NCBI GenBank assembly: GCA_947625355.1
Contig: CANQOA010000001.1
Coordinates: 62,001 to 126,000, forward strand
DNA from: an uncultured Oscillospiraceae bacterium
GTDB lineage: Bacteria > Bacillota > Clostridia > Oscillospirales > Oscillospiraceae
Direction of reading: 5' to 3'
DNA: 64,000 bases
Each line of letters starts with the position of its first letter. Within the stretch, counting starts at the first letter, position 1. The notes below the pieces were generated by a model, which searched no databases, had not been told where the DNA came from, and was given only the letters and a program-made list of their open reading frames with translations. Positions 1-64,000 of the stretch are shown piece after piece. The translations under genes and the position numbers were made by a program.

Positions 1-1026
1 TGGGCCTATGTCCGGCTTTACGGAAAGAGCCGATGGTCGCTGTCCATGTACGACTCCAGCCTGGGTTTGATCAACAACTACATTATCCCCTATTTCGGCA
101 GCATCCGGCTGCACGAGCTGTCACCCAGGATGGTGGCATGGATGTACGGGGACCTTTTGGGACAGCAGCGCTATAACGGCAAATTCCATAAGCATCCGGG
201 AGAGCGGTTATCGCCCCACACGTTGAAAAGCGTACACAAACTCCTACACAGCGTCTTTGAACAGGCCGTACTTTGGGAATATGTGCCCAGCAATCCCTTC
301 CAGCGGGCGATCCTCCCCAAAATAAAATCTGCTCCGCAGCCATTTCTGACGCCGGAGCAGGTCCACATATTGCTGGCCAACTGCAAGGACTTGCAGTTGA
401 AATTGGCCCTCGAACTGGCATTTGCCTGTACGCTGCGAGAGGGGGAATTGCTTGCTCTGACGTGGGACGACGTTGATTGGGATGAGCACACCCTCCGTGT
501 GAACAAAACGCTCACACGGGCCAGCCGTGCCGCCATAACGGCCCTGGAGCAGCGGGACACCCTGTATATCTTCCCGTCTGTCCGCAAGAATGCCAGCACC
601 GCTCTGGTGCTGAAAGCCCCAAAGACTGATGCCAGCAACCGGATCGTCTACCTGCCGCCCACCGTGATGGGGTCGCTCCTTTTGTGGAAGGGATCGTGCG
701 GAACGCCGCCAGAAGAAGCGCCGAACTTGATCTTCACCTGCGACCGGGGACTCCCATTGCAGAACAGCTTTCTTTTGGAGCAGTTCCACGCGTTGCTAAC
801 CTCCTGCAGTCTGCCGAAGGTCACCTTCCACAGTCTGCGGCATAGCAGCATCACCTATAAGCTCATCCTCACCCACGGCAACATCAAGGCGGTGCAGGGC
901 GATTCCGGGCACGCCCAGGCAGATATGATCACCGAGGTCTACGGGCACATTCTCGACCAGCGGCGCCGCGCCAGTGCGGAGCTGTTTGAGGCGGATTTCT
1001 TTAAGGGGCAATTCCCAGTCAACTAA
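1..1026 (+). CDS. Tyrosine recombinase (phage/ICE-type integrase), 5' end outside window
   Basis: DNA strand exchange enzyme for site-specific integration and excision. The frame is open to the first base, so the N-terminus is missing; an internal Met lies at 46. The N-terminal part is a SAM-like core-binding domain. The C-terminal catalytic domain shows the expected set: Arg in LREGELLALTW, HSLRH, the later His in SGHAQ and the nucleophile Tyr in EVYGHI. The best match is the integrase group of Tn916-like and tRNA-targeting elements. CAGTCAAcTA-type repeats begin in its last codons. The tRNA-Arg remnant 1.8 kb downstream is a plausible attachment site for it (inference). Confidence 0.9.
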   Translation, partial: WAYVRLYGKSRWSLSMYDSSLGLINNYIIPYFGSIRLHELSPRMVAWMYGDLLGQQRYNGKFHKHPGERLSPHTLKSVHKLLHSVFEQAVLWEYVPSNPFQRAILPKIKSAPQPFLTPEQVHILLANCKDLQLKLALELAFACTLREGELLALTWDDVDWDEHTLRVNKTLTRASRAAITALEQRDTLYIFPSVRKNASTALVLKAPKTDASNRIVYLPPTVMGSLLLWKGSCGTPPEEAPNLIFTCDRGLPLQNSFLLEQFHALLTSCSLPKVTFHSLRHSSITYKLILTHGNIKAVQGDSGHAQADMITEVYGHILDQRRRASAELFEADFFKGQFPVN

Positions 1027-1094
1027 AAAAGTCTTGATTCTGCGGGCTTTTCACGCAAATATCAGCCCCTCAGTCAACTATGGGTCAAGTAAAT
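1016..1094. repeat. Cluster of three CAGTCAAnTA direct repeats (candidate integrase arm sites)
   Basis: Copies lie at 1016-1027, 1071-1080 and 1083-1094, overlapping the integrase 3' end and running up to the stop codon of the next gene. Two more copies are at 2608-2620 and 2727-2739. Short same-direction repeats beside a tyrosine integrase are typical arm-type binding sites. The assignment is an inference. Confidence 0.45.
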
Positions 1095-2558
1095 CTAAGC
1101 CCAATACGGAAGGTAGCGTCTGTTTTTATCCGCTGTGGAATCCTCTGAGACCTTGATCAAGCCAACCGCACAGGTCTCGGTCAGCAGCCGGGAGATCATC
1201 GAACGGTTCTTTGCAGGTATCGCAAACCTCTCGCGCAGAGAAGAGTTAGTCATATATTCGCGATTCACCCGTTTCAGGCAGGCATGGAGATAGCAAGCAC
1301 GTACACGATCATCCTTTGTCATATCACCAAATGTCTGATAAGCGTAGAGGATAACCTTTGTATGATTGTCGTATATCTCGATCTCCGGAGCCGGGAGCTG
1401 ATAGAATTCTGTCTGTGCCACGACCTTGTCATATCCGCTGCCTCGCTCCTCACACACGCCCACACGACGCATAAAAGAAGCCAAGCTCTCGTTTCTGGAT
1501 ATAGGCGGATGATCTATAAATCGCTCCTTTTCGATAAGCGGCGTACCAGGATTTGTGATCTCCATCCGGTCGTCAAATATCTCCACCATCGGGCTCGTGC
1601 CTTGGGCAAAGAAATTCTGGTGGATGATTGCGTTTGCGACTAGCTCACGAACCGCCAACTCCGGGTACATCGGCACTGTCCGCCTCAGCGCCTGTCCCAT
1701 GATCTCATTTTCAGGAAGCAGACCGTTGATATAGCTGATCAGTCCCTCAAAGCCATTTGCGTATCCCCTTCCTCCAATCTGTTCTTTGCTCGCAGGGGTG
1801 ATACGGCTTTTGCCCTTGTATACGATAACACGAATCGCTTTTCGTTCCAACGACGGAAAATCACGTATTCGCCTGGCAAACAAAATTGCCCCTAAATTCG
1901 TGATGCTATAAGCGCCTGCATCGTTTTTTGTGATCATCCGATCTTGCAACAGCCGTTCGATGATTCGCTTTCTTCCGCTTGGCAACTCCAGAGAGAGCAT
2001 GTCAAAGTAGGCCGGATAGTCCAAAACTCGTAGGATAAACTCCTCCGACACATTTTCCATAGCGATCAGGCTCTCAAAGGGCCGCTTCGAGAGGATCGCC
2101 CAGAGTTCACGCTCAGTATCCGGAAAATCCTTTAGCTTTTTGTTGCTTGTATCGATCCGAATATAATCTGTTCCACGGAACTTCACCGGTGAAGCATATG
2201 CAGCCGTAATTTCCAGTAACACAACACATTTTCCATCGATCTCTGTTTTGTGAAAATAAAACTGGACTTGGGGCTCAAGCTGAGTAGCGATCCACAAACT
2301 CAATCCTTGATTCCCCACCTTGGCTGTATCCGGGTCGAAGCCTGTACCGACGACCTCATGAGACTCATCATTGACGCCCCAGATCAAGAACCCATGTGGC
2401 TGGCTGAAAAGCGCAGCAGTATTGGAAAGTGAGCTCACATATTCTCCGATTGCCTGGGGATCATAATAGTTCACTTTGAACTCTATCCAAGGAAGCTCCA
2501 CACTATGACTTCTGGCCTCATCTACAATGGCAGCTATCAGATTTGCATCGAAAGGCAT
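1095..2558 (-). CDS. AlbA_2 (Schlafen-like) / HATPase_c_4 ATP-binding protein
   Basis: The 487-aa protein has an N-terminal AlbA_2 domain, the putative DNA-binding module shared with Schlafen proteins (WIEFKVNYYDP, then NTAALFSQPHGFLIWGV). A central HATPase_c_4-like region (ELAVRELVANAIIHQNF) and a C-terminal winged-helix-like segment follow. Proteins of this type are frequent accessory genes in elements and are annotated as regulators or helicase-like ATP-binding proteins; the biochemical function is not settled. The start is ATG at 2558 after GGGGGGAG, with an extended -10 upstream. The gene lies between the integrase and the tRNA-Arg remnant, so it travels with the element. A defence role is possible but not shown. 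Confidence 0.8.
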   Translation of the reverse strand: MPFDANLIAAIVDEARSHSVELPWIEFKVNYYDPQAIGEYVSSLSNTAALFSQPHGFLIWGVNDESHEVVGTGFDPDTAKVGNQGLSLWIATQLEPQVQFYFHKTEIDGKCVVLLEITAAYASPVKFRGTDYIRIDTSNKKLKDFPDTERELWAILSKRPFESLIAMENVSEEFILRVLDYPAYFDMLSLELPSGRKRIIERLLQDRMITKNDAGAYSITNLGAILFARRIRDFPSLERKAIRVIVYKGKSRITPASKEQIGGRGYANGFEGLISYINGLLPENEIMGQALRRTVPMYPELAVRELVANAIIHQNFFAQGTSPMVEIFDDRMEITNPGTPLIEKERFIDHPPISRNESLASFMRRVGVCEERGSGYDKVVAQTEFYQLPAPEIEIYDNHTKVILYAYQTFGDMTKDDRVRACYLHACLKRVNREYMTNSSLRERFAIPAKNRSMISRLLTETCAVGLIKVSEDSTADKNRRYLPYWA

Positions 2559-2579
2559 TTCACTCCCCCCTTACTTTAC

Positions 2580-2588
2580 ATTATAGCA
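2580..2588 (-). promoter_or_regulatory. Extended -10 promoter for the AlbA_2 gene
   Basis: On the minus strand the sequence reads TGCTATAAT, a TGn-extended consensus -10. It lies about 20 bases before the start codon, which is preceded by a GGGGGGAG ribosome binding site. No good -35 is visible, which fits an extended -10 promoter. Confidence 0.55.
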
Positions 2589-2607
2589 CAACTATTCATC
2601 AAGTACA

Positions 2608-2739
2608 CAGTCAAGTAAATAAAAAGTTCATTTTGCACAGAATTACCCAATATCTAGTGTCCCAGTTGTAGTTCTACGCAATATCTATCACTCCATGAAA
2701 GGAGGCTTTTTGTCATGATCACAACTCAGTCAAGCAAAT
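2608..2739. repeat. Two CAGTCAAG(T/C)AAAT direct repeats beside the tRNA-Arg remnant
   Basis: Copies at 2608-2620 and 2727-2739 match the cluster at the integrase 3' end. They sit 90-250 bases from the tRNA-Arg remnant, the spacing expected for arm sites flanking an attachment core (inference). Confidence 0.4.
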
Positions 2740-2774
2740 TAGACCACAGCAGACGCCGATGCCCATTATCATAG
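2715..2774 (+). CDS. 19-codon open frame with strong ribosome binding site (possible remnant)
   Basis: AAAGGAGG precedes this ATG with normal spacing, but the frame closes after 19 codons. A hairpin terminator follows at 2786. It may be a leader peptide or the surviving start of a decayed small gene, such as an excisionase. No family is recognisable. Confidence 0.25.
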   Translation: MITTQSSKLDHSRRRCPLS

Positions 2775-2785
2775 ATATACATCTA

Positions 2786-2822
2786 ATCAGGCCCCGGCTA
2801 TAAAACCAGAGCCTGATCATTT
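2786..2822 (+). terminator. Rho-independent terminator-like hairpin
   Basis: The arms ATCAGGC (2786-2792) and GCCTGAT (2811-2817) are perfect complements, and a short T-rich stretch follows. The hairpin lies downstream of the 19-codon frame and beside the tRNA remnant. Confidence 0.45.
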
Positions 2823-2823
2823 T

Positions 2824-2895
2824 CATCAAGTGTGGATTCGAACGTCCAACCTGCCGCTTAGGAGGCGAATGCTCTATCCACTGAGCTACTGGGGC
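2824..2895 (-). pseudogene. Decayed tRNA-Arg (anticodon CCU)
   Basis: Read on the minus strand, the 5' half is a good tRNA: acceptor GCCCCAG, D-arm GCTC...GAGC and anticodon loop CTCCTAA (anticodon CCT). The 3' half fails: the T-stem GGACG/CCACA mispairs, and the 3' acceptor strand CTTGATG cannot pair with GCCCCAG. This looks like a tRNA whose 3' half was replaced, as expected of an old integration site. It is unlikely to be functional. Confidence 0.65.
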
Positions 2896-2946
2896 GTGTT
2901 CATTTTTCGGCGCGACACCCCCGAAAAAGCGGAATACTCGCGTTTA

Positions 2947-2970
2947 CTTAGGAGGCGGCTGCTCTATCCA
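2947..2970 (-). repeat. Second tRNA-Arg(CCU) fragment, direct repeat of 2857-2880
   Basis: 24 bases covering the D-arm through the anticodon loop match 22 of 24 positions of the tRNA remnant 90 bases away, in the same orientation. The flanking sequence is unrelated. This is consistent with a second attachment-site scar. Confidence 0.6.
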
Positions 2971-3014
2971 TTTCAGGATAATGCTCAGTGGACACAAAGG
3001 CACAAGGCAGCCCG

Positions 3015-4253
3015 CTAGGACAAGAAAACTTCCTGTTCAATCGTTTTGCCGTATTGGAGTATTTTTACAGCAGCATCATAAAATCGGTCAATAGCACCAC
3101 TTTGCAGCACCCGGTCGAGTTCCTCCAGATATGCCGGCGGCCTCGACAACCCAAAACGAGCATATTGCTCCACTTCGCGGCCACTCATCCTCATCGGCTG
3201 CAGGCGAGGAAATATCCGCCGCAGCCGCTCAAACATCATAAACCCTCCCAGGTCTATATCTCCCCAGAAAAAGAGGTCAACTTCATCTGATACACACACC
3301 GCCAGCTTTTCCAATAGAAGCCGCTTTCGTGGACTCATGAACCCGCCGTGATATATCACAAGCTCTTCTCTCGCCTGTTCCGACAGCAAGTACTCTTCAT
3401 AATTTGTCTTATTCTCAATGAATGTAATGCGCCGTATGCCGTCTAATATAAACATCTCAACGGCTCCAACCGCTGTGCTGGGCAGCGCCAGCCCCGTTGG
3501 AAATAAGGGCGTCGCGTCCACCTCTCCGGCAGATGTTACGATCGTGCAGCAGCCGGACATCAAATAGTATTCCGGGTGGGCATAAATACCGAGAAATGCC
3601 AGCTTTTCCCGTTCACTCAGTTCCTCCTGCGCGCAAAGCGAGCTCAGCTCATAGTCATATCTTTCCGCTATCCTCAAAAAGTCCTTTTGGAATTCCCGCT
3701 CAAATCTCTTGCTGTTTTGAAAGCAGCGAATACTGAATGTGCGGACCGTGACAGTCTCGCCCTCCAAGCGGTCATAGCATGTCAACAGCCGGAGGATATC
3801 CTGTAGAAACCCGTCGCCTTTTCTGCAGATCGCAGGCAGTCTCCACTCCTTCTGAAGCGTCTGACAGACTGCATCCCGCCAGGCTGCGATCCATGGTGTT
3901 TTGACACCGGACAGCGCCGTCTGGATCACCCCGTACACTTTTTCTGCTGTCTGCTGCGGATGCCCACGGCCGAGCGCCTGATACGCCCTTTCAACCTGAT
4001 CCAGTTCCAGAATGACCTTGGAAAAGACCGGCTGGCCGGATATCCATTCCAGCCGGACCAGGCCCTCCGCCTCCAGTTCCTTTGCGGCCTGATTGAACCG
4101 ATCCCTGACAGCGGCGGTCTCCCGGTCATATTCCGGCAGCTCCCTCTTATCGACGCGAAGCATGACGCGCCGGTTGGAGGCGCCCGGCTGCGTCAGATGC
4201 TTGCTGTTCTCGTACTTATCGAGCAGCCGAGACAGGATCACCTCTCGCTCCAC
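3015..4253 (-). CDS. jetD: Wadjet subunit JetD (Toprim nuclease)
   Basis: The 412-aa protein has the JetD layout: an N-terminal DUF3322-like winged-helix region and a C-terminal DUF2220/Toprim nuclease. Toprim-type acidic motifs are visible in FIENKTNYEEYL and FFWGDIDLGGFMMFERL. In known Wadjet systems JetD cleaves circular DNA that the JetABC condensin complex has extruded. The start is GTG at 4253 after GGAGGTG, overlapping the jetC end by 16 bases, so translation is probably coupled. It is the last gene of the operon. About 120 bases separate its stop from the tRNA remnant. Confidence 0.9.
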   Translation of the reverse strand: MEREVILSRLLDKYENSKHLTQPGASNRRVMLRVDKRELPEYDRETAAVRDRFNQAAKELEAEGLVRLEWISGQPVFSKVILELDQVERAYQALGRGHPQQTAEKVYGVIQTALSGVKTPWIAAWRDAVCQTLQKEWRLPAICRKGDGFLQDILRLLTCYDRLEGETVTVRTFSIRCFQNSKRFEREFQKDFLRIAERYDYELSSLCAQEELSEREKLAFLGIYAHPEYYLMSGCCTIVTSAGEVDATPLFPTGLALPSTAVGAVEMFILDGIRRITFIENKTNYEEYLLSEQAREELVIYHGGFMSPRKRLLLEKLAVCVSDEVDLFFWGDIDLGGFMMFERLRRIFPRLQPMRMSGREVEQYARFGLSRPPAYLEELDRVLQSGAIDRFYDAAVKILQYGKTIEQEVFLS

Positions 4254-7200
4254 GCGCTCTTCACCTCCTTGGTATAGGGAAGCACCTGCATCGTGTAGCG
4301 CTCCCTGCAGACCAGCAGCGTACGATCCGCCTGTGGCATGATATCCGGCAGCTTGTCCGGCGGTGTGCAGATGATCGCCTGCAGATGCATCCTCCGCAGC
4401 AGCCGGACGCTTTCGATGATGCGGTCGTTGTCCATCTTATTGAACGCCTCGTCGAACACGATCAGCCGCACGGTGTTGCCAAAGCTGGACGTATCATTGA
4501 CACGGTAGAGCTGGGCAAAGGAAGCGAGGACCGCTATATAAAAAGGTGTCTGGGTCTCACCACCGGACTTCGTATTTAGCGTTTGAGACAGGAGCTGTTT
4601 GTTCCCGTTCGGGTCCGTTGTCTCCAGGTCAAATTTCAGATAGGTGCGAAAATCCGTATAGAGCTCGATGTTCTTCTGCAGCTCGCTCTGCTTCCGGGCG
4701 TTGGTCTGCGTATCGTCCGACGCCGTGATACGCCCAAACAGGTCTTCGATAAGCGGGCCGTATTTTTGCTGGAACGGCAGGGCAAAGAGGCCGCCCTCGC
4801 CCTCGATCAGTTCCGGCGCCATGATCATGTCATAATAGGCGGCGTAATCCGGGTTTCGCTCGACCTTGAATTGATACTGGTCCGTTCCAAACTGCGCCTG
4901 CTTCAGCGCCCTGTTCAGATTCTTTACCTGCCCATCTACGTTTTGTATGCCATCCCGCAGTTTGGCAAGGAAGTCATTTTGGAACTGTTCCAGCGCGCTT
5001 TCCCGGGCCTGCTTGATCTTCTCTCTGTATCGGGGCAGTTCGCTCTCTTCCAGCCGGCGGCGCTCATCGTCGAATTCCTGGTTATCCATGACATCGACGC
5101 GGAAGGAGCACGGCTGGAACTGCTGGACGTAATCCCGGCGCGCTGTAAGCAGATTGTTCTTGGTCTGGGCAACGTCATTTTGCGCACGGGGCACTTGATC
5201 CCCAAAGTTTTTCGCGACCACGGAAGCACGCTTCAGCCTTTCTATTTCCTGCTCATACCGAGGCAGCCCGACTGTATTTTGATAGTCAGAGGAAAACTCT
5301 TCCTCGATCTCCGCATCTCGGGCCATCAACCTCTCGTTACGCTCCGGGATCTTCTCATAGTCCAAATTGCCCTGCTGGTTCTTCAATTCGCCGATACGGG
5401 CCGAACACGCCTCGATCTCGCCGCGCTGCCTGCCGATCGTTTTTTCCAATTCATCTATCTGTTTATCCAGCTCATTCAGCCAGAACAGATCCAGGTGGGA
5501 CAGTTTATCCTCGATGCTTCCCAGCTCCGTGGTGATCTCAAGGCCCCGGACATAGTCGCGCTGACGCTGTTCCGCCTCCTGGACAAAGCGGCCCGTGAAC
5601 AGGAACTCGCGCCCTTTTCGACCCGTCAGTTCATCGCATATCGGCTTTAACCGCCGCTCTTCGTCGGACAGCTCTTTCTGCCTGCTCAGGAGCATTTCTA
5701 TCCGCAGATCGATGGCCTTGCGGCCTATAAAGGCGTCCTCCATTTTGGACTTCAGCATCGGCCGGGCCACATAGCCCTGGTATAACATTCCCTCTGCCGT
5801 TACTGCCGTGCGGTGACGGCGAAGCTGGCTCGTATGGGTGCAGCAGACGACCCGTCCCAACAGATAGTCGATATAACTGCGCGCCAGCGGATCGTCGGTC
5901 TGAACTTTTTTCGCCAAGCTGTCGTCCCATGCCTCCAGACGTTCCCTCTCCCTCAGCTTCCCGATATCCACGAGGCCAAAGGACTGTCTGCGATACTGAT
6001 GCTTGATCCTGTCGAAAATCTCCAGCGCATCCGTGTATACGTCAGGATCCACCAGCAAATAGAATTTCTGCGTATTCAGATACCCCTCCACCGCGCCGCG
6101 CCACATCTCCTCACCGTCGGCGATCTCCAGCACGTCGGCCAGCACATTTACGGATACCGGCCGCTTATACCGTGTTAAGAGCTGCGAATGGAGCTGGTTT
6201 TTCAGATCAAGCAGTCCCTCCGGATAATCCTTGATGTTTTTCCGCAGTTGCGCCAGGGTTCCCTGGACCCGTGACATTTCCTCCCGCAGCCCGTTCATCA
6301 CGCTCTCCATCTCATACGCCGCTTTGCGCAGACACTCGGCAAATCCCTCTGTGGCCTTCTGCGCCGTCACAAAAACCGCGACTGACCCGGAAAAGATCTC
6401 CGGCGTGCTCGTTTCCAGCGGCAGGCATGCCTTTTCCAGCACGCCGGCTGCTTCCTTTAGGGCCATGAAATGCTCATCTTGGGGCCATTGGTCCGTGAGC
6501 CGGCACAGCGACACCAGTACATTTGCCTCTCGCTTTACGGCCTGGACCGTTCGCCCGATCCCTTCCATCAGGCGCTTTTGCTCCTGCTCCAGTGTCTCCT
6601 GTTGTCTCCGCAGCCGCTCCTGTTCCTTGTAAACGTCGTTTTGAGCGCGATCGGCTATCAGTTCATTCTTCCGGCGGTCATTCTCCTGGACCTGCCTTTT
6701 CAGCTCTTCTCTTTTATTTTCTTCGTCCTCTATCTGCCGGGCACAGTCATCGCGCTCCACGGTCAATTTTTCGATCTGTTGCTCCAGCGAGACTTTTTCC
6801 GCCCACAGCGCGAGAAACCGGTGAAGCTGCAGCCGGTCCACGGCCGCCTGATACTCACGGAAATACTGCGCGATCTTCGTCAGGCGCTCTATTTTTTCCT
6901 CCTGGCGGCGGGCCAGTTCCTCATGCCGCTTGTAGTCGCGGATATTCTGCTGCATGGCCTCGATATCCGGTTTGTCCGGAATGTCGCAGATATTTTCAGT
7001 GATAAATTCCTGAATGTTGACGATGGGCCGGAAGGAGACCGCCTTTTTCATCATCCGGCACACTTGCTCATTATGTACGTTCCACTTTGCCAGCAGATCT
7101 TCCCGATAGCGTTTATTGCTGTCGTACATCTGATAGCGGGACCCCAGCTGCGCCTTCAACCATGCCCGCAGGGCGGCAATATCCATGGGTACGCCGTTGA

Positions 7201-7612
7201 CAAGATAGCAGGTCCCCGGTATGGGGCTGTCATACAGGAAAAACTGATCCCTGCGGCTGCCGTCACTGTGGCAGTCAAAGACGATCCCGGCCGTAAAGCG
7301 GCCACCGGACTGATCGTCCAAAAACTCGCAGGCGATATAGCTGGAGAAATCCTTTCCCCGCCGGGATCTGGGATTGTTGGTGTCCATATCCGCCCGGAGA
7401 TAACCGTCCAGTGTGCGCTGGGAGCTGTCATTCGCCGCCTTGTTAAAGTTTCTGGCGTTCGTCTCGCCCAGAAGAACGATCTGCAGCGCGTCAATGATCG
7501 TGGATTTGCCCGCTCCGTTTTTGCCGGTGAGAAAGTTGATGTCGTCGATCTCCAGAAGCTGCTTTGAGAAATACAGCCAGTTAATCAACAGTATCTTCGT
7601 CAGCTTCTTCAT
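4238..7612 (-). CDS. jetC: Wadjet subunit JetC (SMC-like ATPase)
   Basis: This 1124-aa SMC/MukB-like ATPase carries Walker A GKNGAGKST at residues 30-38. Long coiled-coil arms follow, with many Glu/Arg/Gln heptads, around a central hinge-like globular region. The C-terminal head has the signature region KSGGETQTPFYIAVL and Walker B LIVFDEAFNKMD. In Wadjet it is the loop-extruding motor that recognises plasmids by topology. The frame is open further upstream, but ATG at 7612 (MKKLTKILLI) is the family-like start and gives a 32-base overlap with jetB. It acts with MukF-like JetA, MukE-like JetB and the nuclease JetD. Confidence 0.93.
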   Translation of the reverse strand: MKKLTKILLINWLYFSKQLLEIDDINFLTGKNGAGKSTIIDALQIVLLGETNARNFNKAANDSSQRTLDGYLRADMDTNNPRSRRGKDFSSYIACEFLDDQSGGRFTAGIVFDCHSDGSRRDQFFLYDSPIPGTCYLVNGVPMDIAALRAWLKAQLGSRYQMYDSNKRYREDLLAKWNVHNEQVCRMMKKAVSFRPIVNIQEFITENICDIPDKPDIEAMQQNIRDYKRHEELARRQEEKIERLTKIAQYFREYQAAVDRLQLHRFLALWAEKVSLEQQIEKLTVERDDCARQIEDEENKREELKRQVQENDRRKNELIADRAQNDVYKEQERLRRQQETLEQEQKRLMEGIGRTVQAVKREANVLVSLCRLTDQWPQDEHFMALKEAAGVLEKACLPLETSTPEIFSGSVAVFVTAQKATEGFAECLRKAAYEMESVMNGLREEMSRVQGTLAQLRKNIKDYPEGLLDLKNQLHSQLLTRYKRPVSVNVLADVLEIADGEEMWRGAVEGYLNTQKFYLLVDPDVYTDALEIFDRIKHQYRRQSFGLVDIGKLRERERLEAWDDSLAKKVQTDDPLARSYIDYLLGRVVCCTHTSQLRRHRTAVTAEGMLYQGYVARPMLKSKMEDAFIGRKAIDLRIEMLLSRQKELSDEERRLKPICDELTGRKGREFLFTGRFVQEAEQRQRDYVRGLEITTELGSIEDKLSHLDLFWLNELDKQIDELEKTIGRQRGEIEACSARIGELKNQQGNLDYEKIPERNERLMARDAEIEEEFSSDYQNTVGLPRYEQEIERLKRASVVAKNFGDQVPRAQNDVAQTKNNLLTARRDYVQQFQPCSFRVDVMDNQEFDDERRRLEESELPRYREKIKQARESALEQFQNDFLAKLRDGIQNVDGQVKNLNRALKQAQFGTDQYQFKVERNPDYAAYYDMIMAPELIEGEGGLFALPFQQKYGPLIEDLFGRITASDDTQTNARKQSELQKNIELYTDFRTYLKFDLETTDPNGNKQLLSQTLNTKSGGETQTPFYIAVLASFAQLYRVNDTSSFGNTVRLIVFDEAFNKMDNDRIIESVRLLRRMHLQAIICTPPDKLPDIMPQADRTLLVCRERYTMQVLPYTKEVKSAWSER

Positions 7613-8216
7613 CGCCGTCTTCTTCCTCCTTTCGCAGCATGGAGACCACAGCGTCCAGCCGTTCGCTGGATACCACCGTGAGGATCGTTGGCAAAATGAC
7701 GAATTTGCACCCCGTTTGGCTGAATCTGCCCTGTATCCGCTGAAGGATACTGTGCTGTTCAAAGATCGTCAGCGCCCGCTTCACCTCTTCCATATTGGGG
7801 CGGGTGGAGAAGATCGCATAGTCCGCCACCACCTTATCCAGCAGATCATGGACCGTGCAAAGCACATCCTGTTCCAAACCGGTCTGATCCTGGTTCTCGT
7901 CGTAGATCATGCGCAGGGCGAGCAGGATGGCGGTGGCTTTCTGATTGAGCGCACAGCGGTTGGCCTCGTCAGTATTTACAACGTAAAAGTACCCGTTAAA
8001 ATCGTCCTTCCGCAGATCCCAGTCCAGCAGGCCGAGATAGCCCCGCACCACCGATTGATGGAGGGACAAAAACGTATAATCAGGGTTGCTGATACGCCCT
8101 TTATCCTGAACATAGATCGTTCTGACGACAAAAGTACGGCTGAGGAGCAGATTGCACACACGTGTAAACTGCTCCAATTCCTTTCCGGAAAAGCGCTCAA
8201 GTTCCGAAAGATCCAT
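7581..8216 (-). CDS. jetB: Wadjet subunit JetB (MukE-like, DUF4194)
   Basis: The 211-aa protein matches DUF4194/MukE-like kite subunits of SMC complexes, with a winged-helix segment around SLHQSVVRGYLGLLDWDL. The C-terminus is strongly acidic (EEEDGDEEADED). In Wadjet it bridges the kleisin JetA and the JetC ATPase. ATG at 8216 lies after AGAGGAG and overlaps jetA by 20 bases; its own end overlaps jetC by 32. The nested overlaps indicate a single transcript and coupled translation. Confidence 0.9.
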   Translation of the reverse strand: MDLSELERFSGKELEQFTRVCNLLLSRTFVVRTIYVQDKGRISNPDYTFLSLHQSVVRGYLGLLDWDLRKDDFNGYFYVVNTDEANRCALNQKATAILLALRMIYDENQDQTGLEQDVLCTVHDLLDKVVADYAIFSTRPNMEEVKRALTIFEQHSILQRIQGRFSQTGCKFVILPTILTVVSSERLDAVVSMLRKEEEDGDEEADEDTVD

Positions 8217-9624
8217 CTTTCTTCTCCTCTTTCCTTTCCAGCCTGAACTGCGGGATGGAATAGGCCCCCTCTTTGTAGCTTCCGTCCAACGTCTTTACAT
8301 GATAAAAGCTCTTCCGGTCCCCTCCGTTCAGGACCGCCAACAGACACATGATATAGGCGTGGTCATCTTCCGGCGCCATATCCCTCGAATACAGGACCGT
8401 CTGCTCCCCAAACCGCTGGCGTATGTATTCCTCCTGCGCGGCGCGGCTGTACGGCGTTGACAACATTTCTTCCGCCTGCTCCCGTGTTTCCTGGCTGACG
8501 CTGGCATCTTCTACTGCAACGGGTTCGGTCATCTTGCGGCGGGTCGGCCGTTTGCGTATCCACAGGCTTTTTTCCGAAAGGAATGACTGTTCATAAAGCA
8601 GAAACGCCGGCTGAATGGCCTCTGTCAGCTTACCCGCCCTCCGATTCTGAGACAACCTCGTCAGAAGATAATTCAGATTGCCACGGATGTTCTGGTCCCA
8701 ATTCGCCAGGTTCTCCAGCTTCTGCGTGGTTGCCCGCGTATACCGCCGGACCTGTTGATCGATCTCGTTCAGATAATCGCTTTCAATGCTTTCATACCGC
8801 TCCTTGACCCAAAATATCTTCTCGATCAGTTCCCCCCGGCAGGCTTCCAGCGTGTCGCGCCGCTTATCCTGCAAGGCGGCATTGGCCATAGCTAACAGGA
8901 CCCCGTCATCCTCCAGCCACTCCTCCAGAATGGTCAGGATCGGGACGCGATACTTCGGAACAGAATCCTTGATCTTCAACGGGCGGATATATGCTTCCAT
9001 GACCCGCTCGCCAAAATCGTCAAAGTGCGTTGACAGGACCTCATTGATGTCCTGCATCTCAATTTGTATTTGAAAGTACCGCCTCACGTTGTGATAGACG
9101 GTTTTCAGCATTTTTATGAGCGCCATCGTGTTATCATAGGCGCTGTATACGGCCATCATCTTTTCATAGGCCGTTCCGCTGTCCTTTGCGACTTTTAAGG
9201 ACGAGTAGGTCCCGAAAACATAGGAATATCCCCGCATAGGTGCGTCATCACGCAGTTGATGAAGCAGCTCCAAAAGCCGGCTGCTGTACCCCGGAATGTT
9301 CAGATACTCCTCGAAGCTCGTATAATCCTTTTCCCGTTCTCTCTCAAACCAACCCTTGCTCCCCAGCTTGCGGATCAGAAATCGAGCACGGCCGGAAATA
9401 TCCCGCAGCTCCTCCTCTTCTATGTCCTCATCCTCAAACGTAGCCTGCGCAAGCTGCTGCTCCAGCCTGCCCCGGAGCATCATATAGTATGTACTCTCCG
9501 GGATCTTAAGATTGCTGTCACCGTATGCCTCATACAGCACATCAAGCGCGTCAGCGTATAAAGCGCGGTTAGGCGACGCCAACACAGAAAACAGTTCCGA
9601 AGGGATAGCCTCGAATAAGCGCAC
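8197..9624 (-). CDS. jetA: Wadjet subunit JetA (MukF-like kleisin)
   Basis: The 475-aa first gene of the Wadjet operon resembles the DUF5716-type JetA family. It has an N-terminal winged-helix segment (LFEAIPSELFSVLASPNRALYADALDVL), a helical middle and a C-terminal winged-helix region. Kleisin-type subunits of this kind bridge the SMC heads. The start codon is GTG at 9624 after AGAGGTG. Only 30 bases separate it from the divergent DUF5348 gene, so the jet promoter probably lies inside that gene. The subunit order A-B-C-D with overlapping ends fits an intact system; the type II label is tentative. Confidence 0.88.
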   Translation of the reverse strand: MRLFEAIPSELFSVLASPNRALYADALDVLYEAYGDSNLKIPESTYYMMLRGRLEQQLAQATFEDEDIEEEELRDISGRARFLIRKLGSKGWFEREREKDYTSFEEYLNIPGYSSRLLELLHQLRDDAPMRGYSYVFGTYSSLKVAKDSGTAYEKMMAVYSAYDNTMALIKMLKTVYHNVRRYFQIQIEMQDINEVLSTHFDDFGERVMEAYIRPLKIKDSVPKYRVPILTILEEWLEDDGVLLAMANAALQDKRRDTLEACRGELIEKIFWVKERYESIESDYLNEIDQQVRRYTRATTQKLENLANWDQNIRGNLNYLLTRLSQNRRAGKLTEAIQPAFLLYEQSFLSEKSLWIRKRPTRRKMTEPVAVEDASVSQETREQAEEMLSTPYSRAAQEEYIRQRFGEQTVLYSRDMAPEDDHAYIMCLLAVLNGGDRKSFYHVKTLDGSYKEGAYSIPQFRLERKEEKKDGSFGT

Positions 9625-9654
9625 AGAGCAACACCTCTTATAAGGAGTTATGAT

Positions 9655-9876
9655 ATGGAAGGTACTTTGATATTCAATGACCTGATCTCCCGCCCGGATC
9701 TGGTTTTACAAAATGGCATGCTTCTTGGGGGCCTTCACTGCGGGGATCGCATAGAATTGTGGCGGAACGGACAGTGGTGTGCTGTTCGCCTGGAATATCA
9801 GGATGATTGGATCGTTTTCTCCGATGAAATATCTACAGCGCCGCCATACGGAGAAAAGGTCCACTATACTGCATAG
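9655..9876 (+). CDS. DUF5348 domain protein
   Basis: The 73-aa protein contains the LHCGDRIELW...GQWCAVRLEYQDDW core typical of DUF5348, a small beta-rich family common on conjugative elements and defence-bearing islands. Its function is unknown. ATG at 9655 follows AAGGAGTTATGAT. It diverges from jetA with a 30-base gap, so the two 5' ends almost touch and their transcripts probably overlap. That suggests a possible regulatory link, but nothing more can be shown from sequence. Confidence 0.75.
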   Translation: MEGTLIFNDLISRPDLVLQNGMLLGGLHCGDRIELWRNGQWCAVRLEYQDDWIVFSDEISTAPPYGEKVHYTA

Positions 9877-10062
9877 ACGGCTGGTTTATTGCAGGCTCGC
9901 TTATATAAGCAAAGATATCACATTTTTCCATTGTGTTCAACAACTCCGCCTCAAATGTCCTGAAAGCGTACTTCAACAAATCGTAAATTTGCCCTGCGTT
10001 GAAGCCGGTAAAGGCAGTTCAGAGAATTGCCAGGAGCAATATAACTTAATCAGTCATAAGAT

Positions 10063-10117
10063 AGTTGACCTATTCCTACTGGAACAACGTTAAAACCTCC
10101 AGCAGAATAGGTCAACT
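10063..10117. repeat. Long inverted repeat (13-bp perfect arms extended inward)
   Basis: The arms AGTTGACCTATTC (10063-10075) and GAATAGGTCAACT (10105-10117) are perfect. CTACTGGA/TCCAGCAG extends the stem inward with one mismatch. No immediate T-tract follows, so it is not a classical terminator. The rest of the 9877-10165 gap shows no gene. Confidence 0.7.
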
Positions 10118-10165
10118 CATATTATGCTCTTTTAAACTACAATATTGAAAGGGGAAACATTCATC

Positions 10166-10462
10166 ATGAACAACAACACTATCAATACCCTGTCCGGCGC
10201 GGTCACACTTCCTGTGTTCGACTTGTTGCACGACCGCATGAATATTCGTAAGATCCGGCGCTTCTATCACGGTCTGTGCGATTTTCAGGAATCAGATCAT
10301 GCGAACATTGCTGTCACGATCATCGACGTCCTCATCCGCTTGGCCGGAAGCGAACTCCCAACCGTGTATACCGAGGTAGTGGCATCCCCAAAACTCCAGG
10401 CCATCTTCCTGGACGAGTTTCTGGCTGACTTTGAGGACATTTTGAGCGAATACGGGGTGTGA
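10166..10462 (+). CDS. Small protein of unknown function (98 aa)
   Basis: This protein is acidic and mostly helical in appearance, beginning MNNNTINTLSG. No known domain is recognised. ATG at 10166 follows GAAAGGGG. An in-frame TTG seven codons upstream is less likely because it overlaps the ribosome binding site. The gene lies between the Wadjet module and the serine recombinase. A recombination directionality factor is one speculative possibility because of size and position. The long hairpin at 10063-10117 lies in its leader. Confidence 0.55.
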   Translation: MNNNTINTLSGAVTLPVFDLLHDRMNIRKIRRFYHGLCDFQESDHANIAVTIIDVLIRLAGSELPTVYTEVVASPKLQAIFLDEFLADFEDILSEYGV

Positions 10463-10521
10463 GCGTATCTTCCCGATACGCCTGGATAAAATAACAACTG
10501 AATAGCAAAGGAGGCGGTCAT

Positions 10522-10698
10522 ATAGTCGCAAAGGAGATACAGGCCGGAGCCATCATTCTTCGCATCCACGACGAGATGTGCCGGCCGCTTGATGATATAC
10601 ACACCGCCTCCATAAGCCATATCGTCTCAGAGGCATACAGAAAACGCAGCCTTCCCTCTCCCCCGACCACAGACAACGCACCTTCCACGCCGCAATGA
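10522..10698 (+). CDS. Small element protein with ATA in start position (58 codons)
   Basis: AAAGGAGG at 10507-10514 is ideally spaced before ATA-GTC-GCA, and the frame stays open for 58 codons. The product begins with VAKEIQAGAIILRIHDEM, which resembles short proteins common on Firmicute conjugative elements (recognised from memory, unverified). No ATG, GTG or TTG serves this frame at the right spacing. Either ATA is used as a rare start or an original ATG has mutated and the gene is silent. Confidence 0.45.
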   Translation: MVAKEIQAGAIILRIHDEMCRPLDDIHTASISHIVSEAYRKRSLPSPPTTDNAPSTPQ

Positions 10699-10786
10699 CT
10701 TTGCGGCGTTTCCATTATTTGGAGCGCCTCACATATTTGACACCGCCTGCATCGTTTTCTATAATATTCTTGAAAGGAGGCCCCAA

Positions 10787-12319
10787 ATGGAGCAATACGT
10801 CATGTATCTGCGAAAATCCCGTTTTGACCGTGACTATGCCGAGTTCAGTGTAGAGGAAACACTCAAGCGCCATAAGGCGATCTTGGACAAGCTGGCGAAT
10901 GATCGTGGGTACCGTATTGCAAAAGTTTATTATGAGGTCGTTTCAGGCGAGTCCATCGCTGCCAGGCCGCAAATTCAAGAGATGCTGGCCGAGGTGAGCG
11001 AGGAGTTTTACGCGGGGGTCCTGGTGGTGGACCTGGAGCGTCTGGCCCGCGGCAACGGCGCCGACCAGGCCTACATCAGCCAGGTGTTCCAGTTTTCCGG
11101 CACCAAGATCATCACCCCCAACAAGATCTACGACCCCAGCAACGAGTTCGACGAGGAGTACTTCGAGTTTGGCCTGTTCATGAGCCGCCGGGAATACAAG
11201 ACCATCAACCGGCGTCTTATCCGGGGCCGCGAGAGCTCCGCCGCCGAGGGAAAGTACCTGGGCAGTATCGCCCCCTATGGCTACCAGCGCATCAAGCTGC
11301 CCAATGAAAAGGGCTACTCCCTGGAGCCTCTGCCGGAGGAGGCGGAGGTGGTAAAGACCGTCTTTGACATGTATCTGTCCGGCGACGGGACTGTGATGAT
11401 CGCCAATTACCTGAACGACCACCACATCCCCACCCGGCATGGAGAGCTGTGGACCTATTCCTCCATCTTCAATATGCTCAAAAACCCGGTCTACTGCGGC
11501 AAGATACGCCGTGGCTGGTGCAAGCAGGTCAAGCGCATCGAAAACGGCGAGGTCAAGCGGCATATCAAGCACCTGCAGGACCCCGGCGACTATGAGATAT
11601 TCCAGGGCCTGCACCCGCCGCTCATCAGCGAGGACATCTTCACCGAGGCCCAGCGCGTCCGCACAGAGCGCCCATCCAACGCCCATGTCAAAGAGAACTT
11701 TGAACTGCAAAACGCCTTCGCCGGTCTTATCTACTGCGCCAAGTGCGGCAAGCGCATAGGCCGCACCGTTTCCAACCGGGGCGTCCCCCGGTTCCGGTGC
11801 GTCAATCACCGCAACTGTCACACAGCCAGCTACGACTACGCCAAGACCGAGGAGCAGGTCATCTCCGCTCTGCGCCAATGGGTAAAGGGCTACACAGTGG
11901 AGATCGAAAACGTGAGCTTTGAGAGCGAGGCGGATTCCTGTCGGGACAGGATCGGGCAGCTCACCGCCGAACTGGAAAAGCTGAACGCCCAGCTGGATAA
12001 CGCCTTCGACCTGGTGGAACAGGGCCTCTACACAAAAGAGGAGTTCCGCCGGCGCAAGGAGAAGATCACCGGCAGCCAGAAAGCCGTCCAGTCCCAGCTT
12101 GACAGCCTCTATGAACGGCTGCCCGCCCTGGAGGAACAGGCGGACTTCCATGAGAACCTGATACCCCAGACGGAGGCGCTGCTGGACAGCTACGACCAGA
12201 TGGCCGCGACAGAGCGCAACAAGCTCCTGAAGGAGATACTCTACCGCATCGAGTACCGCAAGGACCATGACGGCGCGCTGGAGATCGACATCTATCCGAA
12301 GATACCCATGAAGCAGTAG
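10787..12319 (+). CDS. Large serine recombinase
   Basis: The 510-aa protein has an N-terminal resolvase domain with the catalytic serine in YLRKSR (about residue 11) and DLERLARGNG. A recombinase domain (GYQRIKL to NPVYCGKIRRGW) follows. Next come a zinc ribbon (CAKCG...CVNHRNC, about 318-345) and a coiled-coil segment. Enzymes of this class integrate and excise elements at short sites with a central dinucleotide. ATG at 10787 follows AAAGGAGG. The gene ends about 25 bases before the dyad in the spoIVB coding sequence, the usual position of an integrase at the end of its element. The first 190 bases look less GC-rich than the remainder. Confidence 0.93.
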   Translation: MEQYVMYLRKSRFDRDYAEFSVEETLKRHKAILDKLANDRGYRIAKVYYEVVSGESIAARPQIQEMLAEVSEEFYAGVLVVDLERLARGNGADQAYISQVFQFSGTKIITPNKIYDPSNEFDEEYFEFGLFMSRREYKTINRRLIRGRESSAAEGKYLGSIAPYGYQRIKLPNEKGYSLEPLPEEAEVVKTVFDMYLSGDGTVMIANYLNDHHIPTRHGELWTYSSIFNMLKNPVYCGKIRRGWCKQVKRIENGEVKRHIKHLQDPGDYEIFQGLHPPLISEDIFTEAQRVRTERPSNAHVKENFELQNAFAGLIYCAKCGKRIGRTVSNRGVPRFRCVNHRNCHTASYDYAKTEEQVISALRQWVKGYTVEIENVSFESEADSCRDRIGQLTAELEKLNAQLDNAFDLVEQGLYTKEEFRRRKEKITGSQKAVQSQLDSLYERLPALEEQADFHENLIPQTEALLDSYDQMAATERNKLLKEILYRIEYRKDHDGALEIDIYPKIPMKQ

Positions 12320-13290
12320 TCCCCTGTTGGCATGAAGGCGATGACACACACGTGTGTCACCGCGCCCACCAGCTTCCCGTTTTGGATGATCGGGCTGCCC
12401 GACATGCCCTGGACGATGCCGCCGGTGCGCTGCAAAAGCTCCGGGTCCGTCACATGGACCATCAGGTCCCGGCCGCCGCCGGACACCATGCCCGTGCGGG
12501 AGATCTCCACGTCATATTCCCGGATCTCCCGGCCTGCCACGCAGGCCAGGATCGTGGCCGGGCCCTTCACCACATCCCCCGGCGCGCCCACCGGGATGGC
12601 CGGGCGCAGCGCGCCCAGGCTGCCGCTCATGACGCCAAAAATGCCGCAGGAGGTGTTGGTGTTGATGCACCCCACCACATCGCCGCCGTCAAAGCTGCCG
12701 GCCAATTCTCCGGGCACGCCGGCGGCGCCCCGCTTCACATCCACGATCCGCGCCAGGCACACGCTGCCGTCCGCCACGGGCAGCAGCACCCCCGTCTCCA
12801 GATCGTTGACCCCATGGCCCAGGGCACCGAAAGCCCCGGTGTCCGGGTCGATATAGGTCACCGTGCCGATGCCGGTCACGCCGTCCCGCAGCCAAAGTCC
12901 CAGCCGCAGACCGCCCCCGGCCTCACGGGCCGGCGTCACCTCCACGGTGCGCAGCTGGCCGTCCCGCTTCACAGAAAGCTGTGCCGGCCCGCCGTCCATG
13001 CTCTCCACCGCGACCAGAAGATCGGCCGCGTCATGCACTGTCCGGCCCCCGATCGCCACGATCACATCCCCGGCCTGCAGGCCCGCTTCCCTGGCGGGGC
13101 ACGCCGCGCCGGACTGGGTCTGCACATCGGTGACGCCCGCCACCAGCACGCCCTCCATTTTTATTTGTATCCCCACCGTCTCCCCCACGGGGATCAGCTC
13201 CCCGTCGGCAAAGGCCGTCACCGTACAGGCGGCCGTTATCAACCACGCGGCGGCCGCTGCCAGCAGCCGCCGGCGCCAATGCTTCTCCAT
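12292..13290 (-). pseudogene. spoIVB: spoIVB (S55 peptidase), 3' end interrupted by the recombinase element
   Basis: SpoIVB is the forespore-secreted serine protease that triggers sigma-K activation. Visible are a signal/anchor segment (LLAAAAAWLITAACTVTAFA), a PDZ domain (about 55-125), the catalytic-region His in GALGHGVND, and the serine motif GIVQGMSGSPIIQNG followed by VGAVTHV. Family members then continue with a VNDPT-like tail of roughly 25-30 residues. Here the frame instead reads CVIAFMPTGDYC and stops inside the recombinase gene, overlapping it by 28 bases. ATG at 13290 follows GGAGGAAAGAGC. Without excision the protein lacks its conserved C-terminus. The usual downstream neighbour spo0A is not seen. 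Confidence 0.85.
12342..12359. other. Candidate serine-recombinase attachment site (attR)
   Basis: An 18-base dyad has perfect 8-base arms TGACACAC and GTGTGTCA around a central AC. It lies at the exact point where SpoIVB homology is lost and 22 bases past the recombinase stop codon. Inverted arms around a 2-base core are the standard architecture of serine-integrase sites. The precise crossover point is inferred. Confidence 0.6.
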
Positions 13291-13535
13291 GCTCTTTCCT
13301 CCCGTCTTTCTGCCGGCCCATTCAGTATGCGAGAAAGCGGGCGCGCAAACCGCGCTAAATTATCTCTATGCTTCCACGTGCCGCGCAAACGCCCGCTCGG
13401 AACGTCCGCCGGCGTTTGGAAAAATTTACCTCGTCGTGCTTTCCGCGCCGTTCTTTTATATGGTATCCGCCGCCGGGGAAAAAATCTGTGGCAAAATCTG
13501 CGCAAAAAGCCTTTTTCAGCGCGGCATGCGGCGGC

Positions 13536-13570
13536 AAAAAAAGACAGCGGGCGCGTGCCCGCTGTCTTTA
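13536..13570 (-). terminator. Terminator of the GH13 gene
   Basis: The 10-bp stem GACAGCGGGC/GCCCGCTGTC (13543-13566) has a GCGT loop. On the minus strand it is followed by a run of seven T. The remainder of the 13,291-13,603 gap must contain the spoIVB promoter, but no certain one is visible. Confidence 0.8.
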
Positions 13571-13603
13571 TATGATGGAAAAAAGCTGTTCCAAAAAAGG
13601 AGA

Positions 13604-15283
13604 TCACTGTTCGGCTCCGGCCGGCCGCGCCTCCCCGATCCGCTCCACGGAGAACGCGCCGCTTTCCCGGACCAGCTCGCAGACCACCGTCTCCTCCGGG
13701 CACCGGCGCACGAACCGAAGCACGCCGCCCTCCGCCCGTTCAAAGCGGATGTCCCCGGTACGCAGGGCGGGGTGGCCGTTTTTCAGCGCCGCCAGCCGGC
13801 GGTACAGGTCCTGCAGCTCTCTGTCCTCCCGTCCCCAGGGGAAAGGCAGCCGGTTCATGGGGTCCCGGCCGCCGGTGAGGCCGGCCTCGTCCCCATAATA
13901 GATCACCGGGGACCCGGGCAGAGCGAACTGCAAAAGCGCCGCCGCCCGCCGGGCGGTCCGGTCCGGCAGCACCGTGCCCACCCGCTCCGTGTCGTGGGTG
14001 CCCAGCACAGCCATGGTGCAGTCCAGCGCCGCGGCGGGATAGTGCTCCGCCAGGGTCATCACCGTCTCCGCCAGGGCGGCGCCGTCGTCACGGCCCGCGG
14101 CAAAGTCCAGGATCGCCGTCCGGAAGGGGTAGTTGATGACCCCGTCCAGCTCCGCGCCGGTGAAGTACCGGCGGCGGACGTCATAGCTGATCTTGTTGGA
14201 GGCGTCCTCCCAGACCTCGCCGATCACCACCGCGCCGGGCTTCACCGCCCGCACCCGGCGGCGCAGCGCCGCGATGAACTCGTCCGGCAGCTCGTCGGCC
14301 ACGTCCAGCCGGAACCCGTCCGCCCCCCGGCGGAGCCAGGTGGCCACCACGCCCTCTTCCCCAAGGATATATTCCATATAGTCCGGGTCCAGCTCGTTGA
14401 CGCAGGGCATGACCTTTACGCCCCACCAACAGGTATATTCCTCCGGAAAATTTTGAAAATCGTACCACTTATAGTACTTTGAAGCGGGCCCGGCGGACAC
14501 CGCTCCCCCACCGAACTGATCCGCGGCGTCGAAATAGACGCTGTGGCTGCCGGTGTGGGAGAACACCCCGTCCAGCACGACGCGCATGCCCCGCTCATGG
14601 GCGGCGCCGCACAGGACGGTGAAATCCTCTACCGTTCCCAGCATGGGGTCCGGGCGCATATAGTCCGCCGCGTCGTAGCGGTGGTTGGACCAGGCCATCA
14701 CGATGGGGTTCAGATAGATGACCTTCACGCCCAGGTCCCGGATGTAATCCAGCTTCTCCCGGACGCCCCGGAAATTGCCCCCGGCAAAGTCGGTGGCGTC
14801 CCGCGCCGTGGGCACGAAGCCCTCAAAGGGGCGGACCGTATAGGGCTCCAGCTTGCCGGCAAGGTCGCAGTCCCCGCTCTTATAGAAGCGGTCAGGGAAG
14901 ATCTGGTAATACACGGTCCCCCGGAAGGACTCGGCCGGGGCATAATCCGCCGGCAGCACGCTCAGCTGCCACAGATCCCCGGCGCACATGTTGGTGCCCC
15001 GGCCGGCCTTGAACAGGTCATAGTCCCCGTTTTTGTCCCAGATGTGGAACTTATAGAAATAGAGGCCCGGCGCATCGATCCGGAAGGCGGCACGGAACAC
15101 GTCATAGTCCCCCTCCCGGCCCGACGGCGCCATCGCCGCGCGCCAGCCGTCGGCGGCGATCTCCGCCCTCCGGGCGCCGCATTCCGCCGGCACCCGCAGG
15201 CGCATCCGGCACTCCTGGCCGGCCCACAGGGGACCGAAGGGGGTCTTGTCGGCGGCGAGGCGGCTGTCATACAGTATGTTCAT
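13604..15283 (-). CDS. Glycoside hydrolase family 13 (neopullulanase/amylase-like)
   Basis: This 559-aa alpha-glucan hydrolase appears to be cytoplasmic (no signal peptide). An N-terminal beta-sandwich-like region (about 1-110) precedes the catalytic barrel. Conserved GH13 regions are VVLDGVFSHTGS, GFRLDVADELP (nucleophile Asp), VIGEVWED (acid Glu) and LGTHDTERV. This combination points to the cyclomaltodextrinase/neopullulanase group, which degrades maltodextrins; exact specificity cannot be read. ATG at 15283 follows GGAGGGAGA, and the longer frame upstream is not credible. It sits downstream of the LURP-one-like gene on the same strand with a hairpin between them. Confidence 0.88.
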   Translation of the reverse strand: MNILYDSRLAADKTPFGPLWAGQECRMRLRVPAECGARRAEIAADGWRAAMAPSGREGDYDVFRAAFRIDAPGLYFYKFHIWDKNGDYDLFKAGRGTNMCAGDLWQLSVLPADYAPAESFRGTVYYQIFPDRFYKSGDCDLAGKLEPYTVRPFEGFVPTARDATDFAGGNFRGVREKLDYIRDLGVKVIYLNPIVMAWSNHRYDAADYMRPDPMLGTVEDFTVLCGAAHERGMRVVLDGVFSHTGSHSVYFDAADQFGGGAVSAGPASKYYKWYDFQNFPEEYTCWWGVKVMPCVNELDPDYMEYILGEEGVVATWLRRGADGFRLDVADELPDEFIAALRRRVRAVKPGAVVIGEVWEDASNKISYDVRRRYFTGAELDGVINYPFRTAILDFAAGRDDGAALAETVMTLAEHYPAAALDCTMAVLGTHDTERVGTVLPDRTARRAAALLQFALPGSPVIYYGDEAGLTGGRDPMNRLPFPWGREDRELQDLYRRLAALKNGHPALRTGDIRFERAEGGVLRFVRRCPEETVVCELVRESGAFSVERIGEARPAGAEQ

Positions 15284-15304
15284 CTGGCGGTCTCCCTCCA
15301 AAAT

Positions 15305-15335
15305 CAAAGAGAGCCCCCCGCCTTTCGCGGGGGCC
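15305..15335 (-). terminator. Hairpin between LURP-one-like and GH13 genes
   Basis: A C-rich/G-rich stem with a short CTTT loop reads on the minus strand as a hairpin followed by CTCTCTTTGATTTT. It probably ends or attenuates the upstream gene's transcript. Confidence 0.6.
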
Positions 15336-15351
15336 CGCTGTGCAGATCGGA

Positions 15352-15897
15352 TCAGTCCTGCTGGTCGCTGTGATGGGCCGCCGCCGAGGCGCCGATCACG
15401 CCCGACTCGTTCTCCCGGCGGATCTCCCGCTCGCGGATGATCCTCTCCAGGGCCACATAGATGCACACGATCCGGTCCAGCTGGCCCTCATCCAGCACGT
15501 CGATGTAGTAGACGTCGTGCAGGGAGACCCATTTCTGATGGGTGCGGGCCATCACCGCGCCCAGCTGGTTGACGAACTCGTAGTTGTGCTGCAGCACGTC
15601 GCCGCGCAGCTGCCAGCCCAGGCCGTCCAGATCGATCACGTCGTTCATCACGTGGAACCACTCGGTGCGGACCTCCACGCGCTCCCCGTCGGCAAATTCG
15701 ATCTCGTGGGTCTCGTGCAGGGAGATGGGCTTGTGGGAGATGGTGGCGATGGTCTCGCCAACGGCGTTGCGGATATAGGTGGTGTCATGGATCGAGATGG
15801 CCTTGCTCTCCACGGTATAGAGGACGCGATCGTCCTCATCCATGATCTCCATCTTCTTATGGATCGAGAGCATCTTGGACTTCGCATGCAGCAGCAT
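15352..15897 (-). CDS. LURP-one-related (tubby/scramblase-like) family protein
   Basis: The 181-aa all-beta protein has the repeating pattern KKMEIMDEDDRVLYTVESK and SIHDTTYIRNAVGETIATISHK, typical of LURP-one-related proteins. Bacterial members are usually annotated without a defined function, and no catalytic motif is seen. ATG at 15897 follows GGAGG. A full consensus promoter lies upstream, so it is likely well expressed. The C-terminal His-rich stretch (AAAHHSDQQD) is not typical of the family core. Confidence 0.75.
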   Translation of the reverse strand: MLLHAKSKMLSIHKKMEIMDEDDRVLYTVESKAISIHDTTYIRNAVGETIATISHKPISLHETHEIEFADGERVEVRTEWFHVMNDVIDLDGLGWQLRGDVLQHNYEFVNQLGAVMARTHQKWVSLHDVYYIDVLDEGQLDRIVCIYVALERIIREREIRRENESGVIGASAAAHHSDQQD

Positions 15898-15949
15898 TTC
15901 TTATCCCTCCGTCGGTCATTTGTATGTTTACTTATTTGATTGCGCTATC

Positions 15950-15978
15950 ATTATAGTAAAATCCCGCCGGATTGTCAA
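15950..15978 (-). promoter_or_regulatory. Consensus sigma-A promoter of the LURP-one-like gene
   Basis: On the minus strand TTGACA is followed after 17 bases by TATAAT, a perfect match to the vegetative consensus. Confidence 0.85.
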
Positions 15979-16072
15979 TCTTTGGACGCCGACCCGGGGC
16001 TGTTAATGAACCATTCATCATTTATTAACAAAACGTTGGGAATTTATTCACCATTCCCCGCCGCGGGTGCGC

Positions 16073-16210
16073 TATGATAAGGTCGTTCCAAGGGAGAGCG
16101 CCGATGCTCCCGAGGACGTCACCCCAGCGAGCATGATCGTTTGACATTTTCATTTTTCACTCCTCTCTTCTTTGTTGCAGAGCCGGCCACCTTCGGGTGG
16201 CCGGCTTTGT
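16073..16210 (+). ncRNA. Possible small RNA or leader ending in a terminator
   Basis: Within the 511-base gap 15,898-16,408, a TATGAT box (16073-16078) precedes about 100 bases with a GGGAG...CTCCC hairpin. An 11-bp terminator (AGCCGGCCACC, TTCG loop, 16181-16210) with a weak T-tract follows. A 20-codon ATG frame exists here but has no ribosome binding site. It ends before the promoter of the ABC operon, so it is a separate transcript if real. No RNA family was recognised. Confidence 0.3.
16181..16210 (+). terminator. Strong hairpin terminator upstream of the ABC importer operon
   Basis: AGCCGGCCACC-TTCG-GGTGGCCGGCT is a perfect 11-bp stem with a stable UUCG loop followed by TTGT. Confidence 0.75.
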
Positions 16211-16323
16211 CCTGTTCCCGCCCCGACGCCCCGAGGGGCACCGCCGGCCCTTTCCGGAGAGCTCTCGTTGATTGTGCGCAATACACAAAAACTGGAAAAC
16301 CAAAATAATTTTTTTGGCGCAGA

Positions 16324-16352
16324 TTGACATTTCGTAAATAGGGTCCTATAAT
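16324..16352 (+). promoter_or_regulatory. Consensus sigma-A promoter of the ABC importer operon
   Basis: TTGACA (16324-16329), a 17-base spacer and TATAAT (16347-16352) match the consensus perfectly. They lie 56 bases before the binding-protein start. Confidence 0.9.
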
Positions 16353-16408
16353 ACCCTTTACAGTATACCGCGCGGCGGTATGCCGAGAATAACGGGAGGT
16401 ACAAACAA

Positions 16409-17734
16409 ATGAAGAAAGTATTGGCTATGGTCCTGGCTCTGACGATGATGCTCGTCATGGCCATCCCCGCGTTTGCCGACGGCGGCAGCTCCGTGCAGGA
16501 CATCATCGCCGAGGCCGAGGGCATGACCCTGGAGGAGCTGGCCCAGAAGGCCATCGAGGAATCCAACGGCGCCACCTTCTACGGCGTGGGCAACTCCAGC
16601 CGCGGCGCCACCGCGCTGCCCCTGTTCATCGAGTATCTGCAGAGCATCGACCCGGATTACAACATGGAGTTCGATTGGCAGCAGCCCAAGAACAACAAGA
16701 TCTTCGACCAGCTGACCGCCGACTCCCTGAAGGACACCGGCACCTTTGCCATGACCCTGATCCAGGACGGCAACCAGATCGAGAGCAAGATGGTCCAGAC
16801 CGGCGTTCTGGACACCTTCATCCCCAAGGACTGGGCTGACGCCAACGGCACCACCGCCGCCGACTATGCCGGCTATCTGCCCCTGCAGACCCTGAACAAG
16901 GTCTTTATGTACAACAACACCGGCGACAAGACCTATGACAACGTCTGGGACTTCGTGGCCGAGGGTGAGCACGGCCTGTTCATGGACATCGACTCTGAGA
17001 TCGTGGGCAAGAACTTCCTGTACATGCTCACCGAGGACTCCAACGCCGACAACCTGAAGGCCGCCTTCGACGCTCTGTCCGCCGACGAGCAGGCTTACTT
17101 CCAGCCGGTCGTCGACTCCCTGGTCACCGACGCGGAGGACCTGGGCCTGGGCGAGAACGGCGCTTACGCGCTGGCCTGGATCAAGCTGTGGGTGGAGAGC
17201 TACAACGCCCAGACCGACGACGGCCCCATCTGCAACACCCTGGTGGACCAGTCCGCCACCGACCAGTTCGGCCTGCTGGTGTACTCCAAGCTCCGCTCCG
17301 TTGAGGAGTCCGACTCCGTCAGCAAGAACAACATCACCGTGGCCGCTTATCAGGACGGCTACACCGGCTTCGGCGGCTATGGCTACTGCCACTATCTGTT
17401 CGTCACCGACAACAGCCCCCTGCCCTGGACCGCCTGCGCCTTCATCGCCTACATGACCTGCACCACCGACGGCTTCTCCGCCTGGGGCAAGGACATCGGC
17501 GGCTATTCCTCCAACCCCACCGTCGCCGCTGACAACGAGGAGATCTTCCATCACCAGACCGGCGGCATGGCCGAGGACGGCGAGACCGTGGAGTTCGCCG
17601 CGCTGAACGACGCCGGCTATGACTGGTGGACCAACGAGGGCCAGCTGGTCCTCGAGGACCCCGAGTACTGCGCCAGCGTGTCCTTCACGGTGGGCAGCTG
17701 GATCGAGATGCTGACCAAGTACTCCGCCGGCTGA
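16409..17734 (+). CDS. ABC transporter extracellular substrate-binding protein
   Basis: The 441-aa secreted binding protein has an N-terminal signal peptide (MKKVLAMVLALTMMLVMA, cleavage after AIPAFA). It lacks a lipobox cysteine, so it may be released or held by other means. The body is a periplasmic-binding fold of the class-1/iron-type size. The start follows GGGAGG. It is the first gene of a binding protein-permease-ATPase operon. The ligand cannot be read; the partner permease architecture (two fused membrane domains) is that of Fe3+, thiamine or aminoethylphosphonate-type importers. Confidence 0.82.
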   Translation: MKKVLAMVLALTMMLVMAIPAFADGGSSVQDIIAEAEGMTLEELAQKAIEESNGATFYGVGNSSRGATALPLFIEYLQSIDPDYNMEFDWQQPKNNKIFDQLTADSLKDTGTFAMTLIQDGNQIESKMVQTGVLDTFIPKDWADANGTTAADYAGYLPLQTLNKVFMYNNTGDKTYDNVWDFVAEGEHGLFMDIDSEIVGKNFLYMLTEDSNADNLKAAFDALSADEQAYFQPVVDSLVTDAEDLGLGENGAYALAWIKLWVESYNAQTDDGPICNTLVDQSATDQFGLLVYSKLRSVEESDSVSKNNITVAAYQDGYTGFGGYGYCHYLFVTDNSPLPWTACAFIAYMTCTTDGFSAWGKDIGGYSSNPTVAADNEEIFHHQTGGMAEDGETVEFAALNDAGYDWWTNEGQLVLEDPEYCASVSFTVGSWIEMLTKYSAG

Positions 17735-17773
17735 TCTTTCCCGCGCGCATAAAACCGATCCAAACATAATGGG

Positions 17774-17803
17774 GCGCCCCGGATCGTCCATACTCCGGGG
17801 CGC
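17774..17803 (+). terminator. Intercistronic hairpin between binding protein and permease genes
   Basis: The 10-bp GC-rich stem GCGCCCCGGA/TCCGGGGCGC has no T-run. Hairpins here commonly stabilise the binding-protein mRNA or partially attenuate downstream genes. Confidence 0.6.
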
Positions 17804-17849
17804 TTCCCCTATATCTCACCCGACCCAGCTGGAAAGGAGTGGTCATCCT

Positions 17850-19676
17850 ATGGATGCTGTAAGCGCGAGAGCCAGCGCCTCCACCATCCGGCTCAATAAA
17901 GTCAAGACCTTTTTCTCCAAACCGCACAACGTGATCCTGCTACTGATGGGCATCGTGCTCACCGTCAGCACCGTGGCGCCCATCGTGGCCATTGTGGAGG
18001 ACACCTTCAAGATCCACCCGGGCACCATCGACCAGCACCTGACCGGTATGGCATCCGGTTATACCTTTGCCAACTACGTGGACCTGTTCACCAGCCGTCT
18101 GGCCAAGACGAACCTGTGGACGCCGCTTTTGAACACGGTGCTGCTGGCCGTGGGCACCTGCGTCGTGTCCATCCTCTACGGCGGCGTGTTCGCCTTCCTG
18201 GTGACGCGCACCAATATGGCCTGGCGCAAATATCTGAGCAGCATCTTCATCTTCCCCTACATCATGCCCCAGTGGACCCTGGCGGTGGTGTGGCAGCACC
18301 TTTTCAACTCCAACGCCGTCACCGGCACCTCCAACGGCCTGCTGGCCGCCACCCTCGGTCTCGCTATGCCCAAGTGGTGGTGCCAGGGCATGTTCCCCAG
18401 CGTCATGGTCCTGGGCCTGCATTACGCCCCCTTCGCCTATATCCTCATCGGCGGCATCTTCCGGAACATGGACGCCAATCTGGAGGAGGCGGCCACCATC
18501 CTGGACACGCCCAAATGGCGCACCATGTGCAAGATCACCCTGCCAATGGTCAAGCCCGCCATCCTGTCCACCATCCTGCTGGTGTTCGGCAGCTCCATGG
18601 GCTCCTATCCGGTTCCCCACTACCTGGGCCTGACCACGCTGAGCACCAAGTACGTGTCCATGAACTCCAAGTACACCGGCGAGGCCAGCATCCTGGCCAT
18701 CATCATGATGGTGTTCGGCGTGGCGATCATGCTGCTGAACCAGCTGTCCCTCACCAGCCGCAAGAGCTATACCACCGTCACCGGCAAGTCCGGCCAGATC
18801 TCCAAGATCAGCCTGGGCAAGCGGGGCCGGTATATCATCGCGCTCGTGCTGGTGTTTCTGACCTTCTTCACCAGCATCTTCCCCATCGTGTCCTTCGGTT
18901 TCGAGACGTTCCTGCCCAACCCCGGCGACTACTCCTTCCTGTACACCGGCAACACCGCCAATCTGACCACCAAGTGGTGGCTCACCAGCGAGAACGTGAC
19001 GGAAAACGGCATGTACGGGCAAAAGGGCATGCTCTATAACTCCACCATATGGAACGCCTTCAAGGGAACTATGATGGTCAGCGTCTGCTGCGCCCTGCTG
19101 GCGGGCAGCATCGGCACCCTCATCGGCTACGCCGTCTCCAAGCAGCGGCGCAGCAAGTGGGCCAACTACGTCAACTCCGTGGCCTTCCTGCCGTACCTCA
19201 TGCCGTCCATCGCCGTGGGCGTGGCCTTTTTCATCCTGTTCTCCAACCAGTACATGAACCTGTTCAACACCTACACCCTGCTCATCATCGTGGGCACCAT
19301 CAAATACATCCCCTTCGCCAGCCGGAGCGCCCTCAACTCCATGCTCCAGCTGTCCGGTGAGATCGAGGAGGCGGCCATCATCCAGGACATCCCCTGGATC
19401 AAGCGCATGACCCGCATCATCATCCCCATCCAGAAATCGTCCATCATCAGCGGCTATCTGCTGCCGTTCATGACGTGCCTGCGGGAACTGAGCCTGTTCA
19501 TGCTGCTGTGCACCCAGGGCTTCATCCTGTCCACCACCCTGGACTATTTCGACGAGATGGGCCTTTACGCCTTCTCCAGCGGCATCAACCTGATCTTGAT
19601 CGTCACCATTCTGGTCTGCAACGCCCTGGTCAACAAGATCACCGGGGCCAGCCTTGACAAGGGGATAGGAGGTTAA
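17850..19676 (+). CDS. ABC transporter permease with two fused membrane domains
   Basis: The 608-aa protein has two tandem BPD_transp_1 domains, each with about six hydrophobic segments. Each carries an EAA-type loop: EEAATILDTPKWRTMCKITLPMV in the first half and EEAAIIQDIPWIKRMTRIIIPI in the second (both shown in part). This FbpB-like arrangement is typical of iron, thiamine and phosphonate-class importers. ATG at 17850 follows GGAAAGGAGTGG; the frame opens earlier but includes the hairpin region. It is followed after 3 bases by the ATPase gene. Confidence 0.85.
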   Translation: MDAVSARASASTIRLNKVKTFFSKPHNVILLLMGIVLTVSTVAPIVAIVEDTFKIHPGTIDQHLTGMASGYTFANYVDLFTSRLAKTNLWTPLLNTVLLAVGTCVVSILYGGVFAFLVTRTNMAWRKYLSSIFIFPYIMPQWTLAVVWQHLFNSNAVTGTSNGLLAATLGLAMPKWWCQGMFPSVMVLGLHYAPFAYILIGGIFRNMDANLEEAATILDTPKWRTMCKITLPMVKPAILSTILLVFGSSMGSYPVPHYLGLTTLSTKYVSMNSKYTGEASILAIIMMVFGVAIMLLNQLSLTSRKSYTTVTGKSGQISKISLGKRGRYIIALVLVFLTFFTSIFPIVSFGFETFLPNPGDYSFLYTGNTANLTTKWWLTSENVTENGMYGQKGMLYNSTIWNAFKGTMMVSVCCALLAGSIGTLIGYAVSKQRRSKWANYVNSVAFLPYLMPSIAVGVAFFILFSNQYMNLFNTYTLLIIVGTIKYIPFASRSALNSMLQLSGEIEEAAIIQDIPWIKRMTRIIIPIQKSSIISGYLLPFMTCLRELSLFMLLCTQGFILSTTLDYFDEMGLYAFSSGINLILIVTILVCNALVNKITGASLDKGIGG

Positions 19677-19679
19677 ACC

Positions 19680-21299
19680 ATGCCAGAGATCAAATTGGAA
19701 CATATCACGAAGCGCTGGGGCAAGTTCTACGCCGTGGACGACCTGGACCTGGTCATCCAGGACAATGCCTTCGTCACCCTGCTGGGCCCCTCCGGCTGCG
19801 GCAAGACCACCACCCTGCGCATGATCGCCGGTCTGGAGACCCCCACCAGCGGCCGCATCACCATCGGCGACCAGGTGGTCTTTGACAGCGACATGGGGAT
19901 CAACATCCCCGCCAACAAGCGCCATGTGGGCTTCCTGTTCCAGAACTACGCCCTGTGGCCCAACATGACCGTATACCAGAACATCGCCTTCGGCCTGGCC
20001 AACATCAAAGACGAGCTGCCCAAGGTGGACTTCGAGGCGAAAAACGCCGCCCGCCTGGGGGAGATCCTGTCCAGCCCGGCGGAGGTGGTGAAGGTGCTGG
20101 AGGAGTGCCGGGACAAGAACGGCAGGCTGGACGAGAAGAAGGCCATCATCAAGCTCATCGACGCGTTCACCATCTCCCAGTACACCGCTAAGAAGCTCTT
20201 CGGCTACCACCTGGAGCAGGGCAGAGACGTATCCGCCGAGGCGGCCAGTCTGAAGGAAAAGGCCGCGGCCGCCAAAAAGAGCCAGGGCCTCAACGACGCC
20301 TTTGAATCCACCCGGGACGGCAGGACCGTCACCGAGACCCGCAAGCTCACCAAGGAGGAGATCGACCTCTCGGTGCGGCGGGTGAGCCGGATCGTGAAGA
20401 TCGGCATGTTCATGGACCGCTACCCGGCCGAGCTCTCCGGCGGCCAGCAGCAGCGGGTGGCCATCGCCCGGACCCTGGCGCCGGAGCCCTCCGTGCTGTT
20501 CATGGACGAGCCGCTCTCCAACCTGGACGCCAAGCTGCGCCTGGAGATGCGCTATGAGCTGCAGCGGCTGCATGTGGAGACCGGCTCCACCTTCGTATAC
20601 GTCACCCACGACCAGATGGAGGCCATGACCCTGGCCACCCAGATCTGCCTCATCAACAACGGCGTCCTGCAGCAGTACGCCGAGCCGCTGACCGTCTATA
20701 ACCGGCCCAACAACCTGTTCGTGGCCGACTTCGTGGGCAATCCCTCCATCAACTTCGTGGAGGCCAAGGGCGTCCAAAAGGCTGGCGGGGCCGTGGACCT
20801 GACGCTGTTCGGCGGCCGGACGGCCGCTTTCACCCCCGCCGCGCCGGTGGACCTGCCCGCCTGGTTCCAGAAACGGGACACCGACGAGGCGGCCCGGGCC
20901 GAGGCTCTCAAGCGCAGGAGCGCGGAGAAATCCTACGTGGAAAAGGGCAACAAGGACGAGACCTTCCGCTACCACATCGCCAAGGTGGAGGAGGACGATT
21001 TCTCCCTCCAGGAGGAGCCGGTCCTCACCAACGAGGACCTGGTGCTGGGCATCCGGCCCGAGTTCATCCGCATCACCCCCGACGGCGGGCTGGACGGCGA
21101 GATCTACGGCGCCATGCCCACGGGCATGGAGTCCACCATCAAGATCCGCATCGGCGACTTTCTGCTGACCGGCGTGGTGTTCGGCAGCACCCTCTTCAAG
21201 ATCGGCGAGAAGGTCAGGATCGACATCGGCGGGGACAACATCATGCTCTTTGACCGCAAGAGCGGCAGATGCATCGCCTTCGGCTCGCTCCAGTGCTGA
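19680..21299 (+). CDS. ABC transporter ATPase with a large insertion between Q-loop and signature
   Basis: This 539-aa importer ATPase shows Walker A GPSGCGKT at 36-43, Q-loop Gln at 88, signature LSGGQQQR at 252-259, Walker B VLFMDEP at 272-278, the H-loop in VTHDQMEAM and a C-terminal TOBE-like region. About 120 residues (roughly 110-228) are inserted in the helical domain where relatives have a short link. The insert is charged, with KEKAAAAKK-type helices. ATG follows AGGAGG. It completes the operon; the extra domain may contact the fused permease or a regulator (inference). Confidence 0.87.
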
Positions 21300-21321
21300 C
21301 ACAGCCGGCAGAAAACCACAC

Positions 21322-21353
21322 GGACAGCGCGCCGCTTTCGCGGGGCGCTGTCC
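21322..21353 (+). terminator. Hairpin after the ABC operon
   Basis: GGACAGCGC (21322-21330) pairs with GCGCTGTCC (21345-21353). There is no T-tract, so it is a weak terminator or a processing hairpin before the esterase gene. Confidence 0.5.
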
Positions 21354-21386
21354 CCACCTATGCGGGAAGGGAGGCGGATCAGTCCC

Positions 21387-22061
21387 ATGATACGCGAGGA
21401 CCTGCCCGTCGGGGATAGGATGTGCGCCATCTGTCGGACGGGGGAGCCGGAGATCCTGCTGCTCCAGCCGGTGGACGGGCGCGACGCTTCGGCGGAGGCG
21501 GAGGCGGCGTATATCCGGCGGAATACGTCCAGGCCCTTTTTGCTGTGCGCGTTCCCGGTGGAGGATTGGGACCGGGACCTGTCCCCCTGGCCGGCCCCGC
21601 CGGTATTCGGCCGGGCGCCCTTCGGCGGCGGCGCGGACCGGACGCTGGCGTATGCGGCCGGACAGCTGCTGCCCGCGCTCCGGGCCCGGTACAGCGCGGA
21701 CCTGGACGCCGTCATCGGCGGGTACTCCCTGGCGGGGCTGTTCGCCCTGTGGTGCGCCTATGAGACGGACCTGTTCGCCGCGGCCGCCGCTGCGGCGCCC
21801 TCGGTGTGGTTCGACGGCTGGACCGATCACGCCGCGGCGCGCGCCGTGCGGGCGAGGGCGGTCTATCTGAGCCTGGGCGACCGGGAGGAAAGGGCGCGGG
21901 ACCGGCGTCTGGCCCAGGTCGGCGGCTGCATCCGGGCCCAGAAGGCGCTGCTGGACGGCTCCGGCACGGCCGCCACCCTCGTCTGGGAGCCGGGAAACCA
22001 CTTCCGGGACGCCCCGGAACGGACGGCCAGGGGCTTTTTATGGGCCATGGAAAACCTATGA
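21387..22061 (+). CDS. Alpha/beta-hydrolase, putative esterase (Fes/IroE-like)
   Basis: The 224-aa protein has the nucleophile elbow IGGYSLAG and a late His in WEPGNHFRD, the arrangement of putative-esterase/enterobactin-esterase-like hydrolases. It has no signal peptide. ATG at 21387 is preferred because GGGAAGGGAGG lies just before it; the earlier ATG at 21360 overlaps that site. It follows the ABC importer, so a role in processing the imported ligand (for instance a siderophore ester) is conceivable but unproven. Confidence 0.65.
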   Translation: MIREDLPVGDRMCAICRTGEPEILLLQPVDGRDASAEAEAAYIRRNTSRPFLLCAFPVEDWDRDLSPWPAPPVFGRAPFGGGADRTLAYAAGQLLPALRARYSADLDAVIGGYSLAGLFALWCAYETDLFAAAAAAAPSVWFDGWTDHAAARAVRARAVYLSLGDREERARDRRLAQVGGCIRAQKALLDGSGTAATLVWEPGNHFRDAPERTARGFLWAMENL

Positions 22062-22070
22062 GATCACTAT

Positions 22071-22105
22071 GCGGCGCACCGCGTTCGGCGGCGCGCCGCT
22101 TTTTT
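22071..22105 (+). terminator. Rho-independent terminator
   Basis: A GCGGCGC...GCGCCGC stem is followed by six T. It ends the importer/esterase transcript. Confidence 0.75.
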
Positions 22106-22160
22106 GATCCCATTCCCGCCGCGACAAGCCCACAAAATCTTCCATATTGCATTTTCCATC

Positions 22161-22189
22161 TTTACAAAAGGGCGCAGTCATGATACAAT
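22161..22189 (+). promoter_or_regulatory. Promoter of alanine dehydrogenase
   Basis: TTTACA (22161-22166), a 17-base spacer and TACAAT (22184-22189) each match the consensus at five of six positions. The leader of about 150 bases to the start codon has no recognised riboswitch. Confidence 0.65.
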
Positions 22190-22342
22190 TTAGTAAAACC
22201 GCACAAAAATACATCATTACTTTAAAGAATGTTTTTGCAGATTAGAGGTGTTGTGAGGCGAGCAAACGATAAACAGCGTTTGTTTTCGGTCCCCTATCCC
22301 GCGGGTAAATTTTGTCTGAAATATTGATCGGAGGTTTTTATC

Positions 22343-23461
22343 ATGATCGTTGGTCTGCCGAAAGAAATCAAAAACAATGAGTTCCGCGTTGGTCTTACCC
22401 CCGGCGCTGTCGGCGAATATGTGAACGCCGGCAATACGGTCTACGTAGAAAAGGGCGCCGGCCTGGGCGCCGGCTTTGAGGACGCCGAGTACGCGGCCCA
22501 TGGCGCCGTCATCCTGGACACGGCCGACGAGGTCTGGGCCAAGTCCGAGATGATCGTGAAGGTCAAGGAGCCCCTGGAGAGTGAGTACAAATACTTCCGC
22601 GATGGCCTGCTCATCTACACCTACTTCCACCTGGCCGCCGACAAGGAGCTGACCGAGGCGCTGCTGAAGTCCAAGACCACCGCCATGGCCTACGAGACCA
22701 TCCTGGGCCCCGGCGGCAAGGGCCTGCCCTGCCTCTACTGCATGAGCGAGATCGCCGGCCGCATGGCCACGCTGGAGGGCGCCAAGTATCTGGAAAAGAC
22801 TTACGGCGGCCGCGGCGTGATGCTGGGCGCGGTGCCCGGCTGCGATAAGGCCGAGGTGGTCATCATCGGCGCCGGCAACGCCGGCATCAACGCCTGCCGC
22901 ATGGCCGTGGGCCTGGGCGCGCGGGTCACTGTTCTGGACATCAACCACCAGCGCCTGGCCTATCTGGACGAGGTGTTCGGCACCCAGATCACCACCCTGT
23001 ACTCCAGCCGCGCCAACCTGCTCATGGCGCTGAAGAAGGCCGATCTGGTCATCGGCTGCGTCATGCTGGCCCCCGGCCGCGAGTGCCAGAAGCTGGTGCT
23101 GCGGGAGGATCTGAAGCTGATGAAGAAGGGCGCCGTGATGGTGGACATCGTCATCGACCAGGGCGGCTGCTTCGAGACCAGCCATCCCACCACCCACGCC
23201 GACCCGGTGTACGAGGTGGACGGCATCATGCACTACTGCGTGGCCAACATCCCCGGCAGCGTGCCCCGCACCTCCACCGAGGCGCTGGTCAACTCCACCC
23301 TGGCCCATGGCATCCAGATCACCAAGCTGGGCCTGGAGGCCGCCTGCAAGGCCGATCCCTGCCTGATGAGCGGCGTCAACACCTACAAGGGCAAGCTGAC
23401 CTTCGCCGCCGTCGCCGAGGCGCTGGATATCCCCTACACCGATCCCAACGAGCTGATGTGA
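22343..23461 (+). CDS. ald: Alanine dehydrogenase
   Basis: This 372-aa NAD-dependent enzyme interconverts L-alanine with pyruvate and ammonia. It is the usual family length. N-terminal MIVGLPKEIKNNEFRVGLTP and the GAGNAGINACRMAVGLGARVTVLDI nucleotide-binding region (quoted in part) are diagnostic. ATG follows GGAGG. It is monocistronic, with its own promoter and a strong terminator. In anaerobes the enzyme supplies alanine for nitrogen metabolism and NADH balance, which suits the neighbouring hydrogenase module, although there is no operon link. Confidence 0.95.
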   Translation: MIVGLPKEIKNNEFRVGLTPGAVGEYVNAGNTVYVEKGAGLGAGFEDAEYAAHGAVILDTADEVWAKSEMIVKVKEPLESEYKYFRDGLLIYTYFHLAADKELTEALLKSKTTAMAYETILGPGGKGLPCLYCMSEIAGRMATLEGAKYLEKTYGGRGVMLGAVPGCDKAEVVIIGAGNAGINACRMAVGLGARVTVLDINHQRLAYLDEVFGTQITTLYSSRANLLMALKKADLVIGCVMLAPGRECQKLVLREDLKLMKKGAVMVDIVIDQGGCFETSHPTTHADPVYEVDGIMHYCVANIPGSVPRTSTEALVNSTLAHGIQITKLGLEAACKADPCLMSGVNTYKGKLTFAAVAEALDIPYTDPNELM

Positions 23462-23497
23462 TGCGCATTGGCCCATTGGGCCTTCCATAAACAGCGG

Positions 23498-23530
23498 GCA
23501 TCCCCCGGCCATACCGGGGGATGCTTTGTT
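23498..23530 (+). terminator. Terminator of ald
   Basis: GCATCCCCCGG...CCGGGGGATGC is followed by TTTGTTT. Confidence 0.8.
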
Positions 23531-23681
23531 TCACGGGCCCTCCCGCCGGACGCCCTGCCCGGCGGGAGACGCCGTTTTTTGAAAACATTTTGAGAACGGA
23601 TATCCCCCTCCCGGGCGGGATACCGGAGGACACGAGCAGAAACTGCTGTAACAGCTGTGATAAAGGAGTGAGCATACGCCC

Positions 23682-25520
23682 ATGAGCAGATTGGAAGTAA
23701 AAATGCCCGGCCAGGCGGAAGCGGTCGTCGAACAGCTCTACCGCAGCATGGAGGGCCGCATCGCCGCCAGTCCCCCCGGCCTGTGCCCGGTGGATATGGC
23801 GCTGAACTTTCTCAGCCTGTGCCAGGCGCAGACCTGCGGCAAATGCGTTCCCTGCCGGATCGGTTTGGCCCAGCTGTCCAACATGATCCGAGAGGTGCTG
23901 GAGGGCGACCCCGGCATCAACATCCTCAAGCGCATCGAGAACACCGCCCAGGTGGTGGTGGACACGGCGGACTGCACCATCGGCACCAACGCCGCCAAGC
24001 TGGTGCTGCTGGGATTGAAGGGCTTCCGGGAGGACTATGAGGAGCATATCCTCCACCACCGGTGCCTGGGCAGTCTGAAAAACCCGGTCCCCTGTGTGGC
24101 TCTGTGCCCCGCGGGGGTGGACATCCCCGGCTACATCTCTCTGGTGAACGAGGGCCGGTGCGCCGACGCGGTACGGCTCATCAGAAAGGACAACCCCTTC
24201 CCCACCGCCTGTGCCTACATCTGCGAGCACCCCTGCGAGGCCCGCTGCCGCCGGAACATGGTGGACGACGCGCTGAACATCCGGGGGCTGAAGCGGTATG
24301 CGGTGGATCAGGCCGGCGACGTCCCCCAGCCCAAATGCGCTCCGGCCACCGGCAAATCCGTGGCCATCATCGGCGGCGGCCCCGGCGGTCTCTCCGCCGC
24401 CTATTATCTGGCGCTGATGGGCCACAAGGTCACGGTATACGAAAAGCAGAACAAGCTGGGCGGCATGATGCGCTACGGCATCCCCAGCTACCGCCTCCCC
24501 CGGGAGAAGCTGGACGAGGAGATCGCCTCGATCCTGTCCCTGGGCATCCAGGTACAGCTGGGCGTGAAGGTGGGCGAGGACATATCCTTTGACGATCTGC
24601 GCCAGCAGTATGACTGCCTGTACATCTCCATCGGCGCCCACACGGACAAGAAAACGGGCATCGAGGGCGAGGACAGCAAGGGCGTCGTATCCGCGGTCGA
24701 GCTGCTGCGCCATATCGGCGACGACGAGATGCCGGACTTCACCGGCATGGACGTGGCTGTCATCGGCGGCGGCAACGTGGCCATGGACGTGACCCGCAGC
24801 GCCATCCGCCTGGGAGCGCAGAAGGTCACCTGCGTCTACCGGCGCCGCCAGGCGGACATGACCGCCCAGGCCGAGGAGGTGGAGGGCGCCATCGCGGAGG
24901 GCGCGGAGGTGCTGACGCTCCACGCGCCGCTGCGCATCGAGGCCGACGAGAACGGCCATGTGAAGGCCCTGTGGGTGCAGCCCCAGATCATCGGCGAGGT
25001 GGACAGCGCGGGCCGGCCCCGCCCCACCACTGCCTCCGTATCCCCCCTGCGCATCCCGGCGGACATCGTCATCGTGGCCATCGGCCAGGGCATCGAGTCC
25101 CGCGGCTTCGAGCAGGTGGGCATCAAGATCCAGCGCGGCGGCACGCTCTCGGCCAACACCAGCACCCAGCTGCCCGATGTGGAGGGCGTGTTCGCCGGCG
25201 GCGACTGCGTCACCGGCCCCGCCACGGTCATCCGCGCCATTGCCGCCGGCAAAGCGGCGGCGGCCAACATCGACGAGTATCTGGGCTTCAATCACGAGAT
25301 CAAATCCCCCGTCATGGTGCCCCCGCCCCATGTGGCCGCGCTGCGGCCCCGCGGCCGGGTCAACCCGGGCGAGCGGGAGGCCTGCGAACGCAAGAGCGAC
25401 TTTTTCTGCATCGAGTGCGGCATGACCGCCGAGGAGGCCTTCCAGGAGTCCTCCCGGTGCCTGCGCTGCGACCACTTTGGCTACGGCAACTTCAAAGGAG
25501 GGCGTGTGGAGACATGGTAA
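23682..25520 (+). CDS. NuoF-type Fe-S domain fused to GltD/NfnB-like flavoprotein
   Basis: The 612-aa electron-transfer protein begins with an NADH_4Fe-4S module normally at the C-terminus of NuoF/HydB (Cys at 52, 55, 58 and 98: CGKCVPCRIG then DCTIG). No FMN/NADH-binding part precedes it. A GltD-like region follows: a double-cluster segment (CPAGVDIPGY, ICEHPCEARCRR), FAD motif GGGPGGLSAAYY, NAD(P) motif GGGNVAMD, and a C-terminal Cys-rich tail (CIECGMTAEEAFQESSRCLRC, quoted as family pattern). Its stop overlaps the hydrogenase start by 7 bases, so the two are probably subunits of one NAD(P)H-linked hydrogenase. Confidence 0.85.
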   Translation: MSRLEVKMPGQAEAVVEQLYRSMEGRIAASPPGLCPVDMALNFLSLCQAQTCGKCVPCRIGLAQLSNMIREVLEGDPGINILKRIENTAQVVVDTADCTIGTNAAKLVLLGLKGFREDYEEHILHHRCLGSLKNPVPCVALCPAGVDIPGYISLVNEGRCADAVRLIRKDNPFPTACAYICEHPCEARCRRNMVDDALNIRGLKRYAVDQAGDVPQPKCAPATGKSVAIIGGGPGGLSAAYYLALMGHKVTVYEKQNKLGGMMRYGIPSYRLPREKLDEEIASILSLGIQVQLGVKVGEDISFDDLRQQYDCLYISIGAHTDKKTGIEGEDSKGVVSAVELLRHIGDDEMPDFTGMDVAVIGGGNVAMDVTRSAIRLGAQKVTCVYRRRQADMTAQAEEVEGAIAEGAEVLTLHAPLRIEADENGHVKALWVQPQIIGEVDSAGRPRPTTASVSPLRIPADIVIVAIGQGIESRGFEQVGIKIQRGGTLSANTSTQLPDVEGVFAGGDCVTGPATVIRAIAAGKAAAANIDEYLGFNHEIKSPVMVPPPHVAALRPRGRVNPGEREACERKSDFFCIECGMTAEEAFQESSRCLRCDHFGYGNFKGGRVETW

Positions 25521-27229
25521 AGATCACGATCAACGGCCGGGAGATGTCCGTCCCCGCGGGCACCACCATCCTCGCCGCCGCCGAAAAGGCGGGCATCCCC
25601 ATCCCCCATCTCTGCTTTTTGAAGGACATCAACGAGATCGCCGCCTGCCGGATGTGCATGGTGGAGGTGGAGGGAACCGAGCGGCTGGTCCCAGCCTGCA
25701 ACACCCAGGTCCAGGAGCATATGGCCATCCAGACCAACAGCCCCCGCGTCCGCCAGGCCCGCAAGACCAATCTGCGGCTCATCCTGTCCCAGCACAACTC
25801 CAACTGCACCGTGTGCGTGCGCAGCGGCAACTGCGAGCTGCAGCGGCTGTCCCATGACCTGAACATCCACTACCAGCCCTATCAGGTCCAGCCGGAGCGG
25901 ACCAACGTGGACCTGAGCGTGCCGGTGGTCCGGGAGGCCAGCAAGTGCATCAAGTGCATGCGCTGCGTCCAGATCTGCGACAAGATCCAGGGCATGCACA
26001 TCTGGGACGTGGCCGGCACCGGCTCCCGCACCACCGTGGATGTCAGCTACAACCGCTATCTGAAGAACACCGACTGCACCTACTGCGGCCAGTGCGTCAC
26101 CCACTGCCCCACCGGGGCCCTCACCGTCCGGGACGACACGAATCTGGCTCTGCGGGCGCTGGCGGACCCGGAGATCACCACCGTGGTCCAGGTGGCGCCG
26201 GCGGTGCGGGCGGCCTGGGCGGAGACCTTCGGCCTCAGCGCCCGGCAGGCCACCACGGGCCGCATGGTGGCGGCGCTCAAGCGCCTCGGCTTCGACTATG
26301 TGTTCGACACCAATTTCGCCGCGGACCTGACCATCATGGAGGAGGCCAACGAGTTCGTCCGGCGGTTCACCCATCGGGGCCGGTACCGCTGGCCCATGTT
26401 CACCTCCTGCTGCCCCGGCTGGGTCAGCTTCATGGAGACCCAGTTCCCCAGCTATCTGGAACACCTGTCCACCGCCAAATCCCCCCAGCAGATGTTCGGC
26501 GCCATCGCCAAGAGCTACTTTGCCGAGCGGATCGGCGTGGACCCGAAAAAGCTCTTTGTGGTATCCGTCATGCCCTGTTCCGCGAAGAAGAGGGAGTCGG
26601 AGCTGCCCCGGATGTACAACGACTATGGCACGCGGGACGTGGACCTGGTGCTGACCACCCGGGAGATGTGCCGGCTGTTCCGCAGCGACTGCATCGTCCC
26701 GGCGGACCTGCCGGAGGCGGAATTCGACAGCCCCCTGGGCTCGGGCACCGGCGCGGCGGTCATCTTCGGCGCCACCGGCGGCGTCATGGACGCAGCGCTG
26801 CGCACCGCCTACTATATCGTGACGGGCCAGAACCCCAGCGCGGACGCCTTTGCCGAGGTGCGCACCGGCGCGCCCTGGCGGGAGGCGGCCTTCACGATCC
26901 CCGGCGCCGGGACGGTCCGGGTGGCGGTGGTCAGCGGTCTTGCCAACACCCGCCGGCTGATGGAGGCCATCGACAGCGGCGCGGTGGACTATGACTTCGT
27001 GGAGGTCATGGCCTGTCCCGGCGGATGCGCCGGCGGCGGCGGCCAGCCCATCCACGACGGCGTGGAGATGGCCGCCAGCCGGGGCGCCCAGCTCTGGAAA
27101 GCGGACGCCAAGTCCTCCGTCCGGTTCTCCCATGAGAACCCGGACGTACAGGCGCTCTACCGCACATACCTGAAGGCCCCCCTCGGGGAAAAGGCCCACC
27201 ACCTGCTCCACACCGACTACAGCCTCTGA
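25514..27229 (+). CDS. [FeFe] hydrogenase catalytic subunit, group A
   Basis: This 571-aa enzyme makes or consumes H2. Domains in order are 2Fe-2S (Cys 34, 45, 48, 62), the His-Cys cluster (His 94, Cys 98, 101, 107), two 4Fe-4S clusters (Cys 145-155 and 188-198), then the H-cluster domain. That domain has TSCCPGW (297-303), MPCSAKK (353-359) and MACPGGCAGGGGQP (499-512). All ligands are present. ATG at 25514 overlaps the previous stop; the much longer open frame upstream is an artefact. The partner is the NuoF/GltD-like protein, resembling the glutamate-synthase-linked hydrogenase group. Maturases HydEFG are not in the window. Confidence 0.95.
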   Translation: MVKITINGREMSVPAGTTILAAAEKAGIPIPHLCFLKDINEIAACRMCMVEVEGTERLVPACNTQVQEHMAIQTNSPRVRQARKTNLRLILSQHNSNCTVCVRSGNCELQRLSHDLNIHYQPYQVQPERTNVDLSVPVVREASKCIKCMRCVQICDKIQGMHIWDVAGTGSRTTVDVSYNRYLKNTDCTYCGQCVTHCPTGALTVRDDTNLALRALADPEITTVVQVAPAVRAAWAETFGLSARQATTGRMVAALKRLGFDYVFDTNFAADLTIMEEANEFVRRFTHRGRYRWPMFTSCCPGWVSFMETQFPSYLEHLSTAKSPQQMFGAIAKSYFAERIGVDPKKLFVVSVMPCSAKKRESELPRMYNDYGTRDVDLVLTTREMCRLFRSDCIVPADLPEAEFDSPLGSGTGAAVIFGATGGVMDAALRTAYYIVTGQNPSADAFAEVRTGAPWREAAFTIPGAGTVRVAVVSGLANTRRLMEAIDSGAVDYDFVEVMACPGGCAGGGGQPIHDGVEMAASRGAQLWKADAKSSVRFSHENPDVQALYRTYLKAPLGEKAHHLLHTDYSL

Positions 27230-27318
27230 TATCCGGGCTCCGACGGCCCATGTAAAAGACCTTTGATAGACAGCTCGCCGCGTTTTGCGTATGCTGGCAG
27301 GGCAAGGAGGCGCGGGAT

Positions 27319-27906
27319 ATGGAGCTTGGCAGCCAGATACGAAAGCGGCGGCAGGGGCTGGGCCTCTCCCAGGAGGAGCTGGCAGAGCGGGTGTACGCCA
27401 CCCGCCAGTCCGTCTCCAACTGGGAGAACGGCCGGACCTGCCCGGACATCAAGAGCCTGCTGCTGTTGGCCGAGGTATTCTCCGCGACCCTTGACGATCT
27501 TGTCAAAGGAGATATCGCGGAAATGAAAAAGCAGATAGACGAGGCGGACAAGGCGTCCTTCCGGCGGGACAGCAATATTTTTACGGCGCTGTTCGCGGCC
27601 ATGCTGGTCACATGCGTGCCGCTGGTGATGCTGTGGCGCTGGTGGGGTCTGGCGGCCTGGTCGGTCCTGGCCGCTGTGGCATTCGCCTGGTCCTTCCGGG
27701 TGGAGCGCTGGAAGAAGAAGTTCGACATCCAGACCTGGCGGGAGATCGTGGCTTTCACCGAGGGCAAGACCCTCTCCGAGATCGAAAAGGCCCGGGAGGA
27801 GGGCAAGCGCCCCTACCAGAGGGCCCTGCTGGCCGCCGGGTCCGGGCTGCTGGGCGCGGTGGTGGCGCTCATCATGCTGTGGCTCTGGCGGCGATCCATT
27901 CTCTGA
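27319..27906 (+). CDS. XRE-family regulator with C-terminal membrane segments
   Basis: The 195-aa protein has an N-terminal HTH (about 5-58: IRKRRQGLGLSQEELAERVY, SVSNWENGRTCPDI). Two central hydrophobic stretches (FTALFAAMLVTCVPLVML, AAWSVLAAVAFAW) and a C-terminal one (GSGLLGAVVALIMLWLW) follow. Membrane-anchored XRE regulators of this build are common in Firmicutes; the signal is unknown. ATG follows AGGAGG. The gene is followed after 16 bases by the radical SAM gene, so they are likely co-transcribed. Confidence 0.8.
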   Translation: MELGSQIRKRRQGLGLSQEELAERVYATRQSVSNWENGRTCPDIKSLLLLAEVFSATLDDLVKGDIAEMKKQIDEADKASFRRDSNIFTALFAAMLVTCVPLVMLWRWWGLAAWSVLAAVAFAWSFRVERWKKKFDIQTWREIVAFTEGKTLSEIEKAREEGKRPYQRALLAAGSGLLGAVVALIMLWLWRRSIL

Positions 27907-27922
27907 AAACACGAGGTAAACT

Positions 27923-28786
27923 ATGATCTGTTCACTTTGCCCGCGCAAATGCGGCGCGCTGCGGGACGAGGCCCACGTGGGCTTCTGCGGCGTGGGTCCG
28001 GACCCGGTGGTGGCGCGGGCGGCCCCCCACCATTGGGAGGAGCCCTGCATCAGCGGCACACGGGGCAGCGGCGCGGTATTCTTTTCTGGGTGCACGCTGC
28101 GGTGCGTCTTTTGTCAGAACCGGGACATCAGCGCCGGAGGAAGCGGCAAGATCATCACCGTGGACCGGCTGCGGGCGATCTTCCGGGAGCTGGAGGGGCA
28201 GGGGGTGCATAACCTCAATCTGGTCACCGCCTCCCACTTCCTCCCCGCCGTATTGCGGGCACTGGACCCCCAACCGTCCATTCCGGTGGTGTGGAACACC
28301 GGCGGGTACGAATCCCTCCCGGCGCTGAAGGCGCTGGAGGGCAAGGTGCAGGTGTACCTGCCGGACATGAAGTACATGGACGGGGCCCTGGCAGAGTCGC
28401 TCTCCGGCGCGGCGGACTACCCGGCCGTGGCAAGGGCGGCCATCCTGGAGATGTTCCGCCAGACCGGGCCCTATGCGCTGGACGCCGACGGGATGCTGGT
28501 GCGGGGCGTGATGATCCGCCACCTGGTGCTGCCGGGGGAGCTTGACAACACCTTCTCGGTGCTGGACTGGATCGCGGACACGTTCCGGCCCGGGGATGTG
28601 CTGGTGTCCCTCATGGGCCAGTACACCCCCAACGGGGCCGGCGGTCCGGACCGGCGGCTGACGGCGGAGGAATACCAGCGCTCATGCGACTATATGGCCG
28701 CCCTGGGCATCCTGGAGGGCTACACCCAGGAGCTTTCCAGCGCGGAGAGCGAATACACCCCGCCCTTCGACGGCACGGGAGTATAA
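27923..28786 (+). CDS. Radical SAM protein, PflA/PflX-like
   Basis: The 287-aa protein carries the radical SAM cluster motif CTLRCVFCQN and an N-terminal Cys pair (MICSLCPRKCG) characteristic of the PflX/YjjW-type 'pyruvate formate-lyase activating-like' proteins. The rest forms the partial TIM barrel (LVTASHFLP, VVWNTGGYE, YLPDMKYMD). No glycyl-radical enzyme gene is adjacent, so the substrate is unknown. ATG at 27923 follows ACGAGG. A terminator follows the stop. Confidence 0.82.
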   Translation: MICSLCPRKCGALRDEAHVGFCGVGPDPVVARAAPHHWEEPCISGTRGSGAVFFSGCTLRCVFCQNRDISAGGSGKIITVDRLRAIFRELEGQGVHNLNLVTASHFLPAVLRALDPQPSIPVVWNTGGYESLPALKALEGKVQVYLPDMKYMDGALAESLSGAADYPAVARAAILEMFRQTGPYALDADGMLVRGVMIRHLVLPGELDNTFSVLDWIADTFRPGDVLVSLMGQYTPNGAGGPDRRLTAEEYQRSCDYMAALGILEGYTQELSSAESEYTPPFDGTGV

Positions 28787-28800
28787 AAAGATACGTTCAA

Positions 28801-28832
28801 CGCCGCAGGCTTTCGTGCCCGCGGCGGTTTTT
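28801..28832 (+). terminator. Terminator after the radical SAM gene
   Basis: A CGCCGC...GCGGCG stem extended by GGC/GCC is followed by six T. Confidence 0.8.
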
Positions 28833-28845
28833 TGCTGTATCAACA

Positions 28846-28917
28846 CAACCATTGGTTGGAAATATCCAAAATCGCCTCCATTTTATTCAACCATTGCTTG
28901 TGCTATAATACAACCAG
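28846..28917 (+). promoter_or_regulatory. Promoter with repeated CAACCATTGGTTG operator-like dyads
   Basis: CAACCATTGGTTG (28846-28858) is a perfect palindrome around a central T. A 12/13 copy is at 28888-28900, immediately before an extended -10 TGCTATAAT (28901-28909), and a half-site CAACCAG is at 28911. The second copy would block RNA polymerase. The XRE regulator just downstream is the obvious candidate binder. Confidence 0.6.
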
Positions 28918-28940
28918 AAAGCGAAAGGACGGTGCTTTGC

Positions 28941-29813
28941 ATGGCAAGCGAACTGAGCGAGCGGATCGCCGCGCTGCGAAAAGAGCGGGGCCTCACACAG
29001 GAACAGCTGGGGAACCTGGTGGGCGTATCCTCCCAGGCGGTGAGCAAATGGGAAAAGGGCGGCACGCCGGACGTGGAGCTGCTGCCGGTGCTGTCCCGGC
29101 AGCTGGGGGTGACCATCGACGCCCTTTTCGGCATGGAGGCCGGAGAGCAGGAGGCCGTGGAGGACGCGGTGGGCCGGTGGCTGCTGGGATTCCCGGCGAA
29201 GGAACGGATGGACCAGTTCTGCCGCCTGGTCTGGGAGTCCATCGGCTACTTCGTGCCGGAGGATCTCGCTCTGCCGGGCATGAGCTATCCCGCGTCCTGC
29301 AAGATCGACGCCGGCGACGGGATCGTCCAGCTGTTTTTGACCCAAGTGTTGGAAGAGAGCGGTATGCTGCTGGACGTACACGCGGACGATCTGTCCTTCG
29401 TGACGCTTTGGCCGAAGCCCAAGGGCGGCTGGGCCCAGTGGCTGGCGCCCATGGAGGATTACCGGAAGCTGTTCGCGGTCCTGGCAAAGCCGGGGTGTCT
29501 GGAACTGCTGGGCTGTCTTTACAGGCGCAACGCCAATTGGTTCGCGCCGGGGGTCGTGGTGAAGGAGCTGAAAATGCCGAAAGAAGCGGCGGTGGAGCTG
29601 CTGGAGGCCTTGACGGAGCGGGAAATACTAGACTCCATGGAGCTGGAACTGGAGGACGGCAAGGCGACCGTCTACAGGGTGGCGGAGCCTTTGAAGATGA
29701 TTCCCTTCCTCCTGCTGGGGCGGGTGCTCATGCAGCATGATTCAAACCTCATGCGGTTCGGCGACGCTTTGCCGATCATAGGCCCGGACGAGGTCTGGGC
29801 GGAGACAAAATGA
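28941..29813 (+). CDS. XRE-family transcriptional regulator with ligand-domain-like C-terminus
   Basis: The 290-aa protein has an N-terminal HTH (about 6-62: ALRKERGLTQEQLGNLVGVS, QAVSKWEKGGTPDV). A C-terminal region of about 200 residues contains a second winged-helix-like part (VVVKELKMPKEAAVELLEAL). ATG at 28941 is preceded by GAAAGGA; upstream in-frame codons cover the promoter and are not coding. Operator-like palindromes in the promoter suggest autoregulation. It lies 28 bases before an ABC exporter gene, so it probably controls that exporter in response to a toxic or signal molecule. Confidence 0.8.
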   Translation: MASELSERIAALRKERGLTQEQLGNLVGVSSQAVSKWEKGGTPDVELLPVLSRQLGVTIDALFGMEAGEQEAVEDAVGRWLLGFPAKERMDQFCRLVWESIGYFVPEDLALPGMSYPASCKIDAGDGIVQLFLTQVLEESGMLLDVHADDLSFVTLWPKPKGGWAQWLAPMEDYRKLFAVLAKPGCLELLGCLYRRNANWFAPGVVVKELKMPKEAAVELLEALTEREILDSMELELEDGKATVYRVAEPLKMIPFLLLGRVLMQHDSNLMRFGDALPIIGPDEVWAETK

Positions 29814-29841
29814 CATGACTTATAGAAAGGAGTAGATAAAA

Positions 29842-31464
29842 ATGCGTTATTATTTGAAAAAATATTGGGCTGCCAATCTTTTGGCGATCCTGCCGGGGCT
29901 TGTGGTGTGCGCCCTGCAGGTCGGAAACGATCTTTTGATGATGCAGGTCTTTGAGAGTGTCATCAAGCTTGATCTGCGCGGCTTTATCTTCTGGGATCTG
30001 ATGATGGTGGGCGTCTGGTTCATTCTCCTGTGGGTCGGCAGTCTGCGGGATTATTTCCAGGCCCGCGCCATCAGGGCTATGAACAACGCGGTCCGAAGGG
30101 ACATGGCGGCGACGCTGCTTCATAAGTCCCATGTGGAGTTCCACGGGACGGACACGGGGGAATACCTCTCCTGGTTCACCAACGACGTTAACCAGATAGA
30201 GGAGCTTGCGTGGACCCCCTTCTATCAGTGTATGGATTACGCGGCCACCGCCGTCTTCTGCGTCGTCGCTCTGCTGACGCTCCACTGGTCGCTGCTGGTG
30301 GCGGCGCTGGTCAATGCGGTCGTCATGCTGCTTGCCCCACAGCTTTTCACCAAGCGCATGGAGCGGCTGGGCGAGGCCTGCGAGACGGAGCAGGCCAAGG
30401 CCACCGTAAAGCTGAAGGATATTCTGTCAGGCTACGACGTCCTGCGCTCCTTTGGCCGGGAGCCGCGCTTCCGCGAGGGCGCGGACGGTGCCAGCGAACA
30501 GATAGAAAAGCCCAAGTTCAGGCTGAGATATGTGAAGGCCTTCATAACCGCCGGATTCGGCTGCGTTAACGTAGGCTGCCAGATGGTGATCAATCTTTTG
30601 ATCGGCGTGCTGTCCATCCGCGGCGTGATCCTCCAGGGTGCCCTGATGGGCGGGGGAAATATTGTCGGGGGTCTCTCCAACAGCGTCGGCAATCTGGCCC
30701 AGTACCTGTTGTCCTTCTCCGCCACGAAGCCCTATTTTGACAAGATCGCCGTCCGGGCCGACGAGGCGCGAGACGAGGCCGACGAGGGACTTGCCCCCAT
30801 CAACAGCGCCATCACCGTGGATGACCTGACCTTCCAGTACGGCGAAAAGCCCGTCCTCAACGATCTGTCCCTCACCTTCCAAAAGGGCGGCAAATATGCC
30901 CTCACCGGCCCCTCCGGCTGCGGAAAGTCCACGCTCTTGAAGCTCCTTTTGGGCTGGCTGCCGGACTACAGCGGCGCCATCCGCTTCGACGGTGCGGACG
31001 CCCATGGCTTCACGCCGGAGCAGCTCCAGCGGCAGATGAGCTACATCGAGCAGAACGTGTTCCTCTTCAATTCCACCATCCGGGACAACATCACCCTGGG
31101 GGAGGACTTCACCGACGAGCAGATGGAAAAGGCCCTGCGGGACAGCGCGCTTCTGGGCGACCTGGCCGCCATGCCGGATGGCCTGGACACCATGGTGGGC
31201 GAAAACGGCAGCAGCCTCTCCGGCGGGCAGAAGCAGCGCGTCGCCATCGCCCGGGCGCTGATCCATGACCGCTCCATCCTCCTGGTGGACGAGGGCACCA
31301 GCGCCCTGGACCAGAAAAACGCGGGGCTCGTGGAGGAGAGCCTGCTTGCAAACCCGGAGCTGACGCTGATCCTGGTCAGCCACCACCTGACGGCGGAGCG
31401 AAAAGCCCGGTTCACGAACGTATACGATCTGGAGCCGACGGCAGCCCTTCAACGGACAGCGTAA
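29842..31464 (+). CDS. ABC exporter, membrane and ATPase domains fused
   Basis: The 540-aa half-transporter has an N-terminal ABC_membrane domain (about 1-300, six hydrophobic segments). Its ATPase domain carries Walker A GPSGCGKST, signature LSGGQKQR, Walker B ILLVDEGTS and H-loop VSHH. It likely acts as a homodimer exporting a peptide, lipid or drug. ATG follows AAAGGAG. Being a single gene directly after an XRE regulator with its own operators suggests inducible resistance. A bidirectional terminator follows. Confidence 0.87.
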   Translation: MRYYLKKYWAANLLAILPGLVVCALQVGNDLLMMQVFESVIKLDLRGFIFWDLMMVGVWFILLWVGSLRDYFQARAIRAMNNAVRRDMAATLLHKSHVEFHGTDTGEYLSWFTNDVNQIEELAWTPFYQCMDYAATAVFCVVALLTLHWSLLVAALVNAVVMLLAPQLFTKRMERLGEACETEQAKATVKLKDILSGYDVLRSFGREPRFREGADGASEQIEKPKFRLRYVKAFITAGFGCVNVGCQMVINLLIGVLSIRGVILQGALMGGGNIVGGLSNSVGNLAQYLLSFSATKPYFDKIAVRADEARDEADEGLAPINSAITVDDLTFQYGEKPVLNDLSLTFQKGGKYALTGPSGCGKSTLLKLLLGWLPDYSGAIRFDGADAHGFTPEQLQRQMSYIEQNVFLFNSTIRDNITLGEDFTDEQMEKALRDSALLGDLAAMPDGLDTMVGENGSSLSGGQKQRVAIARALIHDRSILLVDEGTSALDQKNAGLVEESLLANPELTLILVSHHLTAERKARFTNVYDLEPTAALQRTA

Positions 31465-31471
31465 AAGAAAA

Positions 31472-31504
31472 GAGCGGGGACCTGCGGTCCCCGCTCCTTT
31501 TCTT
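31472..31504 (+). terminator. Bidirectional terminator
   Basis: GAGCGGGGACC-TGC-GGTCCCCGCTC has A-rich sequence before and CTTTTCTT after it, serving the converging ABC exporter and GNAT genes. Confidence 0.85.
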
Positions 31505-31967
31505 ATCCCAGTCTTTTCACATACACGTCGTCGCCGTTTTTCGCCCGGCAGGCGGGAGCGCGCACGTATCCGTGCCGGATGTAAAACCCCGCCGCGGTGT
31601 CGGTGGTGAGGATGGCGGTGTGCATGCCGTTTTGGAGGGCGTGCGCCTCCGCCAGGGCCAGCAGCGATGCGCCGTGGCCTCTCCCCCGCGCCTCCGGCGT
31701 CACCCAGAACTCCCGGATAAAAGCGCAGGTCTCCTCGAAAAACCAGCTGGTGAACCGGATGGGCCGGAATTGGATGAATCCCACCGTCTCTCCCGCCGGC
31801 CCGGTCCGCAGAAAGGCGGCGTTGCCGCCCTCGCCGTTCATCTCCCGCCATAGGCCGTCCCAGTCCCGGACCGCCAGGCCCAGCTCCGTGAAATACTGCC
31901 GGAACGCCGCCTGGAAGCGGGCGTCGGAAAAGTCTGTTATCAACGCGTCGGTATGATTTTCGTCCAT
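31503..31967 (-). CDS. GNAT family N-acetyltransferase
   Basis: The 154-aa acetyl-CoA-dependent acyltransferase shows the acetyl-CoA-binding motif A as FWVTPEARGRGHGASLLALA (R/Q-x-x-G-x-G/A). The late motif is TTDTAAGFYIRHGY. The substrate cannot be deduced. ATG at 31967 follows GGAGG; an upstream TTG four codons earlier overlaps that site and was not chosen. It diverges from the MATE gene. Confidence 0.83.
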   Translation of the reverse strand: MDENHTDALITDFSDARFQAAFRQYFTELGLAVRDWDGLWREMNGEGGNAAFLRTGPAGETVGFIQFRPIRFTSWFFEETCAFIREFWVTPEARGRGHGASLLALAEAHALQNGMHTAILTTDTAAGFYIRHGYVRAPACRAKNGDDVYVKRLG

Positions 31968-32177
31968 ATTGACCTCCAAAAACGCGGAGGGTCAGCTCCC
32001 GGAGGCCCTCCGCATGTGGTTTTTCCGCTTCATATACGACCACCCCTTTCGGAAGATTTGGGAACAGGTCCATTATGCCATATCCGGGCCGGCGCCGCAA
32101 GAGACGGGAAAATTTCCCTTGCGTTCGGCCCGACGGCGGGATACAATAAAGAAAAAACGAGAGAAAAAGAGACATCC

Positions 32178-33548
32178 ATGGCATCAGACAAGAACACCCT
32201 GATCAGAGACTATACCTCCGGGCCGGTGGCCAGGCAGCTATTGGGCTTTGCCTGGCCATTCATGCTGTCCAACCTTCTGCAGACGGCCTATAACCTCACC
32301 GACATGGTGGTGGTCGGCCAGTTCGTGGGCCCGGCGGGGCTCTCCGCCGTGGGCATCGGCGCGGACCTCATCCACTTCTACACCTTCGTCTGCATGGGCT
32401 TTTGCAACGCCGGCCAGGTACTCATCAGCCAATATGTGGGCCTGCATGACAGCGGCGCCGTCTCCAAGATGGTGGGGGTGATGTTCACCTTCATCCTGGG
32501 GCTGAGCCTGGCCATCACCGCCCTGGGCCTGGGCTTTGCCGGGCAGCTGATGGGGTGGCTGCACGTGCCGCCGGAGGCGCTCAGCTACTGCCGGTCCTAC
32601 ACCGTGTGCTGCACGGCGGGGCTGTTCTTTTTGGTGGGCTACGTGATGGTGGCGGCGATCCTGCGGGGCATCGGCGAGTCCAAGCGGCCCATGGTGTTCA
32701 TCGTCATCGCGTCGGTGCTGAACGTGATACTGGACTTGGTGTTCGTCTCCGGGGGCATGGGCCCCTTCGGCGCGGCCCTGGCCACGGTGATCGCCCAGGG
32801 CGTGAGCTTTCTGCTGTGCGTGGGGTATCTGTGGAGCCGGCGGGACCGGCTGGGCTTTGAGTTCTCCCCCAAGTACCTCAAGCCCGACCGGGAGAACCTT
32901 GCCAAGCTTTTGAAGCTGGGCGTGCCCATGGCCATCCAGTCCTGCGCCATCAACGTCTCCATGCTGTTCGTGTCCCGGTGCATCAACGTCTATGGCGTGA
33001 CGGTGTCCGCCGTCACCAGCGTGGGCAATAAGCTGTCCACCGTGGCCAGCATCGTCTGCCAGGCCCTGAGCCAGTCCGGGGCCACCCTGGTGGGGCAGAA
33101 CTTCGCCGCTCGGAAATTCGACCGGGTGGGCAAAGCCCTCGGCGCCGCAGTGGCGGTGGGGCTGGCGTTCACGGCGGCGCTCTCGGCGGTGATGATCGCC
33201 TGGCCGGAGGGGGTGTTCGCCCTATTCGACGACGACGCGGCGGTGCTGGCCATGAGCCGGCAGTACGTGCCGGTGGCGGTATTAAATTTCTTCGGCTACG
33301 CCCTGCGGGGGCCCAGTACGGCGCTGTGCAACGGCATGGGCTTCCCGGTGATGAACTTCGTGCTGGGCATCCTGGACGGGGTGGTGATGCGCATCGGCCT
33401 GTGCGTGCTGCTGGCCCGGACGTTCTCCATGGGCGTGATGGGCTACTGGCTGGGCGGGGCCCTGGCGGGCTTCACCTTTTTCCTGGTCATGTGCCCCTAC
33501 TTTTTGTCCGGCAGATGGAAAAAACACGCGCCGCCTGCGGCGGCGTGA
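32178..33548 (+). CDS. MATE family efflux transporter
   Basis: The 456-aa protein has about twelve hydrophobic segments and MATE features near the N-terminus (LGFAWPFMLSNLLQTAYNLTDMVVVGQF, quoted as family landmark, with GIGADLIHFYTF). It exports drugs or metabolites by Na+ or H+ antiport in this family. ATG at 32178 has only a weak purine-rich site (GAGAAAAAGAGA). The DUF523 gene follows after 12 bases, so the pair is likely one transcript. Confidence 0.9.
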   Translation: MASDKNTLIRDYTSGPVARQLLGFAWPFMLSNLLQTAYNLTDMVVVGQFVGPAGLSAVGIGADLIHFYTFVCMGFCNAGQVLISQYVGLHDSGAVSKMVGVMFTFILGLSLAITALGLGFAGQLMGWLHVPPEALSYCRSYTVCCTAGLFFLVGYVMVAAILRGIGESKRPMVFIVIASVLNVILDLVFVSGGMGPFGAALATVIAQGVSFLLCVGYLWSRRDRLGFEFSPKYLKPDRENLAKLLKLGVPMAIQSCAINVSMLFVSRCINVYGVTVSAVTSVGNKLSTVASIVCQALSQSGATLVGQNFAARKFDRVGKALGAAVAVGLAFTAALSAVMIAWPEGVFALFDDDAAVLAMSRQYVPVAVLNFFGYALRGPSTALCNGMGFPVMNFVLGILDGVVMRIGLCVLLARTFSMGVMGYWLGGALAGFTFFLVMCPYFLSGRWKKHAPPAAA

Positions 33549-33560
33549 AAGGAGCGGCTT

Positions 33561-33977
33561 ATGATCCTGGTCAGCGCCTGCCTTTTGGGCCACGACTGCA
33601 AGTATAACGGCGGCAACAACGACAACGCCGCCGTCCATCAATACCTGGAGGGGAAGGACTGGGTCTGCTTCTGTCCGGAGCGGGCCAGCGGCCTGCCGGC
33701 CCCCCGGCTGCCCAGCGAGATCCGGGGCGAGCGGGTATACAGCAAGGCCGGGGATGACGTGACGGCGGAGTTCCGCCTGGGAGCGGAGAAGGCCCTGGCC
33801 TTCTGCCGGGCCCACGGCGTGACGGAGGCCATATTGAAGGCCCGCAGCCCCTCCTGCGGCGTGCACGCGGTGTACGACGGCACCTTCACGGGAAAGGTAG
33901 TGTCCGGCATGGGCGTCACCGCCCGACTGCTGGACGAGAACGGCATCCGGCTCATGGATGAGGAGGACATACAATAA
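33561..33977 (+). CDS. DUF523 family protein
   Basis: The 138-aa protein has the DUF523 pattern: SACLLGHDCKYNGG at the start, CPERASGLPAPR, then KARSPSCG with a conserved Cys. The conserved cysteines suggest metal or cluster binding, but the function is unknown. ATG follows AAAGGAGCGGCTT. It is likely co-transcribed with the MATE gene and ends at a bidirectional terminator. Confidence 0.88.
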   Translation: MILVSACLLGHDCKYNGGNNDNAAVHQYLEGKDWVCFCPERASGLPAPRLPSEIRGERVYSKAGDDVTAEFRLGAEKALAFCRAHGVTEAILKARSPSCGVHAVYDGTFTGKVVSGMGVTARLLDENGIRLMDEEDIQ

Positions 33978-34005
33978 CACCGGGGCGGCCGCCCCGGTGT
34001 TTTTA
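33976..34005. terminator. Bidirectional terminator between DUF523 and trmO
   Basis: AACACCGGGGC/GCCCCGGTGTT is a perfect 11-bp stem followed by T residues. It overlaps both converging gene ends. Confidence 0.85.
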
Positions 34006-34695
34006 TCTGTCCGCGATCTCCACTACGGTGAGCTTCCCGTCCGCCACGGTGAAGCGCACGTCAAAATCCAAATAATAAAACCCGTACCGCCGCGTGGGAT
34101 CGTCGATATAGGCCGGCCGCGGGTCCTGCCGGAGCAGGCCGAACAGGGCCTCCCGCTTGTCCGGCGGTATCCGGGCCAGGAGCTCCTCCGGGAATTCCAC
34201 CTCCAGGGCGTAGTCCCGCACGTCCTCCGCAAATCCCCCCGCCGCGTCGGGCCGGCTGTCCGTAAAGGGCAGATAGGGCTTCACGTCATAGATCGGCGTA
34301 CCGTCCATCAGGTCCGCCCCGGCCACATGCAGCACCGGGCCCAGCTTTTCGTCCCGGTCCAGGCCCAGCAGCCGCACGCAGGACAGCCCCAGCGCGTTGG
34401 GCCGGTAGGGCGAGCGGGTGGCGAACACGCCCATCCGCCGGTTGCCGCCCAGCCGCGGCGGCTTCACCGTGGCGGCCCATTCGTCCCGCCGGTTGGCGGA
34501 AAAGCCCCAGATGAGCCACAGATGGCTGAACCCCTCGATGCCCCGGAAAGCCACCGGGTCCCGGTATTTCGGTTCGAACACGATCCGGGCCGTCAGCTCC
34601 TCCACCAGTCCGCTCTGCCGGGGCAGGCCGAACTTGGCTGGCAGGTCTGTCCGGATGTGGGCCACCGGCTCGATGGGACGTATCTCCTCCAGCAT
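34003..34695 (-). CDS. trmO: tRNA (t6A37) N6-methyltransferase TrmO
   Basis: The 230-aa SAM-dependent enzyme methylates t6A37 in threonine tRNAs. N-terminal IEPVAHIRTDLPAKFGLPRQ, FSHLWLIWGF and the signature FATRSPYRPNALGLSCV are diagnostic of the TsaA/TrmO beta-barrel. The C-terminal extension with DPRPAYIDDP is family-typical. ATG at 34695 follows AAAGGAGGCGCGCC. Confidence 0.93.
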   Translation of the reverse strand: MLEEIRPIEPVAHIRTDLPAKFGLPRQSGLVEELTARIVFEPKYRDPVAFRGIEGFSHLWLIWGFSANRRDEWAATVKPPRLGGNRRMGVFATRSPYRPNALGLSCVRLLGLDRDEKLGPVLHVAGADLMDGTPIYDVKPYLPFTDSRPDAAGGFAEDVRDYALEVEFPEELLARIPPDKREALFGLLRQDPRPAYIDDPTRRYGFYYLDFDVRFTVADGKLTVVEIADR

Positions 34696-34883
34696 GGCGC
34701 GCCTCCTTTTGCTCGTTTGTCAGTATACCACAGAACGGCGTCGGTTTACAGCGAATTTTCCATTTTTCGGCCGATCCGGCTCAGATGGAAAGAAGTTCTG
34801 CGGCGGGGATGTATGGAGCCGCGGTCTTTTGCAAAAACTAGGCCACGCAAGAGCAATCAGTCTGACGAAAAGGAGTCTTTCTC

Positions 34884-35096
34884 ATGGTCATTGACAGGAT
34901 CGCCCTGATCCTCGCCATCATCGGCGGGCTGAACTGGGGCAGCATCGGCCTGTTTCGGTTCGATATCGTCGCCTGGATCTTCGGTGGCCAGACCAACCCG
35001 GTCTCCCGGGTGATCTATACGCTGGTGGGCTTGGCGGCGCTTTGGTGCGTGTCGCTGCTGTTCCGGGCCCGGGACGAGGCGGACGAAGAGGCCTGA
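34884..35096 (+). CDS. DUF378 small membrane protein (YuzA-like)
   Basis: The 70-aa protein has two hydrophobic segments: [19 protein letters not shown], which carries the GGLNWG motif of DUF378, and [18 protein letters not shown]. The C-terminus is acidic. The function is unknown. ATG follows AAAAGGAGT. It has its own terminator. Confidence 0.88.
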
Positions 35097-35116
35097 ACGC
35101 CCCAGGTCACGGCACT

Positions 35117-35151
35117 CGCCGGAGCAAGCGCGGCTTGCTCCGGCGTTTTTT
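35117..35151 (+). terminator. Terminator of the DUF378 gene
   Basis: CGCCGGAGCAAGC/GCTTGCTCCGGCG is a 13-bp stem followed by six T. Confidence 0.9.
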
Positions 35152-35217
35152 CGTGGCGCACCCTTCGACAGGCTCCCTCATATATTGTGGTGGGCGCGAA
35201 GCCCAAAGGAGGAAACT

Positions 35218-35586
35218 ATGGCGGATTGTGTTGAGAATATGAACATCATCCCCGGGGCCCAGGCCAACGGTCTGACCCGGTATCCCTGCCAGGTCCAGCC
35301 CTGCTGTCCCAGCCTCATCGCCGGACCGACCGGTCCTGTCGGCCCCATGGGCCCCGTCGGCCCTGCCGGCCCTATCGGGCCTGTAGGCCCCGTCGGCGCG
35401 ACTGGCGCCACGGGCGCTATCGGTCCCGCCGGGCCTATCGGGCCTATCGGACCTACCGGACCCACTGGCGCGGTCGGCGCGACTGGCGCCACGGGCGCTA
35501 CCGGCGCGACTGGCGCTGTCGGTCCTGCCGGACCTACCGGGCCTATCGGGCCTACGGGCCCCACGGGTGCGATCATTTATCCCTGA
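35218..35586 (+). CDS. Collagen-like Gly-X-Y repeat protein, possibly cut short by an element
   Basis: In this 122-aa protein, about 35 residues with cysteines (QVQPCCPSL) precede 84 residues of unbroken G-X-Y triplets, mostly GPT/GPV/GPI and GAT. It then ends abruptly with GAIIYP. Such proteins decorate spores or cell surfaces and usually carry a C-terminal globular domain, absent here. ATG at 35218 follows AAAGGAGG. A CATATATT box at 35178, with no vegetative -35, loosely resembles a sporulation sigma -10. The gene ends 2 bases from a serine recombinase gene, so truncation by insertion is likely but unproven. Confidence 0.82.
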
Positions 35587-35587
35587 A

Positions 35588-37282
35588 TCAAGATACTTTT
35601 TTATCGCCGATCACCCGGAGATCGTGCTGATCGTTCCCGATGAACTCCGTGATACGGCGAAATCGATCTTGATACTTGAATTTGATCTCCAGCTCCTTGT
35701 TCTCGTGGACATATATCATGTCCACCAGCGCCGTCAGCAACCCCCGCGACAGGGTCTTGACGTTGCGGTGCTTGAGAAAGGTTACTAGATAGGGGTCCTC
35801 GGTGGTGACGCCGGCGGCCATCGTCTGCTGCTCATCCTTGATATGAGCAATCGCGGCTTCAAGCTGGGCGATCTGTTCCTCCGTCTTGATCTTCATGCGG
35901 TGGTATTGGTCGCGGGTGATGTCGCCGATTTTCCAGTCCACATAGAGGCTGTCGGCTACCACCTGGGCTTTCTCCAGCTCCTTTGTCCGCTGGCTGAGCA
36001 TGGCGTTCAGCCGTATAGATTCCGTTTTTACAACAGGAGCTTCATTGATCTTCCGGATGATTTCGGACAGCGTTGCTACCATAGCGATCTGACTTTGGAT
36101 CGCTGCCAGCACAGCCGATTCCAGGTCTTGAGAATTGATCCTATGCTTGGTGCAGAGGCCGCGTCCTTTCTCTTGATAGGTCCGGCACACATAGTAAAGA
36201 TACTTTCCTGACTTCGAGCGGTGCATAGCCTTCCCGCAGTCTGCACAGCGTATCAGTCCGGCGAACATATAGACCTGGTTTGTCTCTAACCCCACCCTGG
36301 TGTCTCTTTGATTCAGCGCCTGGGCCGCCTCAAAAAGTTCTTTACTGATGATGGGCGGAACAGCGTTCTCAACAACAAACCAATCGCTTTCAGGAACAGA
36401 TGCCCTTTTATGGACCTTGTAGCTGATGACTTTCTGCCGGCCCTGCCGCATGACGCCTATGTAGAGCGGATTCTGAAGTATCCGGGCAATAGCACACGCG
36501 GACCATCTTCCATCGTTGTGGATGGCGTGGGGATTCTCGTAACGGAAGCCCTTTGACCGTTTGTATGCCGCTCTGTTCGGAACGCCCAGCTCATTGAGCT
36601 TTTTTGCGATCCCCATCTTTGTCATACTGTCCGTGACAAACCAAGTGAAGATGTCTCTGACCACCTGTGCGGCCTCCTCGTCTATGAGGAGGGCATTTTT
36701 ATCCGCGGGGTCCTTTATGTAGCCATACGGAGCAAACGCGCCGATGAACTCCCCATTCTCCCGCTTGTTCTTAAATGTCCTCCGCACGTCGGCAGAAGTC
36801 TTATACGCATACTGCTCATTCATAAAGCCAGTGATGCTGACCTCCAGACTGTGAACGACCTCTGAATCCAGATAGGTGTCCATCCGGGGCTGATAAAGGC
36901 TGATGAAACGGACGCCATATAAAGGGAGGAATTCTTCAAGGAAATGGCCTTGGTTTGCGCTGTTTCGGAAAGCACGGGAGAGGTTCTTCACGATGATACA
37001 GTTGATCCGGCCAGACTCCACATCCTGGACCATGCGCTGAAAACTAGCCCGTTCTGCGTCCGTTGTCCCGCTGGTGCCATCATCGATATAGGTTTCAACG
37101 ATCTCGTATGCCTCATCCGGGAAAAAGGCCGTAAGCTCATCGTTGATGATCTTGCATTGGTTTACGACTGATTCGGACACGATGTTTCCGTCCTCGCGGG
37201 ACAGGCGGACGTATACGCCTATCTTCCAGAACATCTGCTTGCGTGCGGTTTCGGTGGTGGATGTCTTTCTGATCCGTGCCAT
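35588..37282 (-). CDS. Large serine recombinase (second)
   Basis: The 564-aa protein has a resolvase domain with catalytic Ser28 in VYVRLSRE, plus IIVKNLSRAFRN. A recombinase domain (FAPYGYIKDP to NPLYIGVMRQG), a zinc ribbon (CADCGKAMHRS...CRTYQEKGRGLC) and a coiled-coil tail follow. It is unrelated in detail to the recombinase at 10,787. It converges on the collagen-like gene with a 1-base gap, so its C-terminal end lies at the element boundary. ATG at 37282 follows AAGGAGG. Confidence 0.92.
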   Translation of the reverse strand: MARIRKTSTTETARKQMFWKIGVYVRLSREDGNIVSESVVNQCKIINDELTAFFPDEAYEIVETYIDDGTSGTTDAERASFQRMVQDVESGRINCIIVKNLSRAFRNSANQGHFLEEFLPLYGVRFISLYQPRMDTYLDSEVVHSLEVSITGFMNEQYAYKTSADVRRTFKNKRENGEFIGAFAPYGYIKDPADKNALLIDEEAAQVVRDIFTWFVTDSMTKMGIAKKLNELGVPNRAAYKRSKGFRYENPHAIHNDGRWSACAIARILQNPLYIGVMRQGRQKVISYKVHKRASVPESDWFVVENAVPPIISKELFEAAQALNQRDTRVGLETNQVYMFAGLIRCADCGKAMHRSKSGKYLYYVCRTYQEKGRGLCTKHRINSQDLESAVLAAIQSQIAMVATLSEIIRKINEAPVVKTESIRLNAMLSQRTKELEKAQVVADSLYVDWKIGDITRDQYHRMKIKTEEQIAQLEAAIAHIKDEQQTMAAGVTTEDPYLVTFLKHRNVKTLSRGLLTALVDMIYVHENKELEIKFKYQDRFRRITEFIGNDQHDLRVIGDKKVS

Positions 37283-37346
37283 AATTCAGGGAGCCTCCTT
37301 CTCTCCCCACTCTACGATCCCATTTTCGCTGTCAGAATAGGGCAAG

Positions 37347-37613
37347 TCAAACCTGCCGCTGCTTTTTTATGCTCTTAAAGAATCGGGTGAGGGTATCTTC
37401 AAGTGTCGGACCATCGTCGGAGAAAGATATTTTTACCGGAATATTGCCAACTTTGAAGCAATAAGGGTTTTTGACCTGCTCCATATAGAAGGCAAGGCGC
37501 TGCCGCGGGCTGTCTCCCCGGACCGTGATCTTGCTGATGTCCACCAGCGTATCTCTGCTCTGCTCAGTGATATCAGTCCTTGCCAGCTCGTCCAGCACTT
37601 CCACGCTCATCAT
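37347..37613 (-). CDS. Small DUF6870-like protein
   Basis: The 88-aa protein has the pattern RDTLVDISKITVRGD, ERLAFYMEQVKNPYCFKVG and ISFSDDGPTLEDTLTRFF. It recalls a small family often found beside serine recombinases (DUF6870 from memory, unverified). The function is unknown; a directionality or accessory factor is plausible from context. ATG at 37613 follows GGAGGTG. It lies upstream of the recombinase in the same direction with a 64-base gap, so the pair is probably one operon. Confidence 0.6.
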   Translation of the reverse strand: MMSVEVLDELARTDITEQSRDTLVDISKITVRGDSPRQRLAFYMEQVKNPYCFKVGNIPVKISFSDDGPTLEDTLTRFFKSIKKQRQV

Positions 37614-37630
37614 AGCGGACACCTCCGCCT

Positions 37631-38110
37631 TTACCCTATGAGTGCTGGGGGCGCGATATGATTCTTTTTACTATGCGGCCCTACCTTCTGTCCGACAGGA
37701 GCAGGCCGCACGATCGCCCTCGCATATACGCCGATCCTGACAGGAGGCGGCGGGCCGCAGCATCCGACGGAAGCGGCATGACCCGTGCGGATCCGACAAA
37801 GAAAAGCGCCGGACACTTCACAGCAGAAGCATTCGGCGTTTTTGAAACAACGGGGAGGATCGGATGCATCAGCAAGGATCATCCGGCAGAATCGTTCCGG
37901 TCCATAAGTAGAATATCGCCCGGCCGGGGCGCAGAGCCGCCGTTTTTTTACGGCTCCTCGGACTGCGAAAAAAAATGTGCCTACCGCATAAATCGGCAAG
38001 ACGGACATGCTTTCGCACATCCGTCTACCTTTTCTCTTACACGCCAGGGGCCTTTTTCCCTGCCCGTTCCTTCTGGTCCAGCTCAATTGGCCGGGGGCGC
38101 TGCGTTTCTA
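37631..38110. other. Gene-free, hairpin-rich stretch right of the second element
   Basis: No convincing gene is seen in 480 bases. It contains a TGCGGCC...GGCCGCA dyad (37674-37710) and a CGCCG...CGGCG hairpin with T-run near 37808-37845. It also has GAGCCG...CGGCTC around a T-run near 37932-37958, and a stable minus-strand hairpin at 37999-38026. A minus-strand frame crossing it is Cys/Pro/Arg-rich and looks non-coding. Confidence 0.5.
37960..38040 (-). ncRNA. Candidate structured RNA
   Basis: On the minus strand 38026-37999 folds as a continuous 12-bp stem closed by a GAAA tetraloop. Two of its pairs are G-U, which form only in the minus-strand transcript. A smaller CCG/CGG hairpin and eight T follow at about 37967-37974, like a terminator. 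No RNA family is recognised. Confidence 0.4.
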
Positions 38111-38842
38111 TCAGTTGGTATACACATAATCGGAAGCGGTGATGGTGGGCAGCGAGACCTGGTTCTCGCCGGTGCCGTAGGTCCCGTTGTAGCTCCAGAC
38201 GACGGACATGGTGCCGGAGGTGCCGCTGGCCACGTCCAGCTCGGTGGAGAACAGGTTGTTCACCGCCGGACCGTTGCCGTTGTAGTTGATGCTGCTGCCC
38301 ATCAGGCTCTTGCTGTAGCCGCTGAAGCTGATGGAGATGGGCTGGCTCATGACCTGCAAGCTCCAGGAGCTGACCGTTCCGGTGATCTTCAGCCGGGTGG
38401 TGCCGTTCCCCAGATCCACGGCCTGCCAGCTGATGGACATATTGACGCCCGAGCCGGTATCAGAGGAGAAGCTCCCCGAGCCGGTCACGCTGGCCGGCGC
38501 CTGCGTGGGAGGAGGCGGGGTCGTGGGCGCGGGCGCCTGGGTGGGAGCAGGCGGCTGGGTGGGCTTTGGTGTGGGAGCGGGCGGCTGCGTGGGCGGCCGG
38601 GTGGGCGGCGCGGTGGAGACAGGCGGGCTGGTGAAGCCGGGCCGCGGCGTGTTCACCACGATGGGCGGCACCGTCGGCGTGACCGTCGGGTCCTCCGTCG
38701 GCGGCGCGCTGGGCGTGACCGTGCCGACCAGGCCCCCGGGGCCCTGCGCCTCTTCATCGGAGCATCGGCTCATCAGCGCTACCTCCAGGCCGACCACCAA
38801 CAGCAGCACCAGCAGAAGAAGCAATATCCTCTGCACTCTCAT
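38111..38842 (-). CDS. Membrane-anchored Pro/Thr-rich surface protein
   Basis: The 243-aa protein has an N-terminal hydrophobic anchor (RILLLLLVLLLVVGLEVALM) followed by a Cys that does not form a good lipobox. About 85 residues of Pro/Thr-rich linker (PPTRPPTQPPAPTPKPTQPP) come next. A C-terminal beta-sandwich-like domain of about 120 residues (SISWQAVDLGNGTTRLKITG) completes it. The linker suggests spanning the cell wall; the function of the outer domain is unknown. It lies upstream of no obvious partner. Confidence 0.7.
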   Translation of the reverse strand: MRVQRILLLLLVLLLVVGLEVALMSRCSDEEAQGPGGLVGTVTPSAPPTEDPTVTPTVPPIVVNTPRPGFTSPPVSTAPPTRPPTQPPAPTPKPTQPPAPTQAPAPTTPPPPTQAPASVTGSGSFSSDTGSGVNMSISWQAVDLGNGTTRLKITGTVSSWSLQVMSQPISISFSGYSKSLMGSSINYNGNGPAVNNLFSTELDVASGTSGTMSVVWSYNGTYGTGENQVSLPTITASDYVYTN

Positions 38843-38970
38843 ATCGTTTCCCTCCGATCTCTCTCCAAAGCAGGTGGGATCATCTTTCTCCGTCCCGACG
38901 CGCGGGGATCATCCGTGGTTTGTATTATAGCGCGTTTCTTTTCCAAACGCAACACTTTAACTTCTTAACT

Positions 38971-40149
38971 TCACCGGCCTGTCAGGGCTCGGAAATAATC
39001 GGTCTCCATGGCCCGGCGGTCGAATATGTACCGGTCATACACCAGCCGGCAGATATCGGCGACGTATCCCGCCTGTTCCCCATCGTCCGCGAACCGGTCG
39101 TCCGCCGGGAAAAAGCTCTCCTCCCCGGCGATGAAGCACCCGGCGTCCGTCACCCAGTCACAGTAGGCGCTGCCGCCCAGACTCACCAGCGGCGGGCGGC
39201 CTTCCTCCGCCGGGGCCAGCAGGTCCCGGCCGGACAGGAGCCGGGCGTCGTAGTCCATGCCCAGCAGATCCAGCAGCGTGGGCGTCACGTCCAGCTCCGA
39301 GGACGGCACCGTCACCGACGTGCCCACCAGCCGCTGGCTCCACAGGAACATGTGTCCCCGCAGCGGCTGGGTGTGGCCCGTGAGCAGGCATATCACCGTG
39401 TCCTCGGCCATGTTCTGCTCCTCCAGCGCCTGGAACAGCGCCGCCAGGGACGCCTCGCCGTCGGCGCCGTCCCAGACCCAGTAGACAAAAAACGGCGCCT
39501 CCTCCGCTCCCAGCATGGCGAAGTCCGGCCCGCCCTCCGCGCGCACGGCGGCAAAGCCCAGCGCCTCATAGGCCGCGTCCATATCCGCCCGGCCCGGCCA
39601 CGCCCGGCACACATAGCCCGCGTCCCCCAGGCAGCGGGCCAGCGCGAACGGCACCGACAGCGACCGCGCCCCGGCGGCTGCCATGGCCGTGTCCTCCCCC
39701 ACGGCCGTGGGGGTCACGCCCGTGAGCAGGGCGAACTCCCGGCCGTCCCGGCCCTGATACCACTCCGGGGCATAGTGCTCCAAAAAGCCGGCGCCGCCGG
39801 TCCAGAGCCGGTACAGCGCCGGGCTGCCCGTCTGGTCGAGCTTGGGCTCGGTCCAATCCTCCGCCAGGATCAGCACCAGATTGTGCCCGGCGAGCAGGCC
39901 GGTATAGCGGCTCTTGGCCGTGGGCGTCCGGGTCAGATAATAGGCGTCCAGCTCCCCCAGCACGGCGCTCCCCGCGGTATGCCTGTCCGAGGCGGGGGCC
40001 AGGTCCAGCACGTTATATCGCTCCGCGCTCCATTCCGCCGCGACGGCCATCACCGGCGCGGCCTGCAAAGCCTGCTCCGCCCGGGTCCTGGCCGCCATGA
40101 GGCCCCCCAGCGCCACCAGCGTCAGGGCAAATACGAACCGGCGCATCAT
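38971..40149 (-). CDS. LtaS/sulfatase-like extracellular protein lacking the catalytic Thr
   Basis: The 392-aa protein has a single N-terminal hydrophobic segment (RFVFALTLVALGGLMAA). An alkaline-phosphatase-superfamily domain begins NLVLILAEDW and continues through EFALLTGVTPT and VICLLTGHTQP to TPTLLDLLGMDYD. In lipoteichoic-acid synthases the nucleophilic Thr lies just before the EFxLLTG segment; here that stretch reads EWYQGRDGREFALLTG with no Thr. The five-helix membrane part of LtaS is also missing. It may be an inactive relative or a binding or accessory protein. ATG follows GGAGGCGGTC. Confidence 0.65.
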   Translation of the reverse strand: MMRRFVFALTLVALGGLMAARTRAEQALQAAPVMAVAAEWSAERYNVLDLAPASDRHTAGSAVLGELDAYYLTRTPTAKSRYTGLLAGHNLVLILAEDWTEPKLDQTGSPALYRLWTGGAGFLEHYAPEWYQGRDGREFALLTGVTPTAVGEDTAMAAAGARSLSVPFALARCLGDAGYVCRAWPGRADMDAAYEALGFAAVRAEGGPDFAMLGAEEAPFFVYWVWDGADGEASLAALFQALEEQNMAEDTVICLLTGHTQPLRGHMFLWSQRLVGTSVTVPSSELDVTPTLLDLLGMDYDARLLSGRDLLAPAEEGRPPLVSLGGSAYCDWVTDAGCFIAGEESFFPADDRFADDGEQAGYVADICRLVYDRYIFDRRAMETDYFRALTGR

Positions 40150-40325
40150 GACCGCCTCCTTACGCGCTTTTCTATAGAATGGCGCACAGGGGCTGTCGAA
40201 TGGAGCCGAAAGGCCGGCCCTGCCCGAAAAAAAGCCGCCGGGGAAGGGCGGCCGCGCATTGATTTTTTCCCAGCGCGATGGTAATATTAGCTACTGACGG
40301 AAACTTTGACAGGCAGGAACGATTT

Positions 40326-41918
<1,593 letters not shown>

Positions 41919-41925
41919 ATACGCC

Positions 41926-41954
41926 GCGCCCCGGGACGTTCCGTCCCGGGGCGC
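41926..41954. terminator. Hairpin between prfC and the Trp-type transporter operon
   Basis: GCGCCCCGGGACG-TTC-CGTCCCGGGGCGC is a perfect 13-bp stem between converging transcripts. The T-tract is poor. Confidence 0.7.
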
Positions 41955-41973
41955 GATACATTAAAATATACTC

Positions 41974-42759
41974 TCAGCTCAAAAGCATCCGGTCGTTGTC
42001 CAGGGCCTTGCCCACGTTCTCCTTGAACATGCGCAGCAGATCGTTCACCGTGAGGCCCTGCCGCGCGGCGCCCTTCAGGTCCAGGAGGATGCGTCCGGAG
42101 TCCATCATCAGCGTCCGGTTGCCCAGCTCCAGGGCCGAGGACATGTTGTGGGTGATCATCAGGCAGGTGAGGCCGTGCTCCCGGACGATGTCCTGGGTCA
42201 GGGCCAGGACCTTCTCCGCCGTACCGGGGTCCAGGGCGGCGGTGTGCTCGTCCAGAAGCAGCAGCTTGGGCGGCACCATGGTGGCCATGAGCAGGGTCAG
42301 CGCCTGGCGCTGGCCGCCGGACAGCAGCCCCACCGGCTGGCGCATCCGGTCCTCCAGCCCCATGTCCAGCAGGGCCAGCCTATCCCGGAAGGCGGCCTTC
42401 TCCGCCTTGGAGACGTGGCTGAGCCAGCCGCCGCCGGCCGCCGCCAGGGCCAGGTTCTCCTCGATGGTCATGGCCGGGGCGCTGCCCCGCATGGGGTCCT
42501 GGAACAGCCGCCCGATGGCCTTGGCCCGCTTGAATTCCGGCTGAAAGGTCACGTCCTGGCCGTCCAGCAGGATGCGGCCGGTGTCGGGCAAAAAGCTGCC
42601 GGCAATGGCGTTGAAGAGGGTGGATTTTCCCGCGCCGTTGGCGCCGATGATAGTGACGAAGTCGCCCTTATCCAGGTGCAGGCTCACGTCCGTGAGGGCG
42701 GTCTTTTCGTTGACCGTGCCGGGATTGAAGGTCTTGGAGATGTTTTGGAGGGTGAGCAT
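41974..42759 (-). CDS. trpZ: ABC transporter ATPase of the tryptophan-type (TrpXYZ) importer
   Basis: This 261-aa ATPase has Walker A GANGAGKST, signature LSGGQRQALTLL, Walker B KLLLLDEHTAALDP and H-loop MITHNM. The DEHTAALDP Walker B and the LQNISKTF start are typical of ATPases paired with TrpX/TrpY-like components. It is the third gene of the operon, starting 1 base after the permease stop, so translation is coupled. The operon is preceded by a T-box whose specifier reads TGG, supporting tryptophan as the regulated nutrient. The ATPase symbol follows that system. Confidence 0.82.
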   Translation of the reverse strand: MLTLQNISKTFNPGTVNEKTALTDVSLHLDKGDFVTIIGANGAGKSTLFNAIAGSFLPDTGRILLDGQDVTFQPEFKRAKAIGRLFQDPMRGSAPAMTIEENLALAAAGGGWLSHVSKAEKAAFRDRLALLDMGLEDRMRQPVGLLSGGQRQALTLLMATMVPPKLLLLDEHTAALDPGTAEKVLALTQDIVREHGLTCLMITHNMSSALELGNRTLMMDSGRILLDLKGAARQGLTVNDLLRMFKENVGKALDNDRMLLS

Positions 42760-42760
42760 G

Positions 42761-43690
42761 TCAGTCTCCCTCCTTCCTGGATCCGGCCAGCCGCCGCTCC
42801 AGCATGGGCAGCTGGGTCTTGAGATAGGGCCCCGCGATGGCAGCTATTACGATCACGGAGCTGACCAGCTTGAGCATGAACGCGGGCATGTTCAGCCGCA
42901 GGGCGATGGTGTACACCAGCCGGAAGATCACCGAGCCCACGACCATGCCCACCGCCCTTTTCGCGATGGAGCCCCGGCCCATGAAGGTCTGGCCGATGAG
43001 AAGGCTGGCCAGGGCGATGGTGACCATGCCGGAGCCGATATCGATGTTCACCGACTTCTGGCTCTGGGCCAGCAGGCACCCGGAGAGCCCCGTGAAGGCG
43101 TTGGCCACGCACAGACCCACCGTGGTGGTGAATACGGGATTGATGGAGGAGGAGCGGACCATGTCCGGGTTGTTGCCGGTGGCTCTTATCGCCACGCCCA
43201 GCCGGGTGCGCAGGAACAGCGACAAAAACACGATCACCAGCGCCACCGCCGCGAGGACGATGAGCAGCTCCTGGTATCCGGCCAGGGGCGTGCCCGCCAG
43301 CAGGTCCTTGACTTTGGTGAACACGGTCTCGGTCTTGTTCATGTTCAGCAGCGAGGACTTGCCCATGACGGCGATGTTGATGGAGTAGAGACCGGTGTTG
43401 ACGATGATGCCGGCCAGCAGGCTGTCGATGCCCATGCGGGTCTGGAGCACGGCGGTGACGAAGCCGGAGAGCATCCCCGCGGCCATGGCGGCCGGGATGC
43501 TCAGGTACGGGTGGCCGGCGATGGCCACCACGGCCCCCACCGCCGCGCCCAGGGTGAAGCAGCCGTCGGTGCTCAGATCGCACACGTTCAGCATGGAGTA
43601 GCTCAAAAACAGGGCCAGCACGGTCAGCGAGCAAGTGACGCCCAGCTCCAGCGCCGTCTGCACCAGCCCCCATATGGCGGATAGTGACAT
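42761..43690 (-). CDS. trpY: ABC transporter permease (TrpY-like)
   Basis: The 309-aa membrane protein of the BPD_transp_2/LivH-like class has about nine hydrophobic segments. It contains LSYSMLNVCDLSTDGCFTLGAAVGA (quoted as landmark) and RTRLGVAIRATGNNPDMVRS, the coupling region. It is the second gene of the T-box-controlled operon. ATG at 43690 follows GGAGGAAAAACC. The single permease probably works as a homodimer. Confidence 0.83.
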   Translation of the reverse strand: MSLSAIWGLVQTALELGVTCSLTVLALFLSYSMLNVCDLSTDGCFTLGAAVGAVVAIAGHPYLSIPAAMAAGMLSGFVTAVLQTRMGIDSLLAGIIVNTGLYSINIAVMGKSSLLNMNKTETVFTKVKDLLAGTPLAGYQELLIVLAAVALVIVFLSLFLRTRLGVAIRATGNNPDMVRSSSINPVFTTTVGLCVANAFTGLSGCLLAQSQKSVNIDIGSGMVTIALASLLIGQTFMGRGSIAKRAVGMVVGSVIFRLVYTIALRLNMPAFMLKLVSSVIVIAAIAGPYLKTQLPMLERRLAGSRKEGD

Positions 43691-43764
43691 GGTTTTTCCT
43701 CCGGGTCATGATATAGGGGGCAGGGGCTCGCGCCCCTGTCCCCGCGTCATTTTTCAGTTCCGGC

Positions 43765-44787
43765 TTATTCGGCCGCTTCGCCGAATTCCTCGGCGGTCTC
43801 GATGGGCTTGACGGCGGTGCACAGGTCCGCGAACAGCTCGGCCAGCTCGTCGAAGGTCTTGCCGGTGATCTGCTCACACACGTCGGTGTTGATGGTGGCG
43901 GTGCCGTTATCGAAGGTCATCACGGGCAGCTCGGCGGGATCGGCGCCATCCAGCAGCACCTGGGCGACCATGTTGGCGGTCTCCACGCCCAGATTGGCGT
44001 AATCCACGCCGTAGCCCAGGAACGCGCCGTTCAGAGCGAAGGAGTCAGCGCCGGTGTAGTGGGGGATGCCGGCCTCGGCCAGAGCCTCATAGACGGAAAG
44101 CTCTGCGGTCATGATGGTGTTGTCGGAGGGGGTGAACACCGCGTCCACGCCGTCGGCGATCAGGCTGTCCACCGCCAGCTGGACCTCGGGAACGGTGGTG
44201 CCGTTGTACTCCTTGTAGGCCACGCCCTTCGCGTCCAGATACTCCTTGGCGGCGGCGATGGGGGTGGTGGAGGAGTCCTGGCCCACGTCGTACAGCAGGC
44301 CGATCAGGTCCGCCTCGGGGTCGGCGGCGAAGATCAGGTTCATGACCGCGTTGGTGTCCAGGAAATCGCTGGTGCCGGTGATGTTGGCGCCGGGGTGCTC
44401 ATTGCTCTCCACCAGGCCCGCGCTCTCCGGGTCGGACACGGCGGAGAAGATCACGGGGATGTCCTCGGTGGCCGCCTGCATCTGCATGGCCACGGGGGTG
44501 GCCACGCCCACCATCAGGTCCACGCCGTCGGCGATGAAGTTCTGGATGATCTGGTCCATGACGGCGGCGTCGCCGTTGCAGTTGTCATAGCTGATCTCGA
44601 AGGTGACGCCCTTCTCTTCGCCGATGGCGGTCAGCTGGTTCTGGATGTTCTCCACGATCTGGTTCAGGGACGCGTCGTCCACGTAGTTGCAGATGCCGAC
44701 TTTATAGGTCTCGCCCTCGGCGAAGGCGACAGAGCTCATAGACAGGGCCAGCACAAGGGCCATCACGATGCAAACGATCTTTTTCAT
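43765..44787 (-). CDS. trpX: ABC substrate-binding protein (TrpX-like)
   Basis: The 340-aa secreted binding protein of the ABC_sub_bind family has a signal peptide (MKKIVCIVMALVLALSMSSVAFA). Its type-1 periplasmic-binding fold is marked by VGICNYVDDASLNQIVENI, DGVDLMVGVATPVAMQMQA and FSAVSDPESAGLV. Families of this type bind tryptophan or tyrosine. ATG at 44787 follows AAAAGGAG; in-frame codons further upstream belong to the leader. It is the first gene of trpXYZ, controlled by the upstream T-box. There is no lipobox Cys, unusual for a Gram-positive binding protein. Confidence 0.85.
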   Translation of the reverse strand: MKKIVCIVMALVLALSMSSVAFAEGETYKVGICNYVDDASLNQIVENIQNQLTAIGEEKGVTFEISYDNCNGDAAVMDQIIQNFIADGVDLMVGVATPVAMQMQAATEDIPVIFSAVSDPESAGLVESNEHPGANITGTSDFLDTNAVMNLIFAADPEADLIGLLYDVGQDSSTTPIAAAKEYLDAKGVAYKEYNGTTVPEVQLAVDSLIADGVDAVFTPSDNTIMTAELSVYEALAEAGIPHYTGADSFALNGAFLGYGVDYANLGVETANMVAQVLLDGADPAELPVMTFDNGTATINTDVCEQITGKTFDELAELFADLCTAVKPIETAEEFGEAAE

Positions 44788-44864
44788 TGTATTGTTCTCC
44801 TTTTCAAGCTTTCTCATTTTAGATTTTTTTGTTCGATCATGTTCATGTTTCGTGGGTGTCGTCC

Positions 44865-44903
44865 TTACGCCCGCCATCGTCTGGACAATATGAACATTTT
44901 CAT
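44865..44903 (-). CDS. Possible 12-residue leader peptide containing Trp
   Basis: GGGAGGTAC precedes ATG, and the frame MKMFILSRRWRA ends at TAA. It lies between the T-box terminator and trpX, so it is translated only on read-through transcripts. One Trp codon near its end could add a second, translation-based response. This is inference; it may also be chance. Confidence 0.35.
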   Translation of the reverse strand: MKMFILSRRWRA

Positions 44904-44920
44904 GTACCTCCCGGATCAAA

Positions 44921-45209
44921 ATAAAAATCCTGTCCCAGCTGTTTGCTGGGACAGGATGTTATAAACTCCTGCGGTGCCACCCGGCTTGACGCTCACGCGT
45001 CCGCTTTGCTCCGCGCCATCACGCGGCGGCGTTGTTCACGGAGCGCCTCTCTCCGTCTCACATAGGGCGGACAAGTCCGCCTTCCGATCGCCCTCCGAAG
45101 TCCATTCGCACATTCCCGCCTGTACCGCGCTCTCAGCAACGCGCGGCTCTCTGGGACAGGCACTGGAAAGGTTACTTACTCTTCATCAACGGTTTACTGT
45201 ATTGAATTT
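44921..45209 (-). promoter_or_regulatory. T-box riboswitch, probable tryptophan specifier, controlling trpXYZ
   Basis: Minus-strand leader elements in order are a GATGAAGAGTAAGTAA start, a Stem I with GCCTGT/ACAGGC and an AGAGAG loop, and a specifier region GCGAATGGACTTCGG. The last of these gives GAA, then TGG (Trp), then A. The T-box GGGTGGCACCGC follows (44971-44982 on the plus strand), then a 13-bp terminator (44927-44957) and a T-run. Uncharged tRNA-Trp would pair with the specifier and T-box and allow read-through. The rest of the 44,788-45,287 gap holds the promoter and the short leader frame. Confidence 0.88.
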
Positions 45210-45215
45210 GGCTGC

Positions 45216-45244
45216 ATTATAGCGCGGGAACGAATGTTTGTCAA
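45216..45244 (-). promoter_or_regulatory. Consensus sigma-A promoter of the T-box transcript
   Basis: On the minus strand TTGACA, a 17-base spacer and TATAAT form a perfect vegetative promoter about 10 bases before the T-box leader. Confidence 0.9.
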
Positions 45245-45287
45245 TACCTTTTTTGCAGGTATTTTTTACCATGCACGCCGGCGCGTT

Positions 45288-46202
45288 TTACAGCGCGCAC
45301 AGCGCCGCGGCGGTATCGGCGGCCAGGGCGGCGTTGTTGAGCACCAGCTGGATGTTGGACTCCAGACTGTCGCCGCCGGTGAGCTCCTTGACCCGGGCCA
45401 GCAGGAAGGGGGTCACCTTCTTGCCCTTGACGCCCTGGGCCACGCTCTCGGCCACGGCCTGGTCGATGGCGGCGTTGATGACGGCCGGGTCCATGGAATA
45501 TTTCTCCGGGATGGGGTTGGCGCACAGCATCCCGCCGGGATAGCCCAGGGCCCGCTGGGCGGCGAAGGCCGCGGCCAGCTCCGCCGGGCTCTCGGCCCGG
45601 AAGTCCACGCCGAAGCCGCTGGTACGGGTATAGAAAGCGGGCAGCTCGTCGGTCTGATAGCCGCACACGGCCACGCCCTTGGTCTCCAGGTACTCCAGAG
45701 TCAGGCCCAGGTCCAAAATGGACTTGGCCCCGGCGCACACCACCAGCACCGGCGTGCGGGCCAGCTCCTCCAGGTCGGCGGAGATGTCCATGGTGACCTC
45801 CGCGCCCCGGTGCACCCCGCCGATGCCGCCGGTGGCGAACACGCCGATGCCGGCCAGGGCGGCCACGATCATGGTGGCGGCCACGGTGGTGGCGCCGTCC
45901 TCGCCCCGGGCGCACAGCACCGGCAGATCCCGGCGGCTGGCCTTGGTGACGGCCTGGCCCTTCTTGGCCAGATACTCGATCTCGTCCTTTTCCAGCCCGG
46001 CCTTCAGCCGCCCGCCGATGACGGCGATGGTGGCGGGCACGGCGCCGTGGGCGCGGATCATATCCTCCACGGCGAACGCGGTCTCCGCGTTCTGGGGCCA
46101 GGGCATGCCGTGGGAGATGATGGTGCTCTCCAGGGCCACCACGGGCCTGCCGTCGGCCAGCGCCTCGGCCACCTCCGGCTTTATGTCCAGATACTGATTC
46201 AT
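45288..46202 (-). CDS. psuG: Pseudouridine-5'-phosphate glycosidase
   Basis: This 304-aa enzyme cleaves pseudouridine 5'-phosphate to uracil and ribose 5-phosphate. Diagnostic motifs are ALESTIISHGMPWPQN, FATGGIGGVHRGAE, CAGAKSILDLGLTLEYLE and YPGGMLCANP. Length is normal. ATG at 46202 follows CCGGAGGTG. The usual partner kinase (psuK) is not adjacent, so the pathway must be completed elsewhere or by another kinase. Confidence 0.95.
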   Translation of the reverse strand: MNQYLDIKPEVAEALADGRPVVALESTIISHGMPWPQNAETAFAVEDMIRAHGAVPATIAVIGGRLKAGLEKDEIEYLAKKGQAVTKASRRDLPVLCARGEDGATTVAATMIVAALAGIGVFATGGIGGVHRGAEVTMDISADLEELARTPVLVVCAGAKSILDLGLTLEYLETKGVAVCGYQTDELPAFYTRTSGFGVDFRAESPAELAAAFAAQRALGYPGGMLCANPIPEKYSMDPAVINAAIDQAVAESVAQGVKGKKVTPFLLARVKELTGGDSLESNIQLVLNNAALAADTAAALCAL

Positions 46203-46247
46203 GCTTGACGCACCTCCGGAAAAACTTTACAATGGTTTTGGGTCCCG

Positions 46248-46529
46248 TCACTTGGCGGTGACGAAAAACAGGCAGAGAAAAAAGGCGATCTCCAGGACCA
46301 GGATGGCCGGGACGCCGACGGTGAATTTCCGCTTGCGGATCTTATGCCGGAACAGCAGCATCCCCGCCAGCGCGCCCACGGCCCCGCCCACGGCGGCCAG
46401 CCCCAGCAGCGCGGCCTCCGGGATGCGCTCCCGGTGGACCTTCGCCAGGTACTTGTCCACGCCGTACACGGCCAGGGTGAACAGGTTCACCGCTTCCAGA
46501 TAGATCAAAAGCACAACGAAGATATCCAT
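46248..46529 (-). CDS. DUF1294 membrane protein
   Basis: The 93-aa protein has three hydrophobic segments and the DUF1294 core VNLFTLAVYGVDKYLAKVHR, RIPEAALLGLAAVGGAVGAL and RHKIRKRKFTVGVP. The function is unknown. ATG at 46529 is chosen over a GTG two codons upstream. TATACT lies just 5' of it, so the transcript may have a very short leader. It diverges from alaX with a 38-base gap. Confidence 0.85.
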   Translation of the reverse strand: MDIFVVLLIYLEAVNLFTLAVYGVDKYLAKVHRERIPEAALLGLAAVGGAVGALAGMLLFRHKIRKRKFTVGVPAILVLEIAFFLCLFFVTAK

Positions 46530-46567
46530 GGCCACAGTATAACCTTTTTTTGCCGGGAGGTCAACCG

Positions 46568-47713
46568 ATGCAGACCAGAAAGCTCTATTACGAGGACGCC
46601 TACTGCAAACGCTTCACGGCGCGGGTGCTCAGCTGCGAGAGAGCCGGCGATGGCTGGGAGACGGCGCTGGACGCCACGGCCTTCTTCCCGGAGGAGGGCG
46701 GCCAGACGGCGGACACGGGCACCCTGGACGGCGTGGCCGTGACGGACGCCCGGGAGCGGGACGGGGTCATATACCACCGCCTGGCCGGGCCGATCGAGCC
46801 GGGGCGGCAGGTGGAGGGCGTGCTGGACTGGGCCGAGCGGTTCCGCAAGATGCAGACCCACACGGCGGAGCACATCCTCTCCGGCCTGGCCCACGCCAAA
46901 TACGGCTATGAGAACGTGGGGTTCCATCTGGGGACGGACTGCTGCACGGTGGACCTGAGCGGAGAGCTGGACCGGGCGCAGCTGGACGAGCTGGAGCGGC
47001 AGGCCAACCAGGTGGTGTGGCGGAACGTGCCGGTGACGGCCCGGTTCCCCGCCGTGCCGGAGCTGAAGGACCTGCACTACCGCAGCAAGCTGGAGCTGAC
47101 CCGCGACGTGCGCATCGTGACGGTCCAGGGGGTGGACGACTGCGCCTGCTGCGCGCCCCATGTGTCCGGCACGGGCCAGATCGGCGCCATCAAAATTTTG
47201 GATTTCATGCGCCACCGGGGCGGCGTCCGGTTCTGGATGAAGGCCGGCTCCGACGCCATGGAGGACTACGCCCGCCGCTATGCCGCCACCGTGGCGGTGT
47301 CCGGGCTGCTCAACACGCCCCAGGAGGACGTGGCCGCCGGGGTGGAGCGGCTGCTGGCCCAGCGGGACGGGCTGAAACGGGAGATGGCGGAGCTGCGCCG
47401 GGAGATGGCCCGGGCGCGGGCCGCCGCCCTGCCGGAGACAGACGGGCATCTGCTGCTGTTCTTCCAGGGCGACGAGGACGCGCTGCGGCTGCTAGCCAAC
47501 GCCGGGATGGAAAAATGCGCCGGCGTGTGCGCGGTGTTCGCCGGGGAGGACGGGGCCTGGCGCTTCGTCATGGCCAGCCGCACGGCGGACATGCGCGCCT
47601 TCCTCAAGGAGCACGGCCCGGCCCTGGGAGCCCGCGGCGGCGGCCAGGCCCGGATGGTCTCCGGCCGGAGCACCGCCGACAGAGCGGCGCTGGAGGCGTT
47701 TTTCGGCCGCTGA
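46568..47713 (+). CDS. Alanyl-tRNA editing protein AlaX, long form with DHHA1 domain
   Basis: This 381-aa free-standing editing enzyme hydrolyses mischarged Ser- or Gly-tRNA-Ala. An N-terminal beta-barrel precedes the zinc editing site, with His98 and His102 in HTAEHIL and Cys194/His198 in CACCAPH. The C-terminal third is a coiled coil plus DHHA1 domain (GRSTADRAALEAFFG). ATG at 46568 follows GGGAGG. The C-terminal DHHA1 part makes it the longer AlaX class. Confidence 0.9.
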   Translation: MQTRKLYYEDAYCKRFTARVLSCERAGDGWETALDATAFFPEEGGQTADTGTLDGVAVTDARERDGVIYHRLAGPIEPGRQVEGVLDWAERFRKMQTHTAEHILSGLAHAKYGYENVGFHLGTDCCTVDLSGELDRAQLDELERQANQVVWRNVPVTARFPAVPELKDLHYRSKLELTRDVRIVTVQGVDDCACCAPHVSGTGQIGAIKILDFMRHRGGVRFWMKAGSDAMEDYARRYAATVAVSGLLNTPQEDVAAGVERLLAQRDGLKREMAELRREMARARAAALPETDGHLLLFFQGDEDALRLLANAGMEKCAGVCAVFAGEDGAWRFVMASRTADMRAFLKEHGPALGARGGGQARMVSGRSTADRAALEAFFGR

Positions 47714-47730
47714 GGGAGAGAAAGAAAAAC

Positions 47731-47762
47731 GGGGCATGGCCGCCGGCAGGCGGTCATGCCCC
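47731..47762. terminator. Bidirectional hairpin between alaX and the lipoprotein gene
   Basis: GGGGCATGGCCGCC-GGCA-GGCGGTCATGCCCC is preceded by A-rich and followed by T-rich sequence, serving both converging genes. Confidence 0.75.
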
Positions 47763-47784
47763 TGTGTTATTTGTCCCTGCGCCG

Positions 47785-49095
47785 TCAGCCGGTGCTCTCG
47801 CCGATGATGCCGCTGATGTTGTTGGGGTCCTGGGCCAGGGAGAGGATATAGCTGCGCAGATTGGCCATGGCGTTGGCGTCGCAGGCATAGTTGGTGCCCA
47901 CCACCTGCTGGATGGAGTCGCCGATGAAATAGAGGATGGGGCCGGACTCGTCGGACAGGGTGACGGAGACGGTGATCTCCTCGCCCTGGGGGGCCACCTG
48001 TTCCGCCGAGGCGGTGATGGTGGTGACCTGCTGGACGAACTGGGCCGCGGTGTTCCCGCTGAGGGTCAGATAGCCGTCCTGGCCGTTGATGGTATAGCTG
48101 ACGAACACGCCGATGACGGTGACGCCGCCCAGCTCGTTGAAGGCCGCCTGCTGGGCCAGGGCGATGTCCTCCCGCAGAGCGGTCAGCTGACCGCCGGAGA
48201 AGGTGGGCAGCCGGCTCTCCGGCAGCACCGCCGTCTCGGGCAGCTGCTCCAGCCCGTTCAGCCAGTAGTACACCGTCCCGTAATCCTCCGACACGGTCAC
48301 CGCCAGGCAAGGCCCGGCGAAGGAGAAGGTGTAATAGGACGCGTCGGGCAGGGAGAACACATAGTCGGTGGTCTGGGTCAGGTCGATATTCTGGTCAGGG
48401 CTGGTCTCGATCCGGTCGATGCGGGCGTTGGCCAGCAGCTGGAACACCTGGTCCACAATGGCCGGGTCCTGGCTGGTCAGGGTGGCGCCGCCGTTCATCC
48501 GCCGGCCCACGGAGACCGGCCGGTTATTGTAGTAATCATCGGCAAAGGCGCGCACGCCGGCGTCGAAATACAGGTCGAACAGGTCGTATCCCTCGCTGTA
48601 GCCGGGGAAGGTGAGGGCCCAGAGGTTGTCCCCGCCGGAGACGGTATAGTTGGTGGAGGGCATTTTCAGGTCGGTCCCCGCGAAGGTGACGGACCAGGTG
48701 ACGCCGTTTTCCATGGTGAAGATAAAGGTGGTCTCCCCGCCGATCGGGGCGCCCTCCGCCCGGCCGGTGACAGACATGGACCGCAGCGCGTCGCAGGCGG
48801 CGACGATGGACGCCCGGTCAAAGACGGGGGAGGCATAGCCCCGCTCGGGGGTATAGATGCTCAGGGCGATGGGGGTGTCGTCATAGTAGGACGTGGCAAA
48901 GCTGTCCCAGCCGATGAAGCTCATCAGCGGCCGCGTCTCGAACACGTCCTCCGCCGGCGCCGCGTCCTCCGGCACGGGGGTCTCCGTCCCGGCGATCACC
49001 GGGTCGGTCCCCGGCATGATGGGCACGAAATGGCCGCAGGCAGCCAGCACCGCCAGCAGTCCCAGCGCCAGCAGCAGCCCCATGAGTCTCTTCAT
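47785..49095 (-). CDS. Lipoprotein of unknown function
   Basis: The 436-aa protein has a lipoprotein signal peptide MKRLMGLLLALGLLAVLAAC (lipobox LAAC). The mature part looks beta-rich with two similar-looking halves (for example TTFIFTMENGVTWSVTFAG and TDYVFSLPDASYYTFSFAG). No known domain is recognised. ATG at 49095 follows AAAGGAGACG; the much longer upstream frame crosses a non-coding RNA and is rejected. It is probably anchored on the outer face of the membrane. Confidence 0.75.
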   Translation of the reverse strand: MKRLMGLLLALGLLAVLAACGHFVPIMPGTDPVIAGTETPVPEDAAPAEDVFETRPLMSFIGWDSFATSYYDDTPIALSIYTPERGYASPVFDRASIVAACDALRSMSVTGRAEGAPIGGETTFIFTMENGVTWSVTFAGTDLKMPSTNYTVSGGDNLWALTFPGYSEGYDLFDLYFDAGVRAFADDYYNNRPVSVGRRMNGGATLTSQDPAIVDQVFQLLANARIDRIETSPDQNIDLTQTTDYVFSLPDASYYTFSFAGPCLAVTVSEDYGTVYYWLNGLEQLPETAVLPESRLPTFSGGQLTALREDIALAQQAAFNELGGVTVIGVFVSYTINGQDGYLTLSGNTAAQFVQQVTTITASAEQVAPQGEEITVSVTLSDESGPILYFIGDSIQQVVGTNYACDANAMANLRSYILSLAQDPNNISGIIGESTG

Positions 49096-49194
49096 ATGGT
49101 CACGTCTCCTTTTCGGGTCAACGGCAAGTTCCGATACGCTGTCAGTATAGCACGAGTTGTCCCGCCTGTCAAAACGCCCCGTTCCGAAGGGATA

Positions 49195-49366
49195 AACAAA
49201 CGATCGCCGGAGCAAAGTCACCTTTGCTCCGGCGAGGCCCGCCCTGCCGTGGGGGCCAGATTTGTAACCTGCACAACTCGGCAGGTGGGTCGCCTCATGG
49301 CGGTTTCCGTGCTTCCAACATCCGGCATAGCCGGGAGGCCTGCGCTCCGCCGCCATATACGGCGTC
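49195..49366 (-). ncRNA. ssrS: 6S RNA-like small RNA
   Basis: A minus-strand TATTAT box at 49371-49376 precedes about 170 bases that end in a 13-bp terminator (49205-49234) with a T-rich tail. Internal features are GCCGGAT...ATCTGGC closing CGCCATGAGGCG and ACCTGC...GCAGGT hairpins. GGCGACCCACC...AGGTTACA resembles the 3' part of 6S RNAs (GCGAC...CACC...GGTTACA). The family call is from memory and moderate. It fills most of the 49,096-49,435 gap. Confidence 0.5.
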
Positions 49367-49435
49367 CCTTATAATAGATGTGGGTCCAACCGGGCCCTTG
49401 AGACCACGAACAGGGCAGGTTTTATACGTTCATGT

Positions 49436-49729
49436 TCACTCGGCGGACGGCGCTTCGTCCTCTTCGGCAAAGACCTGCTCCATATAGTAGTCATAGACCC
49501 GCTGGAGCTTATCCTCGTCGTCCACAGAGATGAACTGTTCCTCGCCGTTCTCCTCCACCACCTGCAGGATGATGAAGCCGTAATCAGGGTCGTCCTCGGC
49601 CATATCGGCGGGGAGAAAGACCATGTACTCATCGCCCTCGAATTCCAGGGTGCCCAGATGCTCCAGCTCGAATTCGTTGCCGTCGTCGTCCTCGATGGTG
49701 ATGTAACTCGCGCCAAATTCGCTTTCCAT
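49436..49729 (-). CDS. DUF1292 family protein
   Basis: The 97-aa very acidic protein has the DUF1292 pattern (YITIEDDDGNEFELEHLGT, YMVFLPAD, FIILQVVEENGEEQF). It is widespread in Firmicutes, often near yrrK/mltG, with no known function. ATG at 49729 follows AAGGAGG; the frame extends upstream but without a better site. It is downstream of the BofC-like gene on the same strand. Confidence 0.9.
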   Translation of the reverse strand: MESEFGASYITIEDDDGNEFELEHLGTLEFEGDEYMVFLPADMAEDDPDYGFIILQVVEENGEEQFISVDDEDKLQRVYDYYMEQVFAEEDEAPSAE

Positions 49730-49813
49730 TGCCGTCCCCTCCTTGGGTGATGCCTCTATTGTATATGCTCCGGGGGAAGATTGCAAGAGGGAAAAAGGGG
49801 AATTTCCCCCGCC

Positions 49814-50179
49814 TCAGGAGCCATAGTCCTCCAGCAGCCGGATCACCCGGCCATAGTCCTCCGCGGCCACGCCGCCGTTCAGGGCGATCCGGTCGGACAG
49901 CGGCAGGTCCCTGACCCGGATGTCGGTGACAGTGACGGGCTCGTCCGCGTCCGGCGGGCAGAACACCCCTATGAACCCGTCCCAGGAGCGCAGCAGGTAT
50001 CCGCTCCGGGCCTGGGCCGAGGCGGGCTCCGCCCGGGACAGCACCCCCAGGTCCGCCAGCACCGCCAGCAGGCTCATGGCCGCGAACACCGCCAGCAGCA
50101 GCGTCAAAACGATCTTCATCCGAAACTTCAAGGCCCTCAGCTCCTCCCGGACAGTATGCCCCGCCGCGGGGACCGTCAT
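49814..50179 (-). CDS. Membrane-anchored BofC C-terminal-domain-like protein
   Basis: The 121-aa protein has one membrane segment (VLTLLLAVFAAMSLLAVLADLGVL) followed by GYLLRSWDGFIGVFCPP, VTVTDIRVRDLPLSDRIALNGG and IRLLEDYGS. This matches the BofC C-terminal domain pattern of a 'does the product display this ligand' fold. BofC in Bacillus restrains SpoIVB. The start at 50179 has only a weak ribosome binding site; an internal ATG at about residue 21 is an alternative. It diverges from the PBP gene and overlaps its promoter region. Confidence 0.6.
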   Translation of the reverse strand: MTVPAAGHTVREELRALKFRMKIVLTLLLAVFAAMSLLAVLADLGVLSRAEPASAQARSGYLLRSWDGFIGVFCPPDADEPVTVTDIRVRDLPLSDRIALNGGVAAEDYGRVIRLLEDYGS

Positions 50180-50221
50180 GCACGATTTAGGGAACAGTTC
50201 ATCTTTTCTTCACAATTGGGA

Positions 50222-50250
50222 TATACAATCGAGCCAAATGGTGCTATAAT
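50222..50250 (+). promoter_or_regulatory. Promoter of the PBP1A gene
   Basis: TATACA (50222-50227), 17 bases, then TATAAT (50245-50250) with a TGC extension form a plausible vegetative promoter 66 bases before the GTG start. Confidence 0.6.
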
Positions 50251-50316
50251 AATTATATCTATGCATACGTACCGACAGCGCAGAACAAGCGTCCCCTGGG
50301 AGACGGAGGAACATTT

Positions 50317-52734
50317 GTGAGTATATTCCGCAAAATCAGAGACAGTTTCCGGCGGCTCCGTGCCTGGCACAACAGCCGCAGGATGCGCCGTGCCCGCCGG
50401 GCGGTAGAGTCCGTGGCGGACACCGCCGCCGCCGGCATGGGCTTCACGCTGCGTCTGGGCGTGAAGATCGTCATCACGGCCCTGCTGGTGTTCATCACCA
50501 CCGGCATGATCCTGGCCTGCATCTTCGCGGTATACGTCAAGACCAGCCTGTCCGAGCGGCTGGACGTGACGCCCCAGGAGATCGCCACCAGCGAGTCCAG
50601 CCGCGTGCTGGCCGAGACCAGCCCCGGCAGCGGCCAGTGGGTGGAGATCGACACCCTCTACGCCAAGATCAACCGCATCTGGGTGGACTATGAGGATATG
50701 CCCATCGATCTGGAGCACGCCTGCGTGGCCATCGAGGACAAGCGCTTTTATCAGCACAAGGGCGTGGACTGGTGGCGCACCGTGGCCGCCTTCGGCAACA
50801 TGTTTGTGAGCATGCGGGACAACTTCGGCGGCTCCACCATCACCCAGCAGCTGATCAAAAACCTGACCGGCCAGGACGAGGTCACCGTCCAGCGAAAGCT
50901 GCTGGAGATCTTCCAGGCCCTGGAGTATGAGAAAAAATACACCAAGCAGGAGATCATAGAGCTGTACCTCAACCAGATCTATCTGAGCGAGGGCTGCAAC
51001 GGCGTGGGCACCGCCTCCCGGGTGTATTTCGGCAAGGAGGTCTGGGACCTAGACCTGGCCGAGTGCGCCAGCCTGATCGGCATCACCAACAATCCCTCCC
51101 TCTATGACCCCTACATCGGCCCGGAGAGCAAGGCCCGCAACAAGGCCCGTCAGGAGACCATCCTCTGGAATATGTACGATCAGGGGTACATCACCTACGA
51201 CGAATACGTCTCCGCCAAGAACGAGACCCTCCACTTCCAGCGCGCCGAGGGCGAGGAGCGGACCTTCACCCCCAACACCTACTATGTGGACTCGCTGGTG
51301 TACGACCTCATAGACGATTTTGCCGCCGCCCGCGGCATCAACCGGGACCTGGCCGAGAGCCTGGTCTACAACGGCGGCTACGACATCTACACCTGCATCG
51401 ACCAGCGCATCCAGCAGATCGTGGACGACGTGTACCAGAACACCGGCAACCTCCCCAGGCCCTACCAGTCCCCCCCCGCGGGGGCCAAGTTCGCCTCCGC
51501 CATCGTGGTCATGGACCCCAAGACCGGCGCCGTTCTGGCCCTGGCCGGCAACGTGGGCAAAAAGACCGGCAGCTTCACCAGCAACTACGCCACCGAGTAT
51601 AAGCGGCCCCCCGGGTCCTCCTTCAAGCCCGTTGCCGTTTACGGCCCGGCCTTCGACCTGGGCCTGATCACCCAGGACACCAAGGTCAACGACTCGCCCG
51701 ATATCGTCCTGGCCGGCAAGCCGGACTGGTATCCCCGCAACGACTCCGGCGGCTACAGCGGCTGGATCACCATCCGCATCGGCGTGGCCCGGTCCCTGAA
51801 CACCGTGGCGGCCCAAGTGCTGGATAAGCTGGGGCTGCAGGCATCCTGGGACTACCTGACCAACCGCTTCGGCTTCACGAGCCTGGTCCGGGACGTGTGG
51901 GACGAGGCGTCCCAGCAGATCGTGTCGGACTATGTGTATCCGGCCCTGGCCCTGGGACAGCTCAGCTACGGCGTCACCCCCCTGGAGATGGCCCAGGCTT
52001 TCACCGCCTTCGACAATGACGGCGTCATGAGCTTCGGCCGGCTCTATTCCATGGTGACGGACCGGGAGGGCAACGTGGTGCTGGACAATCCCGTCCGGTC
52101 CCAGGTGGCCGTCAAGGCCAACACCGCCTGGAACATCACCGACATGCTCTGGGCCGCCGCCAACGGCGGTACGGGCTACTCCGCCAGCTTCTCCGGCCAG
52201 GCCGTGGCCGGCAAGACCGGCACCACCAGCAGCAACCGCGACCGGTATTTCACCGGCTATACCCCCTACTATATGGCCGCTGTCTGGACCGGATATGAGC
52301 GCAATGAGAGGATGTACTTCAACATCAACCCGGCCACCCAGATCTGGCAGATGGTCATGAGCCGCATCCACGCGGGCCTGCCCTATAAGAGCTTCCCCGT
52401 CCCCTCCCGGGGCTGGGCCACCAACATCTTCGGCGAAGAGGAGAGCCCCACGCCCGAACCCACCGGGACGCCCGTGCCCACCGAAACGCCCGAGCCGCCC
52501 CCCGGCGTCATGGAGACGCCGCCGGTGACCGTGCCGCCGTTCGTGCCGGCGACCGACCCGCCGATCGTGCCGGTGACTGATCCGCCGATCGTACAGGTCA
52601 CCGACCCGCCGATCGTGCCGGTGACCGAGCCGCCCATCGCGCCGGTGACCGAGCCGCCCGTGGTCACGGAACCGCCCGTCACACCGGTGCCCGAACCGCC
52701 CTCCGGCGGGGAGGACCCGCCCCCCTTTGGCTGA
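50317..52734 (+). CDS. Bifunctional penicillin-binding protein 1A with Pro-rich tail
   Basis: This 805-aa peptidoglycan glycosyltransferase/transpeptidase has a cytoplasmic basic N-terminus and a signal anchor at about 46-72. The GT51 domain contains EDKRFYQHKGVD near residue 141 and GGSTITQQLIKNL. The transpeptidase domain has S434-x-x-K, S493-x-N and K633-T-G. A C-terminal tail of about 95 residues consists of PPI(V/A)PVT(D/E) repeats and other Pro/Thr-rich sequence, outside the cell. The start is GTG at 50317 after ACGGAGGAAC. All catalytic residues are present. Confidence 0.93.
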   Translation: MSIFRKIRDSFRRLRAWHNSRRMRRARRAVESVADTAAAGMGFTLRLGVKIVITALLVFITTGMILACIFAVYVKTSLSERLDVTPQEIATSESSRVLAETSPGSGQWVEIDTLYAKINRIWVDYEDMPIDLEHACVAIEDKRFYQHKGVDWWRTVAAFGNMFVSMRDNFGGSTITQQLIKNLTGQDEVTVQRKLLEIFQALEYEKKYTKQEIIELYLNQIYLSEGCNGVGTASRVYFGKEVWDLDLAECASLIGITNNPSLYDPYIGPESKARNKARQETILWNMYDQGYITYDEYVSAKNETLHFQRAEGEERTFTPNTYYVDSLVYDLIDDFAAARGINRDLAESLVYNGGYDIYTCIDQRIQQIVDDVYQNTGNLPRPYQSPPAGAKFASAIVVMDPKTGAVLALAGNVGKKTGSFTSNYATEYKRPPGSSFKPVAVYGPAFDLGLITQDTKVNDSPDIVLAGKPDWYPRNDSGGYSGWITIRIGVARSLNTVAAQVLDKLGLQASWDYLTNRFGFTSLVRDVWDEASQQIVSDYVYPALALGQLSYGVTPLEMAQAFTAFDNDGVMSFGRLYSMVTDREGNVVLDNPVRSQVAVKANTAWNITDMLWAAANGGTGYSASFSGQAVAGKTGTTSSNRDRYFTGYTPYYMAAVWTGYERNERMYFNINPATQIWQMVMSRIHAGLPYKSFPVPSRGWATNIFGEEESPTPEPTGTPVPTETPEPPPGVMETPPVTVPPFVPATDPPIVPVTDPPIVQVTDPPIVPVTEPPIAPVTEPPVVTEPPVTPVPEPPSGGEDPPPFG

Positions 52735-52747
52735 CAGAGAGATCGCG

Positions 52748-52796
52748 ATATCCGCTCGTCCTTCCGTCCTTTTGGAAGGATGGGCGGATATTTTTC
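52748..52796 (+). terminator. Terminator of the PBP gene
   Basis: ATATCCGC...GCGGATAT with inner TCCTTCC/GGAAGGA is followed by TTTTTCC. Confidence 0.8.
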
Positions 52797-52875
52797 CAAA
52801 AACCTTCGCGGGCCTGTTGACAACCCGGAAACAACGTGTTACAATTCAGTTACAATATCAACGGAGGCGTTACCC

Positions 52876-53169
52876 ATGGCAGAGAAGAAGACCGCAGCCC
52901 TGCAGTATAAGGGCCACCCCCTGCGTCGGAAGGATAACCTCATCTATTTCGGCAGCATGGCGGACAAATACATCATCATGCTCCAGATCCTGGACACCAA
53001 GAAGATCAAGGACCTGGATGTGGCTACCCGCGTATCCGTGCAGCTGCAGCTGACCGATCCGGACCTGAAGAGCCGGGACCGGGTCGTGAAGAAGAGCGAA
53101 AAGGACAGCCTTTACGCGGCCATGGACGTGGCCAGCGTGTGGCTGGACCGGGCGCTCGCCACCCGTTGA
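52876..53169 (+). CDS. Conserved small protein of unknown function
   Basis: The 97-aa protein (KGHPLRRKDNLIYFGSMADK, VSVQLQLTDPDLKSRDR) belongs to a type often seen in Clostridia without a name. It is mixed alpha/beta with no membrane segment and no catalytic motif. ATG at 52876 follows ACGGAGG. The next gene starts 2 bases after its stop, so it is translationally coupled to the cell-wall hydrolase. Confidence 0.65.
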   Translation: MAEKKTAALQYKGHPLRRKDNLIYFGSMADKYIIMLQILDTKKIKDLDVATRVSVQLQLTDPDLKSRDRVVKKSEKDSLYAAMDVASVWLDRALATR

Positions 53170-53170
53170 T

Positions 53171-54526
53171 ATGCGCGGGCCAAGCAACGCGGCGCTGTTC
53201 CGCTGGAGCGTGATCCTGGTCATCCTGCTGTGCCTGACCGTCGCCGTGGGCGGGACCTCCGCCCGGGCGGACATCTGCGAGGGCGCCGGCACCGTGACCG
53301 CGTCGGCGCTGAATCTGCGCAGCGAACCCTCCACCTCCAGTTCGATCCTGACTACCCTGCCCCGCGGCGCCGTCGTGCTCATCACCGGGGACACAGACGG
53401 GTGGTATAAGATCTGGTACCGGGGCGAGTCCGGCTATGTGAGCAAGAGCTACATCAGCTTCGCGCTCCAGGCGGACAGCGACTTCGGCACCGGCACCGTC
53501 ACCGGCTCCGGCGTGAACGTGCGCTCCGGACCCAGCACCGCCTATTCCGCGGTGGGCACGGCCAGCGAGGGAGATACCATGTCCGTCACCGGCGTGTCCG
53601 GCGGCTGGTTCAAGGTGCGCTACAAGGACGCCGACGCCTATCTTTACAGCGACTACATGTCCGTTTCCTGGCTCACCGGCGGCAGCACCGCCCCCGAGGC
53701 TCCGTCGCCGTCCCCCTCCGGGACCGCCGGGGTCATCACCGGCAACTACGTGCGCATGCGCTCCGGGCCCGGCACCGGCTATTCCGTCCTGGGTACATAC
53801 AACAGCGGCACCAAGATGACCATCACCGGCTCCTCCGGCGACTGGTATGCCGTCAGCTGCAACGGCCTTCAGGGCTATGTGTACAAGCAGTACCTCAGCC
53901 AGTCCGGCGTCACGGCCGACGTGGAGGAAATGGACGACGTCTCCGCCGTGACCACCACCGGGGTGAATCTGCGGGAGGGCCCCTCTACGGCCTATGCCAG
54001 CAAGCGGCTCCTGGCCGCCGGCAGCTATGTCACCATCACCGGCAAGTCCGGCCAGTGGTACCGGGTCGATTACGGCGGCATCACCGGTTACATCTACCAG
54101 GACTATCTGTCCACCTCCTACAGCGACGATGACGGCCGGTCCCTGGCGCCCTCCACCGCGGGCGGGAAGATCGTGGCCGAGGCCAAGAAGTATCAGGGCG
54201 TGCGCTATGTCTACGGCGGCGCCAGCCCCTCCGGCTTCGACTGCTCCGGCTTCGTCTATTACGTGTACAAGCAGTGCGGCTATTCCATCACCCGCACCGC
54301 CACCTCCCAGAGCTACGACGGCGTGAAGGTGGCCCGGGGCGATATGGTCCCCGGCGACATCATCATCTTCCTCAACGGCGCGAAGAGCGCCATCGGCCAT
54401 GCCGGCATCTATATCGGCAACGGCCAGTTCATCCACGCTTCCTCCGGCTCCGGACGGGTCGTCATCTCTTCCCTGTCCAGCAGCTACTACGACACCCGGT
54501 TCTATACGGCCCGCCGGGTGGCGTGA
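53171..54526 (+). CDS. SH3-domain NlpC/P60 cell-wall hydrolase
   Basis: The 451-aa secreted protein has a signal peptide (VILVILLCLTVAVGGTSARA) and four bacterial SH3 repeats (about 38-95, 112-165, 190-245, 260-318), each with an ALNLRSEPSTSS- or VRSGPSTAYS-like start. The C-terminal C40 peptidase domain has Cys358 in GFDCSGFVYY and His410 in GHAGIYIG. It cleaves peptide stems of peptidoglycan in this family. It probably acts with the PBP1A encoded just upstream. Confidence 0.92.
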   Translation: MRGPSNAALFRWSVILVILLCLTVAVGGTSARADICEGAGTVTASALNLRSEPSTSSSILTTLPRGAVVLITGDTDGWYKIWYRGESGYVSKSYISFALQADSDFGTGTVTGSGVNVRSGPSTAYSAVGTASEGDTMSVTGVSGGWFKVRYKDADAYLYSDYMSVSWLTGGSTAPEAPSPSPSGTAGVITGNYVRMRSGPGTGYSVLGTYNSGTKMTITGSSGDWYAVSCNGLQGYVYKQYLSQSGVTADVEEMDDVSAVTTTGVNLREGPSTAYASKRLLAAGSYVTITGKSGQWYRVDYGGITGYIYQDYLSTSYSDDDGRSLAPSTAGGKIVAEAKKYQGVRYVYGGASPSGFDCSGFVYYVYKQCGYSITRTATSQSYDGVKVARGDMVPGDIIIFLNGAKSAIGHAGIYIGNGQFIHASSGSGRVVISSLSSSYYDTRFYTARRVA

Positions 54527-54540
54527 AAAAACGACAAAAG

Positions 54541-54573
54541 AAAGCCCCGGAGAGCATGTCTCCGGGGCTTTTC
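54541..54573. terminator. Bidirectional terminator
   Basis: AAAGCCCCGGAGA/TCTCCGGGGCTTT forms a 13-bp stem between the converging NlpC and DegV genes. Confidence 0.85.
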
Positions 54574-54588
54574 GCGTCGTATTTCGGT

Positions 54589-55443
54589 CTACCGCCGGGG
54601 GCCGTAGAAGAACAGAGCCACGGTGCCGGGCCCCACGTGGGAGCCGGTGACGGGCTCGTAGCACACCGTCAGGATCTGGCCGGTGCAGCCGGCGGCCCGC
54701 AGCTTTTCCACCACCAGGGCCGTGTCCTTGGGGCTGTCGCAGTGGGCCAGGCCCACCGGGGCGGACAGGTCCGTGCAGAACTCCTTGTATTTGGCGGCCA
54801 GGGTGTCCAGGGAACGGCGCCGGCCCACGTTCATGTGCCGCAGCACGATGTGCCCCTCCGCGTCGCCGAAGAGCACCGGCTTGACGTTGAGCATGTTGCC
54901 CACCACCGCCACGGCGCCATGCAGCCGCCCGCCGCGCCGCAGGTACTCCAGGTCCTCCACGGTGAATATCTGGTACATATGGTCGCTCCGCTCCCGCGCC
55001 GCGGCCACGGCCTCGTCAAAGGAGCCGCCCCTCTCCCGGACGTCGGCGGCGTACAGCGCCTCCAGCCCCTCGCCCAGAGAGGCGGCCCTGGTATCGATCA
55101 CCACGGCCCTCCGGCCGGGGTACTTCTCCTCCATCTCCGCCGCCACGGAGGTGGCCAGGCCCACCGTGCCGCTGATGCCGCTGGACATACCGATATAGAC
55201 CAGATCCTCGCCCCGCTGCAGCACCGGCTCGAACATCTCCATGAACACCGCCGGGGACGGCATGGAGGTGCTGGTCTTGGCGCCCGCCCGCATGGCGGCG
55301 TAAAAGGCCGGACCGTCGAAGCCCTTGGATACGTCCAGCACCTCGCCGTCTATGGTGCAGCGGATGGGGATCACGCCGATGGAATACCGGTCCACCAGCT
55401 CCTGGGGCAGATTGGCGGCCAGGTCCGTAAAGATCTGATACAT
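54589..55443 (-). CDS. DegV family fatty-acid-binding protein
   Basis: The 284-aa protein of the DegV fold binds fatty acids; FakB proteins of this family present them to the kinase FakA. Seen are FTDLAANLPQEL, the AGAKTSTSMPSPAVFMEMF segment and MSSGISGTVGLATSV, with Thr/Ser and Gly positions typical of the ligand pocket. RRGGRLHGAVAVVGNMLNVKPVL is the conserved second half. ATG at 55443 follows GCAGGAGG. No fakA lies nearby. Confidence 0.88.
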   Translation of the reverse strand: MYQIFTDLAANLPQELVDRYSIGVIPIRCTIDGEVLDVSKGFDGPAFYAAMRAGAKTSTSMPSPAVFMEMFEPVLQRGEDLVYIGMSSGISGTVGLATSVAAEMEEKYPGRRAVVIDTRAASLGEGLEALYAADVRERGGSFDEAVAAARERSDHMYQIFTVEDLEYLRRGGRLHGAVAVVGNMLNVKPVLFGDAEGHIVLRHMNVGRRRSLDTLAAKYKEFCTDLSAPVGLAHCDSPKDTALVVEKLRAAGCTGQILTVCYEPVTGSHVGPGTVALFFYGPRR

Positions 55444-55600
55444 GGTGTACCTCCTGCGAGCTTTCATGTTTTCAGCATACCCCGGGAGCGGAAAAACCGC
55501 AACCTCCTGTTCCGTCCCCCGGTCACCCCACCTGTAGAATGGCTCTCTCCGAATCGTAGAATCCCGCTGTTTGCAAGGCTTTGCGCGGTAGAAGAAAGGA

Positions 55601-55630
55601 AAGGCCCCTCCCGGAGGAGGGGCCTTTTGG
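55601..55630 (-). terminator. Terminator of the 69-residue gene
   Basis: AAGGCCCCTCC-CGGA-GGAGGGGCCTT forms an 11-bp stem just past the minus-strand stop. Confidence 0.7.
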
Positions 55631-55641
55631 CGGATCGGTCC

Positions 55642-55851
55642 TCAGCTCAACTGACTGGGGTCCATCCCCACCAGGGAGTCCACGTAGGAGCGCATCTCCG
55701 CCCGGGACCGGATGCGGTGGGTCTTTTTCAGGACCTGCTCCCGCTGCTCCGGGCTCAGGCCGGAGAACACGTCCATGGCGTCCGGGTTCTGGGCCAGGGC
55801 CATGCCAAAGCCCATGGGGATGCCCGGTCCGTCCACAAAATTGTCCTTCAT
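55642..55851 (-). CDS. Small protein of unknown function (69 aa)
   Basis: This short protein contains GIPMGFGMALAQNPDAMDVF and a helical part LSPEQREQVLKKTHRIRSRAEMRSYVDSL. It resembles unnamed small Clostridial proteins. The ribosome binding site is weak (GGTGATGAAACG). It is 48 bases downstream of nfo on the same strand and ends at a terminator, so it may be the last gene of the csaB-S9-nfo operon. Confidence 0.55.
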   Translation of the reverse strand: MKDNFVDGPGIPMGFGMALAQNPDAMDVFSGLSPEQREQVLKKTHRIRSRAEMRSYVDSLVGMDPSQLS

Positions 55852-55899
55852 CGTTTCATCACCGGCTATAGTCTTTCCGGCGAAGGGCGCAAGTATGTA

Positions 55900-56730
55900 T
55901 CAGCCGTGGAGCTGCCGCACCAGGGCGATCTCGGCGGCGTAGCCGGCCTCGTCGTTGGGGGTCTCCAGGATGAAGGGCAGCTTTTCCAGCGCGGGATGGG
56001 TGACGATGCGGCGGATGGCCTCCAGGGGCAGCTTCCCGTCCGGGAGCTTTTCGTGCCGGTCCTTGGCCGCGCCCAGGTCGTTTTTCGTGTTGTTCAGATG
56101 CACCGCCTTCAGCCGGTCCAGGCCCACGGCCTTGTCGAAGGCCGTCAGCACCCCGTCCAGGTCGTTCACGATGTCGTAGCCCGCGTCCCAGACGTGGCAG
56201 GTGTCCAGGCACACCCCCAGCTTGTCGGAGAGCGTCACCCGGTCCATGACGGCCCGCAGCTCCTCAAAGCGGCCGCCCACCTCGCTGCCCTTGCCGGCCA
56301 TGGTCTCCAGCAGCACCGTGGTGGTCATCCCGGGGAAGAGCACCTGGTTCAATACCTCCGCGATCTTGGCGATGCCCACCTCCAGGCCCTGGCCCACGTG
56401 GCTCCCAGGGTGGAAGTTGTAGTACTGCCCCGGCGTGTATTCCATACGCCGGAGGTCGTCGGAAAAGGCGGTCAGGGCGAATTCGCGCACGTTCTCCTTT
56501 TCCGCGCAGGGGTTCAGGGTATAGGGCGCGTGGGCCACGATGCGGTCGATGTCCTTTTCCCGGCAGAAGGTCCGGAAAGCGTCCACGTCGGCCTGGTCGA
56601 TGTCCTTGGCCGCGCCGCCCCGGGGATTGCGGGTGAAAAACGCGAAGGTATTGCCGCCCAGGGCGTCGATGCGCTTGCCCATGGCGAGATAGCCGCCGCT
56701 GGCGGAGATATGGCATCCGATACGGAACAT
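55900..56730 (-). CDS. nfo: Endonuclease IV (deoxyribonuclease IV)
   Basis: This 276-aa zinc-dependent AP endonuclease of base-excision repair shows HISASGGY, VAHAPYTLNPCAE, NFHPGSHVGQG, LLETMAGKGSEVG, LGVCLDTCHVWDAGYD, HLNNTKNDLGAAKDRHE and FILETPN. Together these supply the His/Asp/Glu metal ligands of the family. ATG at 56730 follows AAAGGAG. The gene starts 13 bases after the S9 peptidase stop, so it is co-transcribed. Confidence 0.95.
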   Translation of the reverse strand: MFRIGCHISASGGYLAMGKRIDALGGNTFAFFTRNPRGGAAKDIDQADVDAFRTFCREKDIDRIVAHAPYTLNPCAEKENVREFALTAFSDDLRRMEYTPGQYYNFHPGSHVGQGLEVGIAKIAEVLNQVLFPGMTTTVLLETMAGKGSEVGGRFEELRAVMDRVTLSDKLGVCLDTCHVWDAGYDIVNDLDGVLTAFDKAVGLDRLKAVHLNNTKNDLGAAKDRHEKLPDGKLPLEAIRRIVTHPALEKLPFILETPNDEAGYAAEIALVRQLHG

Positions 56731-56743
56731 ACGCGCGCTCCTT

Positions 56744-58741
56744 TCACTTGCAGTACTTGTCCATCCAGGCGAGGATCTCGTTCATCCTGGAGATGCGGTT
56801 TTTCGGCTTGCCGGAGCGGCTGAGCTCGTGGTTCTCCCCCCGGAACAGGCAGAGCTTCGTCTCCACGCCCGCCTTTTTCAGCGCCGTGAACATGGCCAGC
56901 CCCTCGCTCATCCAGCAGCGGAAATCGTTGTCCGAGTGGATGAACAGCGTGGGCGTATGGCAGTTTTTGGCGTACCGCAGGGGCGAGTGGGACCAGAGCT
57001 TCTCCGCGTCGGTGTCGGTGGTGGCCCGCATCTGGCCCTTGGCGAAGCGCAGGCCGATGTCGGTGGTGTACTCAAAGGTGGTCCAGTTGGCGATGGACCG
57101 CTGGCTGGCCGCGGCGGCGAACCGGTCCGTGTGGCCGATGATCCAGTTGGTCATGAACCCGCCGTAGCTGCCGCCGGTGACGCCCACCCTGGCCGGGTCC
57201 ACCTCCGGATACTGGGAGAGCATCTCGTCCAAAAACGCCATGATGTCCTCATAGTCGATGGAGCCGTATTTGCCGGAGATGAAGCCGAATTCGTTGCCCC
57301 GGCCGTCGGAGCCCCGGGGGTTGCAGTAAAAGACGAAATAGCCCGCGTTGGCCCAGACCTGCATCTCGTGATGGAACACGTCTCCAAACACGGTCCGGGG
57401 CCCGCCGTGGATATGCAGGATGGCCGGGTAGCGCCGTCCGGGCTCCCAATCCACCGGCCGCATGGCCCAGCCGTGGATGACATAGCCGTCCCGGTCCGTG
57501 AAGGTGTGCATCCGGGGCGGGGCGTATGTATAGTCCTCCGTCCGGGAGAAATGGGTCAGCCGCCGGCCGTCCCCGCCGTAGAGCTCGCACAGCTCGCCCC
57601 CATAGAGCCCGCAGTAGACCAGGCTCCCCTCCCGGACGTCGAAGCTGTCGCAGCTCCCGGCCGGGGTGAGGGGCGGGGAGACGCGGCCGTCCCGGTCGAT
57701 GGTGCGCAGGAAGGTGCTGTCATCGACGGTGGTGAGGAAATAGAACTTGTCCCCATCGGCCTTGGCGCCCCAGCCGCCGCCCAGCCGGGCGTCGGAGCCC
57801 ACGGTGCCATAGCCGGCCGACGCCTCGTAACGGGCCAGCAGCGTCCGCTCGCCCGTGGCCGGGTCCATGAGGAAAAAGTCCGGATACTGATCGTCCTCAT
57901 AGGTCATGCCCGAGCCGTCCGGCACGGGCAGCTTCCCGTCGGTCATGGCCAGCAGCAGCTTTCCGTCCCAAAAGCCCAGCAGGTCCCCGCCCATGACGTC
58001 CGGCTCCATCAGGCACCGGGTCCCGCCGCCGGCCAGATCGTGGACATAGACGCCGGAATAGCCGTCGTTGCGGTGGGAGACAGGACTGCCGGTGAAGGCC
58101 ACCAGGCCCCCCTCCCAGTCAAAGCCGTCGCAGTTGAAGTCCGCGTCCGTGATGGGCGTGAGCGTCCCGGCGGACGCGTCGAACAGGCCCAGCCGGTCCC
58201 GCTTGCCGCTGATGATGTGCCGGCCGTTGAACCAGAAGGGATAGTCCTCCAGCACATAATAGGCCGGGTCCCTGACGTCGGCCAGGGCCTTGTCCCGCGC
58301 CGGGCCCTCCAGGGCGGCCAGCGCGTCCATGCGTGTGTCGTGGGTATAATGGCACAGATACTTCCCTCCGCCGATGTCCCGGATGGCGCCCACCGCCTCC
58401 GGGATGGCAAAGGCCCGGCGGGCCTCGCCGCCGCGGGGGTCGATCTCATAGTAGACGGTCAGGGGCTCTCCGGCGTCGGCGCGTTTTTTGTCCGCCCCGT
58501 CCCGCAGGGCGGGGAAGCGCACGGTGTTCCTCTCCGTCCAGACGAAGCTCCGCCCGTCCCCGCCGGCGGTGAGCGGCCGGGGCTCGGCTCCCTCCTGCGC
58601 CAGCCAGATGTCCCCCTTGTAGCCGTTGGCCTCCTCATCCGCCCAGGAGACCACAAAAGCGGTCATGGTCCCGTCCGGGGATATGGACGGGGCGCTGACG
58701 AAGCGCATCTCATACAGCGTTTCCGGCACGATCTTTTTCAT
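56744..58741 (-). CDS. S9 family serine peptidase (acylaminoacyl/prolyl oligopeptidase-like)
   Basis: The 665-aa cytoplasmic peptidase has an N-terminal beta-propeller region (about 1-400) with PD40-like SPDGTMTAFVVSW. The C-terminal alpha/beta-hydrolase has the nucleophile in GVTGGSYGGFMTNW, Asp in HSDNDFRCWMSEG and His in RGENHELSRSG. It removes blocked or free residues from short peptides in this family. ATG at 58741 follows AAAGGAGCCGTACC. It is the middle gene of csaB-S9-nfo. Confidence 0.92.
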   Translation of the reverse strand: MKKIVPETLYEMRFVSAPSISPDGTMTAFVVSWADEEANGYKGDIWLAQEGAEPRPLTAGGDGRSFVWTERNTVRFPALRDGADKKRADAGEPLTVYYEIDPRGGEARRAFAIPEAVGAIRDIGGGKYLCHYTHDTRMDALAALEGPARDKALADVRDPAYYVLEDYPFWFNGRHIISGKRDRLGLFDASAGTLTPITDADFNCDGFDWEGGLVAFTGSPVSHRNDGYSGVYVHDLAGGGTRCLMEPDVMGGDLLGFWDGKLLLAMTDGKLPVPDGSGMTYEDDQYPDFFLMDPATGERTLLARYEASAGYGTVGSDARLGGGWGAKADGDKFYFLTTVDDSTFLRTIDRDGRVSPPLTPAGSCDSFDVREGSLVYCGLYGGELCELYGGDGRRLTHFSRTEDYTYAPPRMHTFTDRDGYVIHGWAMRPVDWEPGRRYPAILHIHGGPRTVFGDVFHHEMQVWANAGYFVFYCNPRGSDGRGNEFGFISGKYGSIDYEDIMAFLDEMLSQYPEVDPARVGVTGGSYGGFMTNWIIGHTDRFAAAASQRSIANWTTFEYTTDIGLRFAKGQMRATTDTDAEKLWSHSPLRYAKNCHTPTLFIHSDNDFRCWMSEGLAMFTALKKAGVETKLCLFRGENHELSRSGKPKNRISRMNEILAWMDKYCK

Positions 58742-58765
58742 ACGGTACGGCTCCTTTTCTTTCTC

Positions 58766-59824
58766 TTATTCTCCCGCCAGAAGCTGGGCGGCGGCGTTGA
58801 TATTCGTCTGTTCCCGCGCCCGAAGGGTACGGGCCGCGGCGGACAGGTGCTCCCCGTCCAAATGCATGGCCAGATCGATCAGCTCCTGCAGATCGTCCCC
58901 CGTCACATCCTCCAGCGCGATCATGGGCAGCCCCGCCTCCGTGCAGAAGGCGTCCACCTTGGGGTCATAGCTGACCCCCGCGGCGGGGGCCCCGCCGGTG
59001 AGGGCGAAGATCAGCCCATGCAGGCGCATGGACACCACCAGGCTCATCCGCCCGGCCCGTTTTGCGTCGGCGGACACGGTATAGGGCACGCCGTCCAGCA
59101 GCGCGCACACGTCGCCGATCACCCGGCGGTCCTCCGGCGCCAGGCAGAGGAACACCGGCGGCAGATGGTACCGCTCCCAGACGTATCGCGCCGCCTGGGC
59201 AAAGTCGGGCACATGGCTCCACACCTCCGGCCAGTGCCGGAGGACGAACCCGGCCTTCCGCTCCCGCTCCGCCGGCGCCGCCTCGGCACCCAGGACCGGG
59301 TCGGCGGCCAGCAGCCGCTTGGATCCCCGCACGCCCCAGCTCTTCAGCACGGCCAGGCTCGCCCCGTCCCGGACGGTGATCACGTCCGCATAGCGGTTGA
59401 GCGTGTTGGCCGTCCACATCTGCTCCCGGTCATGGAGGATGGGCCCCGCGCCGACGCCGTAAAGCTGGGTGGCGCAGCCCATGGCCTTGGCCGCGCGCAG
59501 CAGCGCCAGATAGTACCACAGGCTCCTGCGGCTGGTCACGTCCTGCAAAAGCCCGCCGCCGCCCAGGATGAAGAGCCTCGACCGGCCCATGGCCCGCAGC
59601 CACCCGATCGCGTTCATCCGCCCCACGGCAGCCGCGCCGCAGGCGCGGGCCACCCGCTTGGGATGGCGGCAGACCACCGTGATGGGCAGTTCCCGGTCCA
59701 ATCGGCGCAGCGAAGCCGTGACGGCGGCCAAAATGGCGTCGTCGCCGGCGTTGGACATGCCATAGGCCCCGCATATGACCACGCCCTTCCGGGCGTCGAA
59801 GGGCAGTCGGAAGAGGTTTTTCAT
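58766..59824 (-). CDS. csaB: Polysaccharide pyruvyl transferase CsaB
   Basis: This 352-aa enzyme transfers pyruvate from PEP onto secondary cell-wall polysaccharide, creating the docking site for SLH-domain surface proteins. Motifs are CGAYGMSNAGDDAIL, LGGGGLLQDVTSRRSLWYY, LYGVGAGPI and VVSMRLHGLIFALTGG. ATG at 59824 follows AAGAGGAGC. It is the first gene of a three- or four-gene operon. Its presence implies S-layer or SLH proteins elsewhere in the genome. Confidence 0.92.
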   Translation of the reverse strand: MKNLFRLPFDARKGVVICGAYGMSNAGDDAILAAVTASLRRLDRELPITVVCRHPKRVARACGAAAVGRMNAIGWLRAMGRSRLFILGGGGLLQDVTSRRSLWYYLALLRAAKAMGCATQLYGVGAGPILHDREQMWTANTLNRYADVITVRDGASLAVLKSWGVRGSKRLLAADPVLGAEAAPAERERKAGFVLRHWPEVWSHVPDFAQAARYVWERYHLPPVFLCLAPEDRRVIGDVCALLDGVPYTVSADAKRAGRMSLVVSMRLHGLIFALTGGAPAAGVSYDPKVDAFCTEAGLPMIALEDVTGDDLQELIDLAMHLDGEHLSAAARTLRAREQTNINAAAQLLAGE

Positions 59825-60013
59825 GGCGCGCTCCTCTTGTAAAAAGCTCTCAGGGGATCGAGACGCGTGATGGGGAGATGTCGGAGTGGGTGACTTATAT
59901 TATTATAGCGCGTTTTTCCCGGCGGGACAAGACGGCGGGCGCATGTTCTTCCTCTTGTGAAAGGTCCGCGATGGGTGTAAAATGGGGCCAGAACGATCGC
60001 AAGAGGGGATACC

Positions 60014-61165
60014 ATGACCAAGCTCTATCTTATCCGCCACGCCGAGGCGGAGGGAAACCTGTACCGCCGCGCCCAGGGCCAGTACGACGCCAACATTACC
60101 CTGCTGGGCCGCCGGCAGATGGCCGCCCTGGCGGAACGGTTCCGGGAGGTACATCTCGACGCGCTGTGGGCCAGCGACCTGATCCGCACCCAGTCCACCG
60201 CCAGCGCCCTTTTGAAATACCATCCCGATCTGACCCTGCATACAGACCCCGCCCTGCGGGAGGTGGACGTGGGCTGCTGGGAGGACCATGCCTGGGCGGA
60301 GATCAGCGCCAAGTACCCGGAGCAGCACTGGCTGTTCACCCATGACCCGGCAAAGTGGCATGTGCCCGGCAGCGAGGATTACGAGGCCGTGTGGCGGCGG
60401 GTGCGGGGGGCGCTGCTGGCTCTGGCGGACGCCTATCCCGGCAAGACCGTGGCGGTGGTGAGCCACGCCTTCGCCATCCGCGCGGCAGCCGCCCACCTGA
60501 TGGGCAAGGGCTTTGCGGAGATCCCCTACGGGGACAATACCGCCGTCACCACCCTGGAGGCGGAGGACGGCGCGCTCTCCCTTTTGAGCTACGCCGACGC
60601 GTCCCACCTGGGGACGCTGAGCACCTTTGCCCACCAGGGGCTGGCCGGCGACCACCTGGCCCGGAAGGCGGACGGCATGCCCGTGCCCATGTCCATGCCG
60701 GAGGAGCGGGAGCTCTATACCCGCTGCTACAGCGAGACATGGCTGGCCAGCCACGGGAACCTGAAGGGCTTCGCCCCCCAGCTCTATCTGGCCTCCGCCG
60801 TCCAGCGGGCAAAGGAGGACCCCCAATGCCTGGTGAAGCTGCTGTACGCCGACGCCCTGGCGGGGATCATCGAGCTGGACCCGGAGCGGGGCGCTGAGGA
60901 CGGCGCCGGCTGGATCAGCCTCATCTGGGTGGAGCGGGACATGCGCGGCCGCCGGTTCGGCTCCCAGCTGATCGGCCACGCGGTGAGCTATTTCCGGCGC
61001 CTGGACCGGACCTCCATCCGTCTGCATGTGTCCCAGACCAACGCCGCCGCCCTCGCGTTTTATGACGCGCTGGGCTTCCGCGTGCTGGACACGGCCCAGG
61101 GCGTGGGCGGGCCCCAATATCTGATGGGGATGGACATCCGCCGGAAGGTGTGGTTTTTGCCGTGA
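60014..61165 (+). CDS. Histidine phosphatase fused to GNAT acetyltransferase
   Basis: The 383-aa two-domain protein begins with a phosphoglycerate-mutase-like histidine phosphatase (about 1-195). It shows the catalytic LIRHAEAEGN with His9, a second Arg in WASDLIRTQSTA, Glu in LREVDVGCWED and the late His in VVSHAFAIR. The C-terminal 150 residues are a GNAT domain (ISLIWVERDMRGRRFGSQLI, then NAAALAFYDALGFRVL). ATG follows AAGAGGGGATACC. The next gene overlaps by 4 bases (GTGA). The substrate of neither domain is known. Confidence 0.88.
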   Translation: MTKLYLIRHAEAEGNLYRRAQGQYDANITLLGRRQMAALAERFREVHLDALWASDLIRTQSTASALLKYHPDLTLHTDPALREVDVGCWEDHAWAEISAKYPEQHWLFTHDPAKWHVPGSEDYEAVWRRVRGALLALADAYPGKTVAVVSHAFAIRAAAAHLMGKGFAEIPYGDNTAVTTLEAEDGALSLLSYADASHLGTLSTFAHQGLAGDHLARKADGMPVPMSMPEERELYTRCYSETWLASHGNLKGFAPQLYLASAVQRAKEDPQCLVKLLYADALAGIIELDPERGAEDGAGWISLIWVERDMRGRRFGSQLIGHAVSYFRRLDRTSIRLHVSQTNAAALAFYDALGFRVLDTAQGVGGPQYLMGMDIRRKVWFLP

Positions 61166-62268
61166 AGCCCGCGCCGCTGCTGATGACGACGCCGCCCACG
61201 GTGGAGCGGCTGCGGCTCGGTCCGGGCCGGCGCATCGCCGCCATCTCGGACGTGCACGGCGAGCTGGACTACTTAAAAGGCCTGCTGGAAAAATGCGCCC
61301 TCCGGCCGGAGGACGTGATCGTGTTCGTGGGGGACCTGCTGGAAAAGGGGCCCGACTCCCTGGGCACGCTCCGGTACGTGATGGAGCTGAGCCGGCAGCG
61401 GGAGGTACACACCGTCTGCGGCAACTGCGATTTCTGGCAGAACTTCTGCGACCTGCCGGACGACCCGGAACAGGACGCGTTCTACCTGCGATACCTGGTG
61501 GGCCGGAACCGGGGCTGGGGCGACGGGCTGATCGCCCAGATGCTCCGGGAGCAGGGCGTGGCCATCGCCCCGGACATGGATCTGGCCGCCGCCAAGGCCG
61601 CCGTGCGGGAGAACTACGGGCAGGAGCTGGACTTTCTCCGGGCCCTGCCCCATATCCTCGAGACGGAGGACTATGTTTTCGTCCACGGGGGCTATGTGCC
61701 GGAGAAGGGCGCATTCGCCTGCATGAAGCTGGACCGATACCGTGCCGTGGCCCGGCCCCACGCCAAGTGGACCGTGGTGGGCCACTGGCCGCTGGTGCTC
61801 TATCATGAGGACGTGGTGGACGCCCGCCCCATCGTGGACGAGGACCTGAAGCTCATCAGCATCGACGGCGGGTGCGTTTTGAAGGACGACGGGCAGCTCA
61901 ACGCCTTTTTCCTGCCGGACATGACCTGGACGAGCTATGACCGCTTCCCTGTGGCGCGCGTCAAAACGGACCAGGCGGCAAATCCGCGCCACTGGTACAT
62001 CCGCTATGGCGACAACGCCGTGAAGATCCTCTCGGAGGGGGCGGAGTTCATCCACTGCCGCCATCTGCGCACGGGCTATGAGATGGACGTGCCCGCGGAC
62101 CACATCCTCACCCGGGACGGGGACCGGGCCACGGTCAACGACGTGACCGATTACCGCCTGCCCCTCCGGGCCGGGGACGAGATCTCCGTGGTGCGCCGGA
62201 CCGGCCGGGGGATCATGTGCAAGCGCGGCGGCGTCTCCGGCTGGTACGACGGGGAGCTGGATGAATAA
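61162..62268 (+). CDS. Calcineurin-like metallophosphoesterase
   Basis: The 368-aa protein has metal-binding motifs AAISDVHGELDYL, VFVGDLLEKGPDS, VCGNCDFW, VFVHGGYVPE and VVGHWPLVLYHE. The layout is that of serine/threonine-phosphatase-like or Ap4A-hydrolase-like enzymes with a C-terminal extension of about 110 residues. The start is taken as GTG at 61162, which overlaps the upstream stop in GTGA; the frame opens slightly earlier. Coupling with a phosphatase-GNAT protein suggests a shared pathway, unidentified. Confidence 0.83.
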   Translation: MKPAPLLMTTPPTVERLRLGPGRRIAAISDVHGELDYLKGLLEKCALRPEDVIVFVGDLLEKGPDSLGTLRYVMELSRQREVHTVCGNCDFWQNFCDLPDDPEQDAFYLRYLVGRNRGWGDGLIAQMLREQGVAIAPDMDLAAAKAAVRENYGQELDFLRALPHILETEDYVFVHGGYVPEKGAFACMKLDRYRAVARPHAKWTVVGHWPLVLYHEDVVDARPIVDEDLKLISIDGGCVLKDDGQLNAFFLPDMTWTSYDRFPVARVKTDQAANPRHWYIRYGDNAVKILSEGAEFIHCRHLRTGYEMDVPADHILTRDGDRATVNDVTDYRLPLRAGDEISVVRRTGRGIMCKRGGVSGWYDGELDE

Positions 62269-62282
62269 CGAATAGAGACGGC

Positions 62283-62312
62283 AAAAGCCCCGCTCGGTGA
62301 GCGGGGCTTTTC
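62283..62312. terminator. Bidirectional terminator
   Basis: AAAAGCCCCGCTC/GAGCGGGGCTTTT is a perfect 13-bp stem between the metallophosphatase gene and rpmE. Confidence 0.88.
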
Positions 62313-62325
62313 CAATGCCGGCATC

Positions 62326-62529
62326 TTACTTGGTCAGGCCGTACTTCTTGTTGAACTTGTCCACACGGCCGCTGGTGTCCACCAGCTTCTGCTTGCCGGT
62401 GAAGAACGGGTGGCACTTGGAGCAGATCTCAACGGTGATGTTCTCACGGGTGGAGCCGGTCTCGATCACGTTGCCGCAGGCACAGCGGATGGTGGTCTTG
62501 TAGTACTTGGGATGGATGCCTTCCTTCAT
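62326..62529 (-). CDS. rpmE: 50S ribosomal protein L31, zinc-binding form
   Basis: The 67-aa ribosomal protein begins [12 protein letters not shown] and contains the four zinc ligands Cys16, Cys18, Cys36 and Cys39, then [20 protein letters not shown]. The C+ form is the zinc-replete version. ATG at 62529 follows GAGGTGAACGAC; the frame is open further upstream without meaning. It is monocistronic. Confidence 0.97.
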
Positions 62530-62647
62530 GTCGTTCACCTCATATCGAGCTGTCTTGAGTGCGGGCTCCCGCCCGCCGTTACAAGACGCAAATGATATAT
62601 TATCATACGTTTTGGCAAAGCGCAACGTTTTTTTGCGCCGATACCGG

Positions 62648-64000
62648 TCATTTTTCCTCTCCCAGCGGGATCAGGGCCGCCTGCCGCCGCCGCAGATACC
62701 ACAGCGCCGCCTGGCGCACCGGCTTTTGGAAGATGCGCTCCATGGCGGTGGCATAGGCCCGCAGCTGGGCGGTGTGCCGCTCCGGCTCCACCTGGGCGTC
62801 GGTCTTGAAGTCGATGACCGTGAGAGCGCCGTCCTCTTCGATGCAGCAGTCCACCACGCCCTGGAGCAGGATCTCCTCCCCCGCCGGTGCCTGGGGATAC
62901 CACAGCGCCGCCGGGCACAGCAGGGAGAACCGGAACTCCCGGCTCACACGGTCCGCCGCCAGCAGCCGCGCCCCCAGCTCCGAGCGGAAAAAGGCCAGGA
63001 TGTCGCCGGGGTCCACCGCCGCGGCCTGGCGTTCGTCCAGAAAGCCCATCTGTTCCAGCCGGCCGATCTCGGCGGAGATCTCCTCCGCCGAGCCGGTCCT
63101 GGCCAGATCGATGTGCTGCATCACCAGGTGAGCCGCCACGCCCCGCTCCGTCCCCGAGAGGGGCCGGGAGCTCCGGCCAAAATCGGGTCTGCGCAGCCGG
63201 CCGGTGACAGCCGGCGCCTGGGGCAGCTCCGCCGCCTCGGCGTCGGCCCCGCCGGGCGCCGCCTCCCGGACCGACGTGGCCGTGAGCTTGGAGGGCAGAA
63301 CCACCGCCGCCTCATAGGGATAGGTCCACGCCAGCCGCCGGTCCAGCGCCTCGGTCAGCGCCGGGTCCGCCGCGGGCCGCTCCGGGGCCTCCCCCGCCGG
63401 CGCATTGCCGGCCTCCATAGGCGTGGCCAGCGCCATGTCCAGCGTCCGGCCCCCGTCCGCCGCTCCGGCCAGGATGAGCCAGAAAGCGGTGTTGGGCGCA
63501 CCAGCCAGCACCCGGGGGCTGATGGGCCCCTCCGGCGGCACGTCCAGCGCCGCCAGCTTCTCCGCCGCTTTGGGCAGCGTGCATGTCATGATGAGCCGCT
63601 CCCGGGCCCGTGTCATGGCCACATACAGCACCCGCTCCTGCTCGCTCAGCTCCTCCCGCCGGCTCATCCGGTCGATGGCCCGCCAGGGCAGCGTGGGCCA
63701 CCGGACGCCCCGGAGCGGGTCCGTCATGCGCATGCCCAGCCCCAGCCGGCCGTGGCACAGCACATGGCCGCTCTGGCCATGGTTCCAGCCATGGCCGTTG
63801 TCCGCCAGGAACACCACCGGGAACTCCAGGCCTTTGGACTTGTGCACGCTCATGATCTGCACCGCGCCGCCGCTGGCCGGCGCGGGCGGCTCCATGCCCC
63901 GGCGCTCCAGCTCCCGCAGCCATCCCACGAACCGGAAAAGACCCCTTCCGCCGTCCTGCTCGAACTTCCGGGCGTATTCATAAAGCTGCATCAGCTCCCC
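62648..64000 (-). CDS. addA: ATP-dependent helicase/nuclease subunit A (AddA), 5' part outside window
   Basis: These are the C-terminal 450 codons of a UvrD-type helicase with RecB-like nuclease. Late helicase motifs are [20 protein letters not shown] (motif V region) and [20 protein letters not shown] (motif VI). The C-terminal nuclease domain has [34 protein letters not shown] (Asp...Asp-x-Lys catalytic set) and the terminal [10 protein letters not shown]. The frame is open to the last base of the window. AddAB processes double-strand breaks for recombination repair; addB would lie beyond the right edge. Confidence 0.9.

Follow-up and report, generated by a model that had tools for sequence, protein, structure and literature searches.

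How does a nuclease system that recognises any small DNA circle, whatever its sequence, fare on an element that would itself become such a circle upon leaving the chromosome? A small excisable carrier of Wadjet offers a natural test of how the nuclease avoids, tolerates or exploits self-attack, and one such carrier is described here. The window, by which we mean the whole 64,000-nucleotide stretch that was analysed (C1:62001-126000), comes from the 2.1-Mb assembly, 97% complete, of an uncultured gut bacterium of the Oscillospiraceae. It holds a predicted type I Wadjet (JetABCD), complete and apparently intact, on an element that splits the sporulation gene spoIVB (Table 1). The new part of this arrangement is that Wadjet is carried by a sporulation-gene-intervening element whose target gene is forespore-expressed in model species.

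Table 1. Features of the spoIVB-interrupting element and its right border; positions are those of the window unless prefixed C1.
Feature	Position	Strand	Evidence or remark
spoIVB-interrupting element	C1:61488-74357; in-window part 1..12357		9-bp core repeat CACGTGTGT, spoIVB fragments on both sides
Tyrosine integrase, 406 aa, chassis gene	1..1026	+	begins ~194 bases before window position 1
Schlafen AlbA_2 / HATPase_c_4 protein, second cargo gene	1095..2558	-	domains
jetD (Toprim nuclease, 412 aa)	3015..4253	-	PADLOC JetD1 1.2e-165; Pfam JetD_C
jetC (SMC-like ATPase, 1124 aa)	4238..7612	-	PADLOC JetC1 E=0, 1176 bits; Pfam SbcC_Walker_B + AAA_29
jetB (MukE-like subunit, 211 aa)	7581..8216	-	Pfam DUF4194 2.9e-22 (DUF4194/MksE); PADLOC JetB1 7.3e-53
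jetA (MukF/kleisin-like subunit, 475 aa)	8197..9624	-	Pfam JetA 9e-105; PADLOC JetA1 8.8e-161
DUF5348 small protein	9655..9876	+	Pfam PF17295 5.4e-12; divergent from jetA
98-aa chassis protein	10166..10462	+	common to sister elements in G022 and G028; no PHROG match
58-aa small protein, candidate recombination directionality factor	10522..10698	+	VRIHDxxC...IVSxxYKRR family; ATA start
Sigma-A-type recombinase promoter	10737..10765	+	TTGACA-17-TATAAT (12/12); present in most of the clade
Serine recombinase, 510 aa	10787..12319	+	Resolvase/Recombinase/Zn-ribbon; adjoins the right att site
Right att core CACGTGTGT	12349..12357		centre of imperfect palindrome 12337-12366
5′ part of spoIVB (peptidase S55)	12349..13290	-	TIGR02860 positions 71-381, 9e-90

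The genes jetA, jetB, jetC and jetD lie together in a single operon (9624-3015, minus strand) and overlap, in the open reading frame list, by 20 bases (jetA/jetB), 32 bases (jetB/jetC) and 16 bases (jetC/jetD); these values take the ATG at 7612 as the jetC start, within a longer frame that extends to 7762 with an upstream TTG start. A preliminary description of this DNA had read the operon as complete with these overlaps, and the reading frames, PADLOC and Pfam bear this out. The profile search that it had proposed for subunits and type matched all four subunits to type I Wadjet models over essentially their full length (PADLOC), with concordant Pfam assignments. Its claim of intact Walker and Toprim motifs likewise stands in alignments with homologues from other Oscillospiraceae: JetC retains Walker A (GKNGAGKST), the signature SGGE and Walker B (VFDEA) in columns that are invariant or nearly invariant among 10 homologues, and JetD retains E280-N281, D332/D334 and G337 in invariant columns, so that the two active sites, whose disruption had been named as evidence against the system, are undamaged. 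Compared with the PDB, JetC matches JetC 9qxt (9.6e-32). A profile search of the PDB with the JetD alignment gave no match, but a fold search did: the top ten Foldseek matches of the JetD model (pLDDT 88) are C. glutamicum MksG (8b7f, 3.5e-8), P. aeruginosa JetD (7til, 2.6e-7) and topoisomerase VI A (VIA-align Z 13-17). As far as sequence can tell, the Wadjet genes themselves are an ordinary type I member, with no departure seen at that level.

The element that carries this operon is delimited by two 9-bp cores, at C1:61488 and C1:74349 (window position 12349), with an element length of 12,861 bp between them, and its left end lies ~513 bases to the left of window position 1, out of reach of the preliminary description. 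The 5′ part of spoIVB keeps the catalytic GMSGSP motif of the peptidase, and the block VNDPTRGYGIF from the C terminus lies on the other side of the element, where the last 25 spoIVB codons occupy C1:61425-61502, ~500 bases left of the window. When the junctions are compared across several species, the crossover can be placed within a GTG valine codon on the spoIVB sense strand. Once joined, the flanks read ...GAVTHVLVNDPTRGYGIF..., which is identical to intact spoIVB copies in relatives and restores the reading frame; excision would, by this reconstruction, restore spoIVB in frame, and the integrated form encodes a SpoIVB without the conserved VNDPTRGYGIF block. The spoIVB fragments, the 9-bp direct repeat and the in-frame restoration thus support the earlier proposal that Wadjet is carried by an interrupting element. 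No phage structural genes were identified among the main open reading frames of the 12.86-kb element, by identification or by search, so it does not qualify as a prophage, and an Rfam search found no RNA. The idea that the SpoIVB tail encoded by the element (CVIAFMPTGDYCFMGIFG) mimics the lost C terminus was rejected, as these tails vary between sub-families and one is absent. A strongly conserved leader (TTTAGCGCGGTTT...TCTCGCATACTGAATGGGCCGGCAGAAAGACGGGAGGA) was observed upstream of spoIVB at 24 loci of the genus, interrupted or not (e.g. L010 ~17290-17370, minus strand), and part of it looks like a sporulation promoter. One genome of the genus (G013) was considered as a mixture of intact and interrupted spoIVB; because the fragment and the intact copy share only 85% identity, they stem from different strains and give no evidence of excision.

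Within the element, the position that Wadjet occupies is filled differently elsewhere. A sister element in G022 matches this one at both ends, with 89% DNA identity at the tyrosine integrase and 88% at the small ORF and recombinase, and carries an N6/N4 methyltransferase together with a DndB-like protein where Wadjet sits here; the shared ends and differing middle place the cargo slot at ~1017-10162. Elsewhere in the clade, the element side of spoIVB loci encodes, among others, type I R-M, methyltransferases, a cyclase of the CBASS type and an E2 protein, some of these stretches possibly running past the far end of the element, which is often unassembled. Wadjet, searched as JetC, was found in this genome alone among 35 of the genus and in 15 of 300 genomes of the family, the closest being ~60% identical in JetC, and no spoIVB sequence occurs at the family Wadjet loci that were read. 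These sequences indicate that Wadjet is an exchangeable defence cargo of the 12.86-kb element that splits spoIVB. Near the tyrosine integrase, two spoIVB elements (window 2825-2990 and L044 991-1213) contain at least two partial repeats that resemble tRNA-Arg(CCT), uncalled as tRNA, which are possibly attachment sites of this integrase or of the exchanged cargo.

The association with spoIVB extends well beyond this genome. A scan of ~85,000 genomes with the recombinase returned 80 relatives, of which 29 loci reach at least 58% identity; among these 29, 26 adjoin a spoIVB fragment (within ~100 bases). At L048 and L063, spoIVB sequence lies a few kb from the recombinase, and the L069 sequence breaks off within the recombinase, its partner contig L067 adjoining spoIVB; none of the returned relatives at 51% identity or less has spoIVB sequence nearby. 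The gene is cut at the same residue in ~11 of the 35 species of the genus, as against 4 of 138 genomes with spoIVB in a sample from the whole family. Because the recombinases are 87-98% identical between species in which SpoIVB is 71-76% identical, the elements, or their chassis, move between species. This spoIVB-site clade of recombinases (~58% and above; L042-L069 and L071), accompanied by a ~60-aa partner and variable cargo in Oscillospiraceae and other Clostridia, is apparently an undescribed element family. At L063 (14702-15664), a clade recombinase and a seemingly complete spoIVB are ~3 kb apart, so that an additional copy of the gene, another insertion site or an inversion may exist.

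The recombinase promoter is a perfect match and is followed by a ribosome site, and most of the clade keeps a promoter of the sigma-A type. In all spoIVB elements whose upstream sequence can be read, a ~60-codon ORF with the motif VRIHD..C...IVS.SYKRR lies 190-410 bases upstream of the recombinase. A profile of 18 members recovers held-out members from spoIVB elements at E 1e-15 or better, along with one intermediate match (L070, 7e-11) and weak matches elsewhere; the protein belongs to no Pfam or PHROG family. Its position and size suggest a candidate directionality factor, by analogy with the skin element of C. difficile. The recombinase, its promoter and the att sites read as intact. The small ORF can plausibly start only at ATA, with a good ribosome site, in this genome, G022, G023 and G026, and begins with ATG in G028 and other sub-families. 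The ATA codon was considered as a lock driven by Wadjet and rejected: it recurs in three related elements where Wadjet was not found, and so is no Wadjet-linked lesion. Some of the upstream regions of the small ORF contain, by eye, a sigma-F-like -10 box that is also a fair sigma-A match.

With the genes intact, the borders placed, the reading frame restorable and the cargo seen to be exchanged, we infer the activity of Wadjet, the timing of excision and the fate of the circle as follows. Probably, Wadjet is cargo of a spoIVB element that was integrated by the serine recombinase and is restricted in its excision by the candidate directionality protein, and the excised circle would be a Wadjet target. 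As in other type I Wadjets, for which the mechanism is established and from which it is carried over by homology, JetABC would be loaded onto DNA and extrude loops until, on a small closed circle, it met itself and triggered cutting by JetD. While integrated, the element and the chromosome would escape attack, as the chromosome exceeds the size that Wadjet cuts, and the element would gain by the exclusion of competing plasmids and other small circles. The constitutively made serine recombinase would have placed the element in spoIVB, and excision is probably limited by the small protein from the ORF just upstream, as in the skin element of C. difficile, in which the recombinase is constitutive (sigma-A promoter) and a small directionality factor confines excision to the sporulating mother cell (PMC5025042). 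The circle arising from excision would be open to attack; in the simplest reading this cost is tolerated, with excision being rare or happening where the circle is no longer needed.

The question of self-targeting is real. Linear DNA and circles larger than ~50-100 kb are left uncut by type I Wadjet (PMC12287153, PMC10586767); a circle of 12.86 kb falls below this cut-off, and Wadjet should therefore cut it. In this respect the preliminary description was right to see the excised circle as a possible target, but its further suggestion, that the element might thereby be locked in the chromosome, is unsupported. The apparatus for excision is undecayed: the recombinase is intact and 87-98% identical to those of elements in related species where Wadjet was not found, the promoter and att cores are intact, and the small candidate directionality protein is conserved. 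A lock of this kind, in which only integrated copies would survive the cutting of the circle and spoIVB would stay interrupted, is quite unlikely in our estimation, even with the size of the predicted circle and the plasmid record in its favor. Queries with jetC against 72,556 plasmid records found type I jetC in nine records from eight species, all of at least 174 kb, to which a jetD query added only a 2-Mb replicon. Plasmids carrying type I HsdR are smaller than those with jetC (rank test p=1e-5), and the size of at least 174 kb is reached by 8/8 jetC plasmids versus 26/60 HsdR plasmids (p=0.002). These sizes fit Wadjet being kept off small circles, in a sample that is small and confounded by host; however, the size difference is weaker against a second control, plasmids with Schlafen cargo (rank test p=0.02), and a review describes Wadjet operons as also encoded in plasmids of variable sizes (PMC10586767). 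Control of directionality of the skin type would explain rare vegetative excision without any Wadjet lock. Two 'phage' records with JetC-like proteins were set aside as unannotated linear metagenome scaffolds whose phage status is unsupported.

The interrupted gene adds a further difficulty. The sporulation genes named as interrupted in the accessible parts of two published accounts are sigK, spsM, spoVFB, gerE and yabG, of which sigK and gerE are given there as acting in the mother cell (PMC10747680, PMC5595907). Because the mother cell is discarded, loss of an element there costs nothing. In B. subtilis, spoIVB is a forespore gene, and in model species both SpoIVB and sigma-G do their work in the forespore; excision in that compartment would leave the germ line with a circle that is sensitive to Wadjet. 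Either excision takes place elsewhere, or SpoIVB is dispensed with, or the circle is protected. A second interruption of this kind was observed in sigG, in this genome (G000:C29:17642-18130; L153 and L156), also at L169 and L170, and in all in about a dozen of the 35 genomes of the genus, at model position ~91-94 and with core GGTGCCGAT in G025; complete sigG elements in G025 and G010 are ~14-16 kb and have distant serine recombinases (23-25% identical to that in the window).

Alternatively, the host or its lineage could be non-sporulating, with spoIVB as a tolerated landing site, excision irrelevant and Wadjet a resident defence island. The interruption in the same genome of sigG, another key sporulation gene, the loss of the C-terminal block from the SpoIVB fragment and the frequency of spoIVB interruption in the genus (~11/35) agree with this, but we hold it unlikely: the spoIVB and sigG frames are open on both sides, the spoIVB leader is intact, most relatives have whole copies, and the conservation of the recombinase, promoter and small ORF suggests that the elements still recombine. 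It is rather improbable that the circle is instead protected, through an excision in the forespore that allows SpoIVB to be made, with the circle kept in the spore and reintegrated at germination and Wadjet silent or excluded there. Reversible-looking insertions occur in the genus in both spoIVB and sigG, forespore genes in model species, and the -10 box upstream of some small ORFs would suit sigma-F; the same box would also suit sigma-A, and the assembled circle junction (attP) was not found in the 35 genus genomes, assemblies rarely keeping such junctions. Less credible still is the cutting by Wadjet of its own circle as a regular step of the life cycle, which would make excision irreversible or select for integrated copies. 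Were this so, a defence system would double as a developmental or stability device in spore-formers. We retain, as the likeliest reading, Wadjet as exchangeable cargo whose potential for self-attack would be tolerated, for which the spoIVB elements provide matched pairs, i.e. the same chassis with and without Wadjet, in which self-attack can be tested.

In the open-access literature that was searched, we found no link between Wadjet and sporulation elements and no interruption of spoIVB or sigG. Here spoIVB and sigG are added to the sporulation genes that removable elements can split, and in model species they are forespore genes, as opposed to sigK and gerE, which the accessible accounts place in the mother cell. 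Compared with type I Wadjet (JetABCD, also known as MksBEFG and EptABCD), the operon has the same gene order, overlaps, four families, motifs and JetD fold, and only its genomic setting, a small excisable element in spoIVB, is unusual. The yin (yabG), vfbin (spoVFB) and SPbeta (spsM) elements likewise interrupt sporulation genes and can restore them, but they are prophages or prophage-like, reside in other genes and, in the accessible parts of their descriptions, are not reported to carry Wadjet. Of the features of the skin and gin type, the following are found here: insertion in a sporulation gene, a short direct repeat, a frame that excision would restore and a large serine recombinase at the junction. 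As in C. difficile skin (sigK; CD1231 recombinase, CD1234 directionality factor), a serine recombinase with a sigma-A-type promoter lies beside the junction, a small ORF lies inside the element and the interrupted sporulation gene is restorable in frame, whereas here the target is spoIVB, the cargo is a defence system and the directionality factor is a candidate. The gin element of B. cereus (gerE) is also a non-prophage in a sporulation gene, with a shared 9-bp core, serine recombinase and a defence (R-M) cargo; it differs in its 28.6 kb, three serine recombinases and mother-cell target, as compared with the present element, which measures 12.9 kb, has a single serine recombinase alongside a tyrosine recombinase, carries Wadjet and sits in spoIVB.

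Follow-up and report, generated by a model that had tools for sequence, protein, structure and literature searches.

Almost all described elements that interrupt sporulation genes lie in genes of the mother cell, which is generally explained by the death of the mother cell, the element being retained in the spore (PMC6957869). The skin element in sigK of B. subtilis, where the recombinase is SpoIVCA, and of C. difficile is prophage-like (PMC5025042, PMC6957869). The gene of its large serine recombinase (LSR) is situated at the edge, in convergent orientation to the 5' fragment of the split gene, and a short core is repeated; sigK is a mother-cell gene, and excision is limited to the mother cell. 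SPbeta in spsM of B. subtilis uses the integrase SprA and the recombination directionality factor (RDF) SprB (PMC4191935, PMC6957869). Its LSR is vegetative, the small sprB gene has a sporulation-type promoter and is expressed in the mother cell, excision rejoins spsM, and the spore genome keeps the prophage. The gin element in gerE, a mother-cell gene of B. cereus, is a non-phage island with restriction-modification genes as defence cargo and a 9-bp core; it has three LSRs, and uses GirC and GirX (PMC5595907). The yin element in yabG was described from one strain of C. botulinum. The promoter of its RDF candidate is sigma-K-like (mother cell), matching the class of the interrupted gene, and excision was observed by PCR (PMC10747680).

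In both B. subtilis and C. difficile, SpoIVB is produced by the forespore. When C. difficile loses spoIVB2, its spore yield drops by six logs, and a catalytically dead allele fails to restore the yield (PMC11392383). An earlier note on the DNA described here knew of no spoIVB-interrupting element, and this still stands: neither such an element nor a forespore-excised one is reported in the open literature searched, with most subscription papers and all preprints outside the scope of the search.

The window analyzed here is a stretch of 64,000 nucleotides from contig C1 of an uncultured Oscillospiraceae bacterium, a metagenome-assembled genome (MAG) designated as G000. The earlier note proposed that a serine-recombinase element interrupts spoIVB at this locus, that the SpoIVB frame is intact through GAVTHV and then runs into a foreign tail, and that the recombinase lies at the element edge as in skin-type elements. 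These proposals are confirmed by the following features.

12352..13290, minus strand: 5' fragment of spoIVB, encoding the PDZ and the S55 peptidase domain up to GAVTHV (Pfam PF05580, E 1e-64; TIGR02860 positions 77-381)
12292..12351, minus strand: foreign tail and stop, encoded by the element and fused to SpoIVB (read from the sequence)
12350..12351, no strand: recombination core, reading GT in the spoIVB sense, within the LSR-end att site (the 9-bp ACACACGTG is common to both junctions and conserved in relatives)
12330..12349, no strand: element arm of this att site, half of the near-palindromic attP (junction comparison)
10787..12319, plus strand: LSR, 510 aa (Pfam Resolvase, Recombinase, Zn_ribbon_recom; phrog_95 integrase; closest solved relative SPbeta SprA)

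The open reading frame at 12292-13290 (-) encodes SpoIVB (Peptidase_S55, E 1e-64, plus PDZ). It is family-like through GMSGSPIIQNGKLVGAVTHV, with GMSGSP kept in the S55 core, and after GAVTHV it continues for 18 foreign residues, CVIAFMPTGDYCFMGIFG, to the stop at 12292, which lies within the convergent LSR gene. The split point is the GT of the valine codon of THV. A search of the window's own genome located the 3' remainder of spoIVB on the same contig at C1:61425-61502 (-), corresponding to window positions -575 to -498, about 0.5 kb left of the window; it reads THVLVNDPTRGYGIFIDTMLDAAA followed by a stop. When the flanks are joined via the GT core, the frame is restored as GAVTHV-LVNDPTRGYGIFIDTMLDAAA, giving a SpoIVB of 335 aa. 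Against TIGR02860, the joined protein scores 336.1 bits and the window frame alone 301.2, with the cut-off at 305.25; the split gene is below and the rejoined gene above the family cut-off. The two characters of an intervening element, a split sporulation gene and flanks that restore its frame on joining, are thus both present.

The earlier note had expected the 3' fragment and spo0A to the left of the window. The fragment is there, but spo0A is on contig C15, and the left neighbour of the fragment is an ABC permease gene. Two circumstances that, by the note's own account, would have spoken against the interruption, a second intact spoIVB and a SpoIVB that naturally ends at this position in relatives, did not hold: the own-genome search found no second intact copy in the window's genome, and relatives without the element have full-length SpoIVB. 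The same junction at the same codon is found in independent MAGs, so neither chance nor a single misassembly explains the split.

GAVTHV is present in 30/30 intact relatives. The target is almost invariant, which fits a broad host range. The residues DP, GY and M of the lost end are likewise invariant in all 30, and since the lost C-terminus contains these family-invariant residues, the truncated SpoIVB is unlikely to work, judging from conservation. The truncated protein with its element-encoded tail could in principle still be active, in which case excision would not be needed; the S55 core with GMSGSP is kept, and the foreign tail is similar across the elements with LSR1. This reading is considered very improbable in view of the invariant residues, and because in a second LSR lineage (about 60% identical), which uses the same GT with its gene often on the 3' side, the fused frame stops only a few residues from the junction.

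The region upstream of spoIVB (window 13291-13400, -) is strongly conserved across the genus, with TTTAGCGCGGTTT...CTTTCTCGCATACTGAATGG, and in the genus it is a good match to neither the sigma-F nor the sigma-G consensus. Because of this poor match, forespore expression of SpoIVB is taken from B. subtilis and C. difficile. As a separate observation, the conserved promoter region fits every textbook sporulation sigma consensus poorly.

The element measures 12,861 bp from core to core. At its edge lies a serine recombinase gene of its own, and a short core is present at either end; the other copy of the core is at C1:61489-61490 (window -511 to -510). The attP derived from the two junctions, GGCATGATCGTGGTTACACAC-GT-GTGTGTCATCGCCTTCATGCC, would be a near-palindrome with GT at its centre, in keeping with a large serine integrase. 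The N-terminal resolvase (PF00239), Recombinase (PF07508) and zinc ribbon (PF13408) domains of the LSR are all above cut-off, and its closest solved relative is the SPbeta integrase (E 5e-45), an LSR of the same broad family. The arrangement of an edge LSR gene convergent with the spoIVB 5' fragment, together with a short core repeat, is the anatomy of skin. The remaining features of the element within the window are as follows.

1..1026, plus strand: tyrosine integrase close to the second att site, with a total of 418 aa and its start about 0.23 kb left of the window (Pfam PF00589, E 4e-17; phrog_1 integrase)
1095..2558, minus strand: Schlafen AlbA_2 / HATPase_c_4 protein, cargo (Pfam)
3015..4253, minus strand: JetD of Wadjet type I (PADLOC PDLC00525, E 1e-165)
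4238..7612, minus strand: JetC of Wadjet type I, SMC-like ATPase (PADLOC PDLC00519, 1176.7 bits)
7581..8216, minus strand: JetB of Wadjet type I (PADLOC PDLC00502, E 7e-53)
8197..9624, minus strand: JetA of Wadjet type I (PADLOC PDLC00449, E 9e-161)
10145..10462, plus strand: 105-aa open reading frame upstream of the candidate RDF, function not assigned (no family match)
10463..10493, plus strand: sigma-F-type promoter site GCGTA-N16-GGATAAAATA, 10/11 (consensus scan)
10522..10698, plus strand: candidate RDF, 58 aa, ATA start (kept in 26/26 elements)
10687..10724, plus strand: hairpin and then TTCCATTATTTGGA, a short palindrome, in the stretch from the small gene to the LSR promoter (z -4.2; also found before the LSR in relatives)
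10737..10765, plus strand: sigma-A promoter of the LSR, TTGACA-N17-TATAAT (promoter scan)

The complete Wadjet type I system, JetABCD in one gene block (3015-9624, -), is cargo of the element. Complete JetABCD is also what Wadjet type I islands contain, but here it is carried by a spoIVB-specific element whose other family members have other cargo. The element resembles gin in being a non-phage island with an LSR, a 9-bp core and defence cargo, restriction-modification in gin and Wadjet here, while gin lies in a mother-cell gene and has three LSRs. Two recombinases are present, the LSR at one end and the tyrosine integrase at the other. The latter (L007:1770-3026, window about -230 to 1026) is away from the LSR, and G009 has, near the same att site, an integrase about 87% identical to it (L053:4022-5268). 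The window element may be composite, or may have two integration systems. The short palindrome (TTTCCAnnATTTGG-like) 3' of the hairpin, at window 10709-10724 just before the -35 box of the LSR, is found in many elements and is a possible operator.

Split SpoIVB is found in 10 of the 35 genomes of the genus (G000, G003, G004, G007, G011, G014, G019, G030, G031 and G033), about 30%, with the stop at model positions 381-383; most of these genomes have a separate piece covering model positions of about 375-400. In a search of one genome per GTDB species, 29 loci had an LSR with at least 58% identity; by their record titles they all belong to clostridial MAGs, and all 29 sit at spoIVB. At 27 of them the element occupies the spoIVB attachment site, in one case (L079) a decoy copy beside an intact gene. 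The remaining two are a locus whose contig bears the 3' piece some kilobases away (L064) and the other part of an LSR split between contigs (L085). A pattern scan found no spoIVB junction beside LSRs at about 40-51% identity. Elements with both ends on one contig measure about 7.1, 12.4 and 27.5 kb, and their cargo differs between family members. LSRs are 95-99% identical between hosts whose SpoIVB proteins are about 71% identical, and therefore the elements move horizontally. All carriers examined are MAGs. By these comparisons, the window element is one member of a widespread, horizontally moving family of spoIVB-specific integrative elements.

The earlier view of the locus as a single element had not shown this membership. 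The family is not called prophages, because no clear phage structural genes were found in the 11.6 kb of an IMG/VR contig (L283; LSR 60%), whose LSR end is the same as that of L079; the prophage label was dropped on this ground. Extra spoIVB 3' ends or LSR remnants were observed near spoIVB at L056 (G051), L079/L161 (G076), L080/L162 (G077), L054/L055 (G032), L032 (G018) and L053 (G009), and in G051, G076, G032 and G018 they come after an intact spoIVB. They resemble elements accreted in tandem, or else att sites that act as decoys and so relieve the gene.

Directly upstream of the LSR, a small gene of about 60 codons is present in 26/26 elements, with identity down to about 25-35%. No other small gene accompanies the LSR throughout these 26 elements. 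Homologues of this gene are also carried by several LSR elements located elsewhere than in spoIVB, there without a forespore-type site. Since its position, its universal linkage to the LSR, its size and these homologues fit an RDF, it is probably the excision factor, or at least the best candidate for it. In the window this gene starts with ATA, as in L058 and L085, while L060 has ATG; the copy in the window may be weak or defective.

The small protein matched no family in Pfam, NCBIfam or PHROGs, and a profile search against PDB sequences gave no match. Its AlphaFold model is beta-beta-alpha (pLDDT 80, pTM 0.39). With Foldseek, the top two of 350,542 chains were RDF chains of SPbeta, 9dxd_D and 9dxd_B, as weak matches (E 4.7-5.8), and the comparison with the SPbeta RDF by VIA gave Z 2.6. 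At these values the likeness to SprB is a hint only. Sequence homology with SprB was not detected, the hhalign probability of 0.4% being not significant; the sprB sequence compared was taken from a B. subtilis plasmid record. The system thus differs from SPbeta in the detectable sequence homology of the small proteins, while sharing a vegetative LSR and a small gene with a predicted sporulation-type promoter site; as in SPbeta, excision would rejoin a sporulation gene.

In 19/26 elements the LSR is preceded by a sigma-A match of at least 11/12, which is perfect in 9, and the window LSR has a near-perfect promoter of this vegetative type. Because the SPbeta integrase is vegetative and its small RDF gene has a developmental promoter (PMC4191935), the region upstream of the small gene was scanned as well. 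The sigma-F-type consensus was GHWTA N14-16 GGNNANANTW, with a threshold of at least 10/11. The sigma consensus strings are those of B. subtilis, and the spoIIR sites for the host weight matrix were picked with the same strings.

Sigma-F-type sites at the threshold are present in 17/24 small-gene upstream regions, against 0.93 in dinucleotide shuffles, and perfect sites in 6/24, against 0.07. Perfect sigma-G sites are found upstream of three small genes, with 0.045 expected from shuffles. With one representative per upstream cluster, a sigma-F-type site is found in 13/21; one of the eight clusters below the threshold, L070, has a perfect sigma-G site. The window site has an imperfect -35 box. 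The controls gave 1/26 upstream of the LSR, 0.95% of random windows of the same element DNA, 1/102 upstream of other open reading frames, and 0/8 upstream of small-gene homologues in LSR elements at non-spoIVB sites. The forespore-type site of the small gene is conserved across elements down to 58% LSR identity.

For calibration in the genus, spoIIR, the classical sigma-F gene, was positive in 23/29 cases, gpr weakly so (5/26), and the mother-cell gene ylbJ in 0/15. With the weight matrix from host spoIIR, 14/26 small genes and 0/26 LSRs are above the 95% quantile of random sequence, with the caveat that LSR upstream regions also differ from random windows in average score. TIGR02871 was rejected as a forespore calibrator, as it corresponds to ylbJ, and became the negative control; upstream regions of SASP genes were unusable owing to ambiguous start codons. 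Taken together, the small gene is predicted to be read from forespore-type sigma-F/G promoter sites.

Excision in the mother cell as in skin, with some SpoIVB made there, would agree with the anatomy shared with skin and SPbeta, and almost all described intervening elements act in this way (PMC6957869). It is nevertheless hardly to be expected here. Among the small-gene upstream regions, sigma-E sites at 11/12 or better were found in 0/24 and the sigma-K consensus in 0/21, and sigma-A was not enriched in the 24 regions, whereas sigma-F/G sites are strongly enriched; the predicted sites thus do not indicate sigma-E/K control of the small gene. SpoIVB is moreover a forespore product in both species studied (PMC11392383). 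As in yin, the predicted promoter class of the RDF candidate follows that of the interrupted gene, but in yin this is the mother-cell class. SprB and excision of SPbeta belong to the mother cell, whereas in the present family forespore-type sites precede the candidate RDF gene and the interrupted gene acts from the forespore.

The small forespore-type gene might instead encode another forespore effector, such as a regulator delaying or blocking the maturation of spores, with the RDF elsewhere. Its product has no significant sequence match to a known RDF or family, as this reading would allow. The reading is judged improbable, since no other small gene is linked to the LSR in all 26 elements, since homologues without the forespore-type site accompany LSRs at other sites, and since RDF chains are the nearest PDB matches of the protein model.

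The reading preferred here is that the small protein is the RDF and that the element would be excised in the forespore. In the growing cell, the LSR would be made from its sigma-A promoter with the RDF absent, and the circular element (attP) would integrate into the THV codon of spoIVB (attB). In the forespore, sigma-F and sigma-G would drive the RDF, and LSR and RDF together would excise the element. Thereby spoIVB would become whole in the cell that makes its product, and the spore could mature, with an element-free chromosome and a circle. At outgrowth, the LSR would be made again with the RDF gone, and the element would re-integrate. This scheme as a whole, with vegetative integration, forespore excision and re-integration, is considered moderately probable. 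Because the forespore chromosome is the germline, the element would have to survive in the spore in circular form and insert again at outgrowth. Germline excision risks loss of the element, which is a point against the scheme. That in each life cycle the element departs from the germline once and returns to it, its circle carried in the dormant spore beside an element-free chromosome until vegetative re-insertion, is proposed more tentatively.

In favour of excision, other sporulation genes are retained beside the split spoIVB: 10/10 split genomes keep spo0A, spoIVA and spoIIR, and 9/10 keep gpr. The orphan spoIVB 3' pieces, which are not translatable alone, read open in 25/27 locus entries, one of them cut by its contig end; the other two, L065 and L067, which the search pattern for 3' pieces had missed, also read open. 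Recent insertion without excision could be another cause of the open pieces. No SASP gene (PF00269) was found in the window's MAG, while 28/35 genus genomes have one; this is either a gap in the MAG or a real loss.

These observations bear on the view that the element is a plain mobile defence island, for which spoIVB is a landing site. Carriers would lose sporulation and persist as vegetative gut cells, excision would be rare and non-developmental, and the forespore-type sites would serve another purpose. The high mobility, the Wadjet cargo, the vegetative LSR promoter and the SASP gene not found in the window's MAG are in line with it. It is regarded as unlikely, because the carriers keep spo0A, spoIVA, spoIIR and mostly gpr, the orphan 3' pieces have stayed open, elements down to 58% LSR identity retain the small gene with its forespore-type site, and the gene is split in about 30% of the genus.

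The earlier note reasoned that excision would need a forespore logic. The forespore-type sites before the probable RDF gene agree with this, but no excised junction or circle was seen in the assemblies searched, and the excised attP pattern was not found in viral contigs or genus assemblies. As assemblies show mainly the majority form, this absence is not evidence against excision.

A spoIVB family with a forespore-type candidate excision factor runs against the mother-cell rule (PMC6957869), and it raises a testable question, how an element survives excision from the germline. If the circle is indeed carried in the spore and re-inserted at outgrowth, these elements would be to the forespore what skin is to the mother cell, and an active lysogeny borne by spores, across many gut clostridia. 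They also provide spoIVB-targeting integrases with inferred attB and attP sites and a candidate RDF family as a resource, and may be a route for defence genes such as Wadjet among gut spore formers.

Two further gene contents were observed in members of the family. Genes for PemK/MazF-type toxins lie just upstream of the candidate RDF at L068:2010-2369, L074:2731-3093 and L085:9063-9572, and, as a speculation, such toxins could punish loss of the circle. The region L152:2770-13431 includes a CHASE2-SpoIIE phosphatase gene and an open reading frame of 2798 aa with MBG and FecR domains.

Follow-up and report, generated by a model that had tools for sequence, protein, structure and literature searches.

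A 12.9-kb element with a large serine integrase interrupts the sporulation gene spoIVB at a predicted AC/GT crossover site

The split gene and the rebuilt attachment sites

The window, by which we mean the whole 64,000-nucleotide stretch of DNA that was analysed (G000:C1:62001-126000), contains the 5′ part of the sporulation gene spoIVB and, adjoining it, the large serine integrase gene of an inserted 12.9-kb element. The genes and sites of the locus are given below in window coordinates.

1..1026, plus strand: tyrosine integrase at the far end of the element (Pfam Phage_integrase); the ORF starts left of the window (L003:5770-7026)
1095..2558, minus strand: cargo protein with AlbA_2/Schlafen and HATPase_c_4 domains
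3015..4253, minus strand: JetD (PADLOC JetD1, E 1e-165)
4238..7762, minus strand: JetC (PADLOC JetC1, 1176 bits)
7581..8216, minus strand: JetB (PADLOC JetB1, E 7e-53)
8197..9624, minus strand: JetA, Wadjet type I (PADLOC JetA1, E 9e-161; Pfam JetA)
10145..10462, plus strand: 105-aa ORF upstream of the integrase, with a 63% identical homologue at the same place in L014
10787..12319, plus strand: large serine integrase, 510 aa (Pfam Resolvase, Recombinase, Zn_ribbon_recom; PHROG 95 integrase), with relatives at broken spoIVB genes
12292..13290, minus strand: spoIVB 5′ part (codons 1-314) with an 18-residue element-encoded tail (12292-12349); PF05580 profile positions 3-195 of 210, E 1e-64
12329..12349, plus strand: P half-site of attR, element side (GGCATGAAGGCGATGACACAC)
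12342..12359, no strand given: dyad within attR
12349..12357, plus strand: 9-bp core CACGTGTGT common to attL, whose copy lies outside the window (L003:5488-5496, about window −512 to −504)
12350..12351: predicted crossover dinucleotide AC (GT on the spoIVB strand; bases 1-2 of the THV valine codon), the dyad centre of both attP and attB; the attL/attR pairs of four relatives share exactly GT
12352..12372, plus strand: B half-site of attR, host side, within spoIVB coding DNA

In a search of the whole genome, spoIVB was found in two pieces only. One is the 5′ part within the window; the other comprises the missing last 24 codons, which lie 12.9 kb away on the same contig and strand, at G000:C1:61437-61502, a little to the left of the window. 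The opposite end of the element, which the earlier note had proposed to look for, is thereby located ~510 bp left of the first base of the window, and it carries the same core: CACGTGTGT occurs at L003:5488-5496 and at window 12349-12357. On the minus strand, the SpoIVB frame reads ...GMSGSPIIQNGKLVGAVTH-V and continues with 18 residues from the element, whereas joining the flanks at the CACGTGTGT core gives an uninterrupted SpoIVB of 335 aa that reads ...GAVTHVLVNDPTRGYGIFIDTMLDAAA. The sporulation gene is thus split in frame and restored by flank joining, in the manner of skin-like elements, and the uninterrupted spoIVB genes of 12 relatives align without gaps across the break point. The inserted DNA amounts to 12,861 bp and has a GC content of 53%, compared with 62-64% in the flanks.

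The plus strand at 12342-12359 reads TGACACAC-AC-GTGTGTCA, a dyad with perfect 8-bp arms around a 2-bp AC centre (12350-12351). It begins 22 bases past the stop codon of the recombinase, which ends at 12319, and on the minus strand it spans the ACA-CAC-GTG codons of the THV motif, the point at which spoIVB is broken; the position, spacing and centre described in the earlier note are all correct. As a bare pattern the dyad is weak evidence, and it is the location that decides: the site is the attR of the 12,861-bp element. The element contributes the left arm of the dyad and the host the right arm; attR thus combines a P arm with a B arm, and for this reason the perfection of its arms is partly accidental. 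Of the innermost eight positions, 8/8 match in attR, compared with 7/8 and 4/8 in the reconstructed attP and attB, respectively.

Rebuilt from the two junctions, attP reads GGCATGAAGGCGATGACACAC-AC-GTGTGTAACCACGATCATGCC, with dyad matches around AC at 16/22 positions (19/25 further out) and at no more than 9/22 positions for other centres within the core; attB is likewise most symmetric at AC (14/22). The expectation that the other end would show the same dinucleotide and half-sites is thus borne out, and attP has the form known for large serine integrases, in which ~50 bp of imperfectly inverted repeat flank a 2-bp crossover. Two earlier proposals need amendment. Imperfect inverted arms around a central dinucleotide describe the core well, but the attachment sites are far longer than the 18-bp dyad (attP ~44-50 bp) and the arms of attR are hybrid. 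The invariant VTHV codons, put forward as the reason for target choice, are indeed covered by the site, but the GAVTHVLVND coding stretch, whose DNA has a weak dyad of its own (GTGACC CAY-GT-NCT GGTCAA), describes the target better.

Near the attL end, a motif of ~31 bp (CGAATTTTCTCGACTTTCTCGAAAATACGTT, L003:5708-5738) is conserved in several spoIVB elements (L156, L159) and is found twice inside L157.

Relatives of the integrase, the two-base core and insertion orientation

Genome-contig and family searches recovered about 35 distinct relatives of the integrase (~58-99% identity), almost all of them within ~70 bp of a broken spoIVB, and in the carrier genomes the gene is split into the same two pieces (profile positions 2-196 and 189-210). 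The exceptions are the L018 integrase, at a distance of 9 kb from the site, and two genomes, G278 and G046, that have an integrase fragment only, beside an intact spoIVB. Most relatives are from metagenome-assembled genomes, in many of which the two junctions are on different contigs. In a set of 400 family genomes, spoIVB is present in 344 and a full-length close integrase in 10. Each of five genomes of the same genus that lack a close integrase gave a single spoIVB match (E 4e-77 or better), consistent with an intact gene, and spoIVB is intact in the one whose sequence was read (G294).

Both junctions could be read in 20 genomes. The core shared by attL and attR always contains GT on the spoIVB strand, which is AC on the plus strand of the window, in support of the AC/GT core that had been predicted from the dyad. 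The shared core is exactly GT in four pairs (G313, G257, G409 and G424), whose junctions lie on different contigs, and is 3-14 bp long in the others; the pairs with both junctions on one contig (G000, G232, G152, G414 and G428) have cores of 6-10 bp, all with GT. In 18 of the 20 elements the symmetry of attP peaks at this same dinucleotide; it is weaker or off-centre in G417 and G368. Across the family, the consensus is roughly GGTATCAT-n4/5-TTACnCAY-GT-GTGnGTAA-n4-ATGATACC, and the resemblance between attP and attB hardly extends past the central dinucleotide, as is characteristic of large serine integrases. Natural variation thus pins the predicted crossover to two bases.

The integrase gene adjoins the 5′ part of spoIVB in some elements, including that of the window, and the 3′ part in most. 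In both orientations attP is directly downstream of the integrase and has similar arms, and on the integrase strand its dinucleotide is AC if the integrase lies by the 5′ part and GT if it lies by the 3′ part. On the integrase tree the orientation label requires four changes, at least two of which are forced by well-supported branches. In serine integrases, the non-palindromic central dinucleotide alone sets the orientation (Ghosh et al. 2003 and Smith et al. 2004, as cited in PMC3783163). The pairing of orientation with dinucleotide agrees with the prediction of this rule, and natural elements thus match what was established with engineered sites.

Several relatives depart from the common arrangement. 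The integrase located 9 kb from its site is that of G406 (L175/L176; L018:7823-9352); it is 63% identical, no closer relative was found near the junctions, and the element has different P arms (GTCCTCATGGGCG) and the same GT core. The fragments in G278 (L163:2474-3007) and G046 (L164:1630-2604) are copies of the catalytic domain only (~aa 1-162; 86-88% identical) that lie ~125-135 bp downstream of the intact spoIVB and are convergent with it. G422 (L167) has two spoIVB 3′ pieces ~3.4 kb apart, and no 5′ part was found in its 1.5-Mb genome. The only close relative on a viral contig, L195, terminates at the core, and its attR sequence is identical to that of the G421 element; its far end was considered as an attachment site and rejected. 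L195 encodes the integrase, restriction genes and others of unassigned function, with no terminase among them.

Gene content and comparison with known systems

The 510-aa protein combines PF00239, PF07508 and PF13408, the domain set of a large serine integrase; no other serine recombinase was recognised on the element. The adjacent genes jetA, jetB, jetC and jetD, arranged in one operon, form a predicted Wadjet type I system (PADLOC), an anti-plasmid defence. Scans of the main ORFs with Pfam, PADLOC and PHROGs gave only the integrases, Wadjet and the AlbA_2 protein, with no prophage structural, packaging or lysis genes; the same resources revealed neither a relaxase nor a coupling protein, by which an ICE or IME would be recognised, and the small ORFs had no match in them. 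A large serine integrase performs the attP × attB reaction alone and needs a directionality factor for the reverse reaction. Of the genes on the spoIVB elements compared, the serine integrase alone is common to all, and across them no conserved second gene was found as a candidate for this factor. The 105-aa ORF was considered for the role and rejected, being common only to L014.

The relatives carry very different cargo. The G428 element contains arabinofuranosidase and radical-SAM genes, that of G414 a 2,798-aa protein with a SpoIIE/CHASE2 phosphatase, that of G152 SLH/WG-repeat surface proteins, and that of G232 a SpaA surface protein and a TraG/VirD4-type T4SS coupling protein; methylase, helicase, NeuB, EPSP synthase or citrate-lyase accessory genes lie near the junctions of others. 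These elements are complete or partial, and in those split between contigs some of the genes may be host DNA. G414 and G428 have the integrase (85% nucleotide identity) and spoIVB in common, but no cargo. The integrases of G000 and G216 are 99% identical, although the SpoIVB fragments of their hosts are only 69% identical; this indicates that spoIVB elements move between species. In ~20 other gut bacteria, related elements with very different cargo break spoIVB at the same two bases, and the gene is a docking site for defence, surface-protein and metabolic cargo.

Interruption of sporulation genes is known from skin, gin and yin. The closest parallel is gin in gerE of Bacillus cereus, a non-phage genomic island in which a serine recombinase splits a sporulation gene and which shares with the spoIVB element a 9-bp common core, inverted repeats at the element's own site, a GC content below that of the host and defence cargo, restriction-modification in the case of gin (PMC5595907). 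Unlike the spoIVB element, gin targets a mother-cell gene, has three serine recombinases and has been shown to excise in sporulation (PMC5595907), whereas the target here is a forespore gene in known species, a single serine recombinase (510 aa) is recognised and excision is putative. The skin element in sigK of Clostridioides difficile likewise has a single large serine recombinase, and joining of its flanks restores a sporulation gene, but it is prophage-like, lies in a mother-cell gene and has a known directionality factor (PMC5025042), whereas none is identified in the spoIVB element. SPbeta in spsM is a serine-recombinase element (PMC4191935) and yin in yabG a prophage-like one (PMC10747680) that interrupt sporulation genes; both differ from the spoIVB element in being phage genomes in mother-cell genes with a different site and core. 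The SPbeta integrase (YokA/SprA) is the best full-length relative of the 510-aa integrase with a solved structure. Diverse large serine recombinases that use a single site in a conserved coding sequence, such as that of prolyl isomerase, have been described (PMC10083194), with no mention of spoIVB in the main text. As in Bxb1 and phiC31, attP and attB are dissimilar save for a non-palindromic central dinucleotide (Ghosh et al. 2003 and Smith et al. 2004, cited in PMC3783163), but the orientation switch was engineered there, whereas both orientations are natural within the spoIVB integrase family.

In the open-access literature we found no report of spoIVB as the target of an integrase, a skin-type element or a prophage. 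As a target, spoIVB thus appears to be new, and the locus supplies an exact attP/attB pair, usable in experiments, for a serine integrase family that was not described in the open-access literature found.

The responsible enzyme and the fate of SpoIVB

Two readings would separate the dyad from the adjacent serine integrase. The chance that the dyad is an ordinary regulatory palindrome, a terminator or a coincidence unrelated to integration is practically negligible: the window holds six perfect dyads with 8-bp arms and a 2-nt centre, so that the bare pattern is not rare, but this one falls, to the base, on the break, on the core common to both ends and on the centre of attP symmetry in 18/20 elements. 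It is also very improbable that the tyrosine integrase carries out the recombination and that the serine integrase is passenger cargo. This 418-aa protein does begin ~270 bp inside attL, but related spoIVB elements examined lack a close copy of it, with weak matches only in L014 and L029, and nearly all have the serine integrase directly beside the site. Tyrosine recombinases have a 6-8-bp overlap, and the shared core of attL and attR, which shrinks to 2 bp in four relatives, fits serine integrases instead. We rejected the tyrosine integrase as the responsible enzyme for its lack of close copies in related elements; it may be cargo or what remains of a nested element. When the left end was compared with the remainder of the element for repeats that might delimit such an insertion, a single, unconvincing 15-bp match emerged.

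The adjacent serine integrase is most likely the enzyme of the reaction, and we assign a probability of about 0.95 to the reading, drawn from sequence, that the dyad belongs to the attR of an integrated 12.9-kb element whose serine integrase is of a spoIVB-dedicated family with an AC/GT crossover. In the model that we propose, the large serine integrase would recognise attB inside the GAVTHVLVND coding stretch and recombine it with the ~44-50-bp inverted-repeat attP by crossover at the central AC (window 12350-12351; GT on the spoIVB strand). Insertion cuts spoIVB after base 2 of the THV valine codon, leaving a truncated SpoIVB with an element-encoded tail, and its orientation follows the AC or GT of attP on the integrase strand. 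The element is one member of a set of spoIVB-dedicated serine-integrase elements with exchangeable cargo. The two junctions, the restored frame, the position of the core, the target common to the family and the variable cargo are all seen in the sequences themselves. The element is presumably able to excise, and its insertion presumably disables SpoIVB. Neither an empty site of the same strain nor a circular form was seen, and a pattern search of viral contigs for an intact attP had no match.

In B. subtilis spoIVB is a forespore gene under sigma F/G, and in C. difficile it is under sigma G (PMC12251134, PMC3789822), whereas skin, SPbeta, gin and yin split mother-cell genes (PMC5025042, PMC4191935, PMC5595907, PMC10747680). 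Judged from this literature on other species, the target is thus not a mother-cell gene, and interruption of sporulation genes extends to a gene that is forespore-expressed in other spore formers. The usual explanation, excision in the dying cell, fails for such a gene, which raises the question of whether gut Oscillospiraceae carriers excise the element, sporulate with a truncated SpoIVB or cease sporulating.

We give about an even chance to a simple disabling of SpoIVB, with carriers impaired in sporulation until the element is lost and with young, transient insertions. The lost C-terminal stretch is highly conserved, the full-length close integrase is restricted to 10/400 genomes of the family, and near-identical integrases occur in hosts with ~70% identical SpoIVB, from which it follows that these insertions are recent. 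G421, which combines a decayed disrupted copy with a separate, intact spoIVB, fits this reading and counts against a skin-like element that is excised in sporulation to rebuild spoIVB in a host that still sporulates. Such an element is unlikely, but it has points in its favour: SpoIVA is kept in 25/25 element-bearing genomes searched, Spo0A is kept in the genome of the window, which has no second spoIVB, both halves of spoIVB remain open, and similar elements in sigK, spsM, gerE and yabG do excise (PMC5025042, PMC4191935, PMC5595907, PMC10747680). G152 and G288 have the same cargo and an element divergence similar to that of their spoIVB, and they appear to share one old insertion; their unbroken 273-codon 5′ part has a dN/dS of ~0.41 (one pair, including some upstream sequence), which favours excision and speaks against a plain loss of function. 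Excision nevertheless meets the difficulty that the known cases restore mother-cell genes while the spore keeps the element (PMC4191935), whereas spoIVB is transcribed in the forespore, where excision would strip the element from the spore chromosome unless it reintegrated; the lack of a conserved second gene as a possible directionality factor also weighs against it.

In G421, an attR with the decayed spoIVB 5′ part lies 3 kb from the complete spoIVB (L165:8780-12943), and on a second contig (L166:4659-5922) two attL-like 3′ pieces are separated by 1.2 kb, which suggests that spoIVB may have been interrupted more than once and rescued by a second copy.

The THV motif, at which the gene is broken, has been proposed as the PDZ-recognition motif of SpoIVB (PMC6581720). 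In L036, L169, L177 and L178, the truncated SpoIVB ends exactly at ...GAVTHV, with the stop codon provided by the attP arm and a C-terminal T-X-V. It is conceivable, though improbable, that the break at THV is functional and that the element acts as a reversible switch of a forespore gene, excising at forespore formation, restoring SpoIVB and reintegrating after germination, an active lysogeny by a defence island. If so, the truncated ...GAVTHV of these four relatives would be a canonical C-terminal PDZ ligand that could keep SpoIVB inactive during integration.
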